A DNA stretch of 64,000 bases. Source: Sinorhizobium meliloti (GTDB lineage: Bacteria > Pseudomonadota > Alphaproteobacteria > Rhizobiales > Rhizobiaceae). The notes beneath the pieces are model-generated. The model did no database searches, was not told where the DNA came from, and saw only the letters and a program-made list of their open reading frames with translations. The translations under genes and the position numbers were made by a program. Location of the stretch: NCBI RefSeq assembly GCF_035610345.1, contig NZ_CP141212.1:2955001-3019000 (forward strand), in the 5' to 3' direction. Shown one piece after another: positions 1 through 64,000 of this stretch; position 1 is the stretch's first letter; each line of letters begins with the position of its first letter.

Positions 1-1264
1 CGAATCGCATCCGGTAGCCCTCGGCCCATTCGAAATTATCCATCAGGCTCCAGGCGAAATAGCCCCGCATCGGATAACCCTTGGCAATGAGATCGGCGGT
101 GACGGCGAGGTGGTCCGAGATGTAGTCGAGCCGAGGCTGATCGTCGACGGTGCCGTTCTCGACGCCCATATTGTAACAGGCGCCATTTTCGGTGATGTAG
201 CAATCGGGGAGCCTGTAGCGCGCATTGAGCGTCTCCACCAGGCTGCCCAAAGCCGGCGCATAGACTTCCCAGCCAATATCGGTCTTCACGTCGCTGACAG
301 GTTTTGCATTGACGGTCGCCGGATATTCGGCGCCTTTCGCGGAGTCTGCCGAAACGCGCATCGGCGTATAATAGTTGAGCCCCCACCAATCGAGCGGCTG
401 GGCGATCGTTGCCATGTCGCCGTCCTCGATCGCCGGCATGCGCTTGCCGAGCGCGGAGAGGAAACCCTCCGGATACTCGCCCTTGAAGATCGGATCCAAG
501 AAGACGCCGTTGTGGAAATCGAAGGCGCGCTCTGCAGCGGCCTTGTCCTCGGCGCTGTCGCTGCCGGGATAGACCGAATGGGCATTGATGACGATGCCGA
601 CCGGCAGCTCCGGCCGTTCCGAGCGGATCGCCGCAACCCCCAACCCATGGGCGAGATTGGTGAAGTGCAGTGCGGCAAGTGCTGCATCCATGTTGCGCTC
701 GCCCGGTGCATGGACACCGTAGAGATGGCCGAGCCAGACGGAACACCACGGTTCGTTGAAGGTCGCGACCGCATCGAGACGATCGCCGAGACGCGCAATC
801 ACGGTCTTGGCGTAACGCTGATAGGCATAGGCGGTCGTGCGCGCCGTCCAACCACCGTCGCCCATCAGCGCCAGCGGCAGGTCCCAGTGATAGAGGGTTG
901 CAAACGCCTTGATGCCACGCGCCTTCAGGCCGTCGACGAGGCGGTCGTAAAAGTCGAGCCCCTTCTCGTTGATCGGCCCGGTGCCCTCCGGTACGATCCG
1001 CGGCCAGGCGATCGAGAAGCGGTAGGCCTCGACGCCGAGGCCGCTGATGAGGTCCAGATCCTGCTCCAGCCGGTTGTAATGGTCGCAGGCGACGTCCCCG
1101 TTGTGGCGCCCGTAAACGCGCCCCGGCATATTGGAGAAGGCGTCCCAGATGGAGGCTTTGCGCCCGTCCGCCTTGCTGGCTCCCTCGATCTGGAAGGATG
1201 CGGTCGCAACGCCGAAGACAAAGTCGCCGGGAAAACGCTCTGCCAGTTTCTTGGCTTCGATCAT
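1..1264 (-). CDS. GH1 family beta-glucosidase, 3' end outside window
   Basis: Retaining beta-glycosidase that hydrolyses terminal beta-linked glucose or related sugars; no export signal is seen, so probably cytoplasmic. The minus-strand reading frame gives 421 residues before the window ends. The TFNEP acid/base motif (Glu171) and the ITENG nucleophile motif (Glu359) are present, and the FAWSLMDNFEWAEGY block near residue 403 is a GH1 hallmark. Roughly 30-40 C-terminal residues must lie beyond base 1. The ATG at 1264 is chosen because GAGG sits 7-8 bases upstream and homology-like sequence (FPGDFVFGVATASFQIEG) begins soon after. It is the last gene of a minus-strand sugar block, but a terminator before it suggests its own promoter. 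The exact substrate is not evident. Confidence 0.93.
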   Translation of the reverse strand, partial: MIEAKKLAERFPGDFVFGVATASFQIEGASKADGRKASIWDAFSNMPGRVYGRHNGDVACDHYNRLEQDLDLISGLGVEAYRFSIAWPRIVPEGTGPINEKGLDFYDRLVDGLKARGIKAFATLYHWDLPLALMGDGGWTARTTAYAYQRYAKTVIARLGDRLDAVATFNEPWCSVWLGHLYGVHAPGERNMDAALAALHFTNLAHGLGVAAIRSERPELPVGIVINAHSVYPGSDSAEDKAAAERAFDFHNGVFLDPIFKGEYPEGFLSALGKRMPAIEDGDMATIAQPLDWWGLNYYTPMRVSADSAKGAEYPATVNAKPVSDVKTDIGWEVYAPALGSLVETLNARYRLPDCYITENGACYNMGVENGTVDDQPRLDYISDHLAVTADLIAKGYPMRGYFAWSLMDNFEWAEGYRMRF

Positions 1265-1274
1265 CGTTTGAGCC

Positions 1275-1337
1275 TCATCGTCTGCGCAGCCGGACCGAAG
1301 GCATGGCTGCGTTCGGGTCAATGGTAAGGCGGGCCAT
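1275..1337 (-). other. Possible 20-codon leader ORF before the beta-glucosidase
   Basis: An ATG at 1337 opens a short frame (begins MARLTIDPNA, ends with three arginines) that stops 10 bases before the beta-glucosidase ATG, in a different frame. It could be a translated leader or a chance ORF. There is no obvious Shine-Dalgarno, so this is only a note. Confidence 0.2.
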
Positions 1338-1392
1338 GGTAGTCTCGCCCTCGTCTGTGGATGTGGCCTAAGGCCGCGGTGGCAAATGTCAA

Positions 1393-1420
1393 TGAAAAAG
1401 GGCGAGGTATCCCCGCCCTT
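1393..1420 (-). terminator. Rho-independent terminator after the Gfo/Idh gene
   Basis: Inverted repeat AAGGGCG (1398-1404) and CGCCCTT (1414-1420). Read on the minus strand the hairpin is followed by a run of five T. It lies 55 bases past the stop of the oxidoreductase at 1476 and ends the minus-strand transcript before the beta-glucosidase. Confidence 0.75.
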
Positions 1421-1475
1421 CCCTGGAACATTTCCATTTTTCACCGAGTCGCGGAAATGCTCCGGCTTACATGGT

Positions 1476-2660
1476 TCAGACCTTGATCCAGGCGCCGTTG
1501 CGCTCCGAGGAACGCACGCAGGCATCGACGAAGGTCATGCCCTTCATGCCATCGTCTATCGTCGGATAGATGACGGAAGGATCCGCCTTCCCGCCGTTGC
1601 GCTTGGCATAGATCGCCCGTGCCGCTTCCGTATAGATATTGGCGAAGCCTTCAAGATAGCCCTCGGGGTGGCCGGACGGAATGCGCGATACGCGTGCCGC
1701 CGCCGGCGAAGCGCCGGCGCCTGCGCGCGTCAACAGACGCTTCGGCTCGCCGAAGGGCGTGTACCAGAGGTAATTCGGATCCTTCTGCGTCCATTCGAGA
1801 CCGCCCTTGGTACCGTAGACGCGCACCATCAGGCCGTTCTCGTGGCCGGGCGCCACCTGGCTGCACCACAGCATCCCCTTGGCGCGCGTTCCGTCCTTTT
1901 CCCTGAAGCGCATCAGCACATGCGCGTTGTCGTCGAGCTGCCGCCCGCCAACGAAGCTGTCGAGATCGGCGGAGAGCTCCTCGAGTTCGAGGCCGGAAAC
2001 GAAGCATCCAAGATTATAGGCATGCGTGCCGATGTCGCCGGTCGAGCCGCCGGCGCCGGAGCGCGCCGGATCGGTGCGCCAGGCGGCCTGCTTCTGACCG
2101 GACTGCTCGATATTCTCGGTCAGCCAGTCCTGCGGATATTCCATCTGAACGAGGCGGACGGCTCCGATGTCGCCATTCTCGACCATTTCGCGCGCCTGGC
2201 GCACCATCGGATAGCCGGTATAGTTGTGCGTGAGCACGAAGAGCGCATCGCTTTCGTCGGCCGCCTTCTTGAGCTTCTTCGCATCGGCGAGCGTCGACGT
2301 CAGCGGCTTGTCGCAGATGACATGGATGCCGCGCTTCAGGAATTCCTTGGCAGCAGCATAGTGAACATGGTTCGGGGTGACAATCGCCACCGCCTCGATG
2401 CCGTTCTTCAGCTTCGCCTCACGGATCGCCATTTCCTTGAAATCCGAATAGACGCGCGATGGGTCGAGCCCGAGCTCGCGGCCCGAAGCCTCGGCCTTCT
2501 CCGGTGTCGACGAGAGCGCGCCGGCGACAAGCTCGTAGTGATCGTCGAGCCTGGCGGCGATCCGATGCACCGCACCGATAAAGGCGCCCGAGCCCCCGCC
2601 CACCATTCCGAGCCGAATGCGCTTCTGACGCGTTTCCGTACTGCTTCCCTCGATAGCCAT
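1476..2660 (-). CDS. Gfo/Idh/MocA family NAD(P)-dependent oxidoreductase
   Basis: Predicted dehydrogenase of 394 residues acting on a sugar, inositol or sugar-acid type substrate. The N-terminal Rossmann fold shows GMVGGGSGAF at 18-27. TPNHVHY (about 95-101) and the CDKPLTSTL segment (about 116-124, the EKP-type motif with Asp replacing Glu) are family signatures. ATG 2660 is chosen because AGAGGAAAC precedes it; an upstream in-frame start would read through the palindromic repeat. It follows the isomerase-like gene at 2851-3903 on the same strand, 190 bases apart with palindromes between. Pairing of a Gfo/Idh enzyme with a TIM-barrel isomerase is common in sugar catabolic loci. The substrate cannot be told. 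Confidence 0.9.
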   Translation of the reverse strand: MAIEGSSTETRQKRIRLGMVGGGSGAFIGAVHRIAARLDDHYELVAGALSSTPEKAEASGRELGLDPSRVYSDFKEMAIREAKLKNGIEAVAIVTPNHVHYAAAKEFLKRGIHVICDKPLTSTLADAKKLKKAADESDALFVLTHNYTGYPMVRQAREMVENGDIGAVRLVQMEYPQDWLTENIEQSGQKQAAWRTDPARSGAGGSTGDIGTHAYNLGCFVSGLELEELSADLDSFVGGRQLDDNAHVLMRFREKDGTRAKGMLWCSQVAPGHENGLMVRVYGTKGGLEWTQKDPNYLWYTPFGEPKRLLTRAGAGASPAAARVSRIPSGHPEGYLEGFANIYTEAARAIYAKRNGGKADPSVIYPTIDDGMKGMTFVDACVRSSERNGAWIKV

Positions 2661-2720
2661 TCTGTTTCCTCTTCTGAAGTGTTTGGCGTGGAACTGCGCC
2701 TCAGCCCGCTGCCGCGACCG

Positions 2721-2818
2721 TCTCCCCGCAGGCGGGGAGAAGGAACTCGTGGCGACGCCTCCTTTTGTCACGGCGGGACCGCGGGGCAAGCCCCCTCTCC
2801 CCGCTTGCGGGGAGAGGG
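2721..2818. repeat. Two GC-rich palindromes of a rhizobial intergenic repeat
   Basis: TCTCCCCGC / GCGGGGAGA (9-base arms, 2-base loop, 2721-2740) and CCCTCTCCCCGC / GCGGGGAGAGGG (12-base arms, 2-base loop, 2793-2818), followed by GGTTAGGG. They share the CTCCCC core and resemble intergenic palindromes seen repeatedly in Sinorhizobium genomes. As RNA they form strong hairpins between two co-directional genes. Confidence 0.75.
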
Positions 2819-2850
2819 TTAGGGCAAGGGGCAGACAATGAGATCACGAA

Positions 2851-3903
2851 CTAGATTCCCAGCATCCGCCGGTTCGCCGCCTCGTCGGTGCCGCTGTCGG
2901 CGAAATCGTCGAAGGCCTTTTCGGTGACGCGGATGATATGCGCCTTCACGAACTCGGAGCCTTCGCGCGCGCCGTCTTCCGGATGTTTCAGGCAGCATTC
3001 CCACTCGACGACGGCCCAGCCGGCAAAATCATTGGCGGCCATCTTCGAGAAGACGGCCCCGAAATCCACCTGACCGTCGCCGAGCGAGCGGAAGCGGCCG
3101 GCGCGGTTCACCCAGCTTTGATAGCCACCATAGACGCCCTGGCGTCCGGTCGGGTTGAACTCCGCATCCTTGACGTGGAACATCCGGATGCGGTCCTTGT
3201 AGATGTCGATATTCTCGAGATAGTCGAGGCACTGCAGCACATAGTGAGACGGGTCGTAGAGCATGCAGGCGCGGGCATGGTTGCCGGTGCGCTCCAGGAA
3301 CATCTCATAGGTGATGCCGTCGTGCAGGTCCTCGCCCGGATGGATCTCGTAGCACACGTCGACGCCGCAATCCTCCGCATGGTCGAGGATCGGCTTCCAC
3401 CGCCGCGCGAGCTCGTCGAAGGCGGTCTCCACCAGGCCCGCCGGGCGCTGCGGCCACGGATAGACGAAGGGCCAGGCGAGTGCGCCGGAAAAGCTTGCCA
3501 TCGCATCGAGGCCGAGGTTCTTCGAGGCGGTCAGCGCCAGCTTCACCTGCTCGACCGCCCACTTTTGGCGTGCGCCGGGATTGCCGCGCACTTGCGGAAC
3601 GGCGAAACCGTCGAAAGCCTCGTCATAGGCGGGATGCGCCGCAACGAGCTGGCCCTGGAGGTGGGTCGAAAGCTCGGTGATCTCGACGCCGTTGTCGCGC
3701 GCCTTGCCGGCAACCTCGTCGCAATAGGTCTTCGATTCGGCAGCCTTCTTCAGGTCGAAGAGCCGGCCGTCCCAGCTCGGGACCTGCACGCCCTTATAGC
3801 CGCAATCGGCTGCCCATTTGGTGATCGAATCCCAGGAATTGAAGGGTGCGGCATCGCCGGCAAATTGCGCAAGAAACAGCCCCGGTCCTTTGATCGTCTT
3901 CAT
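2851..3903 (-). CDS. Sugar phosphate isomerase/epimerase (xylose-isomerase-like TIM barrel)
   Basis: A 350-residue member of the AP-endonuclease-2/xylose-isomerase-like superfamily. Metal-ligand-type motifs include YEIHPGED, YDPSHYVLQ, FHVKDAEF and VVEWECC, spread through the C-terminal two thirds as expected for the barrel. The start at ATG 3903 is supported by GGAGGAAG 6-8 bases upstream. It lies between xylA and a Gfo/Idh oxidoreductase, so a sugar or polyol ketose-forming or epimerising step is likely, but the reaction is unknown. A LacI-type palindrome about 100 bases upstream suggests its own regulated promoter separate from xylA. Confidence 0.85.
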   Translation of the reverse strand: MKTIKGPGLFLAQFAGDAAPFNSWDSITKWAADCGYKGVQVPSWDGRLFDLKKAAESKTYCDEVAGKARDNGVEITELSTHLQGQLVAAHPAYDEAFDGFAVPQVRGNPGARQKWAVEQVKLALTASKNLGLDAMASFSGALAWPFVYPWPQRPAGLVETAFDELARRWKPILDHAEDCGVDVCYEIHPGEDLHDGITYEMFLERTGNHARACMLYDPSHYVLQCLDYLENIDIYKDRIRMFHVKDAEFNPTGRQGVYGGYQSWVNRAGRFRSLGDGQVDFGAVFSKMAANDFAGWAVVEWECCLKHPEDGAREGSEFVKAHIIRVTEKAFDDFADSGTDEAANRRMLGI

Positions 3904-4003
3904 ACAACTTCCTCCCTGATGGAGCGGTGTCCGATGTGCCGGCACTGCGGCCGACCGTTGACTTCCAGTGCTTCCGGCCCGCGAATTCGCAGCAGCTGAT
4001 ACA

Positions 4004-4019
4004 CCTGCAACGTTGCAGG
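4004..4019. promoter_or_regulatory. LacI-type operator palindrome CCTGCAACGTTGCAGG
   Basis: Perfect 16-base palindrome with the central CG and the TGCAACGTTGCA core typical of LacI-family operators. It sits 101-116 bases upstream of the start at 3903. The nearest candidate regulator is the LacI-family protein encoded at 6964-7998. Binding is inferred. Confidence 0.6.
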
Positions 4020-4039
4020 AGCCAGAAGCTAGCAGATTC

Positions 4040-4076
4040 TTCGCGAGGGGCAATCGGCTTGTGCCCCCCTCGCGAA
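4040..4076. other. Strong stem-loop downstream of xylA
   Basis: Eleven-base perfect arms TTCGCGAGGGG (4040-4050) and CCCCTCGCGAA (4066-4076) around a 15-base loop, 19 bases past the xylA stop. No T-run follows on the minus strand, so it could be a Rho-assisted terminator or a 3'-end stabiliser of xylBA mRNA rather than a classical intrinsic terminator. Confidence 0.6.
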
Positions 4077-4094
4077 AAAGGATCTCCGTGCCCG

Positions 4095-5405
4095 TCAGAC
4101 GTAGCGGTTGACCACGTTTTCCAGAAGCTCCTGCCTGCCGGATTTCGGCTGCGGGTTGACGTCGGCCTTCCGCACCCAGGCCTCGATCTCCTCGAGCGAG
4201 AAGCCGCCGTCGAGCATCTTCTTCGCCTCCGGCACGTTCCAGCCGGCATAGCGCGCTTCGAGCGGTGCGGAGAGCGCCTTGTCCTCGATCATCTTCGCGG
4301 CCGCCTTCAGGCCGCGCGCGCAGCAATCCATGCCGCCGATATGGCCGATCAGCAGATCTTCGGGGTCGATCGACTGGCGGCGCAGCTTCGCGTCGAAGTT
4401 CGTGCCGCCGGTCTTGAAGCCGCCGCCCGCAAGCACGTGGTAATAGGCGAGCGCCATTTCCGGCACGTTGTTCGGGAACTGGTCGGTGTCCCAGCCGGAC
4501 TGGTAGTCGTTGCGGTTCATATCGATCGAACCGAAGATGCCGAGCGCATTGGCGAGCGCCAGCTCGTGCTCGAAGGAATGTCCGGCAAGGATCGCGTGGC
4601 CCTGCTCGATGTTGACCTTCACCTCGTTTTCGAGACCGTATCTCTTGAGAAAGCCGTAGACGGTCGCCACGTCGTAGTCGTACTGGTGCTTGGTCGGCTC
4701 CTGCGGTTTCGGCTCGATCAGGATCGTGCCCTTGAAGCCGATCCTGTGCTTGTATTCGACGACCAGATTGAGGAAGCGGCCGAGCTGATCGAGCTCGCGC
4801 TTCAGGTCGGTGTTGAGCAGGGTCTCATAGCCCTCGCGTCCGCCCCAGAGCACATAGTTCTCGCCGCCCAGCCGCTGCGTCGCGTCGATGCAGGTCTTCA
4901 CCGTCGCGGCGGAAAAGGCGAAGACGTCCGGGTCCGGGTTCGTCGCAGCCCCCGCCATGAAGCGGCGGTTGGAAAAGAGGTTCGCCGTGCCCCACAGCAG
5001 CTTGACGCCGGTCTCTTCCTGCTTCCCGGCGAAATAATCGACGATCTCGTTGAGATTGCTCGTGTTCTCGGCGAAGTTCCGCCCCTCCGGGCGCACGTCC
5101 GCGTCGTGGAAGCAGTAGTAGGGTACGCCGAGAAGCTGGAAGAATTCGAAGGCGACATCCGCCTTCAGCTTGGCGGCATCCATGGAATCCTTGAACCAGG
5201 GGCGTTCGAAGGTCTGCCCGCCGAAGGGATCGCCGCCCGGCCAGACGAAGGTGTGCCAGTAGGCGACGGCGAAGCGCAGATGATCCTCCATCCGCTTGCC
5301 GAGGACGACGTCCTCCGGATTGTAATGGCGGAAGGCGAGCGGATTGGTGCTTTCCGGTCCCTCGTATTTGATCTTGGCGATATCGCCGAAAAATCCCGTG
5401 CTCAC
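4095..5405 (-). CDS. xylA: Xylose isomerase
   Basis: Converts D-xylose to D-xylulose in the cytoplasm with divalent metal ions. The 436-residue length fits the long (group II) xylose isomerases. The catalytic histidine segment [12 protein letters not shown] is at about 97-108 (His100, Asp103), and metal-binding blocks [31 protein letters not shown] and GSIDMNRND are all present. The start is GTG at 5405, with AGAGGAG about 7 bases upstream. It follows xylB with a 94-base gap on the same strand, downstream of a LacI-type regulator gene, so all three probably form one xylose operon. Confidence 0.97.
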
Positions 5406-5499
5406 GACAGTCTCCTCTCATGGATTGTGAATTGGCGGCACCGTTCGCGACGGAGCCGGCTATCGGGTGGAAGGCAGGTGGTGGATGCGCCGAAACTGC

Positions 5500-6954
5500 T
5501 CACAGCGCCGCTTCCTTTATCGCCGGATAGAGCCGGCGATAGCGCTGGTAGGCATCTTCATAGGCGGGCACGAGCAATGCCTCCGGCGCGATCGTTTCCG
5601 CCGTCTCGGGTGCGGTGCAGACCACGGCCGGGTCGGCTCCGGTGGCGGCGATCAGGCCGAGCCGCGCCGCGCCGAAAGCAGCACCGAAATCGCCGTCCGC
5701 GGGCAGGTCCACCGGCAGGTTCAGTGCGGTTGCGATTGAGCTCAGCCAATAACGCGAGCGCGAACCGCCGCCGATCGCCGTCACCCGCGTGAGCTTCGTG
5801 CCGGCCGCGCGCAGTGCCTCGAGACTGTCGCGGATCGCGAAGGAAACGCCTTCGAGCACCGCCTGCGTCAGCACCGCCCGGGAGCTCTCGTGCCCGAGGC
5901 CGGCGAACACGCCGCGGATCGCCGCGTCGTTGTGCGGCGTGCGCTCGCCGGAGAGATAGGGAAGAAACGTAACCGAGCCCGGCGCCTTGAGGCTCTCGCC
6001 GAGTTCATTGGCGAGTTCCGCAGCACTCCGGCCGGTGATGCCGGAATGCCAGTTCAGCGCGTCCGTCGCCGAGAGGATCACGCCCATCTGGTGCCAGGTG
6101 TTGGGCAATGCGTGGCAGAAGGCGTGGACCGCGCTCTCCGGGTTGGGGAGATAACTTGCATTGGCCGCGAAAAGGACGCCGGACGTGCCGAGCGAGACGA
6201 AGGCCTGCCCCTCCCCGACGGTCCCCATGCCGCAGGCCGAGGCTGCGTTGTCGCCTGCACCGCCGGCGACCACGACGCCAGGCCCCATCCCCCAACGCGC
6301 GGCGAGCTCCGGCCGCAGCGTGCCGGCTACATCGGTACCCTCGACGAGTTCGGGCATCTGCCTCTCCTCGAGCTGCGTAGCGGCAAGCAGGCTCGCCGAC
6401 CACTTGCGCTTGCCCGTATCGAGCCATGACGTGCCGGCCGAATCGGACATTTCCGACATGTGCTCGCCGGTCAGCCAGAGGCGCAGGTAATCCTTCGGGA
6501 GCAGCACCCAGCGAATCCTGGCGAACAGCTCCGGCTCGTTTTCACGCACCCAGGCGAGCTTCGGTGCGGTGAAGCCCGGAAAGACGATATTGCCGGTCAG
6601 CGCCCGAAACTGCGGATCGCCGTCGAGCGCTGCCGCCTCGCGGAAGCTGCGGGTGTCGTTCCACAATATGCACGGCCGCAGGACCGCATCGCCTTCGTCG
6701 AGCAATGTCGCACCGTGCATCTGGCCGGAAAGGCCGATGCCGCGGATCGCGGCAAGCGATTGCGGATGCGTTTCCCTCAATCGGGCGATCGCCTCCTCGG
6801 CGGCACGGATCCAGTCGGCCGGATCCTGTTCCGACCAGCCGGGATGCGGCCGGTCGACGTCGAGCGCGCCGCTGGCGGAGCCGATGATCCGCTGCTCGCC
6901 GTCCATCAGCATGGCCTTGACGCCGGACGTGCCGAGATCCAGTCCGAGATACAT
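5500..6954 (-). CDS. xylB: Xylulokinase (FGGY family)
   Basis: Phosphorylates D-xylulose with ATP to xylulose 5-phosphate, which enters the pentose phosphate pathway. The 484-residue product has the N-terminal phosphate-binding segment DLGTSGVKAML (about 5-15), the GLSGQMHG block, the GAGDNAASACGMG segment with the catalytic aspartate, and the FGGY-type signature around LPYLSGERTPHNDAAIRG. It begins at ATG 6954, only 9 bases after the regulator stop at 6964, and is followed by xylA. Gene order regulator-xylB-xylA on one strand makes xylose the likely substrate rather than another ketose. Confidence 0.96.
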   Translation of the reverse strand: MYLGLDLGTSGVKAMLMDGEQRIIGSASGALDVDRPHPGWSEQDPADWIRAAEEAIARLRETHPQSLAAIRGIGLSGQMHGATLLDEGDAVLRPCILWNDTRSFREAAALDGDPQFRALTGNIVFPGFTAPKLAWVRENEPELFARIRWVLLPKDYLRLWLTGEHMSEMSDSAGTSWLDTGKRKWSASLLAATQLEERQMPELVEGTDVAGTLRPELAARWGMGPGVVVAGGAGDNAASACGMGTVGEGQAFVSLGTSGVLFAANASYLPNPESAVHAFCHALPNTWHQMGVILSATDALNWHSGITGRSAAELANELGESLKAPGSVTFLPYLSGERTPHNDAAIRGVFAGLGHESSRAVLTQAVLEGVSFAIRDSLEALRAAGTKLTRVTAIGGGSRSRYWLSSIATALNLPVDLPADGDFGAAFGAARLGLIAATGADPAVVCTAPETAETIAPEALLVPAYEDAYQRYRRLYPAIKEAAL

Positions 6955-6963
6955 GGTGCCCTC

Positions 6964-7998
6964 CTATTCCTGCTCGAGCGGCAGGTTGTCCTTCAGGAAA
7001 ATATCGATGCGGATGCGCTCCTGCGCCGCGATGACCGGCAGCCCGTCCGCCTTTGCTTTCAGCACCCGGATGGCGCTCCTGACCTCGTGACCCGCATTCT
7101 GGTTGAGCAGCGCGTCGATCGTGCCGGAAAGAAGCCCGGCGCGGCTGTGCGGCGTCAACTCATGCGCGATCGTGCAAACGGCCCTTCCTTTTCCCGCCTT
7201 TTCGAGCGCGGCGACAAGGCCGCGATTTCCGGCACCGAGGCTGTAGATGCCGGCAAGATCGGGATGCTGCCCGAGAAGTGCGCCGACGAGCGTCTCGACC
7301 AGTGACGGATTGTCCTGCCCCTCGATCACCGGCAGTATCCGGCGCGAGGGGAACTCCTCGCTCATGACAGCCTGGAAACCCTCCAGCCGATCGCGGTGGT
7401 CGCGTACCAGCATGGAGCCGGCAAGCACCGCGACCGGTCCTTCGCCGCCGAGAAACCGGCCCATCAGGCTGCCGGCGGTGCGGCCCGCGGCGACATTGTC
7501 GACGCCGGCGAAATGGTCGCGCCCCGACCCCGGCAGATCGGAAACCAGCGTAACGACGGCAATGCCGTCTTCGCGGAGCCGCTTTACCGCCTCCGTCACG
7601 TCTGGCGCGTCGACGGCAACCACCGCGACACCCGCCGGCCGGCGCTTACGCGCCTCGAGCAGCGCGGCGGCGAGCGCCGCTGCGTCGAAGGCTGGAACGG
7701 AGAGGATGGTGATATCCAGCCGCTCTGTCGCGGAACGCGACATTGCCGAGCGAACCTCCGCCTCGAGACCGCGCATGAAGGAGTTTTCGCCGGCGGGCAG
7801 GATGAAGACCAGAGGATAGCTGCGGCTCTTCGCAAGATTGGCAGCGGCGACATCGCGAACATAGCCGAGCGTGGCGATCGCCCGTTCCACCCGCTCGCGC
7901 GTGACGCTTCTCACGCCCGGACGATTGTTCAACACCCGGTCGACGGTGGCGAGGCTGACGCCCGCCTCGGCGGCGATATCGTGAACTGTCGGTCGCAT
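6964..7998 (-). CDS. LacI-family transcriptional regulator, probable xylose repressor
   Basis: A 344-residue repressor-type protein. The N-terminal LacI helix-turn-helix reads TVHDIAAEAGVSLATVDRVL (about 3-22) with the hinge LGYVRDVAAANLA following. A periplasmic-binding-protein-like sugar-sensing domain makes up the rest, including DLPGSGRDHFAGVDN and the GTIDALLNQN segment near the C terminus. It is the first gene of the xyl transcript, 9 bases before xylB. A quasi-palindrome at 8033-8048 lies 35 bases upstream of its ATG, fitting autoregulation, and a stronger palindrome lies at 4004-4019. The xylose specificity is inferred from position. Confidence 0.92.
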   Translation of the reverse strand: MRPTVHDIAAEAGVSLATVDRVLNNRPGVRSVTRERVERAIATLGYVRDVAAANLAKSRSYPLVFILPAGENSFMRGLEAEVRSAMSRSATERLDITILSVPAFDAAALAAALLEARKRRPAGVAVVAVDAPDVTEAVKRLREDGIAVVTLVSDLPGSGRDHFAGVDNVAAGRTAGSLMGRFLGGEGPVAVLAGSMLVRDHRDRLEGFQAVMSEEFPSRRILPVIEGQDNPSLVETLVGALLGQHPDLAGIYSLGAGNRGLVAALEKAGKGRAVCTIAHELTPHSRAGLLSGTIDALLNQNAGHEVRSAIRVLKAKADGLPVIAAQERIRIDIFLKDNLPLEQE

Positions 7999-8032
7999 TT
8001 CTTCCTCCCGGCAAACCCATTAGAGGAATTTT

Positions 8033-8048
8033 TGATGTACGTAAATCA
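8033..8048. promoter_or_regulatory. Candidate autoregulatory LacI-type operator
   Basis: TGATGTACGTAAATCA is symmetric except at one base pair of positions and has the central CG of LacI-family operators. It sits 35 bases upstream of the LacI gene start, in the short gap before the metallophosphatase. Its sequence differs from the 4004-4019 palindrome outside the ACGT core, so the two might serve different proteins. Confidence 0.4.
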
Positions 8049-8095
8049 GAAAACTCCGGGCGGACGATCGAACGGACGATTTCCGGAATGTCGCT

Positions 8096-9217
8096 TCAGT
8101 CGAAACGCTTGCTGAAGGCCTGCGTGAACACGACGTGGCCATGCTCGCCCTCGGCCTCGCCGAAGGCTACATCCATGAAGCTGCCGGTCACGCGCACGAC
8201 CGCGAAACCGCCGAGAAAGGCCGCCTTGGGCTTGAAGACGTCGATCCCGCCGACCCTGTAGACCATGACGCGGTCATGCTCGTGCCCATGGAAGAGGCCG
8301 ACGATGTTGTAGCCCTGCACGTGGTCGAGCAGCGCCTGGCGCTCGTCGGCGCTCCACCAATGCGGCTCGCCCTCCCCCTTGTCGTCGAAGGTCTTTGCCG
8401 CCGGATCCCAGGCCTCGGTCGAAAACGCGTCCCAGCCATAATGCTGGAAGAGGACGACCGGCCGGCCATCGGCGGCATGGGAGGAGAGATCGCTCTTGAG
8501 CCACGGCAATCCGCTCACCGCGCCCTTGCTCTCGTCGCCTCCGAAACGCTGCAGGTGTACGAGATGAAGACCGCCCCAGTCCCAGGAATAGCTGTCCGAT
8601 AGCGGATCGTAATTCGCGACCGGCACCGGCGGCTTGTAGAAAACGGTCTGGCGATGGGTAAGCTCGACATAGTCTCGCAGCTCCCGGCGATACCAGTCGG
8701 CATTCGGCGGCGGCCCGTCCTGGTCGAGGTCATGGTTTCCAAGGCCGACATAAACGGGAATGTGGATATGGTGCGGGCCCGGCGCCTGCTCGTATCGGCT
8801 CTGGAACTGCTGTAATTGCCGCCCCTCGCGGGGCTGGCGAACCTGGCCGCCGCCGTCATCGGTGATGTCGCCGCCGAGCACAAGACCGAGCGGACGCGAA
8901 ATCCTCGTGCCCGCACTGGCAAGGCCGCTCGGCATCCCTCCAACGGCATGCGGCCAGTGCTGTGCCGCCAATGCGTTCAGCGCGGCGACGTGGCGCAAGA
9001 GGCTGGCGTCGGTCTTGCCCTCCGCTTCGCAGTTCGGCGCCAAGCCGTCGGTCGAAACGAGGCAGGCATGGATGTCCGCGGCAAAGAGGAAGGTCACGTC
9101 GACCGGAGGGCCGGCCGCCCCCGCAGATCTGCCGCCGACGGTCATCGAGAGACCGAATCCGACTGCACCGGCGAGGAACATCCGCCGCGAAGGCCGTAGG
9201 CAAGGATGATCGTTCAT
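8096..9217 (-). CDS. Tat-exported calcineurin-like metallophosphatase
   Basis: A 373-residue phosphoesterase, probably periplasmic. The N terminus carries a twin-arginine signal (PSRRMFLAGAVGFG, about 9-22, then an Ala-rich cleavage region SAGAAG). Metallophosphatase motifs occur in order: AADIHA, LGGDITDD, GLGNHDLD and GHEHDRVM, giving the two-metal site. Its substrate is unknown. ATG 9217 is chosen because it places the Tat signal at the N terminus, although the ribosome-binding site is weak; an upstream frame adds only low-complexity sequence. It faces no obvious partner: an intergenic repeat separates it from the efflux genes, and the LacI gene follows on the same strand after 97 bases. 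Confidence 0.85.
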   Translation of the reverse strand: MNDHPCLRPSRRMFLAGAVGFGLSMTVGGRSAGAAGPPVDVTFLFAADIHACLVSTDGLAPNCEAEGKTDASLLRHVAALNALAAQHWPHAVGGMPSGLASAGTRISRPLGLVLGGDITDDGGGQVRQPREGRQLQQFQSRYEQAPGPHHIHIPVYVGLGNHDLDQDGPPPNADWYRRELRDYVELTHRQTVFYKPPVPVANYDPLSDSYSWDWGGLHLVHLQRFGGDESKGAVSGLPWLKSDLSSHAADGRPVVLFQHYGWDAFSTEAWDPAAKTFDDKGEGEPHWWSADERQALLDHVQGYNIVGLFHGHEHDRVMVYRVGGIDVFKPKAAFLGGFAVVRVTGSFMDVAFGEAEGEHGHVVFTQAFSKRFD

Positions 9218-9347
9218 GCGCCGCCCGCGCGTTGCTACGCGCGCCCTTCGACAGCTTCGACGAGACGGAATATTGCAGCGATCTCGAAACCGCGTAAAGC
9301 GCTGGAGCGGAATAAGGGCAGCCACCCCGCGGCATCGGCGTCCTGTT

Positions 9348-9457
9348 GATCACGTTGATCTTAGGTCGAGTCGACCTAAGATCAACGTGATCGATTCCAA
9401 TCGGTAGAGCGGGACGCGGGCGGAAAACCGCGCACACTTTTCCTCATTCCCGCTCTA
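9348..9457. repeat. RIME1-like mosaic repeat of two palindromes
   Basis: The first palindrome (9348-9392) has 22-base perfect arms around one central base, with ends GATCACGTTGATC and GATCAACGTGATC. The second has terminal arms TAGAGCGGGA (9405-9414) and TCCCGCTCTA (9448-9457) around the string GGCGGAAAACCGCGCACAC. Two adjacent palindromes of this size and sequence match my recollection of the rhizobial RIME1 element. The right arm contains the TAG stop of the efflux gene at 9455. Confidence 0.75.
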
Positions 9458-11044
9458 ATGCCCGCCGCCGCCTGGGCCGGCGCCTTGTGGCTTGGCGATC
9501 ATCAGGACGCCGGCGATCATCGACAGGAACAGGACGGTGAGCAATACGAACACGTCGATGAAGGACATGATCGCCGCCTGCTGCTGGACCATCGCCGCCA
9601 GCTGCTTGACCGCAGCCGTGCTTCCGTCGAGGCCGTGCGCAGTGAAGGTCGTGGCGATGTTGCGCATCCGCTCGACAGCCTCCGGGTTGCCCCATTCCAC
9701 GTGCTCGGCGAGCCGGGCGTAGTGGAAATCCTGGCGTTGCGTGAGGATCGTGTTGATGACCGCCAGCCCGACTGCGCCACCGAGGTTACGCGTCAGGTTG
9801 TAGAGTCCCGACGCATTGCGGATGCGCGCCGGCGGCAGGGTGCCGAGTGCGATATTGTTGATCGGCACCATGCAGAGCATCAGCGAGCAGCCGCGCAGGA
9901 TCTGCGGAACGAGCAGCTCCCAGAAATCCCAGTCGGCGGTCATCTGGCTCATCAGCCAGGTGCCCGCGGCAAAGCCGGCAAAGCCGATGGTCATCATCGC
10001 TCGCGGATCCATTCGCCCGGCGAGGAAACCCGCAACGGGCGCGGTCAGGAACATGGCGAGACCCGAGACGAACATGGTTTCGCCGATCATCAGGGAGTCG
10101 TAGCCGCGGATACGTCCGAGATAGAGCGGATAGAGATAGGTGAGCCCGTAAAGGCCGATCCCCATGACGAAGGAGAAGAGCGAGCCGAAGGTAAAGTTGC
10201 GGTTGGCGAAGGCCTTGAGATCGACGACCGGGAAATCGACTTTGAACGCCCGATAGAAGAAGACGGCGGCGGCGACGGTGGCGGCGACGGCACCCATGAC
10301 GATGTGCTCGTCGTTGAACCAGTCATTGGCATTGCCTTCCTCCAGCACGTATTCGAGCGAGCCGAGAAAAATCGCCATGGAGAGAAGTCCCCACCAGTCG
10401 AACTTCTTGATCAATCCGAGTTCCGGCTTGTCGAAATCGATGAAGATCCAGGTGACCGTCGCGACGATGATGCCGGGAATGACGTTGACGAGGAACAGCC
10501 AGTGCCAGGAAAAGGCATGGCTCAGATAACCGCCGACCGTGGGGCCGATGGTCGGCGCAAGCGTCGCGATGAGCCCGATGATGGGCGAGACGACGTTGCG
10601 CTTCGACGGCGGGAAGATGGTGAAGGCTGCGGCAAAGACCGACGGGATCATGCCGCCGCCGATAAATCCCTGGATCGCCCGGTAAACGATCATCTGTTCG
10701 ATGTTGGTGGCCGTGGCGGCAAGAGCGCTGGCGGCCGTGAAGCCGGCCGCGGCCACGGAGAAGAGCACCCGCGTCGAGACGATGCGGGCAAGCGTGCCAG
10801 AGAGCGGGATCATGATGACTTCCGCGATCAGATAGGCGGTCTGCACCCACCCGATCTCGTCAGATCCGGCCGACAGGCCCGCCTGGATCTCGGCGAGCGA
10901 GGCGGAAACGATCTGGATGTCGAGGATCGCCATGAACATTCCGACGACCATCGCGAAAAAGGCGATGAGCCGCCGCGGGTCCATATGCTCCTCGGCCTTG
11001 GGTAGGCTCGGCGCAGCCGCGCCCGCTGTTGCTGTTGCGGCCAT
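9455..11044 (-). CDS. EmrB/QacA-type MFS multidrug exporter (DHA2, 14 TM)
   Basis: Proton-driven drug efflux permease of the inner membrane, 529 residues, working with the adjacent membrane-fusion protein. Many hydrophobic segments begin with IAFFAMVVGMFMAILDIQIV; the DIQIV segment and the motif-C-like IGPTVGGYLS are typical of DHA2 transporters, and the length fits 14 helices. ATG 11044 is preferred over GTG 11053 because GAGGAG lies 8 bases before it. The stop codon falls inside the terminal arm of a RIME-like repeat, so the extreme C terminus (GAGPGGGGH) may have been set by that insertion. It lies 28 bases after the emrA-like gene, likely co-transcribed. Confidence 0.93.
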   Translation of the reverse strand: MAATATAGAAAPSLPKAEEHMDPRRLIAFFAMVVGMFMAILDIQIVSASLAEIQAGLSAGSDEIGWVQTAYLIAEVIMIPLSGTLARIVSTRVLFSVAAAGFTAASALAATATNIEQMIVYRAIQGFIGGGMIPSVFAAAFTIFPPSKRNVVSPIIGLIATLAPTIGPTVGGYLSHAFSWHWLFLVNVIPGIIVATVTWIFIDFDKPELGLIKKFDWWGLLSMAIFLGSLEYVLEEGNANDWFNDEHIVMGAVAATVAAAVFFYRAFKVDFPVVDLKAFANRNFTFGSLFSFVMGIGLYGLTYLYPLYLGRIRGYDSLMIGETMFVSGLAMFLTAPVAGFLAGRMDPRAMMTIGFAGFAAGTWLMSQMTADWDFWELLVPQILRGCSLMLCMVPINNIALGTLPPARIRNASGLYNLTRNLGGAVGLAVINTILTQRQDFHYARLAEHVEWGNPEAVERMRNIATTFTAHGLDGSTAAVKQLAAMVQQQAAIMSFIDVFVLLTVLFLSMIAGVLMIAKPQGAGPGGGGH

Positions 11045-11072
11045 TTCCGCCACTCCTCGGGCCTTGAGCCCT

Positions 11073-12278
11073 TTACTTCGCGGCCGCGACCTTCGACTGT
11101 TCCGGTGCGGTGCGGGTATCGACGTCGACCACGACGCTCAGCCCCGCGCGCAGGTGCCCTTCCGCCAGCACGTCGGCCGGCAGCGTGATGCGCACCGGAA
11201 CGCGCTGGATGACCTTGGTGAAGTTGCCGGTCGCGTTTTCCGCCGGCAGCAGCGAAAAGACGGAGCCGGACGCCGGCGAGATCGATGCGACGGTGCCTTC
11301 GATCGGATGATCCTCATAGGCGTCGACATGGATCTGGACCTTGGAACCCGGCACCAGATGCGCGATCTGCGTTTCCTTGAAGTTGGCGTCTATATAGAGC
11401 TCATCCGTCGGCACCAGCGCGGCCAGCCGCTGGCCCGCCGAAACGAGATCGCCGACCTGAACCGCCACATTGCCTATCACGCCGTCATAGGGCGCCTTCA
11501 GCACCGTGAAGGCCAGGTCCCTGTTTGCCTTGTCGCGGGTAAGCTCCAGCGACCGGATCGTGCTTTCCGCTTCCATCCGCTGGGCCTCGAGCACGGTGAT
11601 GTTGGACTTGGCCGCAGCAATGTTCGCCTCCGCGCCGGCGAGATTCGCGCGAGCCTGATCGAGTGCGACCTGTGCGCTGTCGAGGGAAGCGTCGGTGCCG
11701 AAGGACTTCGACTGCAGCTCGCTGGCGCGCTTCTGGGCCAGTTCCGCGCCACGTACCGTCGCCTCGAGCGCCTTCTTCTGCGCTTCGGTTTGAGTAAGGC
11801 TCGCCTTGGCGCCGGCGATCTGCGCATCGAAGCGGTCGAGCGCAAGCTTCTGCGTGGCGATCTGCGCCTCGGCCTGTTCGGCCGCGATACGATAATCGCC
11901 GTCGTCGAGCGTCACGAGGGGATCTCCAGCCTTTACATGCTGGTTGGCGACGACGTCGACCTTGGCGACATAGCCGGACACCTTGGGCGAAATCGTCGCG
12001 ATGTCCCCTTCTATGTAAGCGTCGTCGGTCGAGACCAGGAAACGGCCGTTGGTCCACCAGTCATAGCCGTACCAGCCGGCGGCACCGAGGAGCACGAGAC
12101 CCAGCACCGGAAGAATTTTGCGGCGCTTCTTCGGGGGCGCAGCGCTCTCGGTCCCGGTTTGCTCTGCGGCTGCAGCGTCGGTTCCGGGCCCCTTGGCCTC
12201 GGCCTTCTGGGTATCCATTTCGAAATCGTCGCCTACGGGACGAACACGGGCAGCACTGGAAGAGCTGGAAGCGGACAT
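11073..12278 (-). CDS. EmrA/HlyD-type membrane fusion protein
   Basis: Periplasmic adaptor of about 401 residues that links the EmrB-like permease to an outer-membrane channel. A cytoplasmic Ala/Glu-rich N terminus is followed by one membrane anchor (ILPVLGLVLLGAAGWYGYDW), a barrel-sandwich/lipoyl half (NGRFLVSTDDAYIEGDI, then PKVSGYVAKVDVVANQHVKAGD), a long Ala/Gln-rich coiled coil, and the returning half (APYDGVIGNVAVQVGDLV). ATG 12278 is chosen over 12350, whose extra residues overlap the operator region; MDTQKAEAKG at 12218 is a possible alternative. It is divergent from the TetR gene and is the first gene of the efflux operon. Confidence 0.92.
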   Translation of the reverse strand: MSASSSSSAARVRPVGDDFEMDTQKAEAKGPGTDAAAAEQTGTESAAPPKKRRKILPVLGLVLLGAAGWYGYDWWTNGRFLVSTDDAYIEGDIATISPKVSGYVAKVDVVANQHVKAGDPLVTLDDGDYRIAAEQAEAQIATQKLALDRFDAQIAGAKASLTQTEAQKKALEATVRGAELAQKRASELQSKSFGTDASLDSAQVALDQARANLAGAEANIAAAKSNITVLEAQRMEAESTIRSLELTRDKANRDLAFTVLKAPYDGVIGNVAVQVGDLVSAGQRLAALVPTDELYIDANFKETQIAHLVPGSKVQIHVDAYEDHPIEGTVASISPASGSVFSLLPAENATGNFTKVIQRVPVRITLPADVLAEGHLRAGLSVVVDVDTRTAPEQSKVAAAK

Positions 12279-12307
12279 GGGCCACCGATCTGTTTTGGAA
12301 TTGAACT

Positions 12308-12321
12308 GAACCGTTCGGTTC
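12308..12321. promoter_or_regulatory. TetR operator site 1 (GAACC-N4-GGTTC)
   Basis: GAACCGTTCGGTTC lies just downstream of the minus-strand promoter for the emrA-like gene. It shares its GAACC/GGTTC arms and 4-base spacing with the longer site at 12364-12389, so both are likely bound by the TetR protein encoded at 12525. Confidence 0.6.
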
Positions 12322-12329
12322 GATGACGC

Positions 12330-12358
12330 TTGACATAATGCCTTTCGCACCGCATATC
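12330..12358 (+). promoter_or_regulatory. Probable tetR promoter (TTGACA, 17 bases, CATATC)
   Basis: A consensus TTGACA -35 (12330-12335) is followed after 17 bases by a weak -10 (12353-12358). Transcription would begin around 12365, inside operator site 2, fitting autorepression. Confidence 0.45.
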
Positions 12359-12360
12359 AA
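12332..12360 (-). promoter_or_regulatory. Probable emrAB promoter (TTGATA, 17 bases, TATGTC)
   Basis: On the minus strand, TTGATA (12360-12355) and TATGTC (12337-12332) are 17 bases apart. This promoter overlaps the tetR promoter almost completely, so the two operators flank a single bidirectional promoter. Confidence 0.45.
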
Positions 12361-12363
12361 GAG

Positions 12364-12389
12364 CAAATCGAACCAGTCGGTTCGATTTG
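12364..12389. promoter_or_regulatory. TetR operator site 2, 11-base perfect arms
   Basis: Perfect inverted repeat: CAAATCGAACC and its complement GGTTCGATTTG around the spacer AGTC. It overlaps the expected tetR transcription start and lies behind the emrA -35. It is the strongest operator-like palindrome in this region. Confidence 0.7.
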
Positions 12390-12419
12390 TAAGGTGAAGA
12401 TGATTTGTAAGGTGAAGAT
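12384..12419. repeat. Perfect tandem duplication of an 18-base unit
   Basis: GATTTGTAAGGTGAAGAT occurs twice back to back (12384-12401 and 12402-12419) in the 5' leader of the tetR gene. The first copy begins inside the right arm of operator site 2. Confidence 0.9.
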
Positions 12420-12524
12420 AAAGTGTGCGCGTTCTCTCCGCGCCCGCTATTCTCATTGGAATCGGATCTGGACGCGTTCCCGTGACGCAAGCTAGATCAA
12501 AAGGAGTGGATACGTCCGGCAGCC

Positions 12525-13220
12525 ATGACGTCAGCGAAAAGCGCAGAGCAGGAAAGATCCCTGCAGGACCAGCACGAACACCCGTCGACCGGTGGGCGTC
12601 ACGCCGCCGGCGAGGATCCGGTCAAGCGCGAGCGGATTCTCGACGGCGCCAAACGCGTTTTCATGCGGAGCAGTTTCGACGCCGCCAGCATGAACGACAT
12701 CACGCGCGAGGCCGGCGTTTCCAAGGGCACGCTCTACGTCTATTTCGAGAACAAGGAAGACCTGTTCACGGCGCTCATCGCGCGCGAGCGCAACATTATC
12801 GTCAACAGCGTCAAGCAATCGTTGAACGGCAATGAACCGATCGAGGAGGCGCTTCACGCTTTCGGCGTGAAGCTGGTGACGAGCATAACGTCGGATTACA
12901 CGATCCGCGCGATGCGCACGGTACTCGGCGTGATCGACCGGATGCCCCGGCTGGCGCAGCGCTTCTTCACCGCGACGCCGGAGAACGGATACACCGTGCT
13001 CAAGGCCTATCTCGACCAGCAGGTGTCGGCAGGCACGCTCTCGATCGAAGACACGGAAATAGCCGCAAAGCAGTTCATCGATCTCGCCATGGCCGGAATG
13101 TTCAAGGGACGGCTTTTCGGCATGTGCGATGCGGTCTCGGCCGAAAGCATCGAAAAGAACGTCAGATCCGCCATCCGTGTTTTCCTCGCCGCCTACGGAA
13201 AGACGACGGGCACGGAGTAA
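12525..13220 (+). CDS. TetR-family repressor of the efflux operon
   Basis: A 231-residue regulator with an N-terminal tail of about 32 residues, then the TetR DNA-binding domain: KRERILDGAKRVFMRSSFDA followed by the HTH MNDITREAGVSKGTLYVYFE (about 56-75). The remaining helical domain would bind the inducer. It is divergent from the emrAB-like genes with a 246-base shared regulatory region containing two GAACC-N4-GGTTC operators, so it most likely represses both. ATG 12525 is the first in-frame ATG, but AAGGAG lies about 20 bases upstream, further than ideal, so the true start could be elsewhere. Confidence 0.92.
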   Translation: MTSAKSAEQERSLQDQHEHPSTGGRHAAGEDPVKRERILDGAKRVFMRSSFDAASMNDITREAGVSKGTLYVYFENKEDLFTALIARERNIIVNSVKQSLNGNEPIEEALHAFGVKLVTSITSDYTIRAMRTVLGVIDRMPRLAQRFFTATPENGYTVLKAYLDQQVSAGTLSIEDTEIAAKQFIDLAMAGMFKGRLFGMCDAVSAESIEKNVRSAIRVFLAAYGKTTGTE

Positions 13221-13339
13221 ACGCCACGGCGCCTTGCCGGCGAAACATGCCGCACCATCTTCTTGCAATCCAGCAATCGCGATCAAACGCGCTCGCCTGA
13301 AAGGCCGTAAGACCTTGCGTGTCCACAAAGGGAGTGACG

Positions 13340-14179
13340 ATGAGTGCCATCGGAAGGGCGATCTGGTTCATTGAAAGCCATTTCGCCGAGGATATATCGC
13401 TGGATGATATCGCCGCGGCCGCCGGCCTTTCGCGCTATCATCTTTCGCGCGTATTCGGGCTTTCGGCCGGTCGCTCGATCAGTGCCTATATCCGCGGCCG
13501 ACGCCTGAGCGGCGCCGCGCTTGCCCTCGCCAACGGCACATCCGGCATTCTCGAAGTGGCCCTCGAGGCGGGCTACGGCTCGCACGAGGCTTTCACCCGT
13601 GCCTTTCGCGAGCAGTTCGGGGTGACGCCCGAGACCATCCGCAAGCAGGGGCACGTCCGCAATGTCGAGCTTTTGGAGCCGATCAGAATGGACGACGCAC
13701 GCACTTTGAAGATCGAACCGCCGCGCTTCGAGGAAAGCCCGGGGCTTCTTCTCGCCGGTCTCGCAGAGACCTATGATTACAACCGCACCGAAGGCATCCC
13801 TTCCCTCTGGCAGCGTTTCAACGCCTATTTCGGCAGCATTCCCGGTCAGCACGGCAATGTCGCCTATGGCGTCTGCACCCAGTCGGACGGCGAGGCGGGC
13901 CGCTTCCGCTACATGGCTGCGGCGGAGATACGGGACGCCGAGGCCCTGCCCACCGGCTTCTCGACACTCAAGCTGCCCCGGCAGCGTTACGCGATCTTCG
14001 TCCATCGCGGGCACATTTCCGGGATCGCCAACACGGCCCATCACATCTTCACGACCTGGTTTCCGCAGTCCGGCCACCGACATGGTGAATTGCCCGACCT
14101 GATGGAACGCTACGACGAGCGCTTCGATCCGCATTCCGGCATGGGTGCGGTCGAGATCTGGGTGCCGCTGAAGGGCTGA
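13340..14179 (+). CDS. AraC-family regulator with GyrI-like effector-binding domain
   Basis: A 279-residue regulator in the Rob-like layout. The two HTH motifs of the AraC domain lie at the N terminus (ISLDDIAAAAGLSRYHLSRVF at about 20-40 and ILEVALEAGYGSHEAFTRAF at about 69-90), and a C-terminal GyrI/SOUL-like small-molecule domain (about 120-279, ending GMGAVEIWVPLK) senses a ligand. ATG 13340 has AGGGAG 5 bases upstream. It follows tetR on the same strand at a distance of 119 bases; this proximity and the domain type fit control of drug or detergent response, but no target is visible. Confidence 0.88.
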   Translation: MSAIGRAIWFIESHFAEDISLDDIAAAAGLSRYHLSRVFGLSAGRSISAYIRGRRLSGAALALANGTSGILEVALEAGYGSHEAFTRAFREQFGVTPETIRKQGHVRNVELLEPIRMDDARTLKIEPPRFEESPGLLLAGLAETYDYNRTEGIPSLWQRFNAYFGSIPGQHGNVAYGVCTQSDGEAGRFRYMAAAEIRDAEALPTGFSTLKLPRQRYAIFVHRGHISGIANTAHHIFTTWFPQSGHRHGELPDLMERYDERFDPHSGMGAVEIWVPLKG

Positions 14180-14278
14180 TTTCCGGTGCACGGACAGGTG
14201 CAGCCGACTTTCCTTCGACAATTCCACCCTTTCGATCACCCGGAGCCGACAACGTCGCCGCGAAAAGCGCGGCGGCGC

Positions 14279-14293
14279 TTGCGACTTTCGCAA
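14279..14293. promoter_or_regulatory. Palindrome TTGCGACTTTCGCAA upstream of the TerC gene
   Basis: TTGCG-N5-CGCAA, with one further matching pair on each side (C...G). It lies 53-67 bases before the TerC start. The same pattern occurs before bkdA1 (46971) and between lrp and hpd (57256). It could be an Lrp-family operator or simply a hairpin in the leader. Confidence 0.4.
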
Positions 14294-14345
14294 GTATCCC
14301 TAAATACTGCGCCATCTGTCGTGTCTCGAAAAGGAAAAGTTGCCG

Positions 14346-15098
14346 ATGCAGGAAATCCTCACGCTTGCTCAAAGCCCGGAGGCTTGGATCGCCCTCATCA
14401 CACTCATCGTCATGGAAGTGGTCCTCGGCATCGACAATCTCATTTTCATCTCGATCCTCACCAACAAGCTGCCGCCGGAACACCGCGTCAGCGCCCGGCG
14501 CATCGGCATCGGCCTTGCACTCGTCATGCGGCTGGCGCTGCTCGGCACCATCGCCTGGATCGTTAAACTGACGCAGCCGGTCTTCGAGGCCTTCGGCCAC
14601 GGCTTTTCCTGGAAGGACATGATCCTGATCGCCGGCGGGCTCTTCCTCGTGTGGAAGGCGACCAAGGAAATCCATCATAGTGTCGATCCGAGCGATCATG
14701 AGGAGGATTTCATCGCCAGCTCCGCGATCAACAGCTTCGCGGCCGCCATCGGCCAGATCCTGCTTCTTGACCTCGTCTTCTCGGTCGACAGCATCATCAC
14801 CGCCGTCGGCATGACCCCGCATCTGCCGATCATGGTCGTCGCCGTCGTCGTCGCCGTGACCGTCATGCTGGTTGCAGCGAACCCGCTTGCAAACTTCATC
14901 GAGAGAAATCCGACGATCGTCATGCTGGCGCTGGCCTTCCTCCTGATGATCGGCACGACCCTGATCGCCGAAGGCATGGGCTTCCACGTGCCGAAGGGCT
15001 ACGTCTATGCTGCGATGGCCTTCTCCGCACTGGTCGAGGTGCTCAACATGGTCGCCCGCAACGCGCGCATGAAGCGACAAGCCGCAAGGACGAAATAG
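14346..15098 (+). CDS. TerC-family integral membrane protein
   Basis: A 250-residue inner-membrane protein of the TerC family, whose members are linked to metal ion (notably manganese) export and tellurite phenotypes. About seven hydrophobic segments are seen. The two conserved acidic membrane motifs are present: [13 protein letters not shown] (about 24-36) and [15 protein letters not shown] (about 140-154). ATG 14346 is preferred, since AAGGA lies about 10 bases upstream; a TTG at 14340 is closer to it. It stands alone, followed by a terminator. The leader carries two hairpins, but I could not match a manganese riboswitch. Confidence 0.88.
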
Positions 15099-15113
15099 AA
15101 GCGCGACACAACA

Positions 15114-15138
15114 GGCCCGCATCGCACCAATGCGGGCC
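15114..15138 (+). terminator. Hairpin terminator after the TerC gene
   Basis: GGCCCGCAT (15114-15122) and ATGCGGGCC (15130-15138) form a perfect 9-base stem with a 7-base loop, 16 bases past the stop. The T-tract is short (TTC), so termination may be partial. Confidence 0.6.
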
Positions 15139-15368
15139 TTCGCCGCGATCTTTGCTCTTGGCCTGCGGCGAGACGACGACATTGCCGCTCGCGGCTTTCC
15201 GTTGACATGCAGGGCTTTCTATGGTCTCACGCCTGCCGACTGGAATTGCCTGGCTAAACCGCTGGTGCGGAACCCTTGCGGGCCTTTCCTTCCCATAAAA
15301 TGCGCGCCCGCAAGCTGGAAAGCACTCCGGCAAAGGGCCCCGAAAGCACGTCAAGACGGGCAAAGACA

Positions 15369-16826
15369 ATGGCAGATTCTGCAGTCCGGGTGCGTATCGC
15401 ACCTTCCCCCACCGGCGAGCCGCATGTCGGCACCGCCTATATCGCGCTCTTCAACTATCTCTTCGCCAAGAAGCACGGCGGCAAATTCATCCTGCGCATC
15501 GAGGACACGGATGCGACGCGCTCGACGCCGGAATTCGAGAAGAAGGTGCTCGACGCGCTGAGGTGGTGCGGACTGGAATGGTCGGAAGGTCCTGATATCG
15601 GCGGCCCCTACGGCCCCTATCGCCAGAGCGACCGCAAGGACATCTACAAGCCTTACGTCGAGAAGATCGTTGCGAACGGCCACGGCTTCCGCTGTTTCTG
15701 CACGCCCGAGCGGCTGGAGCAGATGCGCGAGGCGCAGCGTGCCGCCGGCAAGCCGCCGAAATATGACGGCCTCTGCCTCAGCCTCTCGGCCGAGGAAGTG
15801 ACGTCGCGCGTCGACGCCGGCGAGCCGCATGTCGTGCGCATGAAGATCCCGACCGAGGGCTCCTGCAAGTTCCACGACGGCGTCTATGGCGATGTCGAGA
15901 TCCCGTGGGAAGCCGTCGACATGCAGGTACTGCTCAAGGCCGACGGCATGCCGACCTATCACATGGCGAACGTCGTGGACGACCATCTGATGAAGATCAC
16001 CCATGTCGCACGCGGCGAGGAGTGGCTCGCCTCGGTGCCGAAGCACATTCTGATCTACCGGTATCTCGGCCTCGAACCGCCTGTCTTCATGCATCTGTCG
16101 CTGATGCGCAATGCCGACAAATCGAAACTGTCGAAGCGCAAGAACCCGACCTCCATCTCCTACTACACGGCGCTCGGCTACCTGCCGGAAGCGCTGATGA
16201 ACTTCCTCGGCCTGTTCTTCATCCAGATCGCCGAAGGCGAAGAACTGCTGACGGTGGAGGAGCTGGCGGAGAAATTCGATCCGGAAAACCTGTCCAAGGC
16301 CGGCGCGATCTTCGACATCCAGAAGCTCGACTGGCTGAATGCGCGCTGGATCCGCGAGAAGCTTTCCGACGAGGAATTCGCAGCCCGCGTCCTCGCCTGG
16401 GCGATGGACAACGAGCGGCTCAAGGAAGGTCTGAAGCTCTCTCAGACCCGCATTTCGAAGCTTGGCGAACTGCCTGATCTCGCCGCCTTCCTCTTCAAGT
16501 CGGATCTCGGCCTGCAGCCCGCCGCCTTTGCCGGCGTGAAGGCCTCGCCCGAGGAGATGCTCGAAATCCTGAACACCGTGCAGCCGGATCTCGAAAAGAT
16601 CCTGGAATGGAACAAGGAATCGATCGAGACGGAGCTGCGCGCCAGCGCGGAACGAATGGGCAAGAAGCTGAAAGCCGTGGTGGCGCCGCTCTTCGTCGCC
16701 TGCTCGGGCTCGCAGCGCTCGCTGCCGCTGTTCGATTCGATGGAACTGCTCGGCCGTTCGGTCGTGCGCCAGCGGCTGAAGGTCGCCGCGCAGGTCGTCG
16801 CCTCCATGGCGGGCAGTGGAAAGTAA
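15369..16826 (+). CDS. gltX: Glutamyl-tRNA synthetase
   Basis: Class I aminoacyl-tRNA synthetase that charges tRNA-Glu, and possibly tRNA-Gln as a non-discriminating enzyme. The 485-residue product shows the HIGH-type motif in APSPTGEPHVGT (about 11-22, His-Val-Gly-Thr), the RIEDTD block, the VARGEEW segment and the KMSKS-type loop SKLSKRKNP. ATG 15369 is chosen because IAPSPTG follows shortly, as in relatives; the long upstream frame is not conserved-looking. It lies 10 bases before lysS, which is likely co-transcribed. Many alphaproteobacteria carry two gltX genes, and this may be the second paralogue. Confidence 0.96.
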   Translation: MADSAVRVRIAPSPTGEPHVGTAYIALFNYLFAKKHGGKFILRIEDTDATRSTPEFEKKVLDALRWCGLEWSEGPDIGGPYGPYRQSDRKDIYKPYVEKIVANGHGFRCFCTPERLEQMREAQRAAGKPPKYDGLCLSLSAEEVTSRVDAGEPHVVRMKIPTEGSCKFHDGVYGDVEIPWEAVDMQVLLKADGMPTYHMANVVDDHLMKITHVARGEEWLASVPKHILIYRYLGLEPPVFMHLSLMRNADKSKLSKRKNPTSISYYTALGYLPEALMNFLGLFFIQIAEGEELLTVEELAEKFDPENLSKAGAIFDIQKLDWLNARWIREKLSDEEFAARVLAWAMDNERLKEGLKLSQTRISKLGELPDLAAFLFKSDLGLQPAAFAGVKASPEEMLEILNTVQPDLEKILEWNKESIETELRASAERMGKKLKAVVAPLFVACSGSQRSLPLFDSMELLGRSVVRQRLKVAAQVVASMAGSGK

Positions 16827-16836
16827 GGACGAGACC

Positions 16837-18333
16837 ATGACCGACAAGACACAGGCAGCCGGCCTTTCCTCCGACGCGACGGAAGTGCGCTCCCAGAAGC
16901 TCGACCTGCTGCGCCAGCAGATCGGCGATGTTTATCCCGCGCATTTCCACCGTACGCTCACCAATTCGGAACTCGCGGAGAAATATGCCGGGCTGGAGCC
17001 CGATACCGAAAGCGGCGAAACGGTAACCGTTGCCGGCCGCGTCTTCTCCTCGCGCAATTCCGGCATGTTCATGGATCTTCATGACGCTTCCGGCAAGATC
17101 CAGATCTTTTCGCACAAGGATACGGCACCGGAGGAGGCGCGCGCGCTTCTGCCGATGATCGATCTCGGCGACATCATCGGGGTGACCGGAGAGGTGCGCC
17201 GCACCAAGCGCGGCGAACTGACGGTCAACGCCAAAGAGATCACCATGCTCTGCAAGTCGCTCCTGCCGATGCCGGAGAAGTATCACGGGCTTGCCGACAT
17301 CGAGACGCGCTACCGCAAGCGTTACCTCGACATCATGGTCAACGAGGAATCGAAGCTGCGCTTCCAGCAGCGAAGCCGCATCGTATCGAGCCTGCGCCGA
17401 TTCCTCGAGGACGAAGGCTTCATGGAAGTCGAGACTCCGATGCTGCAGCCGATCTATGGCGGCGCGACGGCCGAGCCCTTCAAGACGCATCACAACACGC
17501 TGAAGCTCGACATGTATCTGCGCATCGCGCCCGAGCTTTACCTGAAGCGCATTCTCGTTTCCGGCCTTACCGACAAGGTCTTCGAGATCAACCGCAACTT
17601 CCGCAACGAAGGCGTCTCGACCCGGCACAATCCTGAATTCACCATGATGGAGTGCTACTGGGCTTATGCCGACTACGAGGACGTGATGGGTCTTGTGGAA
17701 CGCATGTTCGAGACCCTGGCGCTTGCGGTTCACGGCAAGACGGAATTTGAGTTCGGCGACAAGCAGCTCTCCTTCAAGGGGCCGTTCCCGCGCGTCTCCA
17801 TGCCGGCGGCGGTCAAGGATGCGACCGGAATCGATTTCCTTGCGATCAAGAGCGACGAGGAGGCCCGGCAGGCGGCTCGCGACGCCGGTGTCGAGATCGA
17901 GAAGGACGCGACCTGGGGCGAGGTGCTCGCCTTCCTCTTCGAGGAGAAGATCGAAGCGACCTTGATCCAGCCTGCTCACGTCATCCACTTCCCGAAGGAC
18001 ATCTCGCCCTTCGCCAAGGAGGTGCCGGGCGAGCCGCGGCTCGTCGAGCGCTTCGAGACCTATTGCAACGGCTGGGAGATCGGCAACGCATTTTCCGAGC
18101 TCAACGACCCGGTCGAGCAGCGCGCCCGCATGGTCGAGCAGATGGAACAGGCGCATGCCCGTGGCGAGAAGGAAAAGACGCTGGACGAGGACTTCCTCGA
18201 TGCCATGGACCAGGGCATGCCGCCGGCCGGGGGATTGGGGATCGGTGTCGACCGGCTGATCATGCTGCTCACCAACTCGCCGTCGATCCGCGACATCATC
18301 CTCTTCCCGGCCCGCCGTCAGAAGGCCGATTGA
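16837..18333 (+). CDS. lysS: Lysyl-tRNA synthetase, class II
   Basis: Charges tRNA-Lys. The 498-residue product has an N-terminal OB-fold anticodon-binding domain (about 60-170, VAGRVFSSRNSGMFMDLHD) and a class II catalytic core: motif 1 around FMEVETPMLQPIYGG, motif 2 INRNFRNEGVSTRHNPEFTM and motif 3 GLGIGVDRLIMLLT near the C terminus. ATG 16837 has AAGGACGAG a few bases upstream and starts 10 bases after gltX. A palindromic intergenic repeat follows the stop. Confidence 0.96.
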   Translation: MTDKTQAAGLSSDATEVRSQKLDLLRQQIGDVYPAHFHRTLTNSELAEKYAGLEPDTESGETVTVAGRVFSSRNSGMFMDLHDASGKIQIFSHKDTAPEEARALLPMIDLGDIIGVTGEVRRTKRGELTVNAKEITMLCKSLLPMPEKYHGLADIETRYRKRYLDIMVNEESKLRFQQRSRIVSSLRRFLEDEGFMEVETPMLQPIYGGATAEPFKTHHNTLKLDMYLRIAPELYLKRILVSGLTDKVFEINRNFRNEGVSTRHNPEFTMMECYWAYADYEDVMGLVERMFETLALAVHGKTEFEFGDKQLSFKGPFPRVSMPAAVKDATGIDFLAIKSDEEARQAARDAGVEIEKDATWGEVLAFLFEEKIEATLIQPAHVIHFPKDISPFAKEVPGEPRLVERFETYCNGWEIGNAFSELNDPVEQRARMVEQMEQAHARGEKEKTLDEDFLDAMDQGMPPAGGLGIGVDRLIMLLTNSPSIRDIILFPARRQKAD

Positions 18334-18347
18334 TACCCTGGAGCAGG

Positions 18348-18378
18348 CCCTCCCCAACAAAGGGAGGGTTGGGGAGGG
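18348..18378. repeat. Palindromic repeat between convergent genes
   Basis: CCCTCCCCAAC and GTTGGGGAGGG form an 11-base perfect stem with a 9-base loop in the 53-base gap between lysS and the minus-strand gene ending at 18387. It resembles the sequence at 20171-20207 and could act as a bidirectional terminator. Confidence 0.7.
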
Positions 18379-18386
18379 GCTCTCCC

Positions 18387-19007
18387 TTAATGACTCGCCT
18401 GTTTCTCGGCCGGCGCAGCGGCCGCGACATCGCCCGCTGCCGACGGATCGTTGCACATGGAGCGGTCGTCCATCTTGGCCATGATGGCGCGGACGTCGTC
18501 CAGTTCGAGCGTCACGACCTTGCCGTGGAACCTGCCGGCAGCGTTGGCCGTGGCCTCGTTATAGGAGGCGCGGAAGGGTTCATCCAAACCCGGCACGCTC
18601 CGCGGACCGGGGGCGAATAGCACCTCCGCGCCGATCGCCGAACCGCGCACGCCTGCGCGATCCTCCGGACCTGCCGCATCGAGCACGACCACCTGATAAA
18701 GATCGGCCCCCTCCTTTTTGGCGAGGCCGCCTGCGACGCGCAAGGCGGTCCTGATCCGATCCGGCCCGGTCGCCCGGTCCGTCTTCACATGCATGCGGAT
18801 CCACCGCTGCCCCTTGTGGTCGAGCTTCAGGGTCCGGAGCGCGGTGCATTCGAGGCCGGAGGCGGAGGGCCCCGCGAAGCGGGTCAGTATCTTGTCGCGA
18901 CCTACATAAACCGCGGCACCGCCGGATGCGGCGGAGACCCCGAAGGCGGCGGACAGGATGATCACCAGCCGCTTCGAAGGGCGCAATTTTCTGAGAATGG
19001 CCTTCAA
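18387..19007 (-). CDS. Hypothetical protein with one N-terminal membrane anchor
   Basis: Not recognised. With a TTG start at 19007 (GGAG about 7 bases upstream) the product has 206 residues: a basic N terminus, one hydrophobic segment (RLVIILSAAFGVSAASGGAA, about 12-31) and a predominantly periplasmic body containing TGPDRIRTALRVAGGLAKKE and YQVVVLDAAGPEDRAG. The C terminus is Ala-rich. ATG 19148 is in frame and would add 47 residues that look unlike protein conserved sequence, so it is less likely. It is convergent with lysS and divergent from the nucleoside hydrolase. Confidence 0.6.
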   Translation of the reverse strand: MKAILRKLRPSKRLVIILSAAFGVSAASGGAAVYVGRDKILTRFAGPSASGLECTALRTLKLDHKGQRWIRMHVKTDRATGPDRIRTALRVAGGLAKKEGADLYQVVVLDAAGPEDRAGVRGSAIGAEVLFAPGPRSVPGLDEPFRASYNEATANAAGRFHGKVVTLELDDVRAIMAKMDDRSMCNDPSAAGDVAAAAPAEKQASH

Positions 19008-19205
19008 GGGGTGGCTCCGCTGTCGTCGTAAGGATCGCAAGAAAGGCCCGAAGGCGTCTTCGAAGATAGCCGAACCACCTTTCGGAAAGTTTAAGCGGAG
19101 GCCTCCTGCAGGCGGCCAGAGATTGACTTTCTTCCGCAGCTTGTCCATTGCGCCATGCACAACGTCGCTGTAGGCGGGAATCCCCCGTAACCAGGAAGAG
19201 GCGGT

Positions 19206-20159
19206 ATGCACAAGGTTATTTTCGATACGGATCCGGGCGTCGACGATGCGATGGCCCTCCTCTTTCTGCACCGTCACCGGGGCATAGAGCTGCTCGGCAT
19301 CACCACGGTCTTCGGCAATGCCTCGATCGAGACGACGACGCGCAATGCGTTGTTCCTCAAAGGGGCATGGAATATTGCCGCACCGGTTGCCAGGGGCATG
19401 GGCGAGACGTTCGATGCCGGCCGGCCGCATGTCGAATGGCCGACGGGCATTCACGGCGATGACGGGCTCGGCAATATCGGCGTGCCGGCGCAGATGGACC
19501 TGCCGCTCGACCCTCGTCCTGCCCACCGCTTCATCATCGACACGGTGCGCGCCAATCCCGGCGAGGTGACGCTCGTCGCCGTCGGCCGGATGACCAACCT
19601 GGCGCGCGCCTTGCGCGACGATCCGGAGATTGCCGCGCTCGTCAAGGCGGTGGTGATCATGGGCGGCGCCTTCGATGTTCCCGGCAACATCACGCCGGCG
19701 GCGGAAGCCAATATCCACGGCGACCCGGAAGCGGCCGATGTGGTGATGACGGCGCCCTGGCCGGTGACCGTCATCGGTCTCGACGTGACGACGAAGACGG
19801 TGATGAGCCGCGCCATGCTCTCCGAGATCGCCGAACGCGGCGGTTCACCGGCAAGGCTTCTTTCCGACATCTCGCAATTCTACATCGACTTCTACGAGCA
19901 CCATGTGGATGACGGCATGATCGTGCACGACAGCTGCGCCTGCGCCTATGTCATCGCGCCCCAATTCTTTCAGACCCGTGGCGGCGCCATCCGGGTCCTT
20001 TGCGGCGGCATCGCCGACGGCCAGACCGTTCAAAAGCCGGATGGGCGACTGTTTCCCCCGAACGCCTGGGACGGCTTCCCAAGCCAGCAGGCCTGTATCG
20101 ACATCGATGCCGAAGCGGTGCTGAAACTCATCGGCGATACGCTAGCGGGCGACAGATAA
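19206..20159 (+). CDS. Inosine/uridine-preferring nucleoside hydrolase
   Basis: Cleaves the N-glycosidic bond of ribonucleosides to free base and ribose. The 317-residue product begins with the calcium-binding signature DTDPGVDDAMAL (about 7-18), followed by ITTVFGNASIETTTRNAL and the IMGGAFDVPGNITPAAEANI block around residues 155-175, all typical of the IunH/RihA family. ATG 19206 has AGGAAGAGG upstream. It stands between a divergent membrane protein and the ligase-exonuclease pair and seems monocistronic. Which nucleoside it prefers cannot be told. Confidence 0.93.
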   Translation: MHKVIFDTDPGVDDAMALLFLHRHRGIELLGITTVFGNASIETTTRNALFLKGAWNIAAPVARGMGETFDAGRPHVEWPTGIHGDDGLGNIGVPAQMDLPLDPRPAHRFIIDTVRANPGEVTLVAVGRMTNLARALRDDPEIAALVKAVVIMGGAFDVPGNITPAAEANIHGDPEAADVVMTAPWPVTVIGLDVTTKTVMSRAMLSEIAERGGSPARLLSDISQFYIDFYEHHVDDGMIVHDSCACAYVIAPQFFQTRGGAIRVLCGGIADGQTVQKPDGRLFPPNAWDGFPSQQACIDIDAEAVLKLIGDTLAGDR

Positions 20160-20170
20160 CCTCCGGAAAG

Positions 20171-20207
20171 CACCCTCCCCAACCCCTACCCACAGGTGGG
20201 AGGGGCT
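20171..20207. repeat. Imperfect GC-rich palindromic repeat after the nucleoside hydrolase
   Basis: CACCCTCCCCAACCCC and GTGGGAGGGG can pair imperfectly around CTACCCACAG. The CCCTCCCCAAC string is the same as the left arm at 18348, so this is another copy of the same family. Confidence 0.55.
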
Positions 20208-20341
20208 TGACCCGTCGCACTGCCGCTTCCTGACGCCAGCGCTGGGAGGAGTTTTATCCGCGGACGGCCCGCAGCCGCCTTACCGCGAAAATCTTTCGCG
20301 GATAGCTGGCAGATGCGCCGCCGCCGGCTATCTTTATCCGT

Positions 20342-21352
20342 ATGAAGCCGGACGCCTTGCTCTTTCCCGCCCCCAAAGGTCTCTACTGCCAAGACGGGGA
20401 TTTCTATATCGACCCGGTGCAACCGGTCGAGAGGGCACTCATCACCCACGGACATTCAGACCATGCGCGCGCCGGGCATGGCCATGTGCTCGCGACGCGC
20501 GAGACGCTCGACATCATGCGCCTGCGCTATGGTGAAGACTTCTGCGGCGCGAGCCAAGACGCCCGCTTCGGCGAAACAATTTCGATCGGAGGCGTGCGCG
20601 TCCGCTTCCACCCGGCCGGCCATGTGCTCGGCTCGGCGCAGATCTCCGTCGAGGCAGACGGGACGCGGATCGTCGTTTCCGGCGATTATAAGCGACGGCC
20701 CGATCCGACCTGCCCGTCCTTCGAGCCGGTCGCCTGCGACGTCTTCATCACGGAAGCGACCTTCGGCCTGCCGGTCTTCCACCACCCCGACGACAGGGGA
20801 GAGATCGCCCGGCTCCTCCAGTCTCTCCGGCAGTTTCCAGAGCGTGCGCATGTGGTCGGCGCCTACGCCCTCGGCAAGGCACAACGTCTCATCGCGCTCA
20901 TACGCCAGCAGGGCTACGACGCACCTATCCACATCCATGGCGCACTCGCCAGGCTGTGCGAATATTACCAGAGCCAGGGCATCGATCTCGGCGATATCCG
21001 TCCGGCAACGCTCGGCCAGGAAAACCGGCAGGACCTCGCCGGCGCTATCGTCCTCGGGCCTCCGGCGGCTTTTGCCGAGCGATGGGCGCGCCGTTTCGCC
21101 GATCCGCTCGCCATCTTCGCCTCCGGCTGGATGCTCATCCGACAGCGCGCCAAACAGCGCGGCGTCGAGCTGCCGCTCGTCATCTCCGATCATTGCGACT
21201 GGGCCGAGCTCACGGCCACGATCCGCGAAATCGCGCCTGCCGAAGTCTGGGTGACGCATGGCCGTGAGGAGGCGCTGGTCCGCTGGTGCCAGTTGCAGGG
21301 CATACCCGCACGGCCATTGCACCTTGTCGGCTACGACGATGAGGGAGAGTGA
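20342..21352 (+). CDS. DNA-ligase-associated exonuclease (metallo-beta-lactamase fold)
   Basis: A 336-residue MBL-fold nuclease of the type found beside ATP-dependent ligases in bacteria. The metal motif HGHSDH is at 36-41, HPAGHVLGSAQ at about 89-99 and SGDYKRRPDPT at about 115, and a C-terminal histidine lies in VWVTHGREEA. The beta-CASP-like insert resembles RNA-processing and DNA-repair members. Its stop is 3 bases before the ligase ATG, so they are translationally coupled and probably act on the same DNA ends. Strand polarity and substrate are not known from sequence. Confidence 0.88.
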   Translation: MKPDALLFPAPKGLYCQDGDFYIDPVQPVERALITHGHSDHARAGHGHVLATRETLDIMRLRYGEDFCGASQDARFGETISIGGVRVRFHPAGHVLGSAQISVEADGTRIVVSGDYKRRPDPTCPSFEPVACDVFITEATFGLPVFHHPDDRGEIARLLQSLRQFPERAHVVGAYALGKAQRLIALIRQQGYDAPIHIHGALARLCEYYQSQGIDLGDIRPATLGQENRQDLAGAIVLGPPAAFAERWARRFADPLAIFASGWMLIRQRAKQRGVELPLVISDHCDWAELTATIREIAPAEVWVTHGREEALVRWCQLQGIPARPLHLVGYDDEGE

Positions 21353-21355
21353 GCG

Positions 21356-22969
21356 ATGAAAGCATTCGCCGAATTGCTCGACCGGCTCGTGCTGACGCCG
21401 CAGCGAAACGGCAAGATCCGGTTGCTCGTCGACTATTTCCGCGGCGCACCCGATCCGAGCCGCGGCTACGCGCTGGCCGCGATCGCGGGCACGCTCTCGC
21501 TCAACACGGTAAAGCCGGCCCTCATTCGCGACCTGTTGCTCGAGCGCATGGACGACGTGCTGTTCCACTATTCCTACGACTATGTCGGCGACCTCGCGGA
21601 AACGGTCTCCCTCGCCTGGGAGCCGCCGCCGGACGTCGCCCCCGAGGACATTCCGCTTGGCGAGGTTGTCGAGCGGCTGCAGCGGGCCGGCCGCTCCGAG
21701 GTTCGCTCGCTCGTCCGCGACCTTCTGGACCGGCTCGACACCTCCGGCCGCTTCGCACTCCTCAAGCTCGCGACAGGAGGCTTGCGGATCGGGGTCTCGG
21801 CGCGGCTCGCAAAGCAGGCGCTTGCGGAGATGGGCGGCAAGGAGGTGAGCGAGATCGAAACGCTCTGGCACGGATTGGAGCCGCCATACCTGCCGCTTTT
21901 CCTCTGGCTCACCGGTGAGGCGGAGATGCCGGTGCTCAAGACACCTGCGGTCTTTCACTCGGTGATGCTCGCGACGGCGGTCGGAGAGGGCGATCTCGAA
22001 GGACTCGACCCGTCCGACTTCGCGGCCGAGTGGAAATGGGACGGCATCCGCGTCCAGCTCGCCAATGTCGGCGGGGCTCGACGCCTCTATTCACGCAGCG
22101 GCGACGAGATATCCTCCGCCTTTCCGGAGATCATCGAGGCTGCCGATATCACCGGTGTCATCGATGGCGAGCTTCTGGTCGGCGGAACGATGCGCAGCAA
22201 CCGCGCCACCGCGACATTCGCCGACCTGCAGCAAAGGCTGAACCGCAAGACCGTCAGTCGCAAGCTGATGGACGAGTTTCCGGCCTTCATCCGTGCCTAC
22301 GACATTCTCTTTTCAGGCGAGCGCGATATCAGGCCCGAGCCCTTTCACCTCCGCCGCGAGGCGCTGTCGGCGCTGATCGAGGCGGCCTCGCCGCAGCATT
22401 TCGATCTCTCGCCGCTCGTCGGCTTTTCAAGCTGGAAGGAGCTTGACGAGCTGCGCTCCAACCCACCCGATCCGGTGATCGAAGGCGTCATGCTGAAACG
22501 GCTGGATTCGCCCTATATGGCCGGACGGGCCAAGGGGCCCTGGTTCAAGTGGAAGCGGGCGCCCTTCAATATCGACGCCGTGCTGATGTATGCCCAGCGC
22601 GGCCATGGCAAGCGGTCCAGCTATTACTCCGATTTCACCTTCGGCGTCTGGGCGCAGGGTGAAGACGGGACGAGCCTCGTTCCCGTCGGCAAGGCCTATT
22701 TCGGCTTCACCGATGCCGAGCTGGAGGTCCTCGACCGGTTCGTACGCGACAATACGGTCGAACGCTTCGGCCCCGTGCGCGCGGTGCGCGCCGAACCCGA
22801 CAGCGGCTTCGTCGTCGAGGTTGCCTTTGAAGGCCTCAACCGCTCCACGCGCCACAAATCCGGGGTCGCCATGCGCTTTCCGCGGATCGCCCGCCTCAGA
22901 CCCGACAAGCTGCCCCGCGATGCCGACAGGCTCGAAACACTGCAGGCGATGATCGGAACGCAACGCTGA
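21356..22969 (+). CDS. ATP-dependent DNA ligase
   Basis: Seals nicks using ATP through a covalent lysyl-AMP. The 537-residue product has an N-terminal helical DNA-binding domain (about 1-200), then the nucleotidyltransferase core: motif I EWKWDGIR with Lys227, motif Ia/III region YSRSGDEISS and VIDGELLVG, motif IV IEGVMLKRLDSPY and motif V WFKWKRAP, and a C-terminal OB fold (about 415-537, from DAVLMYAQRGHGKRSS). A GGGAGAG ribosome site precedes ATG 21356. It is coupled to the exonuclease. In many genomes such a pair travels with an Lhr-like helicase and a metallophosphoesterase; neither is next to it here. Confidence 0.93.
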   Translation: MKAFAELLDRLVLTPQRNGKIRLLVDYFRGAPDPSRGYALAAIAGTLSLNTVKPALIRDLLLERMDDVLFHYSYDYVGDLAETVSLAWEPPPDVAPEDIPLGEVVERLQRAGRSEVRSLVRDLLDRLDTSGRFALLKLATGGLRIGVSARLAKQALAEMGGKEVSEIETLWHGLEPPYLPLFLWLTGEAEMPVLKTPAVFHSVMLATAVGEGDLEGLDPSDFAAEWKWDGIRVQLANVGGARRLYSRSGDEISSAFPEIIEAADITGVIDGELLVGGTMRSNRATATFADLQQRLNRKTVSRKLMDEFPAFIRAYDILFSGERDIRPEPFHLRREALSALIEAASPQHFDLSPLVGFSSWKELDELRSNPPDPVIEGVMLKRLDSPYMAGRAKGPWFKWKRAPFNIDAVLMYAQRGHGKRSSYYSDFTFGVWAQGEDGTSLVPVGKAYFGFTDAELEVLDRFVRDNTVERFGPVRAVRAEPDSGFVVEVAFEGLNRSTRHKSGVAMRFPRIARLRPDKLPRDADRLETLQAMIGTQR

Positions 22970-23123
22970 AGCGCTTGCGACCACGCGTTACCGCAAGTTA
23001 TTTCAGAAACCCCGAATGAAGGTTTGTTAAGGAGAGTCTGGAATTATCCGGGCTTGCTGCATGCCGTCCCCGCCCCCCTGTGGGCCACGTCCTGGAATTG
23101 CTCTTTTGAAGCCGCATCATGCC

Positions 23124-25760
23124 ATGTCCCGTCTGTCGCGCTTTCTCACCCCCAGCTACCTTCCGGCCCTCATCGCGGCCGTTGTGGTAGTCGCCGCCGG
23201 GGTTCTCGCCGACAATCAGAACCGGATCGTTTCGGAAGCGCGACTGCGCTCCGAGGTTGCCGACGCGCTCAACCCGATACGCTCGAGCCTCGAGAGCAGC
23301 GTCAACGGCAATATTCAGCTGGTCCGGGGCCTGATCGCCACGATCGAGACCGAACCCGACATGCAGCAGCAGCGCTTCGGAGAGCTCGCACGCAGCGTCT
23401 TCAGCGGCGGCTCGCAGCTTCGCAACATCGCCGCCGCGCCCGAACTGGTGGTCGCGATGGTCTACCCGCTGACGGGCAATGAGAAGGCGATCGGTCTCGA
23501 TTACCGCGCGAACGACAAACAACGCAGTTCCGTCATGCGCGCAGTGGCGTCCGGAGAGATGGTGCTCGCGGGCCCTGTCGACCTCGTGCAAGGCGGTCGC
23601 GGGCTGATCGGCCGCTTCCCCGTAACCACCGGTCCGGAAGGTGGCAGGCGCTTCTGGGGCGTTGTATCAGCGGTGATCGATGTCGATCGCCTTTATCGCG
23701 ACAGTGGCCTTTCATCGCCGGCGCTCGACATCGACATCGCCATTGCCGGCCGCGACGGCACGGGGCGCGGCGGCCCGCATTTCTTCGGCGACCCGGCAAT
23801 CTTCGAAAGCGCCCCTGTCGAGATGAGCGTATCCTTGCCCGGCGGTTCCTGGCGCATGGCCGCGATCCCCAAAGGCGGTTGGCCGACGACACCGCAGAAT
23901 GCGTGGCAGGTCCGCTTCCTCATCATATTCGGCGGCCTGATGATCGTCGCTCCGATGATCGTCGCCGGCCGCCTCATGGCCGAGAGGCAGGCCAACTTTC
24001 GCGCATTGAGGCAGAGCAAGGATCAGCTTCAGGAGCTTTCGCACCGGCTGAGGATCGCGCTCGACACTTCGAAGATCGGCATATGGGAGCTCGACGTCGA
24101 CAGCGGCACGCTCCTGTGGGACAGCCGCATGAAGGAGCTCTATGGCATCGGATCGTCGATGCGCGCGGTCTACGAGGACTGGCGGAACACGCTTCATCCC
24201 GACGATCTCGCCCGTGCCGAGGCGGAATTCGCCGAAACGCTCGCCACGGGCGGCGCATACAACACGGAATTCCGCATCCGCCTCCCGGGTGGGGAAGTCC
24301 GCCACGTCCGTGCGATCGGCTCGACCTATGCCGGAACGAACGGCAACAGGAAGATCGTCGGCGTCAACTGGGACGTGACGGCCGACGTGAAGACACGCGC
24401 GACGCTGTCGGAGGCCAAACGCCTCGCGGAAGCTCACAGTGCCGAGTTGGAGGCGGCGCGCCATCGCATGGAATTCAACGCGCTGCACGATCCATTGACC
24501 GGTCTGCCCAATCGCCGCTTCCTGGACCAGATTCTCTTCGACCGCAGCCGGCGGGCCGACGCAAATGCGAAGATCAGCATCTTCCATATCGATCTCGACC
24601 GTTTCAAGCAGATCAACGACACGATGGGCCATGCAGCCGGAGACGAAATCCTGAAGCATGCGGCAAGCCTTTTGCGGGACAATGCACGCCAGGACGACTT
24701 CGTCGCCCGGATCGGCGGCGACGAGTTCGTCATCATTCGCGCAAGCGGCGGCGGCGACGAAGACGCGGCCCTGGCTTCCCGCGTGATCGAGGCGATGAGC
24801 GTTCCGGTGCGGTACGAAGATCAGGAATGCCGCATAGGCGTGAGCATCGGGATTGCCGCTCAAACCGATGCGACGGATGACCTTTCCCAGGTACTGGTCA
24901 ACGCCGATATCGCCCTCTACGAGGCCAAGCGCCGGGGCCGCAACCGGCAAGAGACCTTTACGGGTGCGCTTAAGACCGCCGTGCTCCAGACGAAACAGAC
25001 GGCCGACGAGATCCTGCGCGGTCTCGAGCAGAACGAATTCGTCGCATATTTCCAGCCGCAGTTCTGTCCAAGCTCGCTCGACATCATTGGCGTCGAGGCA
25101 CTCGCACGATGGGATCATCCCACCAAGGGGCTCCTCGGCCCGCACGCCTTTCTCAAGACGGCGGAGGACATCAACGTCGTCGCGGCGATCGATCAGAAGA
25201 TTCTCGAACAGGCGCTCTTTCAGATCTATCGCTGGGAGGCAAACGGCATCTACGTGCCGAAGGTGTCGGTCAATCTCTCCTATCCGCGCCTGAGAGACGA
25301 GGGACTGATCGACCGGCTGGAGGAGCTTTCCATACCCGAGGGGCGGCTTTCCTTCGAACTGCTCGAATCGATTTCCTTCGACGAGAACGATGTGATGGTC
25401 ATGTCCAACATCCGGCGCATCAAGGAACTCGGCATCGACATCGAGATCGACGACTTCGGTACCGGCTATGCCTCGATCCTGAGCCTGCTGAAGCTGACGC
25501 CACGCCGCCTGAAGATAGATCGGCAACTGGTGCTGCCTATTCTCGCCTCTCCGGCGGAGCGCCGGCTGGTGGCATCGATCATCGACATCGGCACATCGCT
25601 CGGGATCGAAGTGATCGCCGAAGGTGTCGAAACGCTCGAGCACGCCCGCATCCTCAAGGAAATGGAATGCCATGGTCTGCAGGGCTACGCCTTCGCCCGG
25701 CCGATGAACGCCAACGATCTCGCCACTTTCGTCTTCGAGCGGCGGTGGCGCGCCGCTTGA
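23124..25760 (+). CDS. Membrane PAS-GGDEF-EAL cyclic-di-GMP signalling protein
   Basis: Bifunctional candidate of 878 residues that could make and degrade cyclic di-GMP. Order: TM segment (about 10-30), periplasmic sensor (about 35-255, CHASE-like), second TM segment (about 260-282), PAS (about 305-420), GGDEF (about 445-605) and EAL (about 625-870). GGDEF is intact, and an inhibitory I-site RQDD lies five residues before it. In the EAL part, VEALARW, SVNLS, DDFGTGYAS, KIDRQ, AEGVET and QGYAFARP are all present. ATG 23124 directly precedes the first TM; an ATG at 23061 is in frame, and neither has a strong ribosome site. It is monocistronic. Confidence 0.93.
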   Translation: MSRLSRFLTPSYLPALIAAVVVVAAGVLADNQNRIVSEARLRSEVADALNPIRSSLESSVNGNIQLVRGLIATIETEPDMQQQRFGELARSVFSGGSQLRNIAAAPELVVAMVYPLTGNEKAIGLDYRANDKQRSSVMRAVASGEMVLAGPVDLVQGGRGLIGRFPVTTGPEGGRRFWGVVSAVIDVDRLYRDSGLSSPALDIDIAIAGRDGTGRGGPHFFGDPAIFESAPVEMSVSLPGGSWRMAAIPKGGWPTTPQNAWQVRFLIIFGGLMIVAPMIVAGRLMAERQANFRALRQSKDQLQELSHRLRIALDTSKIGIWELDVDSGTLLWDSRMKELYGIGSSMRAVYEDWRNTLHPDDLARAEAEFAETLATGGAYNTEFRIRLPGGEVRHVRAIGSTYAGTNGNRKIVGVNWDVTADVKTRATLSEAKRLAEAHSAELEAARHRMEFNALHDPLTGLPNRRFLDQILFDRSRRADANAKISIFHIDLDRFKQINDTMGHAAGDEILKHAASLLRDNARQDDFVARIGGDEFVIIRASGGGDEDAALASRVIEAMSVPVRYEDQECRIGVSIGIAAQTDATDDLSQVLVNADIALYEAKRRGRNRQETFTGALKTAVLQTKQTADEILRGLEQNEFVAYFQPQFCPSSLDIIGVEALARWDHPTKGLLGPHAFLKTAEDINVVAAIDQKILEQALFQIYRWEANGIYVPKVSVNLSYPRLRDEGLIDRLEELSIPEGRLSFELLESISFDENDVMVMSNIRRIKELGIDIEIDDFGTGYASILSLLKLTPRRLKIDRQLVLPILASPAERRLVASIIDIGTSLGIEVIAEGVETLEHARILKEMECHGLQGYAFARPMNANDLATFVFERRWRAA

Positions 25761-25972
25761 CCGGGATCCGGACCCCGCTTTCAGAGGCGGACTGCACAGA
25801 CGCGGCATTTTCTTGCTTCTAAGGCTTGGCAGCCGTCCGGAAAATAGTCATAAAAACATATGCCTCCTGCCGCTGATGCGAACGCGCGGACCTCGTCCGC
25901 GTGACCCGTCCGGCGTCAGTCCTCGGGGGACCGAAGTCCCGACCTCCAATACACTCGGAAGGAGACAAAACG
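25761..25972. other. Leader region of the Mrp antiporter operon
   Basis: 212 bases without a gene. An AT-rich patch (AAAATAGTCATAAAAACATA at 25840-25859) may hold the promoter. AAGGAG at 25959-25964 is the ribosome-binding site for the next gene. Confidence 0.4.
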
Positions 25973-28900
25973 ATCGAATACGCGGAGAAATTGCTTTCTG
26001 TTTTCATTCTTCTCCCCTTCGCGGGAAGCCTCATTGCAATCTTCTTCCCGTCCGATCAGCGCGGTGCGATTTCCTGGTTTGCAGGTGCGATCGCGCTTGT
26101 CTGCTTCCTGGTGACCGCCGGCCTCTACCCCTACGTCGCCTCGGGCGGCGTCCTCCATTACCGGATCGACTGGGTTCCGCAACTCGGGCTGAACTTCACC
26201 CTCCGGATGGACGGCTTCGCCTGGCTGTTTTCGGCACTGATCACGGCGATCGGCGTTCTCGTCGTCCTTTATGCCCGCTACTATATGGCCGAGGAGGACC
26301 CGGTCCCGCGCTTTTTCGCGCTGTTCCTCGCCTTCATGGGATCGATGCTGGGCGTCGTTCTTTCCGGCAACCTCATTCTGCTCGCCGTCTTCTGGGAGCT
26401 GACCAGCATCGTCTCCTTCCTGCTGATCGGCTATTGGCACCATAACGCACACGCCCGCGACGGCGCCCGCATGGCGCTGACGATTACCGGCATGGGCGGC
26501 CTCGCCATGTTCGTCGGCCTGATACTCATCGGCAAGATCGTCGGCAGCTACGAACTCGACGCGGTTCTCGCCTCGGGCGACGCGATCCGCAACCATCCGC
26601 TCTATGGCACGGTACTTGTCCTCGTCCTGCTCGGGGCGTTGACGAAGAGCGCCCAGTTCCCCTTCCATTTCTGGCTGCCGCACGCGATGGCGGCCCCGAC
26701 GCCGGTTTCGGCCTATCTGCATTCGGCGACGATGGTGAAGGCCGGCGTCTTCCTGCTCGTGCGGTTCTGGCCGGTAATGGCCGGCACGGATGCCTGGTTC
26801 TGGATCGTGGGCCTTGCGGGCCTCACAACGCTCCTGCTCGGCGCCTATTTCGCGATTTTTCAGCAGGATCTGAAAGGACTCCTCGCCTATTCGACGATCA
26901 GTCATCTCGGGCTCATCACCGTTCTCCTGAGCCTCGGCAGTCCGCTGGCGGCCGTCGCCGCGGTCTTTCATATCGTCAACCACGCGACCTTCAAGGCCTC
27001 CCTCTTCATGGCGGCCGGCATCATCGACCACGAAAGCGGCACCCGCGACATGCGCAGGCTGAGCGGGCTTTTCCACTTCATGCCGATCACCGCGACGCTC
27101 GCCATGGTGGCGAGTGCCGCCATGGCCGGCGTGCCGCTGCTCAACGGCTTTCTCTCCAAGGAGATGTTCTTCGCCGAGGCGATCGAGACGCATCTCGTCA
27201 ACCCGCTCGACACGGTTACGCCCTATGTGGCGACGATCGCGGGCATGTTTGCAGTCACCTATTCCCTCCGCTTCATCCACGGCGTCTTCTTCGGCCGGCC
27301 ACCGGCGGACCTCCCGAGAAAACCGCATGAGCCACCCCGCTGGATGCGGGCGCCGGTCGACTTCCTCGTTCTTGCCTGTCTGGTCGTCGGTATTATTCCC
27401 GCCCAGACGATCGGTCCCTTCCTTCACACGGCCGTTCTCTCGGTCCTGCGCGAGGGAACGCCCGATTACAGCCTTTCGGTCTGGCACGGCTGGAACATTC
27501 CGCTGATCATGAGCTTCGTCGCGCTTTCGGGCGGCATCGGCCTCTACTTCCTGATGCGCTCCTATCTGGCGACGGCCGTCGAGGGTCCGCCGGTCTTCCG
27601 CCTGCTCCAGGGGCAGCGCATTTTCGAGCGCGTGCTGGTAACGCTTTCCTGGAAGTGGGCTCGATGGCTCGAACAGCGGCTCGGCACGCGTCGCCTGCAG
27701 CCGCAGATGCGTCTCCTCGTCTTTCTTGCGCTTGCGGCAGGGGCATCGCCGCTTCTTCTCGGCAATTTCGAACTGCCGCCGCTCGTGATCCGCGGCATCG
27801 ATCCCGCCTTCGCCCTGCTTTGGGCGATCGGCATCGCCTGCGCCATCGGCTCCGCCTATCAGGCGAAATTCCACCGTCTCGCCTCGCTGGTCCTCCTCGG
27901 CGGAGCAGGGCTCGTCACCTGCATCACCTTCGTCTGGCTTTCCGCACCCGATCTTGCGGTCACGCAGCTCCTCGTGGAGATCGTCACCACCGTGCTCATT
28001 CTGCTCGGATTGCGCTGGCTTCCGAAGCGCATCGAGGAGCCGAAGGCGGCGGAGGACATCTCGATCAGGGTCCGCCTGAGACGCTTGCGCGATCTGCTGC
28101 TGGCGATCGGCGCCGGCGGGGGAATGATGCTCATCGCCTACACGGTGATGACGCGGCCCCTCCCCGAAACCATCGCCAGCTATTTCCTCGAGCGCGCCTA
28201 TCGGGAGGGCGGCGGCACAAATGTCGTCAACGTCATCCTCGTCGATTTCCGCGGCTTCGATACGCTTGGCGAGATCGCCGTGCTCTGCATCGTCGCGCTC
28301 ACGGTCTTCGCGCTTCTCCTGCGCTTCCGCCCCCAGTCCGACAGCCTGGAGACGCCGGAGCAGCAAAGGGTGCAGAACGCCTTCGACGACGATCATCCCG
28401 ACCGCGCCGCCGGCGACAGCGTCGCCGAATATCTCTTCATCCCGGCAGTGATCATGCGCTGGATGTTTCCGGTCACAGGAATGCTCGCGGCCTTTCTCTT
28501 CCTGCGCGGACATGATCTGCCGGGGGGCGGCTTTGCCGCCGGCATCGCCATGTCGATCGGCTTTATCCTGCAATATATGTCCGGCGGAACCCGCTGGGTC
28601 GAGGAACGGCTCCGCATCCATCCGCTTCGCTGGATGAGCATCGGCCTGCTGGTCGCGACGGCCACGGGCGTCGGGTCCTGGTTCTTCGGCTATCCCTTCC
28701 TCACCTCCCACGCGCAATATGCAAGCCTGCCGGTCGTCGGCAAGTTTCCGCTCGCAAGCGCGATCCTCTTCGACCTCGGCGTCTTCTCGCTGGTGCTCGG
28801 CGCCACCGTTCTCATCCTCATCGCGCTGGCGCACCAGTCGGTCCGTGCGCCGCGTGCGCATGCGAAGGCCGCACGCTCGGACAAGGAGGCGGCGCGCTAA
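25973..28900 (+). CDS. mnhA: Mrp/Mnh/Pha cation:proton antiporter, fused A+B subunit
   Basis: Largest subunit of the multi-subunit Na+/H+ or K+/H+ antiporter in the inner membrane, related to NuoL. About 975 residues. NuoL/MrpA-type segments include FVGLILIG and LTKSAQFPFHFWLPHAMAAP near the middle, and the last 150-190 residues (from about SVAEYLFIPAVIMRWMFPV, with GHDLPGGGFAAGIAMSIGF) are MrpB, so A and B are fused as in rhizobial Pha systems. The start is unclear: AAGGAG lies 8 bases before ATC at 25973, a non-standard initiator; TTG 25991 (GGAG 4 bases upstream) and GTG 25901 are the in-frame alternatives. The next ATG overlaps its stop. Confidence 0.93.
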   Translation: MEYAEKLLSVFILLPFAGSLIAIFFPSDQRGAISWFAGAIALVCFLVTAGLYPYVASGGVLHYRIDWVPQLGLNFTLRMDGFAWLFSALITAIGVLVVLYARYYMAEEDPVPRFFALFLAFMGSMLGVVLSGNLILLAVFWELTSIVSFLLIGYWHHNAHARDGARMALTITGMGGLAMFVGLILIGKIVGSYELDAVLASGDAIRNHPLYGTVLVLVLLGALTKSAQFPFHFWLPHAMAAPTPVSAYLHSATMVKAGVFLLVRFWPVMAGTDAWFWIVGLAGLTTLLLGAYFAIFQQDLKGLLAYSTISHLGLITVLLSLGSPLAAVAAVFHIVNHATFKASLFMAAGIIDHESGTRDMRRLSGLFHFMPITATLAMVASAAMAGVPLLNGFLSKEMFFAEAIETHLVNPLDTVTPYVATIAGMFAVTYSLRFIHGVFFGRPPADLPRKPHEPPRWMRAPVDFLVLACLVVGIIPAQTIGPFLHTAVLSVLREGTPDYSLSVWHGWNIPLIMSFVALSGGIGLYFLMRSYLATAVEGPPVFRLLQGQRIFERVLVTLSWKWARWLEQRLGTRRLQPQMRLLVFLALAAGASPLLLGNFELPPLVIRGIDPAFALLWAIGIACAIGSAYQAKFHRLASLVLLGGAGLVTCITFVWLSAPDLAVTQLLVEIVTTVLILLGLRWLPKRIEEPKAAEDISIRVRLRRLRDLLLAIGAGGGMMLIAYTVMTRPLPETIASYFLERAYREGGGTNVVNVILVDFRGFDTLGEIAVLCIVALTVFALLLRFRPQSDSLETPEQQRVQNAFDDDHPDRAAGDSVAEYLFIPAVIMRWMFPVTGMLAAFLFLRGHDLPGGGFAAGIAMSIGFILQYMSGGTRWVEERLRIHPLRWMSIGLLVATATGVGSWFFGYPFLTSHAQYASLPVVGKFPLASAILFDLGVFSLVLGATVLILIALAHQSVRAPRAHAKAARSDKEAAR

Positions 28901-29247
28901 TGGAACTCATTCTTTCGGCCGGGATCGGCACGCTGACCGCATCGGGCGTCTATCTTCTCCTGAGGCCGCGAACATACCAGGTGATCATCGGGCTTTCGCT
29001 GCTCTCCTTCGCCGTCAATCTCTTCATCTTCGGCATGGGCCGGTTGCGGGTGAACGGCCCTCCGATCCTCGATCCCGGCGGCGTCGGCGATCTCGCCCGC
29101 TATACCGACCCGGTGCCGCAGGCACTGGTGCTGACGGCGATCGTCATCGGCTTCGCCATGACCGCACTTTTCCTCGTGGTGCTGCTCGCCTCCCGCGGCT
29201 TCACCGGAACCGACCATGTGGACGGAAGGGAGCAGCGCGGTGACTGA
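28900..29247 (+). CDS. mnhC: Mrp antiporter subunit C
   Basis: A 115-residue membrane protein with three hydrophobic segments, homologous to NuoK. Family features include YQVIIGLSLLSFAVNLFIF and DPVPQALVLTAIVIGFAMTA, the latter being highly typical of MnhC/MrpC. Its ATG shares one base with the TAA of the preceding gene (TAATG), and its end overlaps the D subunit start by 8 bases, so translation is coupled throughout. Confidence 0.95.
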   Translation: MELILSAGIGTLTASGVYLLLRPRTYQVIIGLSLLSFAVNLFIFGMGRLRVNGPPILDPGGVGDLARYTDPVPQALVLTAIVIGFAMTALFLVVLLASRGFTGTDHVDGREQRGD

Positions 29248-30859
29248 TTGGCTCGATCATCTTCTCATCCTGCCGATCCTCCTGCCGCTTGCCGTGGCTG
29301 CGGTGCTGATCCCGATCAACGAGCGCGACCGCACATTGAAGGGGGCCATCGGCTTCGCGTCCACGCTCGTCGTCTTCATCCTCTCGATGATCCTCATGCG
29401 ACTTGCCGCGGCCGGCACCGGCAGCCTGCCCGGATCAGGGGTCTATCAGCTCGGCAATTGGCCCGCCCCCTTCGGGATCGTCCTCGTGCTCGACCGCCTG
29501 TCGGCCCTGATGCTGTGCCTGACGAGCGGCCTTGCACTCGCCGCGCAGGCCTATTCCATGGCGCGGTGGCACACGGCCGGGCATCACTTCCATTCGCTTT
29601 TCCAGCTTCTCGTAGCCGGTCTCAACGGCGCCTTTCTCACGGGCGACCTCTTCAATCTCTTCGTCTTTTTCGAAATGATGCTGGCCGCCTCCTATGGCCT
29701 GCTCCTGCACGGCTCCGGTCCGCTGCGCGTGAAGGCGGGGCTGCATTATATCGCCGTCAACCTCGCCGCCTCGGCGCTGTTCCTGATCGGCGTCAGCCTG
29801 ATCTACGGCGCCGCCGGCACGCTCAACATGGCCGACCTCGCGACGAAGCTCGCAGCCCTCGAACCGAGAAGCAGAACACTCGTCGAAATGGGCTCGGCCA
29901 TCCTCGGCGTCGCCTTTCTCGTCAAGGCGGGCATGTGGCCGCTCAGCTTCTGGCTGCCGACGGCCTATGCCGCGGCGACGCCGCCGGTCGCAGGCGTCTT
30001 CGCGGTCCTGACCAAAGTCGGCATCTACGTCATCATCCGCCTGCATCTGCTCGTCTTCGGCACTGCGGCGGGCACATCGTCCGGTTTCGGCCAGGACTGG
30101 CTCGTCACCGGGGGAATGCTGACGATCGCCTTCGGCGGTATCGGCGTGCTCGCCTCGCAGGCGATGGGCCGTCTTGCGGGCTACTCCGTTCTCGTATCCT
30201 CGGGGACCCTGCTCGCCGCGGTTGGCCTCGGCCACGACGGAATGCTCGCCGGCGCACTCTTCTATCTTGTCAGCTCGACACTGACGATCGGGGCCTTCTT
30301 CCTGTTGATCGAGCTCGTCGAACGCGGCCGGGACGCCGGCGCCGACGTTCTGGCCGTGACGATGGAAGCCTATGGCGATTTTGACGAGGACGAGGAGGAG
30401 GAAGAGGTCGGCGTCGCCATTCCCGGCACGATGGCCGTTCTCGGCCTCTGCTTCTGCCTCTGTGCCCTGCTGCTGGCCGGCCTGCCGCCTTTCTCCGGCT
30501 TCATCGCCAAATTCGCGCTCATCAGCGGCCTCTTCGACATGCCGGGCGCCGAGCTCGCGACCGCGATATCCGCCGCCGACTGGACCTATGTCACTCTCCT
30601 CATCCTGTCCGGGCTCGCTGCCATGATCGCGATGAACCGCATCGGCATCCGAACGTTCTGGGCGTCGATCGAGGGTACGATCCCGCGGGTCGTGGTGATC
30701 GAGATCACGCCGGTCGTCGTCCTGCTCGCAGCCTGCATCTTCCTGAGCCTGCAGGCGGGGCCCGCGATGCGCTACATGCAGGCGACGGCTGACGATCTGC
30801 TCGCGCCCCTCACCCACAGCGAGCGCGTGCTTTCGGCGCCGCGGGCCGGGAGCCAGTAG
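29240..30859 (+). CDS. mnhD: Mrp antiporter subunit D
   Basis: A 539-residue NuoM/NuoN-like membrane subunit proposed to form a proton channel. About 14 hydrophobic segments, with the core motifs FFEMMLAASYGLLL, LVKAGMWPLSFWLPTAYAAA (conserved lysine in the membrane) and VAGVFAVLTKVGIYVIIR. An acidic loop rich in Asp and Glu (DFDEDEEEEEVG) lies near residue 385-400, a feature I recall in rhizobial PhaD. The start is GTG 29240, with GGGAG 7 bases upstream; the frame extends further upstream inside subunit C, which is less likely. Confidence 0.94.
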   Translation: MTDWLDHLLILPILLPLAVAAVLIPINERDRTLKGAIGFASTLVVFILSMILMRLAAAGTGSLPGSGVYQLGNWPAPFGIVLVLDRLSALMLCLTSGLALAAQAYSMARWHTAGHHFHSLFQLLVAGLNGAFLTGDLFNLFVFFEMMLAASYGLLLHGSGPLRVKAGLHYIAVNLAASALFLIGVSLIYGAAGTLNMADLATKLAALEPRSRTLVEMGSAILGVAFLVKAGMWPLSFWLPTAYAAATPPVAGVFAVLTKVGIYVIIRLHLLVFGTAAGTSSGFGQDWLVTGGMLTIAFGGIGVLASQAMGRLAGYSVLVSSGTLLAAVGLGHDGMLAGALFYLVSSTLTIGAFFLLIELVERGRDAGADVLAVTMEAYGDFDEDEEEEEVGVAIPGTMAVLGLCFCLCALLLAGLPPFSGFIAKFALISGLFDMPGAELATAISAADWTYVTLLILSGLAAMIAMNRIGIRTFWASIEGTIPRVVVIEITPVVVLLAACIFLSLQAGPAMRYMQATADDLLAPLTHSERVLSAPRAGSQ

Positions 30860-30861
30860 CG

Positions 30862-31347
30862 ATGCGTACCTGGTTCCCCTACCCGCTGCTCTCGATCGCG
30901 CTCCTCCTCATGTGGCTGCTTCTGAGCCAGTCCGTGGCGCCGGGCTCAATCGTCCTCGGCCTGGTGGTCAGCACGGCTCTCGCATGGGTGACGCTCAACC
31001 TGCAGCCCGCCCGCTCGCGTCTCCACCGCTGGAGCCGGATCGCCGGATTCATCCTGCGCGTCGTCGGCGACGTTATCCGCTCCAATATCGCCGTCACGCT
31101 CATCATCCTGCGCGCAGGCAGGCGTCCGGTGAATGCGGGCTTCATGACGGTCAGCCTCGATCTCGCCGACGAGAACGCCCTGGCGCTGCTCGCCTGCGTC
31201 GTCACGGCGACGCCGGGCACCGCATGGCTCGAATATGACCGTCGCCGGAAGATCCTGCTCTTCCACGTGCTCGACATCGACAACGAGGACCTGTGGCGGA
31301 AAACGATCACGCGCTATGCGGCCGATTTGAAGGAGATATTCGAATGA
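30862..31347 (+). CDS. mnhE: Mrp antiporter subunit E
   Basis: A 161-residue subunit with N-terminal hydrophobic segments (LLSIALLLMWLLLSQSVAPG, then IVLGLVVSTALAWV) and a cytoplasmic C-terminal half. The block TVSLDLADENALALLACVVT followed by TPGTAWLEYD is diagnostic for MnhE/MrpE. It starts 2 bases after the D subunit stop and overlaps subunit F by an ATGA junction. This subunit is needed for assembly in characterised systems. Confidence 0.94.
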   Translation: MRTWFPYPLLSIALLLMWLLLSQSVAPGSIVLGLVVSTALAWVTLNLQPARSRLHRWSRIAGFILRVVGDVIRSNIAVTLIILRAGRRPVNAGFMTVSLDLADENALALLACVVTATPGTAWLEYDRRRKILLFHVLDIDNEDLWRKTITRYAADLKEIFE

Positions 31348-31625
31348 TGGAGCTTGCCGTCGTCTGGTCCGTGCTCGTCGCACAGACCATGCTTGCGCTG
31401 GCCATGGCCTTCGCGCTCTACCGCATGGCCAGAGGACCGAGGGCCCAGGACCGCATTCTCGGTCTCGACACGCTCTACATCAATGCGATGCTGATGCTCA
31501 TCACCTTCGGTATCCGTACGGCGAATACGGTCTATTTCGAAACGGCGCTGATCATCGCAGTGATCGGCTTCGCCTCGTCCATCGCGTTGGCAAAATTCCT
31601 GATGCGCGGCGAGGTGATCGAATGA
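31344..31625 (+). CDS. mnhF: Mrp antiporter subunit F
   Basis: A 93-residue protein with three hydrophobic segments. The motif YRMARGPRAQDRILGLDTLY (about 26-45) is the RGP...DR signature of MnhF/MrpF. ATG 31344 overlaps the stop of subunit E as ATGA; a second ATG follows directly and cannot be excluded as the start. It in turn overlaps subunit G by an ATGA junction. Confidence 0.94.
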   Translation: MMELAVVWSVLVAQTMLALAMAFALYRMARGPRAQDRILGLDTLYINAMLMLITFGIRTANTVYFETALIIAVIGFASSIALAKFLMRGEVIE

Positions 31626-31987
31626 GCCATCTGACCGACCTTCCGCCATGGGCGGCGCTGCTCGTCTGCGGCCTGATGCTTATCGGCGCCGCGACCACCC
31701 TGATAGGATCGCTCGGGCTCCTGCGCCTGCCCGACTTCTACGCGCGCCTGCACGCCCCGACGATCGCGACCAGCGGCGGCACCATCCTCCTCTGCCTCGC
31801 GTCCATCCTCTGCTTCGCCGTCCTGCAGAGCCGCTGGGTGTTCCACGAAGTCCTCATCATCTTCTTCGTGACGGTGACGACGCCCGTGACCCTGATGCTG
31901 CTTGGCCAGGCGACCCTGTACCGCGACCGCTTCGAGGAACGGCCAGGCGTGCCGCCCAAGCAGAAACCCGCACCGGGTGAAGAATAG
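31622..31987 (+). CDS. mnhG: Mrp antiporter subunit G
   Basis: A 121-residue last subunit with three hydrophobic segments. The block GSLGLLRLPDFYARLHAPTI (about 29-48) is the diagnostic MnhG/MrpG motif. Its C-terminal tail is short and Pro/Lys-rich (GVPPKQKPAPGEE). The ATG overlaps the stop of subunit F. It ends the operon directly against the convergent quinone reductase gene, whose stop begins at the next base, so no separate terminator fits between them. Confidence 0.94.
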   Translation: MSHLTDLPPWAALLVCGLMLIGAATTLIGSLGLLRLPDFYARLHAPTIATSGGTILLCLASILCFAVLQSRWVFHEVLIIFFVTVTTPVTLMLLGQATLYRDRFEERPGVPPKQKPAPGEE

Positions 31988-32800
31988 CTACTCGCCCGCC
32001 TGACGAAGCGCCTCCCGCGTCTCATCCAGGTGAAGCGCAAAACCGGACGCAGTCTGGTCTTCCAGTCCGGGGCGGAGCTGCATGCTTGGAATGAGATAGT
32101 CTCCGCCATTTTGCTGCCTAAATGGAATGGGTGAGACGGTCCCGATCGTCCGCATCCTTTCCCGAAGACCCTCAGCGGCCTCAGTGAATCCGGCTTCGTC
32201 GAGGCGATCGGCGCGATAAGCCACGAAGGGAGGAAGCACGTCATAGCCGGGATAATAGAGGATGCCGTGATTGATCGGGAACAGAAGGTCGTCGATCGGT
32301 CCGTTCACCCCGCGGGCCGAATAGTGCTCTTCCCAACCCCCGGCGGTGACGATCAGCATCGCGCGTTTGCCTGCCAGGTTGCCTTCGCCATAGCGGTCGC
32401 CCCAGCGCTTGTCGCTATGCTCGCCGACGCCATAGGCGAAACCGTAGGCGAACACCCGATCGACCCAGCCCTTGAGAATGGCAGGCATGGAAAACCACCA
32501 GAGCGGGAATTGGAGGATCAGAACGTCGGCCCACAGCAGCTTGTCGATCTCCGCCCTTACATCTTCCGTCAAAGCACCGGTTTCGAAGGCGTTCTTGGAC
32601 GCCGCGACCGGCACCAGCCGCGCATCCGGCGGCAAAAGGGGGAAATCGGCGTGACCGACTTCGGACTTCCAGCCGTCGGCATAGAGGTCAGAGATCCGCA
32701 CTTCGTGACCTTGGGTCATGAGCTCCTCGACGGCGACGTCGCGGAGCGCTCCGTTGAGCGAACGCGATTCAGGGTGGGCAAAGACGAGCAGAATTTTCAT
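31988..32800 (-). CDS. NAD(P)H quinone oxidoreductase-like flavoprotein
   Basis: A 270-residue flavodoxin-fold protein of the NQO1/KefF/MdaB-type group that reduces quinones or similar acceptors with FMN or FAD. It begins with the nucleotide-binding strand KILLVFAHPESRSLNGAL (about 2-19), followed by DLYADGW, LILQFPLWWFSMPAILKGW (about 95-113) and TAGGWEEHYSARGVNG. Its stop abuts mnhG. It is divergent from a LysR gene over a 90-base gap containing a LysR-type palindrome, so it is the likely target. Inducer and acceptor are unknown. Confidence 0.9.
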   Translation of the reverse strand: MKILLVFAHPESRSLNGALRDVAVEELMTQGHEVRISDLYADGWKSEVGHADFPLLPPDARLVPVAASKNAFETGALTEDVRAEIDKLLWADVLILQFPLWWFSMPAILKGWVDRVFAYGFAYGVGEHSDKRWGDRYGEGNLAGKRAMLIVTAGGWEEHYSARGVNGPIDDLLFPINHGILYYPGYDVLPPFVAYRADRLDEAGFTEAAEGLRERMRTIGTVSPIPFRQQNGGDYLIPSMQLRPGLEDQTASGFALHLDETREALRQAGE

Positions 32801-32849
32801 GGATCATTCTCCTGATAGTAGGTTGCCTCACTGTAGCCGGAGCATCAGT

Positions 32850-32870
32850 ATTCCACTATATGTCTGGAAT
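32850..32870. promoter_or_regulatory. LysR-type binding palindrome ATTCCA-N9-TGGAAT
   Basis: Perfect 6-base arms 9 bases apart, containing the T-N11-A pattern of LysR-type sites, in the gap between the divergent quinone reductase gene and lysR. It lies about 50 bases upstream of the reductase and 20 bases upstream of the regulator. Confidence 0.6.
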
Positions 32871-32890
32871 GGATATGATTGAGCCATATA

Positions 32891-33823
32891 ATGGATAAAT
32901 CGGACGTCACCCTCGAACGGATACGCACCTTCGTTCGCGTCTCGGAACGGGGCAGCTTGTCGGCAGTGGCGCGAGAGCTCGGCATCGGCCAATCCACCGT
33001 GACGCGGCATCTGCGCGAACTCGAGGAGGCCGTCGGCGCGCCTTTGCTGACCAGGACCACCCGGCGCGTCACGATGACCGACGAAGGCAGCCGCTACTAT
33101 GCTCGAAGCGTCGAGATCCTGCGCCTGGTGGAACAGGCCAGCGACGAGGTGCGCGTTACGCGCGGCGCCCACGCCGGCACGATCCGCATCTCCTGCACGG
33201 CGGCTTTTGGTGTGCTGCATGTAAGCCGGCTTATCTTCGAATTTCAGGACGCCTATCCGGATATCGGCGTCGATTTGAGCCTTACCGATGAGCGGATCGA
33301 CCTCGTGCGGGAGGGAATTGATGTGGCGCTCCGCCTGGGGCCTCTTACCGACAGTTCGATGCGGATGAAGGCGCTTGGCCAAAGCCGACGGCTGCTGGTG
33401 GCAGCGCCGGCCTACCTGGCGAAGCGAGGAAGACCGGCCACTCCACAGGAGCTCATAGGGCACGAAGGCATCCGGATGTCGAATGTGGCAGGCAGCGAAA
33501 CCCTCGCCCTGCAGGGGCGGGATGGCAGGTACCACGCCGTTCCCTTCGGCGGTCGCTTGACAGTGGACCATGGCCTCGCCGCACGCGAAGCGCTCGTCTC
33601 CGGACGCGGCATCGCGCCTGCGCATCGATGGCTTGTCGGCGATCTTCTGGAGGCGGGAAGGATCGAGGTCGTGCTGCCCGACTATTCGCTTCCTTCCGTG
33701 CCGCTCAACATGCTGGTCGTACCGGAACGCGCCGGCATCTCCCGGGTCCGCCTTCTCATCGACTTCCTCGCAAATGAGATCGGCAAGCTTCCGGGAATGG
33801 ACCGTTCGCCGAACGGGCAATGA
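32891..33823 (+). CDS. LysR-family transcriptional regulator
   Basis: A 310-residue regulator. The N-terminal winged helix shows TLERIRTFVRVSERGSLSAV and the HTH ARELGIGQSTVTRHLRELEE (about 26-45); a PBP-like effector domain follows (from about 90, IRISCTAAFGVLHVSRLIFE). Sequence style resembles the AaeR/DsdC-unrelated LTTR group that controls adjacent oxidoreductases. ATG 32891 is used; an in-frame TTG at 32879 would add four residues. The likely target is the divergent flavoprotein gene, by the shared palindrome and common gene arrangement. Confidence 0.92.
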   Translation: MDKSDVTLERIRTFVRVSERGSLSAVARELGIGQSTVTRHLRELEEAVGAPLLTRTTRRVTMTDEGSRYYARSVEILRLVEQASDEVRVTRGAHAGTIRISCTAAFGVLHVSRLIFEFQDAYPDIGVDLSLTDERIDLVREGIDVALRLGPLTDSSMRMKALGQSRRLLVAAPAYLAKRGRPATPQELIGHEGIRMSNVAGSETLALQGRDGRYHAVPFGGRLTVDHGLAAREALVSGRGIAPAHRWLVGDLLEAGRIEVVLPDYSLPSVPLNMLVVPERAGISRVRLLIDFLANEIGKLPGMDRSPNGQ

Positions 33824-33840
33824 TCAGCCGGCGCTTTTCT

Positions 33841-33886
33841 GCGGCGCCGCGTGTCTTATCAGGAAAGCTCGCTATAGCACTTTGAA
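33841..33886. repeat. Diverged copy of an intergenic hairpin repeat
   Basis: GCGGCGCCGCGTGTCTTATC continues to AGCACTTTGA and aligns with the element at 58851-58909 (shared CGTCTTATCAG-type core, AAAG, TCGCT and TAGCAC blocks). Both copies lie between convergent genes, here lysR and cobM. Confidence 0.65.
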
Positions 33887-33900
33887 CGATGCCCGCCCGT

Positions 33901-34659
33901 TCAATCGCGCCCGCGGAAGCGGCGCTGATAGGCGGGGTCGTAGAGCGAGCTTTCGCGGAAATCCGATGCCTCCAGGCCCGGTCCGACGAAGATCAGCGCG
34001 GTGCGTTCGATCGGGTCCGCCGCGACCCTGGCTGCGATATCGACGAGCGTGCCGCGGACGACGCGTTCGTCCGGCCAGGAGGCCTTGGCCACGATCGCGA
34101 CCGGGCAGTCGGCGCCGTAAAGCGGCGTCAGCTCCTCGACCACCTGACCGAGCGCGTGAATCGCAAGATGGATCGCAAGCGTCGAACCGGTGGCGCCGAA
34201 GGCGGCAAGCGTCTCGCTGTTCGGCATCGGCGAGGCACGACCCGAGACGCGGGTCAGCACCAGACTCTGCGCGACCGCCGGGATCGTCAGCTCGCGGCCG
34301 AGCGTCGCGGCAGCGGCAGCGAAGGCGGGGACGCCCGGGGTCATCGTGTAGGCGATCCCATTCTTCTCCAGCCGGCGGATCTGTTCTGCCACCGCGCTCC
34401 AGACGGAGAGATCGCCGGAATGCAGCCGGGCGACATCCTCGCCGGCTTCGGCGGCGCGGACATATTCCGCCTCGATCTCGTCAAGCGACATCGGCGCGGT
34501 ATCGATAATGCGAGCGCCCGGCGGGCAATATTGCAAGAGCTCGGCCGATACGATCGAACCGGCGTAGAGGCAGACGGGGCAGCGGCCGATCAGGTCCCTG
34601 CCCCTGATCGTGATGAGGTCTGCCGCGCCCGGGCCTGCGCCGATGAAATGAACCGTCAT
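33901..34659 (-). CDS. cobM: Precorrin-4 C(11)-methyltransferase
   Basis: Methylates C-11 of the corrin precursor with S-adenosylmethionine in the aerobic B12 pathway. The 252-residue product belongs to the SUMT-like methyltransferase family: [18 protein letters not shown] (about 3-20), [21 protein letters not shown] (about 80-95) and [18 protein letters not shown] 34659 has GAGAGGAC upstream. It is the last gene of the minus-strand cobL-cobM pair, 38 bases after cobL. Confidence 0.95.
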
Positions 34660-34697
34660 GATCTGTCCTCTCGAAAAAGCATGGCTCGTAGATCGGC

Positions 34698-35939
34698 TCA
34701 CGCCTTGATCCACGACCATTGCGTGACCGGCATCGCCGGCCGCCAGCCCGTCATGGCGCCGACGGGCGAGGCCCGGGCGATGTCGATGCGGATCAGCGAG
34801 CCGCCGAACCGCGCGTGTCGGGCGAGCAGCACCGCTTCCATCTCCGTCGTCACGGCATTGGCGACGAGACGTCCGCCGGGCGCGAGTGCCGCAACCGCCG
34901 CCTCCATTACCCCGGGCTTGCTGCCGCCGCCGCCGATGAAGATCGCGTCCGGCTGCGGAAGGCCGCGCAGCGCCTCCGGCGCCTGCCCTTCGGCGACCAC
35001 AAGCCCCGGAACGCCGAAGCGGGCGGCATTGCGGCCGATCCGCGCAGCCCGTTCGGACGACGCCTCTATGGCGACGGCGCGCATCGCCGGATCGGCAAGC
35101 ATCCATTCGATCGCGATCGAGCCTGCGCCGGCGCCGATGTCCCAGAGGAGTTCGCCCTTGCGCGGCGCGAGCGCCGAGAGCGTCAGCGCCCGCACCTCCC
35201 GCTTGGTGATCTGGCCGTCATGCTCGAAAAACCGATCGTCCAGGCCGCTGGCAAGCGTCAGAACGCGTGCATCGGCATCGGCCACCACCTCAAGTGCGCA
35301 GACGTTCAGAGCGTCGAGGTCCTCCATCGCGAAGCCGGAAGCGAGGTGGCGGGAGACACGCTCGCTTGCGCCGCCGAGCGCTTCGAGAACCGTAAGCCGT
35401 GACTGACCGAATCCGCTTTCTGCAAGCAGCCCGGCAAGCGCCTTCGGCCCGTTCTCGTCCGAGGTCAGCGCCAGAACGCGCGCGCCCGGCTGAAGATGCG
35501 GCCGTATGAGATCGAGCGGACGGCCGTGCAACGAAACGGTCGCGACCTCCTGCAGCGGCCAGCCTAGCCGGGAAGCGGCGAGGCTGAAGGCGGACGGCGC
35601 GGGGATGGTGCGCATTTCCGCGGCATCGACGCGGCGCGCCAGCGTGGCGCCGACGCCGTAAAGAAACGGATCGCCGGAGGCGAGCACAACGACAGGGCTG
35701 CCGCGCCGGGCGACGATCGCCTCCACCGATTTTTCAAAGGGGCTCTGCCAGCTATGGCGTTCGCCGCCGATCAGCGGCGCGGCGAGTTCCAAATGGCGGG
35801 CCCCGCCGAAGACGACGGGAGCTGCCTTTATCAGGCGCTTGGCCTCGTCGCCGAGACCGGCTACACCGTCTTCTCCGATACCGATCACGATGAGCCAGGG
35901 AGCGACGATGGCCGAGCCACTGTTCGACATGTCAGCCAC
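34698..35939 (-). CDS. cobL: Precorrin-6Y C5,15-methyltransferase (decarboxylating)
   Basis: Two-domain enzyme of about 413 residues that methylates C-5 and C-15 and removes the acetate carboxyl at C-12. The N-terminal half is a CobE/CbiE-type SUMT-like domain ([14 protein letters not shown], about 17-30; [15 protein letters not shown]), and the C-terminal half is CbiT-like with a Rossmann SAM site [18 protein letters not shown] (about 260-280). GTG 35939 (GAGG 7 bases upstream) gives MADMSNSG; ATG 35930 is nearly equal. The start overlaps the divergent cobK start by some 32 bases (23 if ATG 35930 is used). Confidence 0.95.
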
Positions 35940-36708
35940 GGGCAGACCTCGCATTCTGATCCTGGGTGGAACGACCGAGGCGCGGCAGCTCGCAGAGCGC
36001 CTGGTCTGCGAACGGCATTACGATGCGGCGATCTCGCTTGCCGGCCGTACCGCCGATCCCCGCCCGCAGCCGCTTCCGACGCGCATCGGCGGCTTCGGCG
36101 GCGCCGAAGGGCTTGCCGCCTTTCTGCGCGAACGAAAGATCGCCCTGCTGATCGATGCGACGCACCCCTTCGCCGCCCGCATCTCGCTCAACGCCGCCGC
36201 AGCGGCCAAGATGACCGGAACGCCGCTCCTTGCGCTCCGCCGCCCCGCCTGGGCGGCAGAGCCCGGCGATCGATGGACCTGCGTCGGAAGCGTCGCGGAA
36301 GCGGTGTCCGCGTTGGGCGAGGAGCCGCGCCGCGTCTTGCTGGCAATCGGCCGGCAGGAGGCTTACCATTTCGAGAAGGCGCCGCAGCACAGCTACGTCG
36401 TGCGCAGCGTCGATCCGGTGATGCCGCCGCTCGATCTGCCGGATGTCACCGCCATCCTCGCCTCCGGCCCCTTTGCGCAGACCGACGAAACAGAACTGCT
36501 CGAACGCCACGGGATCGACGTCATCGTCGCCAAGAACAGCGGCGGTGCGGCCACCTACGGCAAGATAGCGGCGGCGCGTCACCTCGGGATCGAGGTGGTG
36601 ATGGTCGAGCGCCACAAGCCTGCCGACGTTCAATCGGTCGGCGACTGCGACGAGGCGCTCGAACGCATCCGTCAATGGCTTTCTCCGGTGAAGGACCGCG
36701 GCGTGTAG
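35908..36708 (+). CDS. cobK: Precorrin-6A reductase
   Basis: NADPH-dependent reduction of precorrin-6A to precorrin-6B. The 266-residue product begins with a short tail, then RILILGGTTEARQLAERL (about 14-31), the LIDATHPFAARISLNA block (about 86-101) and NSGGAATYGKIAAARHLGIE near the C terminus, all typical of CobK. AGGGAG lies 5 bases before ATG 35908. It is the only cob gene here on the plus strand: its 5' end overlaps cobL and its 3' end overlaps cobJ by 37 bases, so it must have its own promoter within cobL. Confidence 0.95.
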   Translation: MAEPLFDMSATGRPRILILGGTTEARQLAERLVCERHYDAAISLAGRTADPRPQPLPTRIGGFGGAEGLAAFLRERKIALLIDATHPFAARISLNAAAAAKMTGTPLLALRRPAWAAEPGDRWTCVGSVAEAVSALGEEPRRVLLAIGRQEAYHFEKAPQHSYVVRSVDPVMPPLDLPDVTAILASGPFAQTDETELLERHGIDVIVAKNSGGAATYGKIAAARHLGIEVVMVERHKPADVQSVGDCDEALERIRQWLSPVKDRGV

Positions 36709-37436
36709 ACGAGGTCGTGCTTACCCTCGCGGGCGATGGTGCGCGTCTCCGGCGAACCGATGATCACGCAGGTCGCCATGTCGGCGCGGTCGGGATCGGC
36801 CTCACCGAGCGGCATGACCGCTATGCGCTCGTCCGCCCGCCCGGCGGCGCGGCCGAAGATAACCGGAACGCGGGCCGGCAGCACCTGCCGAAGAACCTCG
36901 AAGGCCTCGCCGAGTTGCCAGGGACGCGCCTTGCTGATCGGATTGTAAAGCGCGATGACGAGCCCCGCTTCGGCGGCAAGCCTCAGTCGTCTGGTGATGA
37001 CATCCCACGGCTTCAGGTTGTCGGAAAGCGACATGGCGCAGAAATCGTGTCCGAGCGGTGCCCCGATCCGGGCTGCGACTGCGAGCATCGCGGTGACGCC
37101 GGGCGTGATCGTGAGATCAACCTCACGCCATTCCTGCGGTCCCTTGTCGATCGCCTCGCAGACGGCGGCCGCCATCGCGAAGATGCCGGGATCGCCGCCG
37201 GAGACGACGCAGACATCTGCCCCGGCTGCGGCGCGCGCGAGTGCTGCCCGGGCACGGTCCAGTTCCTCGCGGTTGTCCGAAGCGATGCGCCGTTGATCCG
37301 CCCGAAGATGCAGGCGACCGAGATAGGGGCCGTAGCCGAAGAACTCGGTCGCGACCGCAATCGCATCCTCGGCCTCGGGCGTCATTTGCGCCGGATTGCC
37401 GGGGCCGGTGCCGACGATGAAGAGCTTTCCGGTCAT
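36672..37436 (-). CDS. cobJ: Precorrin-3B C(17)-methyltransferase
   Basis: Methylates C-17 with ring contraction, giving precorrin-4. The 254-residue product shows LFIVGTGPGNPAQMTPEA (about 5-22), the SDNREELDRA and VVSGGDPGIFAMAA (about 76-89) SAM-site motifs and VTAMLAVAARIGAPLGHDF. Its ATG overlaps the cobI stop by 4 bases (ATGA). The last 12 codons overlap the end of cobK on the other strand. Confidence 0.96.
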   Translation of the reverse strand: MTGKLFIVGTGPGNPAQMTPEAEDAIAVATEFFGYGPYLGRLHLRADQRRIASDNREELDRARAALARAAAGADVCVVSGGDPGIFAMAAAVCEAIDKGPQEWREVDLTITPGVTAMLAVAARIGAPLGHDFCAMSLSDNLKPWDVITRRLRLAAEAGLVIALYNPISKARPWQLGEAFEVLRQVLPARVPVIFGRAAGRADERIAVMPLGEADPDRADMATCVIIGSPETRTIAREGKHDLVYTPRSFTGESH

Positions 37437-38224
37437 GCGCTGCCCTCCGATCCGGGCCTTTCCTTCCGGCCGGGCCTGTCCTTACCGCCGGGCCTGTCCT
37501 TCCAGCCAGGGACGAGCACCAGCGAGAAATAGGGCGCCTCGTCGTCCGGCTTCTCGCCGAGCGGAACCATCGCCGCATTCCTCATGGTGCCGCGCTCGAC
37601 ATAGACGGCCGCCTCGAGCCGGCCTGCCGCCGCCAGCGCCCGGCGGATCTTCGGCAAGTTGCGACCGACCTTCATGATGACCGCGGCTTGCGTGTCGGCG
37701 AGGCGGCGCTGAAGCTCGCCCTCGCCCATCGTGCCGGGGAGAACCGAAAGCACGTCGTCGCCCTGCACCAGAGGCAGCCCTGCGAGCGACCAGCAGCCCG
37801 ACATTGCGGTGATGCCCGGAATGACCTCGGCCGGGAAGCGGCCGGCAAGCCGCACATGGAGGTGCATGTAGGAACCGTAGAAAAGCGGATCGCCCTCGCT
37901 CAGCACCGCGACCGTCCGTCCGGCGAGAAGATGCGCCGCGACGACCTCGGCCGAGGCGTCGTAGAAATCGGTGATCTGGCGCTTATAGGCGTCGTGATCC
38001 TTGTCGATCTCGGTCGTCACCGGGTAGTAGAGCGGCAATTCGGTCATGTCCGGCTTCAAAAGACCTTCCACCACCGCGCGGCCGTTGCCGTTGCGTCCGG
38101 CCTTGGCGAAATAGGCGACGACATCCGCTTCGCCGAGTGCCCGGACGGCCTTTACGGTCAGGAGTTCAGGATCGCCGGGACCCGTTCCGACGCCGATAAG
38201 CCGGCCTGATACCACCCCGCTCAC
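37433..38224 (-). CDS. cobI: Precorrin-2 C(20)-methyltransferase
   Basis: First dedicated methylation after precorrin-2. The 263-residue product has LIGVGTGPGDPELLTVKAVR (about 9-28), YYPVTTE, VAVLSEGDPLFYGSYMHLH (about 104-122) and GITAMSGCWSLAGLPLVQGD. GTG 38224 overlaps the cobH stop by 4 bases. The last 20 or so residues are a charged tail with a six-residue repeat, KDRPGG, KDRPGR, KERPGS, encoded by near-identical 18-base units at about 37444-37505; this lies outside the methyltransferase fold. Confidence 0.95.
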   Translation of the reverse strand: MSGVVSGRLIGVGTGPGDPELLTVKAVRALGEADVVAYFAKAGRNGNGRAVVEGLLKPDMTELPLYYPVTTEIDKDHDAYKRQITDFYDASAEVVAAHLLAGRTVAVLSEGDPLFYGSYMHLHVRLAGRFPAEVIPGITAMSGCWSLAGLPLVQGDDVLSVLPGTMGEGELQRRLADTQAAVIMKVGRNLPKIRRALAAAGRLEAAVYVERGTMRNAAMVPLGEKPDDEAPYFSLVLVPGWKDRPGGKDRPGRKERPGSEGSA

Positions 38225-38853
38225 AGGCCCGGCCTCGCGAGAGAATTCAGCGCGGCGGCAGTCATCGCACTGCCGCCCAGACGGCCGCGAACGATCGCAA
38301 AGGGAACGCCATAGGAATTTTCGGCAAGCGCGTCCTTCGATTCGGCCGCACCGACGAAACCGACGGGCATTCCGAGGATCGCCGCCGGCTTCGGCGCGCC
38401 GTCGCGCAGCATTTCGAGCAGATAGAAGAGCGCTGTCGGCGCATTGCCGATCGCAACCACGGAGCCAGCCATCCGCTCGCCCCAGAGCTTCAGCGCCGCT
38501 GCGGAACGCGTATTGCCGATCTCGGTGGCGATCTCCGCGGTACGCGCATCGCGAAGCGTGCAGATCACCTCGTTGCCGGCGGGCAGCCGGGCGCGCGTCA
38601 CGCCATGGGCGACCATTTCGGCGTCGCAGAAAATCGGCGCGCCGTCTTTCAGCGCCGCGCGCGCGGCGGAGACGAAGCCGGGCGAGAACACGAATTGTCG
38701 CACCGCCTCGACCGAGCCGCAGGCATGCACCATGCGTATGGCGAGATCGGCTTCTTCTTCCGAAAATCCGGAAAGGTCGGCTTCCGCGCGGATGATCGCG
38801 AAGGAACGCTCATAGATGGCGTTGCCATCGCGGATGTAATCGTAATCAGGCAT
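38221..38853 (-). CDS. cobH: Precorrin-8X methylmutase
   Basis: Moves the C-11 methyl group to C-12, forming hydrogenobyrinate. The 210-residue product carries the catalytic-histidine-type segment VHACGSVEAVRQFVFSPGFV (about 42-61), PIFCDAEMVAHGVTRARLPA and the glycine-rich VVAIGNAPTALFYLLEMLRD (about 132-151), then GMPVGFVGAAESK. It sits 2 bases after cobG and overlaps cobI, within the minus-strand cobGHIJ operon. Confidence 0.96.
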   Translation of the reverse strand: MPDYDYIRDGNAIYERSFAIIRAEADLSGFSEEEADLAIRMVHACGSVEAVRQFVFSPGFVSAARAALKDGAPIFCDAEMVAHGVTRARLPAGNEVICTLRDARTAEIATEIGNTRSAAALKLWGERMAGSVVAIGNAPTALFYLLEMLRDGAPKPAAILGMPVGFVGAAESKDALAENSYGVPFAIVRGRLGGSAMTAAALNSLARPGL

Positions 38854-38855
38854 TT

Positions 38856-40223
38856 CTATCCCTGTTCAAACGCGGCGGCGATGCGCGCGGTCCCGAGCCG
38901 TGTAAGACAGGACAGCGCCGATTCGCCAGCGTCTTTGTCTTCCCGCACGAGCGCGTTCAGCGCGCCGAACGCAGATCCTATTCCGTTTTCATCCCTGTAG
39001 GCACTCGACGCGACGGAAGCAGTGCCATTTACGACAAGCGCATATCCTGATGGCGCACCGACGAGCGTCAACGGCGACGCCGTGGGTCTGGCGCAACCCT
39101 TGGGACAGCCGGAGAGATGCACCGTCACCGAACCGTCGAGGAGATCCGGCGCGGATTCGACCAACAGCCTCGCCGTCGCCTTTGTGTCCATGCGCGCCGA
39201 GGCGCAGGCGAGGCCTGCGCAAGCGGCTATGTGATTGCGCGGATCGTCGGAGGCGACCAGAAAGCCGTGCGAGCAGGCAAGGCGTTGCACGACGGCCGAC
39301 GTTTCGCCCGAGAGACCGAGGACGAACAGACCGCGCGGGGGTGCCAAGCGTATCTCGTTTGCGCCGAGCTCCTCCGCCTGTCGGAGGAACGCGACGAGAC
39401 TGCCCGCATCGGTTTGCGCGAAGGTCAGGCCGACGCCGAGCACGGTGCCGGCGCCGCCGAAGTGGTGGATGCCCGCCGGTGGCGGCGAAAAAGCGGGACC
39501 GTGCGCGCGCGGCAGGGCATCGCCTGCCGCCGCGCGCTGCCGAAGAAGATCGGCATCAAGGTCGCGGGCCCGGCTAGCGGGGCCGAGTGCAGCGAGATCT
39601 CCCAGGATTTCGAGAACGATAGGGACAATTTCGTTCGATTCCAAGAGCGCGATGGGCTTTGCCGAGCGCGCCGTCCCGCCGAGCGAAAGCAGCCATCGCA
39701 CGCCGTCCTCATGCTCGAACGCCGAGACACGCAGGTCGGCGGTCAGGCTTCCCAGGTGGAAGCGGCCGCCTCCATCCACGACGATCGAGAGTTTCGGCGC
39801 GAGCCTGAGCGCCTCACCCGCGCCGGAGATCGCCATACGCAGCGCGCGGGCGAGCGGGCGAGGATCGGCGACTTCGTCCGGGTCGAATCCGGCAAGCGGC
39901 GGGGTCTCGATCGCCACCCCTTCGGCAATGGCTATCTCCGCCGCCCCGATCGCTTCGGCGAGCGCCGCAACGCTTTCCGGCGTCAGGCCGCGGATCTGCA
40001 GGTTGCCGCGTGCCGTGACCTCAATGATCCCGCTGCCGCATGTCGCAGCCGCACCGGCAATCGCCCTCATCTCGGCCGGCGTGAGGCCGTCGCCTGCCGG
40101 TCGCAGCCGCACGAGCAGGCCGTCCCCGGTCTGCATCGGCGCCGCCAGCGAAGGACAGCTCCCGCGGCGCATCGATGCGCCGGTCGCAGATCGGTCGGCT
40201 CGTGGGGCGGCGCAGCTTTTCAT
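38856..40223 (-). CDS. cobG: Precorrin-3B synthase (CobG monooxygenase)
   Basis: Oxygen-dependent enzyme that makes the C-20 hydroxyl and gamma-lactone, committing the cell to the aerobic route. The 455-residue product is related to sulfite/nitrite reductases: TARGNLQIRGL (about 73-83) and the iron-sulfur cysteines in CAGLACAS and LSGCPKGCARP near residues 360-400. ATG 40223 has only a weak ribosome site; longer upstream frames run into the cobF side. First gene of cobGHIJ; its promoter must lie in the 116-base gap to cobF or in cobF. Confidence 0.92.
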   Translation of the reverse strand: MKSCAAPRADRSATGASMRRGSCPSLAAPMQTGDGLLVRLRPAGDGLTPAEMRAIAGAAATCGSGIIEVTARGNLQIRGLTPESVAALAEAIGAAEIAIAEGVAIETPPLAGFDPDEVADPRPLARALRMAISGAGEALRLAPKLSIVVDGGGRFHLGSLTADLRVSAFEHEDGVRWLLSLGGTARSAKPIALLESNEIVPIVLEILGDLAALGPASRARDLDADLLRQRAAAGDALPRAHGPAFSPPPAGIHHFGGAGTVLGVGLTFAQTDAGSLVAFLRQAEELGANEIRLAPPRGLFVLGLSGETSAVVQRLACSHGFLVASDDPRNHIAACAGLACASARMDTKATARLLVESAPDLLDGSVTVHLSGCPKGCARPTASPLTLVGAPSGYALVVNGTASVASSAYRDENGIGSAFGALNALVREDKDAGESALSCLTRLGTARIAAAFEQG

Positions 40224-40339
40224 TCGTCTCGGTAATCCTTCGGTATCAACCCGGCATGCCTGATCGATCGAGCCTATATCACAGGGCGAGCGTCGAGAGA
40301 GATCAAAGATCTGCCGCCAAGAGCAGGGGCAACGCCCGA

Positions 40340-41110
40340 CTACTCTTCGAAATCGGCGCCCTTGCGCAGCAGATAAATATCCATGATCCAGCCCATCCGC
40401 TCGCGCGCCGCGGCCCGCGCTTCGAGAATCCGCTCTTTCACCTCGGCGAGGCGCCCTGAAATGACGATCTCGTCGGGCGTGCCGAGATAGGCCCCCCAAT
40501 AGATCTCGGCGTCCGGATCCTCGATCTTCCGGAACGCCTGCTCGCCGTCGAGCATGACGACGGCCGTCTCGCTTTTGTGCGGAAAACTTTCGGCGAGCCG
40601 CCGGCCAGTGGTGATTTCCACCGGCTTGCCGACGAGGTTCAACGGGATGCGATGGCTGGCACAGAGCGCCTGCAGGCTGGTAATGCCCGGAATGACGTCG
40701 TAGCCGAAGGCCACCCGGCCGCCCGACTTCACGCGTTCCACGATGCGGATCGTGCTGTCATAGAGCATCGGATCGCCCCAGACGAGGAAGGCGCCGGTCT
40801 GGCCTTCCGCGAGCTCGCTCTCCAGCAGCGCCTCGTAGGCGGCGGCGATGCCCGCATGCCACTCGTCCACGCTTTCCACGTAGCTGCGGCCTTCGGTGCG
40901 GCGGACGGGCACCGCGAATTCGACGGTGCGGCTGCCGGCCCGCGTCACGTAACGGGCGCATATCGCGCGGCGCAGCTCGGCCAACTCCGTCTTTTTCTCC
41001 CCTTTGGTCGGGATGAAGAGCACATCGGCCCGATTCAGCGCATTGATCGCCTGAACCGTCATGTGCTCGGGGTTGCCGGCACCGATACCGATGATCAGGA
41101 TGTGTCGCAT
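40340..41110 (-). CDS. cobF: Precorrin-6A synthase (deacetylating), C-1 methyltransferase
   Basis: Methylates C-1 and removes the acetyl group at that position in the aerobic pathway. The 256-residue product shows ILIIGIGAGNPEHMTVQAIN (about 4-23), FIPTKGEKKTELAELRR, AFLVWGDPMLYDSTIRIVER (about 112-131) and GYDVIPGITSLQALCASHRI. ATG 41110 is chosen because GGGAG lies 5 bases upstream; ATG 41122 is in frame. It lies upstream of cobG with a 116-base gap, and duplicated elements precede it. Confidence 0.95.
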   Translation of the reverse strand: MRHILIIGIGAGNPEHMTVQAINALNRADVLFIPTKGEKKTELAELRRAICARYVTRAGSRTVEFAVPVRRTEGRSYVESVDEWHAGIAAAYEALLESELAEGQTGAFLVWGDPMLYDSTIRIVERVKSGGRVAFGYDVIPGITSLQALCASHRIPLNLVGKPVEITTGRRLAESFPHKSETAVVMLDGEQAFRKIEDPDAEIYWGAYLGTPDEIVISGRLAEVKERILEARAAARERMGWIMDIYLLRKGADFEE

Positions 41111-41129
41111 GCCGTCTCCCATTGCGCCA

Positions 41130-41170
41130 CCCGCATAATCGGGCCAGTCCCGCCCGCATATCGGGCCAGT
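41130..41170. repeat. Direct repeat in the cobF promoter region
   Basis: CCCGCATAATCGGGCCAGT (41130-41148) and CCCGCATATCGGGCCAGT (41153-41170) are identical apart from one extra base, and each contains the inverted CCCG/CGGG. Two direct copies 23 bases apart just upstream of cobF suggest a two-site regulator. No cobalamin riboswitch box was recognised. Confidence 0.6.
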
Positions 41171-41231
41171 GTTTGACGGATCGCCGCGGCGGGTGCAAGG
41201 CCCATTCGCGACGGCAAACGCTACGGCCGCG

Positions 41232-41957
41232 TCAGCAGTTCGGCGCCAGCTGCCGCTCGACGGCCAAGGGGGGATCTTCCGGCAACCGCCAATCGATCGG
41301 ATCCAGCCCCTTGGACGTCAAAAACGCATTCGCCTTGGAGAAATGCCGGCAGCCGAAGAACCCCGCATGGGCCGATAAGGGTGACGGATGCGGTGCGGTG
41401 AGCACGAGATGACGCGAACGATCGACAAAAGCGGCCTTGCGTTGCGCGTAAGAGCCCCAGAGCATGAAGACGACAGGCTGCGCCTGCTCGTTGACCGCCC
41501 GGATTACGGCGTCGGTGAAGCGCTCCCAGCCCTTGCCCTGATGCGAAGCCGCGCGGCCGCGTTCGACGGTCAGCACGCTGTTCAGAAGCAGCACGCCCTG
41601 GCGCGCCCAACTTTCGAGGAAGCCGTGGCGCGCCGGCGGAATGCCGAGGTCTTCCTGCAATTCCTTGTAGATGTTGACGAGAGAGGGCGGCGTGCGCACG
41701 CCCGGACGAACGCTGAAGCAGAGCCCATGCGCCTGCCCGTCGCCATGATAGGGGTCCTGGCCGAGGATGACGACGCGTACCCTGTCGAGCGGGGTCAGAT
41801 CGAGCGCACGGAAATATTCGACGCCCCTCGGAAAAATCTGCCGACCCTGCTGCTTTTCCTCCAGCAGGAACCGCTTGAGCTCGGCCATGTAACCGTGGCG
41901 GAATTCCCCGCCCAGAACGGCTTTCCAGCTTTCTTCCAGCCTGATCGTCGCGTCCAT
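41232..41957 (-). CDS. ung: Uracil-DNA glycosylase, family 1
   Basis: Removes uracil from DNA to begin base excision repair. The 241-residue product has the catalytic water-activating motif [16 protein letters not shown] (about 63-78), the [12 protein letters not shown] block (about 122-133) and the DNA-intercalation loop [13 protein letters not shown] (about 189-201). ATG 41957 precedes [16 protein letters not shown] as in relatives. It is monocistronic and divergent from modA. Confidence 0.96.
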
Positions 41958-42098
41958 GTGGATCGTCCACCTCCTTGGGTCTCGTTCCGGAATTTAGACG
42001 CATGAGCGCCTATCGCAAGCGCTCGCGTCGTCTCCGCCCCATCGGTTCACCGATTTTGACTACAGCGCAACGGCCGCATTGTATTTCCACGAATATAG

Positions 42099-42115
42099 CG
42101 GTAACCAAAATACCG
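42099..42115. promoter_or_regulatory. Inverted repeat upstream of modA
   Basis: CGGTA (42099-42103) and TACCG (42111-42115) are 7 bases apart, and outer sequences ATATAGCG (42094-42101) and CGCTGTAT (42118-42125) also nearly mirror each other. The position 35-60 bases before modA fits an operator, perhaps for the ModE-like protein encoded at 44781, although it does not match the classical ModE box closely. Confidence 0.4.
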
Positions 42116-42159
42116 GAGCGCTGTATCTTGGGAAATATCACGAACCGGGAGACTTGGGT

Positions 42160-42945
42160 GTGACAACGAGAAGAGATTGGCTCAAGGGCGTGTCACTGGT
42201 GCTCGGCGTGGTTCTGGCGGGAACGGCCTTTGCACCGGCTCAGGCGGCGGAGAAGGTCACCGTGTTCGCCGCGGCGAGTCTCAAGAATGCGCTCGATGCG
42301 ATCACGGGCGAATGGCTCAAACAGACCGGCAAGGAAGCCACCGTTTCCTATGCGGCGAGTTCGGCGCTGGCGAAACAGATCGAACAGGGCGCGCCCGCCG
42401 ATGTGTTCATCTCGGCCGACCTCGCCTGGATGGATTACCTCGCAGAAAAGAAGCTGATCAAGGCCGGCACGCGCTCCAACCTGCTCGGCAATCGTATCGT
42501 CCTCGTCTCAGGCAAGTCGGACGCCCGGGCTGTCGAGATCGAGCCGGGTCTCGACCTTGCCGGTCTTCTCGGCGACGGACGATTGGCCATGGGAGCCGTG
42601 GAATCCGTCCCCGCCGGCAAGTATGGCAAGGCGGCGCTGGAAAAGCTCGGACTGTGGCCGAACGTTGCCGGAAAGGTCGCCGGCGCCGAAAGCGTGCGCG
42701 CCGCCCTCCTCCTCGTGTCACGTGGCGAGGCGCCCTACGGCATCGTCTACCGAACCGACGCTGCAGCGGACGCCAATGTGAAAGTGGTCGGCACCTTCCC
42801 CGAGGACAGCCACCCCCCAATTGTCTACCCGATCGCGATCACCGCGGACAGCAGGAACGCCGATGCCGCCGCCTACCTCGAATTCGTCCACTCGCCGAAG
42901 GCGGCGGCGCTTTTCCAGGCCGAGGGCTTCACCGTTCTGGAATAG
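42160..42945 (+). CDS. modA: Molybdate ABC transporter, periplasmic binding protein
   Basis: Captures molybdate or tungstate in the periplasm. The 261-residue product begins with a signal peptide: TTRRDWLKGVSLVLGVVL, then an AQAA/E cleavage site (about 30-31). The mature protein shows VTVFAAASLKNALDAI (about 33-48), YAASSALAKQIEQGAPADVF and GKYGKAALEKLGLW, diagnostic of ModA. GTG 42160 follows GGGAG at a good distance; an ATG at 42079 would bury the signal. The RRDWLK sequence could make it a Tat signal. First gene of modABC. Confidence 0.95.
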   Translation: MTTRRDWLKGVSLVLGVVLAGTAFAPAQAAEKVTVFAAASLKNALDAITGEWLKQTGKEATVSYAASSALAKQIEQGAPADVFISADLAWMDYLAEKKLIKAGTRSNLLGNRIVLVSGKSDARAVEIEPGLDLAGLLGDGRLAMGAVESVPAGKYGKAALEKLGLWPNVAGKVAGAESVRAALLLVSRGEAPYGIVYRTDAAADANVKVVGTFPEDSHPPIVYPIAITADSRNADAAAYLEFVHSPKAAALFQAEGFTVLE

Positions 42946-42996
42946 AACTTGCCGAATGATTGCACGACACGGCGCGTCAGGAACGGGAGTACGAGC

Positions 42997-43698
42997 TTGG
43001 ACTGGATGGCATTGAGCGACGCGGAGTGGACGGCCGTCCGCCTGAGCCTGCGGGTCGCCACCGTTGCGATGCTTGCGAGCTTGCCGCCGGCGCTCCTTGT
43101 CTCGATGATACTTGCGCGCGGCCGCTTCTGGGGCAAGTCGCTCCTGAACGGCCTCGTCCATATGCCGCTGATCCTGCCGCCGGTCGTCACGGGCTTCGCT
43201 CTGCTGCTCCTTTTCGGCCGGCGCGGCCCGATCGGTGCATTTCTCGCGGAGAATTTCGGGCTGGTCTTTTCGTTCCGCTGGACGGGAGCGGCACTCGCCT
43301 GCGCGGTGATGGGCTTCCCATTGATGGTCCGCAGCATCCGGCTGTCTATCGAAGCAGTAGACCGCAAGCTCGAAGAAGCAGCGGGAACGCTTGGCGCGAG
43401 CCCCGCCTGGATCTTTCTGACGGTCACATTGCCCCTGATCCTTCCCGGCATTCTCGCCGGCATGGTCCTCTCCTTCGCCAAGGCCATGGGCGAATTCGGC
43501 GCGACCATCACCTTCGTTTCCAATATCCCCGGCGAGACCCAGACGCTTTCCGCCGCGATCTATACCTTCACACAGGTGCCGGGCGGCGACGCCGGCGCGA
43601 TGCGCCTGGCCGCGATCTCCGTCGTTATTTCGATGACGGCCCTGATGCTTTCGGAAGCCATGGCTTCAGCCGCGGCGCGGCGGACGGTGGCGGCATGA
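42997..43698 (+). CDS. modB: Molybdate ABC transporter permease
   Basis: A 233-residue inner-membrane permease with about five hydrophobic segments. The [20 protein letters not shown] segment (about 55-74) and the [20 protein letters not shown] loop (about 128-147, coupling to ModC) are typical of ModB. TTG 42997 is chosen because GGGAG sits 7 bases upstream; ATG 43006 is the alternative. It overlaps modC by ATGA. Confidence 0.94.
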
Positions 43699-44768
43699 GG
43701 CTCGAGGTCGAAGCGCGCCTTCGTCTCGGCTCCTTCGCGATCGATGCCGCCTTCGGCTCGGAGGGCGGCGTGACCGCCCTTTTCGGCCGCTCCGGCTCCG
43801 GCAAGACCTCGCTCGTCAACATCATCGCCGGCCTCCTCCGGCCCGATCAGGGCCGCGTCGTGCTCGACGGCGACACGATCGCCGACAGCGAGCGCCGGCT
43901 TTTCACCCCCGTCCACCGCCGCCGCTTTGCCTATGTGTTCCAGGAAGCCCGCCTCTTTCCGCATTTGAGCGTCCGCAGAAATCTCGCCTATGGCCGCTGG
44001 TTCGCAGGCGCGGCCCGATCGGGGCCGGAATTCGGCAGGATCGTCGAAATGCTCGGCATCGGACATCTGCTCGATCGGATGCCCTCGACGCTCTCGGGCG
44101 GCGAGCGGCAGCGCGTCGCCATCGGCCGGGCCCTGCTCGCTTCCCCCCGCCTGCTCCTGATGGACGAGCCGCTCGCCGCGCTCGACGACGCCAGAAAGGC
44201 CGAAATCCTGCCCTATCTGGAGCGGCTGCGCGACGAGACGCGGATTCCGATCGTCTATGTCAGTCATTCCGTGGTTGAAGTGGCGCGGCTGGCGGAGCGC
44301 GTCGTCGTCATGGAAAACGGCCGGGTCAAGGCCTTCGGCAAAACGGCGGCCGTTCTGAACGAGCCGTTTCCGACATCCGCCGCCGACCGGCGGCAAGCGG
44401 GCACGTTGATCGAGGGCACCGTCGACAGTCATGACGAAGGCCACGAACTGACCATGGTGCGCGCCGGAGACTGCCTGATCCGCGTGCCGCATCTCGTCGC
44501 AGAGGCCGGGCAAAGTCTACGCCTCTACATTGCCGCGCGCGACGTCATGCTGGCGACCCGTCGCCCGGAAGGCATCAGCGCCCTGAACGTGCTTCCGGGA
44601 ACGATCGTCGGCGTCTCGTCGCCGCGGCAAGGAAGCGTCGACATGCGCGTCGATTGCGGCGGCAACATCATCGCCGCGCGCGTGACGACCGTCTCCCGCG
44701 ATGCGCTCGCGCTTTGCCCGGGAAAGCAGGTGCACGCCATCATCAAGACCGTCGCGCTCGATTATTAG
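43695..44768 (+). CDS. modC: Molybdate ABC transporter ATP-binding protein
   Basis: Energises molybdate import. The 357-residue product has a Walker [11 protein letters not shown] (about 30-39), the Q loop [15 protein letters not shown] signature [16 protein letters not shown] (about 135-150), Walker [13 protein letters not shown], and a C-terminal MopI/TOBE domain (about 290-355, [13 protein letters not shown]) that binds oxyanion as a sensor. ATG 43695 overlaps the modB stop. It converges with the ModE-like gene, leaving 12 bases between their ends. Confidence 0.96.
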
Positions 44769-44780
44769 AGAAGCGAATGG

Positions 44781-45176
44781 TTAGAGCGGCTTTCCGGTTG
44801 GCTCCTCTTGCGGAGCACCGTTGCAGGCGCGCATGGCGTCGAGCCAATCGAGATCGTCCGCGATCGCGGCCTGCGCCTTGGCCTCCATCGCCCGGAAGCG
44901 CTCGATCAGCATCTCGCCAAAAGCGGTGACCACGGCGCCGCCGCCCTGCTTGCCGCCACGCTGCGAGTCCACCGCCGGCTCCTTGAACATGCGGTTCAAG
45001 GCGTCGACCAGCAGCCAGGCACGGCGGTAAGACATATCCATGGCCCGCCCGGCAGCGGAAATGGAGCCGGTCTCGCGGATGTGTTCCAGAAGCATGATCT
45101 TGCCGCGCCCGAGACGGCTGTTCGGCGGCAAGTCGATGCGGAGGATCGGGCGGGGGTCGGCTTCGGTATCGTGCAT
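44781..45176 (-). CDS. ModE-like winged-helix regulator, no molybdate-binding domain
   Basis: A 131-residue protein whose whole length is a ModE/LysR-type winged helix: KIMLLEHIRETGSISAAGRA (about 26-45) and MSYRRAWLLVDALNRMF (about 48-64), then PAVDSQRGGKQGGGAVVT. This is the ModE N-terminal domain; the C-terminal tandem TOBE/Mop domain of E. coli ModE is absent, as in several rhizobial homologues. Position next to modABC supports molybdenum-linked regulation. How it senses molybdate without TOBE is open. ATG 45176 is not supported by a strong ribosome site. Confidence 0.85.
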   Translation of the reverse strand: MHDTEADPRPILRIDLPPNSRLGRGKIMLLEHIRETGSISAAGRAMDMSYRRAWLLVDALNRMFKEPAVDSQRGGKQGGGAVVTAFGEMLIERFRAMEAKAQAAIADDLDWLDAMRACNGAPQEEPTGKPL

Positions 45177-45350
45177 GGAGCGAACATAAAGCCTGGCGCA
45201 GGAGACGGGAAGGCGCGACCGCTCAAAGACGATGCGGGAGCTTCGGGCACGGGAACTGTGCATCGCCGCCCGAAACCGGCCAAGCAGGCTTGATCGAAGC
45301 CGACATTGGATGCAGCGATAGACATAGCTGAACAAACCCAAGAGATGATC

Positions 45351-48240
<2,890 letters not shown>

Positions 48241-48241
48241 C

Positions 48242-49255
48242 ATGGCCAGAATGACGATGATCGAAGCGGTGCGCAGCGCCATGGACGTCTCGATGGCGCG
48301 CGACGAAAATGTGGTCGTCTTCGGCGAGGATGTCGGTTATTTCGGCGGCGTTTTCCGCTGCACCCAGGGGCTTCAGGCGAAATACGGCAAGACGCGCTGC
48401 TTCGATACGCCGATCAGCGAGTCCGGTATCGTCGGCACGGCCATCGGCATGGCCGCCTACGGGCTGAAACCATGCGTCGAGATTCAGTTTGCCGACTACA
48501 TGTATCCCGCTTACGACCAGCTCACGCAGGAGGCCGCGCGGATCCGCTACCGCTCGAACGGCGACTTCACCTGCCCGATCGTCGTGCGCATGCCGACGGG
48601 CGGCGGCATCTTCGGCGGCCAGACCCACAGCCAGAGCCCGGAGGCGCTCTTCACCCATGTTTGCGGGCTGAAGGTCGTCGTGCCTTCGAATCCATATGAC
48701 GCCAAAGGCCTGCTCATCTCGGCGATCGAGGATCCGGATCCCGTGATGTTCCTGGAGCCGAAGCGGCTTTATAACGGCCCCTTCGACGGCCACCACGAAC
48801 GCCCGGTCACGGCCTGGTCCAAGCACGAGCTCGGCGACGTTCCGGATGGCCACTATGCGATCCCGATCGGCAAGGCCGAGATACGCCGCAAGGGCTCAGG
48901 CGTGACTGTTATCGCCTATGGTACGATGGTGCACGTGGCGCTCGCGGCAGCCGAGGAGACCGGTATCGACGCGGAGGTGATCGATCTGCGCAGTCTGTTG
49001 CCGCTCGACCTCGAGACGATCGTGCAATCCGCGAAGAAGACCGGGCGGTGCGTGGTCGTGCACGAGGCGACGCTGACCTCGGGATTCGGTGCCGAGCTCG
49101 CTGCTCTCGTTCAGGAGCATTGCTTCTATCACCTCGAGTCTCCGGTCGTCCGGGTAACGGGTTGGGACACGCCCTATCCGCACGCGCAGGAGTGGGATTA
49201 TTTCCCCGGTCCGGCACGCGTCGGGCGTGCGCTCGCCGAAGCGATGGAGGGCTGA
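48242..49255 (+). CDS. bkdA2: Branched-chain 2-oxoacid dehydrogenase E1, beta subunit
   Basis: Partner of the alpha subunit in the E1 heterotetramer. The 337-residue product shows VVVFGEDVGYFGGVFRCTQG (about 24-43), TPISESGIVGTAIGMAAYG (about 56-74), FADYMYPAYDQLTQEAARIR and a C-terminal transketolase domain (VTVIAYGTMVHVALAAAEE). ATG 48242 begins just after the bkdA1 stop (TGAC ATG). Confidence 0.97.
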   Translation: MARMTMIEAVRSAMDVSMARDENVVVFGEDVGYFGGVFRCTQGLQAKYGKTRCFDTPISESGIVGTAIGMAAYGLKPCVEIQFADYMYPAYDQLTQEAARIRYRSNGDFTCPIVVRMPTGGGIFGGQTHSQSPEALFTHVCGLKVVVPSNPYDAKGLLISAIEDPDPVMFLEPKRLYNGPFDGHHERPVTAWSKHELGDVPDGHYAIPIGKAEIRRKGSGVTVIAYGTMVHVALAAAEETGIDAEVIDLRSLLPLDLETIVQSAKKTGRCVVVHEATLTSGFGAELAALVQEHCFYHLESPVVRVTGWDTPYPHAQEWDYFPGPARVGRALAEAMEG

Positions 49256-49258
49256 CCG

Positions 49259-50539
49259 GTGGGTGAATTCATCATCAAGATGCCCGATGTCGGCGAGGGT
49301 GTCGCGGAGGCCGAACTCGTCGAGTGGCATGTGAAGCCCGGCGATCCGGTGCGCGAGGATATGGTGCTCGCCGCCGTCATGACCGACAAGGCCACGGTCG
49401 AAATCCCCTCGCCAGTCACCGGCAAGGTCCTGTGGCTCGGAGCGGAAGTCGGCGACACGGTTGCGGTGAAGGCGCCGCTGGTCAGGATCGAGACCGCCGG
49501 CGAGGCGGGCGATGCTGTCCCGGACAGCGTCCCGGAGGCGCTGGCCGAAAACGTGCTGGACGAGCCCGTCGCCGTCTCCTCCCGGCCTGCGGCCAAGGCG
49601 CCGCCGCAGCCTGAAAAACCTGCACCGAGAACCGCGCCGGCGCCGCGCGAAACGACGGATATTTCGCCAAGGCCACTCGCCTCCCCGGCGGTGCGGCTGC
49701 GCGCCAGAGAGAGCGGCATCGATCTCAGGCAGGTGGCCGGCACCGGGCCGGCCGGCCGGATCACCCATGAGGATCTCGATCTCTTCATCAGCCGCGGCGC
49801 CGGGCCGCTGCCGGCTCAGGCCGGCCTCGTCCGCAAGACCGCCGTCGAGGAGGTCAGGATGACCGGCCTCAGACGCCGGATCGCCGAAAAGATGTCGCTC
49901 TCCACCTCACGCATCCCCCACATCACCTATGTGGAAGAGGTGGACATGACGGCGCTCGAGGATCTGCGCGCGACGATGAACCGCGACCGCAAGCAGGAGC
50001 AGGCCAAGCTCACGATCCTGCCTTTCCTGATGCGCGCGCTGGTGAAGACCGTCGCCGAGCAGCCCGGCGTCAACGCCACGTTCGACGACCATGCCGGCGT
50101 CATTCACCGCCACGCTGCCGTCCATATCGGCATCGCCACCCAGACGCCCGCCGGGCTGACTGTCCCGGTGGTGCGCCATGCCGAGGCGCGCGGGATATGG
50201 GACTGCGCGGCCGAGCTCAACCGGCTGGCGGAGGCGGCCCGCACCGGAACGGCGACGCGCGACGAGCTTACCGGCTCGACCATCACCATCTCCTCGCTCG
50301 GCGCCATCGGCGGAATCGCCACGACGCCGGTCATCAACCATCCGGAGGTGGCGATCGTCGGCGTCAACAAGATCGCCGTCCGGCCCGTCTGGGACGGCGC
50401 ACAATTCGTCCCGCGCAAAATCATGAATCTCTCGTCGAGCTTCGATCACCGGGTCATCGACGGCTGGGATGCCGCGATCTTCGTCCAGCGCCTGAAGACG
50501 CTGCTCGAAACGCCGGCGCTGATTTTCGTTGAAGGATAG
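49259..50539 (+). CDS. bkdB: Branched-chain 2-oxoacid dehydrogenase E2 (lipoyl acyltransferase)
   Basis: Core acyltransferase of the complex. The 426-residue product has one lipoyl domain (about 3-78, lipoylated Lys44 in MTDKATVEIP), a Pro/Ala-rich linker (about 85-138), a peripheral subunit-binding domain (about 140-176, ASPAVRLRARESGIDLRQVAGTGP split across the fold), and the catalytic domain with the HRVIDG motif (about 399-404, SSSFDHRVIDGWDA). It starts at GTG 49259, 3 bases after bkdA2. Confidence 0.96.
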   Translation: MGEFIIKMPDVGEGVAEAELVEWHVKPGDPVREDMVLAAVMTDKATVEIPSPVTGKVLWLGAEVGDTVAVKAPLVRIETAGEAGDAVPDSVPEALAENVLDEPVAVSSRPAAKAPPQPEKPAPRTAPAPRETTDISPRPLASPAVRLRARESGIDLRQVAGTGPAGRITHEDLDLFISRGAGPLPAQAGLVRKTAVEEVRMTGLRRRIAEKMSLSTSRIPHITYVEEVDMTALEDLRATMNRDRKQEQAKLTILPFLMRALVKTVAEQPGVNATFDDHAGVIHRHAAVHIGIATQTPAGLTVPVVRHAEARGIWDCAAELNRLAEAARTGTATRDELTGSTITISSLGAIGGIATTPVINHPEVAIVGVNKIAVRPVWDGAQFVPRKIMNLSSSFDHRVIDGWDAAIFVQRLKTLLETPALIFVEG

Positions 50540-50545
50540 GCATCC

Positions 50546-51940
50546 ATGAAGGAAATCTCCTGCAAGCTCCTGGTTCTCGGCGCCGGACCCGGCGGCTATG
50601 TCGCGGCGATCCGCGCCGGCCAGCTCGGCGTCAACACGGTGATCGTCGAGAAAGCGAAGGCTGGCGGCACCTGTCTGAATGTCGGCTGCATTCCGTCGAA
50701 GGCGCTGATCCACGCGGCGGACGAATATCACAGGCTCCGCACGGCTGCCTCGGGCAAGAACCCGCTCGGCCTTTCGTTGAGTGCTCCGGCGATCGACCTC
50801 CGGCGAACGATCGCCTGGAAGGACGGCATCGTCGGACGGCTGAACGGCGGCGTCACGGGGCTCCTGAAGAAGGCGGGCGTCAAGGCGGTCATCGGCGAGG
50901 GACGCTTCGTCGACGGCAAGACGGTGGATGTGGAAACGGAAACCGGGCTTCAGCGCATTCGGGCGGAAGCGATCGTTATCGCGACCGGTTCGGCGCCGGT
51001 CGAGCTTCCCGACCTTCCCTTCGGCGGAAGCGTCATTTCCTCGACCCAGGCTCTGGCGCTGACGGACGTGCCGCAGACGCTCGCGGTGATCGGCGGCGGC
51101 TATATCGGTCTCGAACTCGGAACCGCCTTCGCCAAGCTGGGCTCCAAGGTCACCGTGCTCGAGGCGCTGGACCGGATCCTGCCGCAATACGACGCCGACC
51201 TCTCAAAGCCGGTGATGAAGCGGCTCGGCGAACTCGGTGTGGAGGTCTTCACCCGCACCAAGGCCAAACGGCTCTCCGCCGATCGGCGGGGCCTGCTTGC
51301 CGAGGAGAACGGCCGCGCCTTCGAGGTCCCGGCGGAGAAGGTTCTCGTCACCGTCGGCCGCCGGCCGGTGACCGACGGCTGGGGGCTTGAAGAGATCGAT
51401 CTGGACCGGTCGGGCAGGTTCATCCGCATCGACGACCAGTGCCGCACTTCGATGCGCGGCATCTATGCGATCGGCGACGTGACCGGAGAGCCGATGCTTG
51501 CGCACCGGGCGATGGCACAGGGCGAAATGGTCGCGGAAATCGTCGCCGGTCATAAGCGGAGCTGGGACAAGCGCTGCATTCCGGCGGTCTGCTTCACCGA
51601 CCCGGAAATCGTCTCCTCCGGCCTCTCGCCGGAAGAGGCGCGTGCTGCCGGCATCGACGTCAAGATCGGCCAATTTCCCTTCCAGGCGAACGGCCGCGCC
51701 ATGACGACGCTGTCCGAGGACGGCTTCGTGCGGGTCATCGCCCGCGCCGACAATCACCTGGTCCTCGGCATCCAGGCTGTCGGCCATGGCGTTTCGGAAC
51801 TGTCGGCGACTTTTGCGCTGGCGATCGAGATGGGCGCGCGGCTGGAGGACATCGCCGGCACCATCCACGCGCATCCGACGCAATCGGAAGCCTTCCAGGA
51901 GGCGGCCTTCAAGACGCTCGGGCACGCTCTGCATATGTGA
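50546..51940 (+). CDS. lpd: Dihydrolipoamide dehydrogenase (E3) of the bkd complex
   Basis: Reoxidises the lipoyl groups, passing electrons to NAD+. The 464-residue flavoprotein has the FAD motif LVLGAGPGGYVAAIRAGQLG (about 9-28), redox-active cysteines in GGTCLNVGCIPSKAL (about 40-54), the NAD motif VIGGGYIGLELGTAFAKLGS (about 181-200) and the catalytic His-Glu pair in IHAHPTQSEAFQE near the end. It lies 6 bases after bkdB, so it is the complex-specific E3 rather than the housekeeping one. Confidence 0.96.
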   Translation: MKEISCKLLVLGAGPGGYVAAIRAGQLGVNTVIVEKAKAGGTCLNVGCIPSKALIHAADEYHRLRTAASGKNPLGLSLSAPAIDLRRTIAWKDGIVGRLNGGVTGLLKKAGVKAVIGEGRFVDGKTVDVETETGLQRIRAEAIVIATGSAPVELPDLPFGGSVISSTQALALTDVPQTLAVIGGGYIGLELGTAFAKLGSKVTVLEALDRILPQYDADLSKPVMKRLGELGVEVFTRTKAKRLSADRRGLLAEENGRAFEVPAEKVLVTVGRRPVTDGWGLEEIDLDRSGRFIRIDDQCRTSMRGIYAIGDVTGEPMLAHRAMAQGEMVAEIVAGHKRSWDKRCIPAVCFTDPEIVSSGLSPEEARAAGIDVKIGQFPFQANGRAMTTLSEDGFVRVIARADNHLVLGIQAVGHGVSELSATFALAIEMGARLEDIAGTIHAHPTQSEAFQEAAFKTLGHALHM

Positions 51941-51958
51941 GCGGCCCCGGCGTCCCAG

Positions 51959-51983
51959 TCCCTCCCAATCGGTGAGGGATTTG
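51959..51983 (+). terminator. Hairpin terminator after the bkd operon
   Basis: TCCCTC (51959-51964) and GAGGGA (51974-51979) form a short stem with a 9-base loop, then TTTG. It lies 19 bases after the lpd stop, between convergent lpd and purU. Confidence 0.5.
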
Positions 51984-52007
51984 CCAGCAGAGCCCGGCGA
52001 CCAGGCC

Positions 52008-52892
52008 TCAGCCCATCCGTTCCGACGCGTAGGAACCCGGGCTCGGCGGGAAGACGACGACGCGGTTGCCGTTGATGAAGCAGCGGTGGTGGATATGGGC
52101 GTGCACGGCGCGGGCCAGCACCTGGCTTTCGACGTCGCGGCCGATCGAGACGTAATCCTCGGCCGACTGCGCATGGGTGATGCGGGCGATATCCTGCTCG
52201 ATGATCGGACCCTCGTCGAGATCGGCGGTGACGTAGTGGGCCGTCGCGCCGATCAGCTTCACGCCGCGCTCATAGGCCTGCTTATAGGGGTTCGCCCCCT
52301 TGAACGACGGCAGGAAGGAGTGGTGGATGTTGATGATCTTCCCCGACATCTTCTTGCAGAGCGCATCGGAAAGCACCTGCATGTAGCGGGCCAGCACGAT
52401 CAGCTCGGCGCCGGTCTGCTCGACGACGTCCATCAGCTGGGCTTCGGCCTTCGGCTTGTTTTCCTTCGTCACCTTGATGCAGTGGAAGGGGATGTCGTGG
52501 TTGACGACCACCTTCTGGTAGTCGAAGTGGTTGGAGACGACCCCGACGATGTCGATCGGCAAGGCGCCGATCTTCCAGCGGTAGAGAAGATCGTTCAGGC
52601 AATGGCCGAAGCGCGACACCATGAGCAGCACCTTCATGCGCTCCTCGGAATCACGGATCTCCATCGTCATCTCGAAGCGCTTGATCACCGGTTCGAAGCC
52701 TTCGCGCAGCTCTTCGAGCTTGGCGCCATCCTGGCTGATGAAGGTGAGACGCATGAAGAACAGGCCCGTCTGGAAATCGTCGAACTGCGAGCTGTCGCTG
52801 ATATAGCAGCCCTTTTCGGCGAGATAGCCGGTGATGGCGGCGACGATGCCGCGAGTGGATTTGCAGCTGACGGTCAGCACATAGCTTTTCAT
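52008..52892 (-). CDS. purU: Formyltetrahydrofolate deformylase
   Basis: Hydrolyses 10-formyl-tetrahydrofolate to formate and tetrahydrofolate. The 294-residue product has an N-terminal ACT domain (about 3-85, YVLTVSCKSTRGIVAAITGY) and a formyltransferase-like catalytic domain with NHDIPFHCI, NIHHSFLPSFKGANPY (about 226-241, catalytic His) and ATAHYVTADLDEGPIIEQD (catalytic Asp). ATG 52892 begins MKSYVLTVS; the upstream frame is not conserved-looking. It stands alone, convergent with the bkd operon and co-directional with maiA after a gap of 159 bases. Confidence 0.95.
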   Translation of the reverse strand: MKSYVLTVSCKSTRGIVAAITGYLAEKGCYISDSSQFDDFQTGLFFMRLTFISQDGAKLEELREGFEPVIKRFEMTMEIRDSEERMKVLLMVSRFGHCLNDLLYRWKIGALPIDIVGVVSNHFDYQKVVVNHDIPFHCIKVTKENKPKAEAQLMDVVEQTGAELIVLARYMQVLSDALCKKMSGKIINIHHSFLPSFKGANPYKQAYERGVKLIGATAHYVTADLDEGPIIEQDIARITHAQSAEDYVSIGRDVESQVLARAVHAHIHHRCFINGNRVVVFPPSPGSYASERMG

Positions 52893-53051
52893 CGATGAAT
52901 CTCTCGTTTTGAGGTGTTCCCACGCCCTTACACGGGCAGTCGCGCAAAAACTAGCTTGGCGATCTGCGGCCCGCCGATCCATTCGCGACATCGGCTTGGC
53001 GGAACAGGCCACACCGATGTGCGAATGACGAAATCGCATCCGAAACGGGGG

Positions 53052-53693
53052 TCAAGGTTTGGCGCGGTCGGGATGCGCCCTGCGGAAGGCGTCGATGGCG
53101 GTGCAGCGGCGATCTATGGCAACGATCCGCGGGCACGCCGAAAGATCGACATCCCAGCGCCGTGCATTGTAGACCTGCGGCACGAGGCAGAGATCCGCCA
53201 TCGTCGGACGATCGCCATGGCAGAATTCACCGGTCGCGGGGCGGTCCAGCATACGCTCGAAGGCAGCGAGACCCTCGCCGATGAATTTCTGCATCCACTC
53301 GCGCCGCGCGGCCTCGCCGTCGCCCGCGCCCGCCATCACATGAGCGACGACGCCGAGATTGCAGACGGGATGGATATCCATCGCCACGGCATAGGAAAGC
53401 GCGCGGACGCGTTGCCGGTCGACGGGATGGGACGGGAGGAAACCCGTCCCATCCCGCGTCTCCGCAAGATATTCGATGATGGCGAGCGACTGGGTGAGGC
53501 GCTCTCCGTCGATGTCGAGCACCGGCACCAGTCCCTGCGGATTCCGGGCGAGATGCTCCGGCGCGCCATGAGCCTTTGCCAGCAGGTCGACCGGGACGGA
53601 GCGATAGGCTTCGCCGATCAGGTTGAGCGCGATCCGCACCCGGTAGCTCGCCGACGAGCGCCAATAATCATAAAGCACGGTTTCGTTCGCCAC
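53052..53693 (-). CDS. maiA: Maleylacetoacetate isomerase
   Basis: Glutathione-dependent cis-trans isomerase of maleylacetoacetate, GST zeta class. The 213-residue product has the zeta active-site motif SSASYRVRIALNLIGEAYRS (about 11-30), NPQGLVPVLDIDG (about 49-61), QSLAIIEYL and FCHGDRPTMADLCLVPQVYN (about 155-175). GTG 53693 is preferred (GGAG 6 bases upstream), giving MANETVLYDYW; another GTG lies four codons earlier. It follows fahA with a 23-base gap in the homogentisate gene cluster. Confidence 0.93.
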   Translation of the reverse strand: MANETVLYDYWRSSASYRVRIALNLIGEAYRSVPVDLLAKAHGAPEHLARNPQGLVPVLDIDGERLTQSLAIIEYLAETRDGTGFLPSHPVDRQRVRALSYAVAMDIHPVCNLGVVAHVMAGAGDGEAARREWMQKFIGEGLAAFERMLDRPATGEFCHGDRPTMADLCLVPQVYNARRWDVDLSACPRIVAIDRRCTAIDAFRRAHPDRAKP

Positions 53694-53716
53694 ACCCGTC
53701 TCCACGCTGTCCGACC

Positions 53717-54733
53717 TCAGCCGCGCTCGTATTTTCCGACCTTCTGTTCGATGGCGCCGAAAATCGAATGGCCGGTACGATCCTTCATCTCGATGCGGAC
53801 GACATCGCCGAATTTCAGGAACTGCGTTTTCGGTGACCCGCCTTCGATCGTCTCGATCATGCGCAATTCGGCGATGCACGAATAGCCGGCCCCGCCCTCG
53901 GAAACCGGCCTGCCCGGCCCGCCCTCGAGCTTGTTGGAAACGGTGCCCGAGCCGATGATCGTGCCGGCCGAAAGCGGCCTCGTTCGCGCGGCATGCACGA
54001 TCAGCTGCGGGAAATCGAAGGTCATGTCGATGCCGCCATTGGCCCGGCCGAAGGGCTCGCCATTGAGATCGACGTGGAGCGGCAGATGCAGCTTCCCGCC
54101 ATCCCAGGCTTCGCCGAGTTCCTCCGGCGTCACGGCGACCGGCGAGAAGGCGGAAGACGGCTTCGATTGATAGAAGCCGAATCCCTTGGCGAGTTCTCCA
54201 GGAATGAGGCCGCGCAGGGAGACGTCGTTGACGAGCATGACGAGGCGGATCGCGGCCCTTGCTTCCTCGAGCGTCGCGCCCGTGGGCACGTCGTCGACGA
54301 TGACAGCAATTTCGCCTTCCATATCGATGCCCCAGGCATCGTCGGCCATAAGGATCGGATCTCGTGGGCCGAGGAAACTGTCGGAACCGCCCTGATAGAT
54401 CAGCGGATCGGTCCAGAAACTTGCCGGCATCTCGGCATTGCGCGCCTTTCGGACGAGCTCGACATGATTGACATAGGCCGAACCGTCCGCCCACTGAAAG
54501 GCGCGCGGCAGCGGCGAGGCTGCGTCGTGCTCATGGAATCGCATGGTCGGCTGCGCTCCGGTCTCGATCCCCTCGGCGACGCGCTCCAGCCGCGGACCCG
54601 CATGCGCCCAGTCGTCAAGCGCCGCCTGCAGTGTGCGGGCGATATGACCGACCTCCGAGCAGCGGGTCAGATCTTTCGAGATCACGACGAGCTTGCCGTC
54701 GCGGGTGGAATCTTTCAGCGTTGCGAGTTTCAT
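53717..54733 (-). CDS. fahA: Fumarylacetoacetate hydrolase
   Basis: Splits fumarylacetoacetate to fumarate and acetoacetate, the last step of tyrosine breakdown. The 338-residue product belongs to the long bacterial FAH type: MKLATLKDSTRDGKLVVIS, the metal and catalytic block DDAWGIDMEGEIAVIVDDVP (about 130-149), LVNDVSLRGLIPGELAKGFG and TPIxGSGT-like IIGSGTVSNKLEGG. It starts at ATG 54733, 80 bases after hmgA on the same strand, and precedes maiA. Confidence 0.94.
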   Translation of the reverse strand: MKLATLKDSTRDGKLVVISKDLTRCSEVGHIARTLQAALDDWAHAGPRLERVAEGIETGAQPTMRFHEHDAASPLPRAFQWADGSAYVNHVELVRKARNAEMPASFWTDPLIYQGGSDSFLGPRDPILMADDAWGIDMEGEIAVIVDDVPTGATLEEARAAIRLVMLVNDVSLRGLIPGELAKGFGFYQSKPSSAFSPVAVTPEELGEAWDGGKLHLPLHVDLNGEPFGRANGGIDMTFDFPQLIVHAARTRPLSAGTIIGSGTVSNKLEGGPGRPVSEGGAGYSCIAELRMIETIEGGSPKTQFLKFGDVVRIEMKDRTGHSIFGAIEQKVGKYERG

Positions 54734-54813
54734 GGAGAGGTGTTCCCGATGCGTTGTTGATTCTCGCCGGGGCGGCGCGGATATTGCAGCATGTCACGGT
54801 TCGGCGGCGGAAG

Positions 54814-56175
54814 TCACTTGATTCCCGGCGTGCCGTCGAATTTCCGTTCGAGGCCGGACCAGCAATCCATGTAGTCGTCCTGCAGCGTCTCGAGCTCTGC
54901 CGCAAACGTCGTCAGCTGCTGGGGGAAGCGAGTCTCGAACATGAATGCCATGGTGTTGTCGAGCTTCACCGGCTTCAGCTCGCCGTTCGACGCCTTCTCG
55001 AAGCCGGAGAAGTCCGGTCCGTGCGCCAGCATCATGTTGTGCAGGCTCATGCCGCCCGGAACGAATCCTTCCTCCTTGGCGTCGTAGCGCCCGTAGATCA
55101 GCCCCATGAACTCGCTCATGATGTTGCGGTGATACCAGGGCGGGCGGAACGTATGCTCGGCGACCAGCCAGCGGGGCGGGAATAGGACGAAGTCTACATT
55201 GGCCGTCCCCTCCTCTCCGGAAGGGGCCGTCAACACCGTGAAGATGGACGGATCGGGATGGTCGAACAGGATCGCGCCGACCGGCGAGAAGGTCTTGAGG
55301 TCGTATTTGTAAGGCGCGTAATTGCCGTGCCAGGCGACGACGTCGAGCGGCGAATGGCCGATCTCGACCATATGGAAGGAGCCGCACCACTTCACCTGTA
55401 CCCGGCAGGGCGTTTCCTTGTCCTCGTAGGCGGCGACCGGCGTCTTGAAGTCGCGCGGATTGGCGAGGCAATTGGCGCCGATCGGGCCGCGATCCGGGAG
55501 CGTGAACTTCGCGCCGTAATTCTCGCAGATGTACCCGCGCCAGACCTTCTCCTCTCCGAGGCGCGTGACCTTGAACATCATGCCGCGCGGTACGAGGCAG
55601 ATTTCAGACGGCTCCACCTCCATCCTGCCGAGCTCGGTGAAAACCTGGATCGCGCCCGTTTCCGGAACGATCAGCAGCTCGCCGTCGGCGTTGAAAAAGT
55701 AGTCGTCCACCATGTCGGCATTGAAGGCATAGGCATGCGCGGCCATGCCGGCTTGCGTCAGCGCGTCGCCCGCCGTCGTCATGGTGCGGATGCCTTGAAG
55801 AAAGGTCAGGCTCTCCGGGGGCGCCGGCAAAGGACTCCAGCGCAACTGCCCGAGCGCCAGGGAATGCTCGCCCACATGCGGCGCCGTCTTCCAATGCGGA
55901 TAGTCGATCTTGCGGAAACGCCCGGTGTGGCGGACGCTCGGTCGGATACGGTAGAGCCAGGAGCGCTCGTTGGTGCCGCGCGGCGCCGTAAAGGGTGAGC
56001 CGGACAGCTGTTCGGCATAAAGGCCGTAATTGCATTTCTGCGGGCTGTTCTGCCCCTGCGGGAGCGCCCCAGGCAGGCTTTCCGTCTCGAAGTCGTTGCC
56101 GAATCCAGGCATATAGCCGGCTGTGCGCTGCTGACCCGAACCTACTCGCCGCTGTTTTTCCGCCTTCTCCAACAT
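54814..56175 (-). CDS. hmgA: Homogentisate 1,2-dioxygenase
   Basis: Iron(II) ring-opening dioxygenase that makes maleylacetoacetate. The 453-residue product fits the family length and contains [19 protein letters not shown] (about 21-39), the iron ligand block [20 protein letters not shown] (about 345-365) and [19 protein letters not shown] (about 380-398). GAGGAGG lies 8 bases before ATG 56175. It is divergent from a MarR gene over 79 bases containing a palindromic operator, and heads hmgA-fahA-maiA. Confidence 0.97.
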
Positions 56176-56205
56176 GGCTTGAGCCTCCTCTTCTCTTCGC
56201 TATAT

Positions 56206-56239
56206 TAGTTACAATCGTAACTATCGATTTTGTAACTAT
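56206..56239. promoter_or_regulatory. MarR-type operator between hmgA and its regulator
   Basis: TAGTTAC-AATC-GTAACTA (56206-56223) is a perfect palindrome with 7-base arms, and a third half-site GTAACTAT follows at 56232-56239. The sites fill most of the 79-base divergent promoter, so the MarR protein probably represses both hmgA and itself. Confidence 0.7.
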
Positions 56240-56254
56240 CAAGGAAGGAAGGCC

Positions 56255-56701
56255 ATGGCCGAAGAGCGGTTCGAACTGGAGAACTTCCTGCCCTATCGGC
56301 TGAACCGGGCGGCGGAATTCGTCGCCTTGCGCTTTGCCGCACAATACAAAGCGCGTTACCAGCTGACGCGGCCGGAATGGCGAACGCTTGCGGCACTCGG
56401 CAGCTCCCGCCGCAGCATGACGGCAACCGAAATCGGCGCGCACTCCGCCATGCACAAGACGAAAGTAAGCCGCGCGGTCTTCAGCCTCGAGCAGCGCCGC
56501 TGGTTGAAGCGCGAGCAGGACGGGCGAGACCGCCGTTTCGAGCATCTGGCGCTGACGCCGGCAGGTCGGCAGGCCTTTAGGGAGCTGACGGAGCTTGCGA
56601 GCGACTATCAAACGGAGCTGCATTCCGTGCTTGGAGCAGAGAATATGGAGGCGCTTTCGCAGGGCCTGGGCGCCGTGGAACGGGCGATGAATAATCTCTA
56701 G
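56255..56701 (+). CDS. MarR-family regulator of homogentisate catabolism
   Basis: A 148-residue winged-helix regulator. The HTH is in MTATEIGAHSAMHKTKVSRAVFSLEQRRWL (split: about 55-84), followed by the wing EQDGRDRRFEHLALTPAGRQ, which is the standard MarR DRR wing. AAGGAAGGAAGG precedes ATG 56255. It is divergent from hmgA with a GTAAC-type operator between them, as in other HmgR arrangements. Homogentisate or a later intermediate is the likely inducer, by inference. Confidence 0.9.
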   Translation: MAEERFELENFLPYRLNRAAEFVALRFAAQYKARYQLTRPEWRTLAALGSSRRSMTATEIGAHSAMHKTKVSRAVFSLEQRRWLKREQDGRDRRFEHLALTPAGRQAFRELTELASDYQTELHSVLGAENMEALSQGLGAVERAMNNL

Positions 56702-56730
56702 CGAGGCCGGCCCTTCCCTAGCGCTGCCGC

Positions 56731-57210
56731 CTACCCCTTCATCCGCGCCGGTATCGGCAGACCCTCGAAACTCTTGAGCGTCTCCAGCACGATCGATGTC
56801 TTGACGTGCTGCACGCTGTCATGCGGCAGGAGGACCTCGTTGACGAAGCGGGAGAGCCCGGCAAGATCCGGCGTCACGACGCGCAGGTGGTAGTCCATTT
56901 CACCGGTCAACGCATAGGCCTCCAGCACTTCCGGCAGAGCCGAGACGAGGTTGGCGAAACGCTTGGCATTGTCGCGATTATGCGTGGCCAGCGTGACCGA
57001 AATCACCACCATCAGATCAAGCCCCAGCTTCTGACGGTCGATCTGCGCCTGATAGCCGGTGATGAACCCTTCCGCCTCCAGGCGCGTACGCCGGCGCGAA
57101 CATTGCGAAGGAGACAGCGCGACGCGCTCGGACAATTCATTGTTGGTCAGATGACCGTCGCGCTGCAGTTCACTCAGGATCTTGAGGTCGAATCCGTCAA
57201 GCAGCTCCAT
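56731..57210 (-). CDS. Lrp/AsnC-family regulator, probable tyrosine-catabolism activator
   Basis: A 159-residue regulator. It has the N-terminal HTH of Lrp (DLKILSELQRDGHLTNNELS, about 8-27; LSPSQCSRRRTRLEAEGFIT, about 32-51) and a RAM/AsnC ligand domain (about 66-150, TGEMDYHLRVVTPDLAGLSR). It is divergent from hpd with the palindrome TTGCGAATCGCGCAA between their starts. In other alphaproteobacteria an Lrp-type gene (HpdR) sits next to hpd and activates it; this is a recollection of that arrangement. Confidence 0.92.
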   Translation of the reverse strand: MELLDGFDLKILSELQRDGHLTNNELSERVALSPSQCSRRRTRLEAEGFITGYQAQIDRQKLGLDLMVVISVTLATHNRDNAKRFANLVSALPEVLEAYALTGEMDYHLRVVTPDLAGLSRFVNEVLLPHDSVQHVKTSIVLETLKSFEGLPIPARMKG

Positions 57211-57255
57211 TCATGCACCCTCGAACCATTCTCTGCACAATTCATGCGCCGATCT

Positions 57256-57270
57256 TTGCGAATCGCGCAA
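57256..57270. promoter_or_regulatory. Lrp-type operator TTGCGAATCGCGCAA between lrp and hpd
   Basis: TTGCG-N5-CGCAA in the 130-base divergent promoter, 46 bases from the lrp start and 71 bases before hpd. The same pattern occurs before bkdA1 and before the TerC gene. It is probably the Lrp-family binding site. Confidence 0.55.
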
Positions 57271-57340
57271 GAATACAAGCACCATGCATCGGAACTGCGC
57301 CATAATCCAGCAGAGTTTGGAGGATAAGAGGAGACTGACG

Positions 57341-58453
57341 ATGGGCCCGTTCCCCCATGACGCACCGCCGCCGGCGATTTCGGCGGAAAACCCCGCCGGG
57401 ACGGACGGTTTCGAGTTTGTGGAGTTCGCCCACCCGGAGCCGGAGAAGCTTGCGGAGCTCTTCGGCCGCATGGGCTATTCGCCGGTCGCCAGGCACAAGA
57501 CCAAGGACATCACCGTCTGGCGGCAGGGCGATATCAACTATGTCCTGAACGCGGAGGCCGGATCGCATGCCATGCGCTTCGTTGGCGAGCACGGGCCCTG
57601 CGCCCCGTCGATGGCCTGGCGCGTCGTCGACGCGAAGCATGCCTTCGAACATGCCGTTGCCAAGGGCGCCGAAGCCTATACCGGCAGCGACAAGTGCCTG
57701 GACGTGCCGGCGATCGTCGGCATCGGCGGCTCGCTTCTCTATTTCGTGGAAACCTACGGCGAAAAGGGATCAGCCTACGACGCCGAGTTCGAATGGCTGA
57801 GCGAGCGTGATCCGAAGCCGGCCGGAGTCGGCTTCTACTATCTCGACCACCTGACCCACAACGTCTATCGCGGCAACATGGACAAGTGGTGGGCCTTCTA
57901 TCGCGAACTGTTCAATTTCAAGCAGATCCATTTCTTCGACATCGATGGCCGCATCACCGGTCTCGTCAGCCGGGCGATTACCTCGCCCTGCGGCAAGATC
58001 CGCATTCCCCTGAACGAATCGAAGGACGACACGAGCCAGATCGAAGAATATCTGAAGAAGTACAAGGGCGAAGGCATCCAGCACATCGCCGTCGGTACCG
58101 AGGCGATCTACGATGCGACCGACAAGCTCGCCGCAAACGGTCTGAAGTTCATGCCGGGGCCGCCGGAAACCTATTATGAAATGTCCCATCAGCGTGTTCA
58201 CGGACACGACGAGCCGATCGACCGGATGAAGACACACGGCATCCTGATCGATGGCGAGGGCGTGGTGAATGGCGGCGTGACGAAGATCCTGCTGCAGATC
58301 TTCTCGCGAACGGTGATCGGTCCGATCTTCTTCGAATTCATCCAGCGCAAGGGCGACGAAGGCTTCGGCGAGGGCAATTTCCGCGCATTGTTCGAATCGA
58401 TCGAAGCCGACCAGATCCGGCGCGGCGCCCTTGGCCACGAGGCCGCGGAATAA
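57341..58453 (+). CDS. hpd: 4-Hydroxyphenylpyruvate dioxygenase
   Basis: Converts 4-hydroxyphenylpyruvate to homogentisate with O2. The 370-residue product has the two-vicinal-oxygen-chelate fold: N-terminal domain (GFEFVEFAHPEPEKLAELFG), then iron-ligand regions YLDHLTHNVYRGNMDKWWAF (about 168-187), IQHIAVGTEAIYDA (about 246-259) and the terminal FFEFIQRKGDEGFGEGNFRA (about 332-351). GAGGAG precedes ATG 57341. It is divergent from the Lrp gene and feeds hmgA. Confidence 0.97.
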   Translation: MGPFPHDAPPPAISAENPAGTDGFEFVEFAHPEPEKLAELFGRMGYSPVARHKTKDITVWRQGDINYVLNAEAGSHAMRFVGEHGPCAPSMAWRVVDAKHAFEHAVAKGAEAYTGSDKCLDVPAIVGIGGSLLYFVETYGEKGSAYDAEFEWLSERDPKPAGVGFYYLDHLTHNVYRGNMDKWWAFYRELFNFKQIHFFDIDGRITGLVSRAITSPCGKIRIPLNESKDDTSQIEEYLKKYKGEGIQHIAVGTEAIYDATDKLAANGLKFMPGPPETYYEMSHQRVHGHDEPIDRMKTHGILIDGEGVVNGGVTKILLQIFSRTVIGPIFFEFIQRKGDEGFGEGNFRALFESIEADQIRRGALGHEAAE

Positions 58454-58485
58454 GCTGCCGTGCCGTAGAGACGCCGCGCGGCAGC
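58454..58485 (+). terminator. Hairpin after hpd
   Basis: GCTGCCG (58454-58460) and CGGCAGC (58479-58485) form a 7-base stem directly after the hpd stop. The loop is 18 bases and no T-run follows, so it is a weak candidate. Confidence 0.4.
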
Positions 58486-58540
58486 CCGCGCGTCAAGGCC
58501 TGTTGAGATTCCGGCCACCCGCCGCCGCTTGCTTGATCGC

Positions 58541-58812
58541 CTTATCCCTGTGCTCGTCACAGGGATAAGGGCGGAGAGGGTGCGGTCCCTCGGCGCGCTT
58601 CATAAACCGCGAAGATAATGAGGCGGCGCGGAAGGTCGCGGGTCACGCCCGTGTACAGCGTCCCGCTTCGCTTCGATGTAGTAGCCGCACATCCCGATCC
58701 CTCATTCCTGTGCTTGTCACAGGAATCCAGCCAGGCCAAGTCGTTGGGCTGAAAGAACGCTTCCCGCGCCGCAGACGCGGCGCTGCTGGATCTCTGTGAC
58801 AGGCACAGAGAT
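58541..58812. repeat. Intergenic repeat block with three related palindromes
   Basis: Perfect inverted repeats CTTATCCCTGTG/CACAGGGATAAG (58541-58569, 12-base arms), ATTCCTGTG/CACAGGAAT (58704-58726) and ATCTCTGTG/CACAGAGAT (58790-58812) each have a 5-base loop; the third is in the opposite orientation. They flank a GIY-YIG nuclease remnant, an arrangement I recall from repetitive elements in rhizobial genomes. Confidence 0.75.
58580..58692 (-). pseudogene. Frameshifted GIY-YIG endonuclease remnant
   Basis: Reading the minus strand, MCGYYIEAKR starts at 58692, and in the next frame SGTLYTGVTRDLPRRL continues. Together they resemble the N-terminal GIY-YIG motif (YYI...GTLYTGVT...L..R) of small nucleases. 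The frame changes in between and the downstream part is replaced by repeat sequence, so this is a broken gene, not a functional one. Confidence 0.7.
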
Positions 58813-58850
58813 GAGAATGAGGAGAGATTGCAGCCCTCCGAGAAGTTCCC

Positions 58851-58909
58851 TACAGCGCCGCGCGTCTTATCAGACGCGCAAAGGTCGCTGTTAGCACCTT
58901 GGATTGCTC
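58851..58909. repeat. Intergenic hairpin repeat, intact copy
   Basis: An inner stem GCGCGTCT/AGACGCGC (58860-58867 and 58872-58879, loop TATC) is enclosed by ACAGCG (58852-58857) and CGCTGT (58886-58891), then AGCACCTTGG. The same element, more degraded, is at 33841-33886. It sits between convergent hpd and the LuxR gene and may act as a bidirectional terminator. Confidence 0.7.
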
Positions 58910-58922
58910 AAGGCTCTGACGG

Positions 58923-59714
58923 TCAGTTGCGCCAGCGCGTCGGCGACGGCGTGCGGGAAGGGCCCACGCCTCCGTCGTTTCTGAAATAGCGGGAGGCCGC
59001 CTCGGTGCGATTGCGCACGTTCATCTTCTTGTAGATGTTGCGCACATGCACCTTGACGGTGTTTTCGGACAGTCCGAGGCGATCTGCGATGATCTTGTTC
59101 TGCGTGCCCATGCAGATGAGATCGAGAATCTGGATTTCGCGTGTCGTGAGGACGACCTGGCCGCCAAATCCTTTCCCGCGCTCCGGATCGACACTTTCAG
59201 AAGCCGTCTCGTTCGGGGTGGCGAGGTCCCGCTCTCCAGGATTCTTCGGCGCAAGGCGCCTGAGCAGTGCGGCGGGAAAATGTTCGCCGCCCTTCATCAG
59301 GAGGTCGATGGCGGTAAGGCAAACGTCGAGGTGGAGATTCAGGGGCAACACGCCGTGGATCATCCCCTCCTCGACCAGATGCGAAACCGACGCGTCGATC
59401 CCTTCCGCGTTTTCGACCAGCAGACCGACGGCCGCTTTCGGGTGGAACTCATGAATCATCCTGATGATCGATGGAAAGTTCGCCATGGGCACGCGGTAGA
59501 GCATGACCAGCGTCACACCTACGAGGTTGCCGTCCAGAAGGCTGTCGGCGTCCGAAAGCCGCACCACTTCCTGGTCCTGAAAGCGTGCGCCGATCGCCTG
59601 GGTCAGACACTCGGCGAAGAGGTCCGTCCTGGCTAGCATGACTATTTTGCTTTTTTTCGGTAAAACACTTTTGCTGTCTTCGAACCCGCCCAACCCCGAA
59701 CTCGCACGATACAT
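58923..59714 (-). CDS. LuxR-family response-regulator-like protein
   Basis: A 263-residue regulator: a divergent receiver-like N-terminal domain (KIVMLARTDLFAECLTQAIG at about 23-42, later PSIIRMIHEFHPKAAVGLLV) and a C-terminal LuxR/FixJ HTH (VVLTTREIQILDLICMGTQNKIIADRLGLSENTVKVHVRNIYKKMNVRNR split over about 185-245). I could not find a full DD...D...K phosphorylation set in the receiver part, so it may work without phosphorylation. ATG 59714 is chosen over 59762 because GAGGAGGGG precedes it closely. It is divergent from the unknown secreted-protein genes over a 1-kb gap and may control them. Confidence 0.85.
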   Translation of the reverse strand: MYRASSGLGGFEDSKSVLPKKSKIVMLARTDLFAECLTQAIGARFQDQEVVRLSDADSLLDGNLVGVTLVMLYRVPMANFPSIIRMIHEFHPKAAVGLLVENAEGIDASVSHLVEEGMIHGVLPLNLHLDVCLTAIDLLMKGGEHFPAALLRRLAPKNPGERDLATPNETASESVDPERGKGFGGQVVLTTREIQILDLICMGTQNKIIADRLGLSENTVKVHVRNIYKKMNVRNRTEAASRYFRNDGGVGPSRTPSPTRWRN

Positions 59715-60723
59715 TATCCCCTCCTCGGACTTCCCCTTGGTTTTTACGGGTTTTTTACCCATGGTGGAGAAAGGCCCGCGTTGTGAAAATTGCTTGGATT
59801 AAAAAAATTTCTCGAAAAAAAGAATTTATATTGGCTAATGTATCGTAAATATGGGGGATGTAAAACCGCCCAAAAGGATTAGGTGGCGGCCACAATCCTG
59901 TCTAAATCGTTCAAGAACGAACCAATTTTGGGCGAATCCGCGAAATTCATGCCGGATCGGCGACGCCACTCGCGCCTTTCGCCGTACCCTCGCTTTTGAG
60001 GGGTGCACCGCACCCTGCGCCTCGTCAGACCCGGATGGTCTTCGTAGTAACTCGGACAAGCATTCGCCACTCCGTCCGACGAGGTCGATACTCACATCGG
60101 GTTATCGCGAAGGTAATGCGGGCGCGGCCAATTCGGTCGATCGCGTGCTGAGGCAGATGTCCGACGCACTTTCCGCCAAGGAACCCTGCAGCCGGCCTTC
60201 GCTCAGCAATCCAAGCGTGCCGGGGCAAACGAACTGCACATTTGAGATCGCGATTGTCGAGTATTTTCAGACCTTTATCTGAGCGCCTCGATTAAGGTAC
60301 ATGCGCAGGCATGGCGAGTCGATCGCGAGCTGCACTCGAAACGAGTGCGTCGGTTGCCGCGCAGCGAATATTGAGCGACAAATCCGAGACGGGCCGGTGC
60401 CGAGTCTCATAACCACAATAGGTAGCTTTCACTCGACTGCGTTCCAGATCACACTCCAATGGTCGCACCAACATTCTGTGCGTCTTCGATCATTGTTTCG
60501 CGTAGAAGATCGGAAATATAGATACTTACGTTTATATGACAAATATTATGACTATTCGTTACCATACGTAGGAATTTAGGCGCTTTGTATCGCGCTGAAA
60601 TGACATTGCAAGCAGAGACGGAACATTCATTTCCGCTAAACCGCCAAAAGAGCCAGCGCCTCAAGAATCCTATAAAAGATGAAGGGTTTCGGTGCTGGCT
60701 CCCCCTCTTATGAGGAAGTGCTT
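59715..60723. other. 1-kb relatively AT-rich intergenic region
   Basis: No gene could be supported. The luxR-proximal 100 bases are AT-rich with several A and T runs, and another AT-rich stretch lies at 60500-60580. Short palindromes occur: TCGTTC-AA-GAACGA (59907-59920) and GCACTCG-AAA-CGAGTGC (60332-60348). A frame of 143 codons at 59851-60282 (starts MGDVKPPKRI) has no visible motif and no strong ribosome site. A TATAAA (60671-60676) could be a -10 for the next gene. A regulatory RNA or long leader is possible. Confidence 0.5.
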
Positions 60724-61278
60724 ATGCCCGATTCCTCACAGAAGAATCTTGGGCTCCACGACAACTTCAGTGCCGATGACGAGCTGAAGACGGGTGCGCT
60801 TGCCGATGGCGTAGCGATGAACACGTCCAGCAGGTCGGTTGCCGGTGGCAGCACCAGTCTCACCGAGACCGCCGGGGGTGACTTTGCCTTCTCCCTCGGC
60901 GACGGCTTTTCCTTTTCCCTGAATGTCGACAATGTTCTGGGCAACGGCGCCAGCATCTACGAAGCCGGGTTCAGCCTGGCCCAGGCCAATAGCCTGGCCG
61001 ATCAGGACCGCGCTTATGACGTCGGCAAGAGCGGCAATACCGATCCCGGCACAGGCAGCGGAGAACCTGGTGGCGACGGCCTCACCACGGACGGTTGGGA
61101 TCTCAAGGGCGACGAGGGTGCATCCCACCCCTCGACGGCGACGCCGCCAGGCCCGGCAAGTCCGGACTTCCACCACGAAATCGTCCAGGGCGCGAACCTT
61201 CTCAGCAACGCCGACGTCAGCACCACCGTTGGCGATCCGGGCGTGACCCCGGCGGGGTCGGATAGCGACCTCGAATGA
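60724..61278 (+). CDS. Unknown acidic Gly/Ser/Asp-rich protein
   Basis: Not recognised. The 184-residue product has no signal peptide, no cysteine and few basic residues. It is rich in Ser, Gly and Asp, with a hydrophobic-alternating core (GGDFAFSLGDGFSFSLNVDN, about 52-71) followed by ASIYEAGFSLAQANSLADQD, then a Gly/Asp/Pro-rich tail ending DSDLE. This composition is typical of exported, unfolded substrates of type I secretion, but no RTX nonapeptide is seen. ATG 60724 has AGGAAG 5 bases upstream; ATG 60679 would add 15 residues. It lies 132 bases before the 681-residue gene, probably in one transcript. Confidence 0.65.
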   Translation: MPDSSQKNLGLHDNFSADDELKTGALADGVAMNTSSRSVAGGSTSLTETAGGDFAFSLGDGFSFSLNVDNVLGNGASIYEAGFSLAQANSLADQDRAYDVGKSGNTDPGTGSGEPGGDGLTTDGWDLKGDEGASHPSTATPPGPASPDFHHEIVQGANLLSNADVSTTVGDPGVTPAGSDSDLE

Positions 61279-61296
61279 ACGACCGGATGCACCGGC

Positions 61297-61337
61297 CGTG
61301 CTGGATATCGACCGCGGGCGAACGCCAGCACGTTTCC
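61297..61337 (+). terminator. Possible attenuator hairpin between the two unknown genes
   Basis: CGTGCTGG (61297-61304) and CCAGCACG (61325-61332) form a perfect 8-base stem with a 20-base loop, followed by TTTCCTTC. It could partly terminate the transcript after the 184-residue gene. Confidence 0.4.
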
Positions 61338-61410
61338 TTCAATCGTATCCGCTTGAAGAAAAAATGAGGTTTAAGGCACCCTTTGCTGCGGAAAGGGGAA
61401 GGATTGGACG

Positions 61411-63456
61411 ATGCATTCGGAGAAGATCAACGAGATCGTTGCGCATTTCATAGGGCTGTTCAACACGGCGATCGATGACGCGCGTATAAGATTTGAATAC
61501 CTGCAGGGATATGAAACCCCGAAGACTGCGCAAAAGGAGGACTCCGACTACGTGCAGTCGCCTGATTTCCGGTCTGACTTCGCGTTGAAAAGCTACGACC
61601 CCGAGATCTCCTACGAACTCCGGGCTTACGACATCGCCCGGCTCGACTCCGCCGATCATGCCGCCCCGTCACGGCATCACCTCGACCAACCGGCCGCCGC
61701 GGCGCAAGCCGGACAGGTGGATGTCCGGTCCACGGAGAACCACGGCATTTCCGGCAACGGCCCCGAAGCGTCGGATACGATGCCTCCTGCGGGTCCCGAC
61801 GCGGGCTTCAGCCATATCTATCAGGCAAGCACCCTTCATGACGACGATGTCGTGAACCTGACCGGCATGCTTGCGGAGCCGCGCAACCTGACGCATGTGG
61901 ACCAGACGCTCGAAGGCTTTCTCGCGGAAGCCCTTGAAGCCTCGCCCTTCGCGCAGATCGGCGCCGCCGATGCGCCCGCCTCTTTCGCCGCAGTGGCTGC
62001 GAACCTTGAAGCACTTGCCTCCATGGCGGACGCCAGCCAACAGGCCGTTCCGGCCGCGCCCGCGAAAGGCGGACCGGAGGATCTCCCGCAAGCCGCCTCT
62101 CCGGACGAATTGGTGAAAAACGAGGCGGGCGATGCCGTTCTCATCGCGGAACGCATCGAGGGCACCTATGTCAACGGCACCCGCGCCGACGCCGCGCCGG
62201 AACTGCGCGACAATCTCCCCGGGCGAGAGCACACTGCTCACCCCGCCGGGACGCCCCTCGACAAGCCGCTCCAGAACGGCGACCTCGACATCCATGCGGG
62301 AGCCAATGTCGTCGCCAATGTTGCCAGCGTTGTCGGCGCAGTCGAGGCCCCACCCGTGACCGCCGTGATGGGTGACTACCACCAAATCGATGTCATCTCG
62401 CAATCCTACGTCTATGCCGACAGGGACACGCTCGACGGCGCGATCTCCGGCACATGCGCGACGATGACCAAGACCGTCGCACTGAACATAGCAAGCTTCG
62501 GTGGCGGAGAAACCGGGGCATGCCTGCCCGAGGAAGCGGAGATTCCGGCCGAATCTTCGACATTCCCGACAAGCTGGCGCGTGAACGTCGTCGAAGGTGA
62601 TCTTTCCATCGTCCATTGGGTCGAGCAGTACAACTTCGCCAGCGACAATGACAGCCTGACCGTCACCAGGACGGGTGCGGAGACGACCGTGCTCAGCGGC
62701 GGCAACACGGCAGTGAACGTCGCATCGTTTCTCGGCATTGCCGAGCATTACGATCTGATCCTCGTCGGCGGCCGGCTGATCGATCTCGACGTCATCAGCC
62801 AGATCTCCATCCTCTACGACAATGACGACATCGCAGGCGTATCCGCCGGCAAAGGCATCGCGCTGGACACCGGCGGCAATCTCGTCTGGAACATGGCCTC
62901 GATCGGAAACGTGAGCTCCGGCGTCCGCTTCGAGGCGATGCCGGACTACTTTCATAAGGCCGCCGACCAGATGCACGAGGGCGACGGCACATTGCCGGAC
63001 GAACTCCTGCGCGACAATGCTTTCGAAGGCTATGCCGACCTGCACATCCTGTTCATCACCGGCAATCTCTATGACGTCACGATCGTCCAACAGGTCAGCA
63101 TTCTCGGCGACGCCGACGCCGTCTCGTTTGCCGCGGGCAAGTTGCTCGAAGACGGACCGGAGGCCTCGGTCGCGGTGCATACGGGAAACAATGGCGTCTT
63201 CAATGTCGCGGAGATCATCGACTCCGGCGGGACGACCTATGTCGGCGGCGGGACCTATTCCGACGCAGTGCTCATCCAATCGGGAATCGTCGACGGAATG
63301 CCGGACCTTCAGCGGGAAAGTGGCGGTCTGACAACCGAACTCATCGCCTTTATCGGCGAGGATACGGCGCCGCAGGGCGGAGACATGGACGGCGATCACG
63401 GCACCGACCTGTCCGGCAGCCAGTGGAGCGACGTCATGCATACGATACTGGCTTGA
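61411..63456 (+). CDS. Unknown 681-residue repeat protein, likely exported
   Basis: Not recognised by family. There is no N-terminal signal peptide. Residues about 1-290 are acidic and Ala/Asp-rich with no clear domain. From about 295 to 655 there are four to five copies of a repeat of about 75-100 residues: a line like GGN-x-V-x-NxAS followed by a variable part, then V-x-G-x-L-x-D-x-xVIxQxSILxDND (for example VGGRLIDLDVISQISILYDN and ITGNLYDVTIVQQVSILGDA). The C-terminal tail SGSQWSDVMHTILA resembles an uncleaved type I secretion signal. GGAAGG precedes ATG 61411. Neighbours fit an export locus. Confidence 0.75.
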   Translation: MHSEKINEIVAHFIGLFNTAIDDARIRFEYLQGYETPKTAQKEDSDYVQSPDFRSDFALKSYDPEISYELRAYDIARLDSADHAAPSRHHLDQPAAAAQAGQVDVRSTENHGISGNGPEASDTMPPAGPDAGFSHIYQASTLHDDDVVNLTGMLAEPRNLTHVDQTLEGFLAEALEASPFAQIGAADAPASFAAVAANLEALASMADASQQAVPAAPAKGGPEDLPQAASPDELVKNEAGDAVLIAERIEGTYVNGTRADAAPELRDNLPGREHTAHPAGTPLDKPLQNGDLDIHAGANVVANVASVVGAVEAPPVTAVMGDYHQIDVISQSYVYADRDTLDGAISGTCATMTKTVALNIASFGGGETGACLPEEAEIPAESSTFPTSWRVNVVEGDLSIVHWVEQYNFASDNDSLTVTRTGAETTVLSGGNTAVNVASFLGIAEHYDLILVGGRLIDLDVISQISILYDNDDIAGVSAGKGIALDTGGNLVWNMASIGNVSSGVRFEAMPDYFHKAADQMHEGDGTLPDELLRDNAFEGYADLHILFITGNLYDVTIVQQVSILGDADAVSFAAGKLLEDGPEASVAVHTGNNGVFNVAEIIDSGGTTYVGGGTYSDAVLIQSGIVDGMPDLQRESGGLTTELIAFIGEDTAPQGGDMDGDHGTDLSGSQWSDVMHTILA

Positions 63457-63556
63457 AGCCGATCCGCTTCGAGCTCTTAGGGTTGCACAGCTTCGAACGG
63501 AGATCCGTTGGACGGTCCTGACCGAAACTTCAAGGGCCAAGCGCAGGGGAGCGAGC

Positions 63557-64000
63557 ATGAACGACATGTCGAAGTGGTATGCCGGGCGAGGCAAGCCGCA
63601 GCGCCAGGATGTCGCACGGCTGGAGCTGCCCGAGATAGCCGAAGCCGAGGCTGCGACACCCTTCGAAAGGCCGCCAGGGCCGAACGGAAAGGCAGACGCG
63701 GCAAGGCTCTCGGAGCGAAAGCAAGCATCGGCATCGGCCGATGCGTGCCGCGACGAGGGCGACGTTTCCAAGGTGGAAAGACGGCAGGCTCCGGGGCTGC
63801 CGCGAACAATCGAAAATGACCCGGGCCCGATGAAGCAGGACGACATTCGCCCGGTTGAACGCAGCGCAACAGGTGAAGGGCAAGCGAGCGAAGACGGCGG
63901 TGGCAGGAGCACGCTTCACAAGCGCATGGGACCGGCGAACTTCGCCGCCAGCCTGCACAACGGCATGGCCGCTGTCCGGCGCAACATGCTGATCGTCATC
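63557..64000 (+). CDS. Start of a gene, possibly type I secretion ABC transporter (partial)
   Basis: GGGGAG lies a few bases before ATG 63557, and the frame stays open to the window end, giving 148 residues: a hydrophilic, Asp/Glu/Arg-rich N-terminal extension, then LHNGMAAVRRNMLIVI, where a first membrane segment seems to begin. This layout matches rhizobial T1SS ATPase/permeases with a long N-terminal extension, which are commonly next to such substrates. The ABC motifs are beyond the window, so the identification rests on context. Confidence 0.45.
   Translation, partial: MNDMSKWYAGRGKPQRQDVARLELPEIAEAEAATPFERPPGPNGKADAARLSERKQASASADACRDEGDVSKVERRQAPGLPRTIENDPGPMKQDDIRPVERSATGEGQASEDGGGRSTLHKRMGPANFAASLHNGMAAVRRNMLIVI

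Follow-up and report, generated by a model that had tools for sequence, protein, structure and literature searches.

Among the described type I secretion systems closest to the locus analysed here is ToaDE of Rhizobium leguminosarum 3841 (RL0072/RL0071), for which the account of 2008, in the passages dealing with this system, records no known substrate within 10 kb (PMC2275737). According to the same passages, mutation of toaD left the supernatant protein profile of R. leguminosarum in Y-mannitol medium as it was and affected neither biofilm formation nor nodulation, and ToaD is 80% identical to the syntenic S. meliloti gene and 86% identical to that of A. tumefaciens (PMC2275737). A type I exporter conserved in rhizobia and agrobacteria is probably this system, whose cargo was sought in that study and not found. 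Here, we describe two genes, termed A and B, that adjoin such an exporter at the end of the window (the whole 64,000-nucleotide stretch that was analysed, from the nitrogen-fixing soil bacterium Sinorhizobium meliloti), and suggest that B, perhaps together with A, is its cargo.

Gene content and identity of the exporter

The original prediction placed two adjacent same-strand open reading frames before a third cut by the window end, and all are present. Protein A (60724..61278, + strand; 184 residues, or 199 from an upstream ATG at 60679) is supported by a near-invariant Met, an upstream GAGGAAG and its linkage; the predicted start at 60724 is preferred over ATG 60679 because the Met of the family is near-invariant there and GAGGAAG lies just upstream. 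Protein B (61411..63456, + strand; 681 residues) is defined by its open reading frame, homologue alignment and profile self-comparison. The third gene begins at 63557 (+ strand), is cut by the window end at 64000 and continues to L002:7645; it had been noted as breaking off near the start of a transmembrane segment, and when complete encodes a 695-residue ABC exporter with its first strongly hydrophobic segment at residue 139.

A type I-like exporter had also been predicted, and a preset check bears this out, with both genes scoring above curated cut-offs. The ABC gene is of the PrtD type (TIGR01842, 747.8 bits, cut-off 510.15, E 6.5e-225), and the 450-residue HlyD-type adaptor (L002:7648-9000; TIGR01843, 464.6 bits, cut-off 208.65) has its ATG 2 bases past the ABC stop. 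A TolC-type gene, also above its cut-off, lies elsewhere in the genome (C1:1549130-1550353; TIGR01844, 349.6 bits, cut-off 225.15). Downstream of the adaptor lies a conserved protein of 168 residues (L002:9087-9593), and a candidate regulator of the LuxR/GerE type (58923..59762, - strand; 279 residues; PF00196, E 7.1e-21) is transcribed divergently; of the 74 named loci that reach 5 kb or more upstream of B, 59 have a homologue of this regulator there in divergent orientation. A promoter and terminator scan was uninformative, its counts of 4 and 8 comparing with 2.1 and 6.6 for shuffled sequence.

The exporter is probably the ToaDE system, the identity with RL0072 being drawn through the R. 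hidalgonense orthologue, which is 79.97% identical to the window ABC over 569 residues. When 15 of 18 listed PrtD-type ABCs from five genomes were compared, the window ABC was the sole type with at least 74% identity across S. meliloti, A. tumefaciens and Rhizobium; the ABC of one locus (L136), which the filter did not extract, is missing from this comparison and from the ABC tree below. The Sm_C17 ABC, which we take to be PrsD, shares 36% identity with the window ABC. The 86% reported between ToaD and A. tumefaciens (PMC2275737) was not reproduced, R. hidalgonense giving 91% over the core and 76% over the whole length. If the window exporter is ToaD, its cargo therefore escaped notice in the supernatant comparison of the toaD mutant, and if B is that cargo the orphan system becomes directly testable.

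Repeats and C-terminus of protein B

B homologues were aligned from the window and 61 of 80 loci (alignment A2; the other 19 were omitted by choice), the 80 being drawn from 120 confirmed places; many of the 62 members are close relatives, and records near the window may be missing. In an earlier alignment (A1) the row of L033 is the second piece only, the B gene there being split in two. The homologues are ∼635–740 residues long, all 62 are acidic (pI 3.5–4.32), 27 of 62 have no Cys, and a conserved N-terminal segment of ∼30 residues precedes the repeats.

Four to five repeat copies had been predicted, and a motif scan of the + strand finds five of Q-x5-D-x-D (Q138, 61822..61848; Q331, 62401..62427; Q406, 62626..62652; Q464, 62800..62826; Q561, 63091..63117) and four of G-x-N-x3-N (G297, 62299..62319; G430, 62698..62718; G488, 62872..62892; G592, 63184..63204). 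In 5000 shuffles these motifs reach a mean of 0.19 (maximum 3) and 0.10 (maximum 2), respectively, both having been picked post hoc with the alignment in view, while profile self-comparison returns the repeats as off-diagonal matches with E-values of 4.5e-14 to 7e-6. The 34 motif positions take up 20 of the 40 invariant B columns, an enrichment whose p of 9e-19 is descriptive, as this very family had served to define those positions.

The repeat, which the original prediction could not place, is an undescribed family matching no known one in Pfam or NCBIfam: among 62 members the best matches (E 0.0038 and 0.016, respectively) are each found in one member, and the B profile finds nothing better than E 0.4 among PDB sequences, HasA included. 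Searches of PHROGs, Pfam, NCBIfam and PDB sequences together gave nothing convincing. SlpA domain II was rejected for B (E 0.016, 16.2 bits against a cut-off of 24.5), as were the remaining weak matches, each confined to one or two members; the curlin repeat model of Pfam matches none of the 62 members up to E 0.1. In open-licence PMC articles we found no prior literature on the A/B pair.

As predicted, both proteins are without RTX repeats: a single GGxGxDxU nonapeptide, not a tandem array, occurs in 1 of 62 B homologues, a match occurs in 1 of 27 A members, and the RTX family is absent from the Pfam matches of B. The predicted lack of a signal peptide likewise agrees with 19-residue hydropathy maxima of 0.8 for B and -0.32 for the long form of A over the first 40 residues, a statement about hydropathy only.

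The B C-terminus, conserved in the 62 members, ends in an octapeptide (63430..63453, + strand) that is a candidate type I secretion signal, putatively uncleaved. Asp lies exactly eight residues from the end in 61 of 62 members and Met at -6 in 51 of 62, and mean entropy falls to 1.36 bits over the last 8 positions from 3.03 bits over the preceding 32. A C-terminal pattern fitting 61 of 62 members, against 5.2 expected from shuffled tails, was fixed post hoc with the B ends in view; the first pattern drawn up fitted 37 of 62. A strict DNA pattern for the octapeptide has a single match in its own genome of 6.63 Mb.

Protein A and the distribution of the locus

Both B motifs recur singly in A, and alignment A3 (built from the window plus 26 of the 38 loci that tblastn matched) shows the Q and both D of Q-x5-D-x-D (60982..61008, + strand) to be invariant, as are the G and first N of G-x-N-x3-N (61189..61209, + strand), its second N being nearly so. 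The pair in this order is found in 26 of 20000 shuffles of A against 26 of 27 aligned members, and in 70 of 77 A-like reading frames. Comparison of the A and B profiles was not significant (E 0.19 over 12 columns), and A was set aside as a proven member of the B repeat family; A is likely akin to this family rather than proven so, because the motifs were chosen with the sequences already in view. Between or before the motifs A carries an insert very variable in length and composition, a low-complexity stretch that is Asp/Thr-rich, Gln/Asn-rich or Gly-rich by lineage (Gly-rich in 12 of 13 listed members of a distant group). Wherever the reading frame fits on the locus (77 of 77), an A-like gene lies 91–257 bases upstream of B. 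These matches are partly by construction because the profile was iterated on reading frames upstream of B only; scanned against all 4411 reading frames (at least 90 residues) of the 80 loci, the profile has no match elsewhere. The A-like reading frames span 155–728 residues, lengths that may be too long as the first possible start was used.

The linkage of B to the exporter extends across the order. In a sample of 297 genomes (B at E<=1e-5, ABC at E<=1e-170, our own choice), B occurs in 26 and this ABC in 29, all 26 falling within the 29 (Fisher p 2e-34, kinship ignored). All 26 B matches, two of them weak (5.5e-6 and 5.1e-8) and together representing 17 genera, are followed by the ABC on their own strand within 1.3 kb. 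In the three genomes with a related ABC but no B, different proteins that are likewise repetitive and of low complexity occupy this position. In the genus sample B is present in 32 of 33 genomes and the ABC in the same 32, one genome (G017) being without both. In all 75 named loci that extend 5.5 kb past B, B is followed by the ABC gene and then by the HlyD gene. In a tree of 34 hand-picked rows, which carries a long-branch warning outside the group of interest, the ABC copies adjoining B make up one side of a branch with support of 100/99.

At one chromosomal site in 18 Sinorhizobium/Ensifer loci the cassette itself differs. A window-type cassette is found in 12 and a divergent one in 6 (two of which are in the ABC tree), with identities to the window type of 30–32% for B, 62–70% for the ABC and 56–59% for HlyD, while the flanks show no such split (HPPD 90–99% over all 18, LuxR 67–97%). 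This could reflect replacement of the cassette, or in part faster divergence instead.

Putative secretion route and related systems

Gene content and order, co-occurrence, motifs and C-terminal conservation are as observed above, and they support the original reading of A and B as exporter-linked substrates or accessory proteins. Between these, we consider it quite probable that the adjacent exporter is dedicated to B as a non-RTX cargo, and perhaps to A too, with the C-terminal octapeptide of B as the signal. The locus would then form one dedicated type I secretion operon. The PrtD-type ABC would recognise B, a protein synthesised with no Sec signal, by this octapeptide, which has Asp at -8, in most members Met at -6, a pair of hydrophobic residues and a small residue at the end. 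From the ABC, B would move through the HlyD-type adaptor and leave the cell by the TolC-like outer membrane channel that the genome encodes. Q-x5-D-x-D and G-x-N-x3-N are probably turns of a repeat fold formed outside, where the D-x-D turns may bind calcium in the manner of RTX proteins, and the product would most likely be a structure of the surface or matrix. A is probably either a partner of B or a further cargo; the octapeptide is absent from A, so the substrate reading is weaker for A than for B.

It is unlikely that A and B are instead accessory proteins, such as a cytoplasmic chaperone, adaptor or docking factor, for a real cargo that is encoded elsewhere or is non-protein. Tight linkage would fit an accessory part too, B has its conserved N-terminal segment ahead of the repeats, and the toaDE cargo was not found, the authors considering a role other than protein secretion in the passages concerned (PMC2275737). 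However, an acidic, Cys-poor B with many repeats and a conserved free C-terminus, and an A with low-complexity stretches varying by lineage, are unlike a soluble cytoplasmic machine, and where B is missing, beside the three related exporters, proteins that are again repetitive and of low complexity take its place.

Much less probable is that the locus serves contact-dependent killing in the manner of the Cdz system of Caulobacter, with A and B as surface-aggregating exported proteins and the 168-residue neighbour, found in all 69 named loci that include both flanks, as immunity protein. Two proteins beside a type I ABC and an HlyD-type gene do recall cdzABCD, as do the Gly-rich A proteins of the distant group, but in the relevant sections of PMC5380434 CdzC has 86 residues and CdzD 84, far from the lengths of B and the A-like reading frames, CdzI is a small transmembrane protein, and many Cdz-like systems are horizontally acquired and near genomic islands, against a locus held by all but one of the genus genomes. 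That A and B are unrelated conserved proteins lying beside the exporter by history only is hardly credible, for every B of the order-wide sample adjoins this ABC, presence of the two agrees in all 33 genus genomes, and B, ABC and HlyD diverge jointly at one site.

If B is indeed exported cargo, a new repeat family unmatched by Pfam and NCBIfam would be added to non-RTX type I cargo, and its unusually clear C-terminal signal could aid in finding more. More speculatively, and in our view less likely than not, A and B may together build a new kind of exported fibre or coat on the cell surface, B forming the conserved repeat scaffold and A a single unit of the same repeat whose fast-changing low-complexity stretch sets surface properties. 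A dedicated type I exporter would serve this structure, and its genes would behave like those of a surface antigen, the cassette being swapped between lineages while its chromosomal site stays fixed.

Several features of the putative cargo system are found in described exporters, as far as the relevant sections of the sources go. HasDE of Serratia likewise combines an ABC without a C39 or C39-like domain with a non-RTX cargo; HasA binds haem (PMC8277102), whereas B is a repeat protein of ∼680 residues. CdzABCDI is, as proposed here, a type I system exporting two proteins encoded alongside; its cargo, however, is of 84–86 residues, toxic, has glycine zippers and is paired with a small transmembrane immunity protein (PMC5380434), and A and B, at 184 and 681 residues, lie outside the Cdz cargo size of ∼5–10 kDa. 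PrsDE, which exports NodO, Ply and the Rap proteins, is like the window exporter a rhizobial PrtD-type system and its cargo is extracellular, but these cargoes are many and scattered, in contrast to one linked non-RTX pair (PMC2275737). ToaDE shares with the window locus a PrtD/AprD-type ABC and an adaptor, and where no substrate was known within 10 kb (PMC2275737) we propose B and A, encoded directly beside the exporter.

An exporter locus with a repeat-bearing protein

The window spans C1:2955001-3019000 in a genome of 6.63 Mb. Towards its end three genes share one strand, gene A (184 aa, 60724-61278), gene B (681 aa, 61411-63456) and an ABC transporter gene (695 aa, starting at 63557 and running past the window end at 64000), separated by gaps of 132 bases (A-B) and 100 bases (B-ABC), so a single operon is likely. 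A LuxR/GerE-type regulator is encoded on the minus strand (58923-59762), and an HlyD-type adaptor gene (450 aa) begins beyond 64000, 2 bases after the ABC gene. The original reading, that A and B are substrates or accessory proteins of a type I-like exporter, is supported by these two genes: the gene at 63557 encodes a PrtD-type ABC protein (TIGR01842, 747.8 bits, cut-off 510.15) and the protein after it matches TIGR01843 (464.6 bits, cut-off 208.65). The PrtD-model match starts only at residue 138, with an extension preceding the first hydrophobic segment. The sole TolC-type match found in the genome, above its cut-off, is at C1:1549130, away from the locus, and C2 of the genome carries two further PrtD-type ABC genes above cut-off.

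After HlyD, in the locus extended past the window (L002), follows a gene for a conserved 168-aa protein (L002:9087-9593) that has no Pfam match. Its RNKY-x-HC sequence is kept in at least 90% of 73 aligned sequences, and the R-x4-H pattern within it is reminiscent of HEPN domains. The gene is nearby in all 69 loci with both flanks, lying upstream on the minus strand in 33 of them. A GGDEF-EAL protein (cyclic-di-GMP turnover) is encoded about 3.6 kb past HlyD (L002:12575-14569), and several loci of Sinorhizobium and Ensifer retain its gene at this position.

Protein B is 95% identical over 681 residues to a protein of Sinorhizobium meliloti 4H41, the closest named record among the matches listed. 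The four to five copies of an uncommon repeat claimed for it are upheld: B contains five Q-x5-D-x-D and four G-x-N-x3-N motifs (defined after the alignment was seen), against 0.19 and 0.10 in shuffles, and profile self-alignment recovers the repeats with E values of 4.5e-14 to 7e-6. Across 62 B proteins there are five Q-x5-D-x-D copies in 57, four in two, seven in two and three in one, and 20 of the 40 invariant alignment columns sit among the 34 motif positions. No convincing family was matched by the 62 members in Pfam or NCBIfam, PHROGs gave no convincing match for B or for three A-like proteins tried, and the best match of B to PDB sequences had an E value of 0.4. Acidity is general among the B proteins (pI 3.5-4.32, median 3.71), which have a median of 1.8% Lys and, in 27 of the 62, no Cys. 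At one locus (L033, genome G022) the B gene appears in two pieces in different open frames and may be broken.

All 62 B sequences were read to the stop codon and aligned from their ends without gaps. Sixty-one have Asp at -8, 51 have Met at -6 and another 8 have Leu there, 56 have Gln or His at -5, and all 62 have one of Ala, Thr, Gly and Ser at -1. The final eight positions show a mean entropy of 1.36 bits, compared with 3.03 bits for the 32 in front of them. A DNA pattern for this ending (TAA and TGA stops only, Met at -6 required) has a single match in the genome, which is the end of B itself; the reversed control pattern has none. An octapeptide at fixed distance from the free C-terminus, behind a variable linker, is as expected of a recognition signal, and an uncleaved C-terminal signal is known for RTX-type type I cargo, according to PMC8277102. 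We infer that it is a candidate C-terminal type I secretion signal.

Linkage and cassette types

In a first search the ABC gene adjoined B in 30 of 30 loci, own locus counted. Among 297 genomes drawn evenly from the order (thresholds E<=1e-5 for B and E<=1e-170 for ABC), B occurred in 26 genomes, spread over 17 genera, and ABC in 29, including all 26; the ABC gene lay downstream of B, on the same strand and within 1.3 kb, in every one of the 26 (own included). Two B matches were weak (5.5e-6 and 5.1e-8). Three genomes have ABC but no B; their ABC has about 50% identity, similarly low to the 51% of the two weak-B genomes, and is preceded by other long proteins of repetitive or low-complexity sequence. 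Other repetitive proteins stand in the place of B at L164:5675-8032, L165:5324-9310, L166:5615-6628 and L168:5744-7837, next to exporters related to the window ABC and with no clear B, and these share an N-terminal FLTWSFFLA-like stretch. B was found in 32 of 33 genomes of the genus, with ABC in the same 32 and neither in G017, and in two of 289 genomes sampled from the class (own counted). Among 80 named loci, HlyD follows ABC in all 75 with enough downstream sequence, the other five stopping less than 550 bases after B, and 59 of 74 have a divergent LuxR-type gene upstream. A branch supported at 100/99 separates the ABC proteins adjoining B from the others in a tree built from 34 hand-picked sequences. 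B is quite probably a dedicated cargo of the exporter.

Eighteen of the 80 loci share the window's chromosomal site, recognised by the flanking HPPD gene and LuxR at 60% identity or more. Twelve hold a window-type cassette (B 45-95%, ABC 77-98%, HlyD 87-99%) and six a divergent one (B 30-32%, ABC 62-70%, HlyD 56-59%), while HPPD (90-92%) and LuxR (69-73%) of the divergent loci match the closeness of most window-type loci. It thus seems that B, ABC and HlyD change together, an apparent cassette exchange, as would be expected of a cargo that is matched to its exporter. The 168-aa gene changes along with the cassette in five of the six divergent loci, the exception being L071. In the tree L071 and L091, the two divergent loci included there, group with Phyllobacteriaceae and one Aurantimonadaceae sequence, apart from the window. 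Both cassette types occur, at two places, in genome G021, where the positions correspond to those of the Sinorhizobium glycinis loci L038 and L076.

The companion protein A

In 77 of the 80 loci B is preceded, at a distance of 91 to 257 bases, by an A-like ORF; the remaining three start too near B to show one or gave no match. The A profile matches nothing else among the 4411 ORFs of 90 aa or more that these loci contain. Q-x5-D-x-D stands ahead of G-x-N-x3-N in 26 of 27 aligned A members, and the 77 ORFs include 75 with the Q motif, 72 with the G motif and 70 with both in that order. Length and composition of A change with lineage: the protein is short, up to about 250 aa, in nine of ten aligned Sinorhizobium and Ensifer members, window included (L042 has 333 aa), has 314-336 aa with an Asp/Thr/Ser-rich stretch in the aligned Rhizobium and Agrobacterium members, and reaches 523-714 aa in the 13 distant-group members listed, 12 of them with a long Gly-rich stretch between the motif blocks; in the thirteenth (L078, Devosia) an Asn/Asp/Ser-rich repeat precedes both blocks. 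A members are acidic throughout (pI 3.21-3.99). Comparison of the A and B profiles gave no significant kinship (E 0.19), the single 12-column match coinciding with the Q-x5-D-x-D motif. On balance we lean slightly towards A being a second cargo or a partner of B. At L169, whose genome belongs to the same class, a tandem A-like pair (4012-4854 and 5173-6003) lies upstream of B, with weak profile matches (E 0.034 and 0.00055).

Comparison with known type I systems

Four type I systems of Rhizobium leguminosarum 3841, PrsDE, ToaDE, TobDE and BltDE, are described in PMC2275737. According to that paper, the 10 kb around toaDE and around tobDE hold no gene for any known type I substrate, and a toaD mutant had an unchanged supernatant protein profile and unaffected biofilm and nodulation under the conditions used; ToaD is given 80% identity to a syntenic S. 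meliloti relative and 86% to one of A. tumefaciens. PMC10925705 names toaDE and tobDE without cargo. The R. hidalgonense orthologue is 79.97% identical to the window ABC over 569 residues, close to the former figure, and among 15 of 18 PrtD-type ABC proteins in five genomes only the window-ABC type keeps at least 74% identity across S. meliloti, A. tumefaciens and Rhizobium. The A. tumefaciens value here (91% core, 76% whole) deviates from the 86%, and the comparison ran through R. hidalgonense in place of ToaD (RL0072), so the window exporter is probably ToaDE. An exporter of like shape, HasDE, carries the non-RTX cargo HasA, according to PMC8277102; in Cdz two proteins are likewise served by a type I system, but these are only 84-86 aa long (PMC5380434). 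The export machine itself is of a known kind, and any novelty would lie in the cargo family, in the paired gene A, part of which varies so much, and in what looks like exchange of cassettes.
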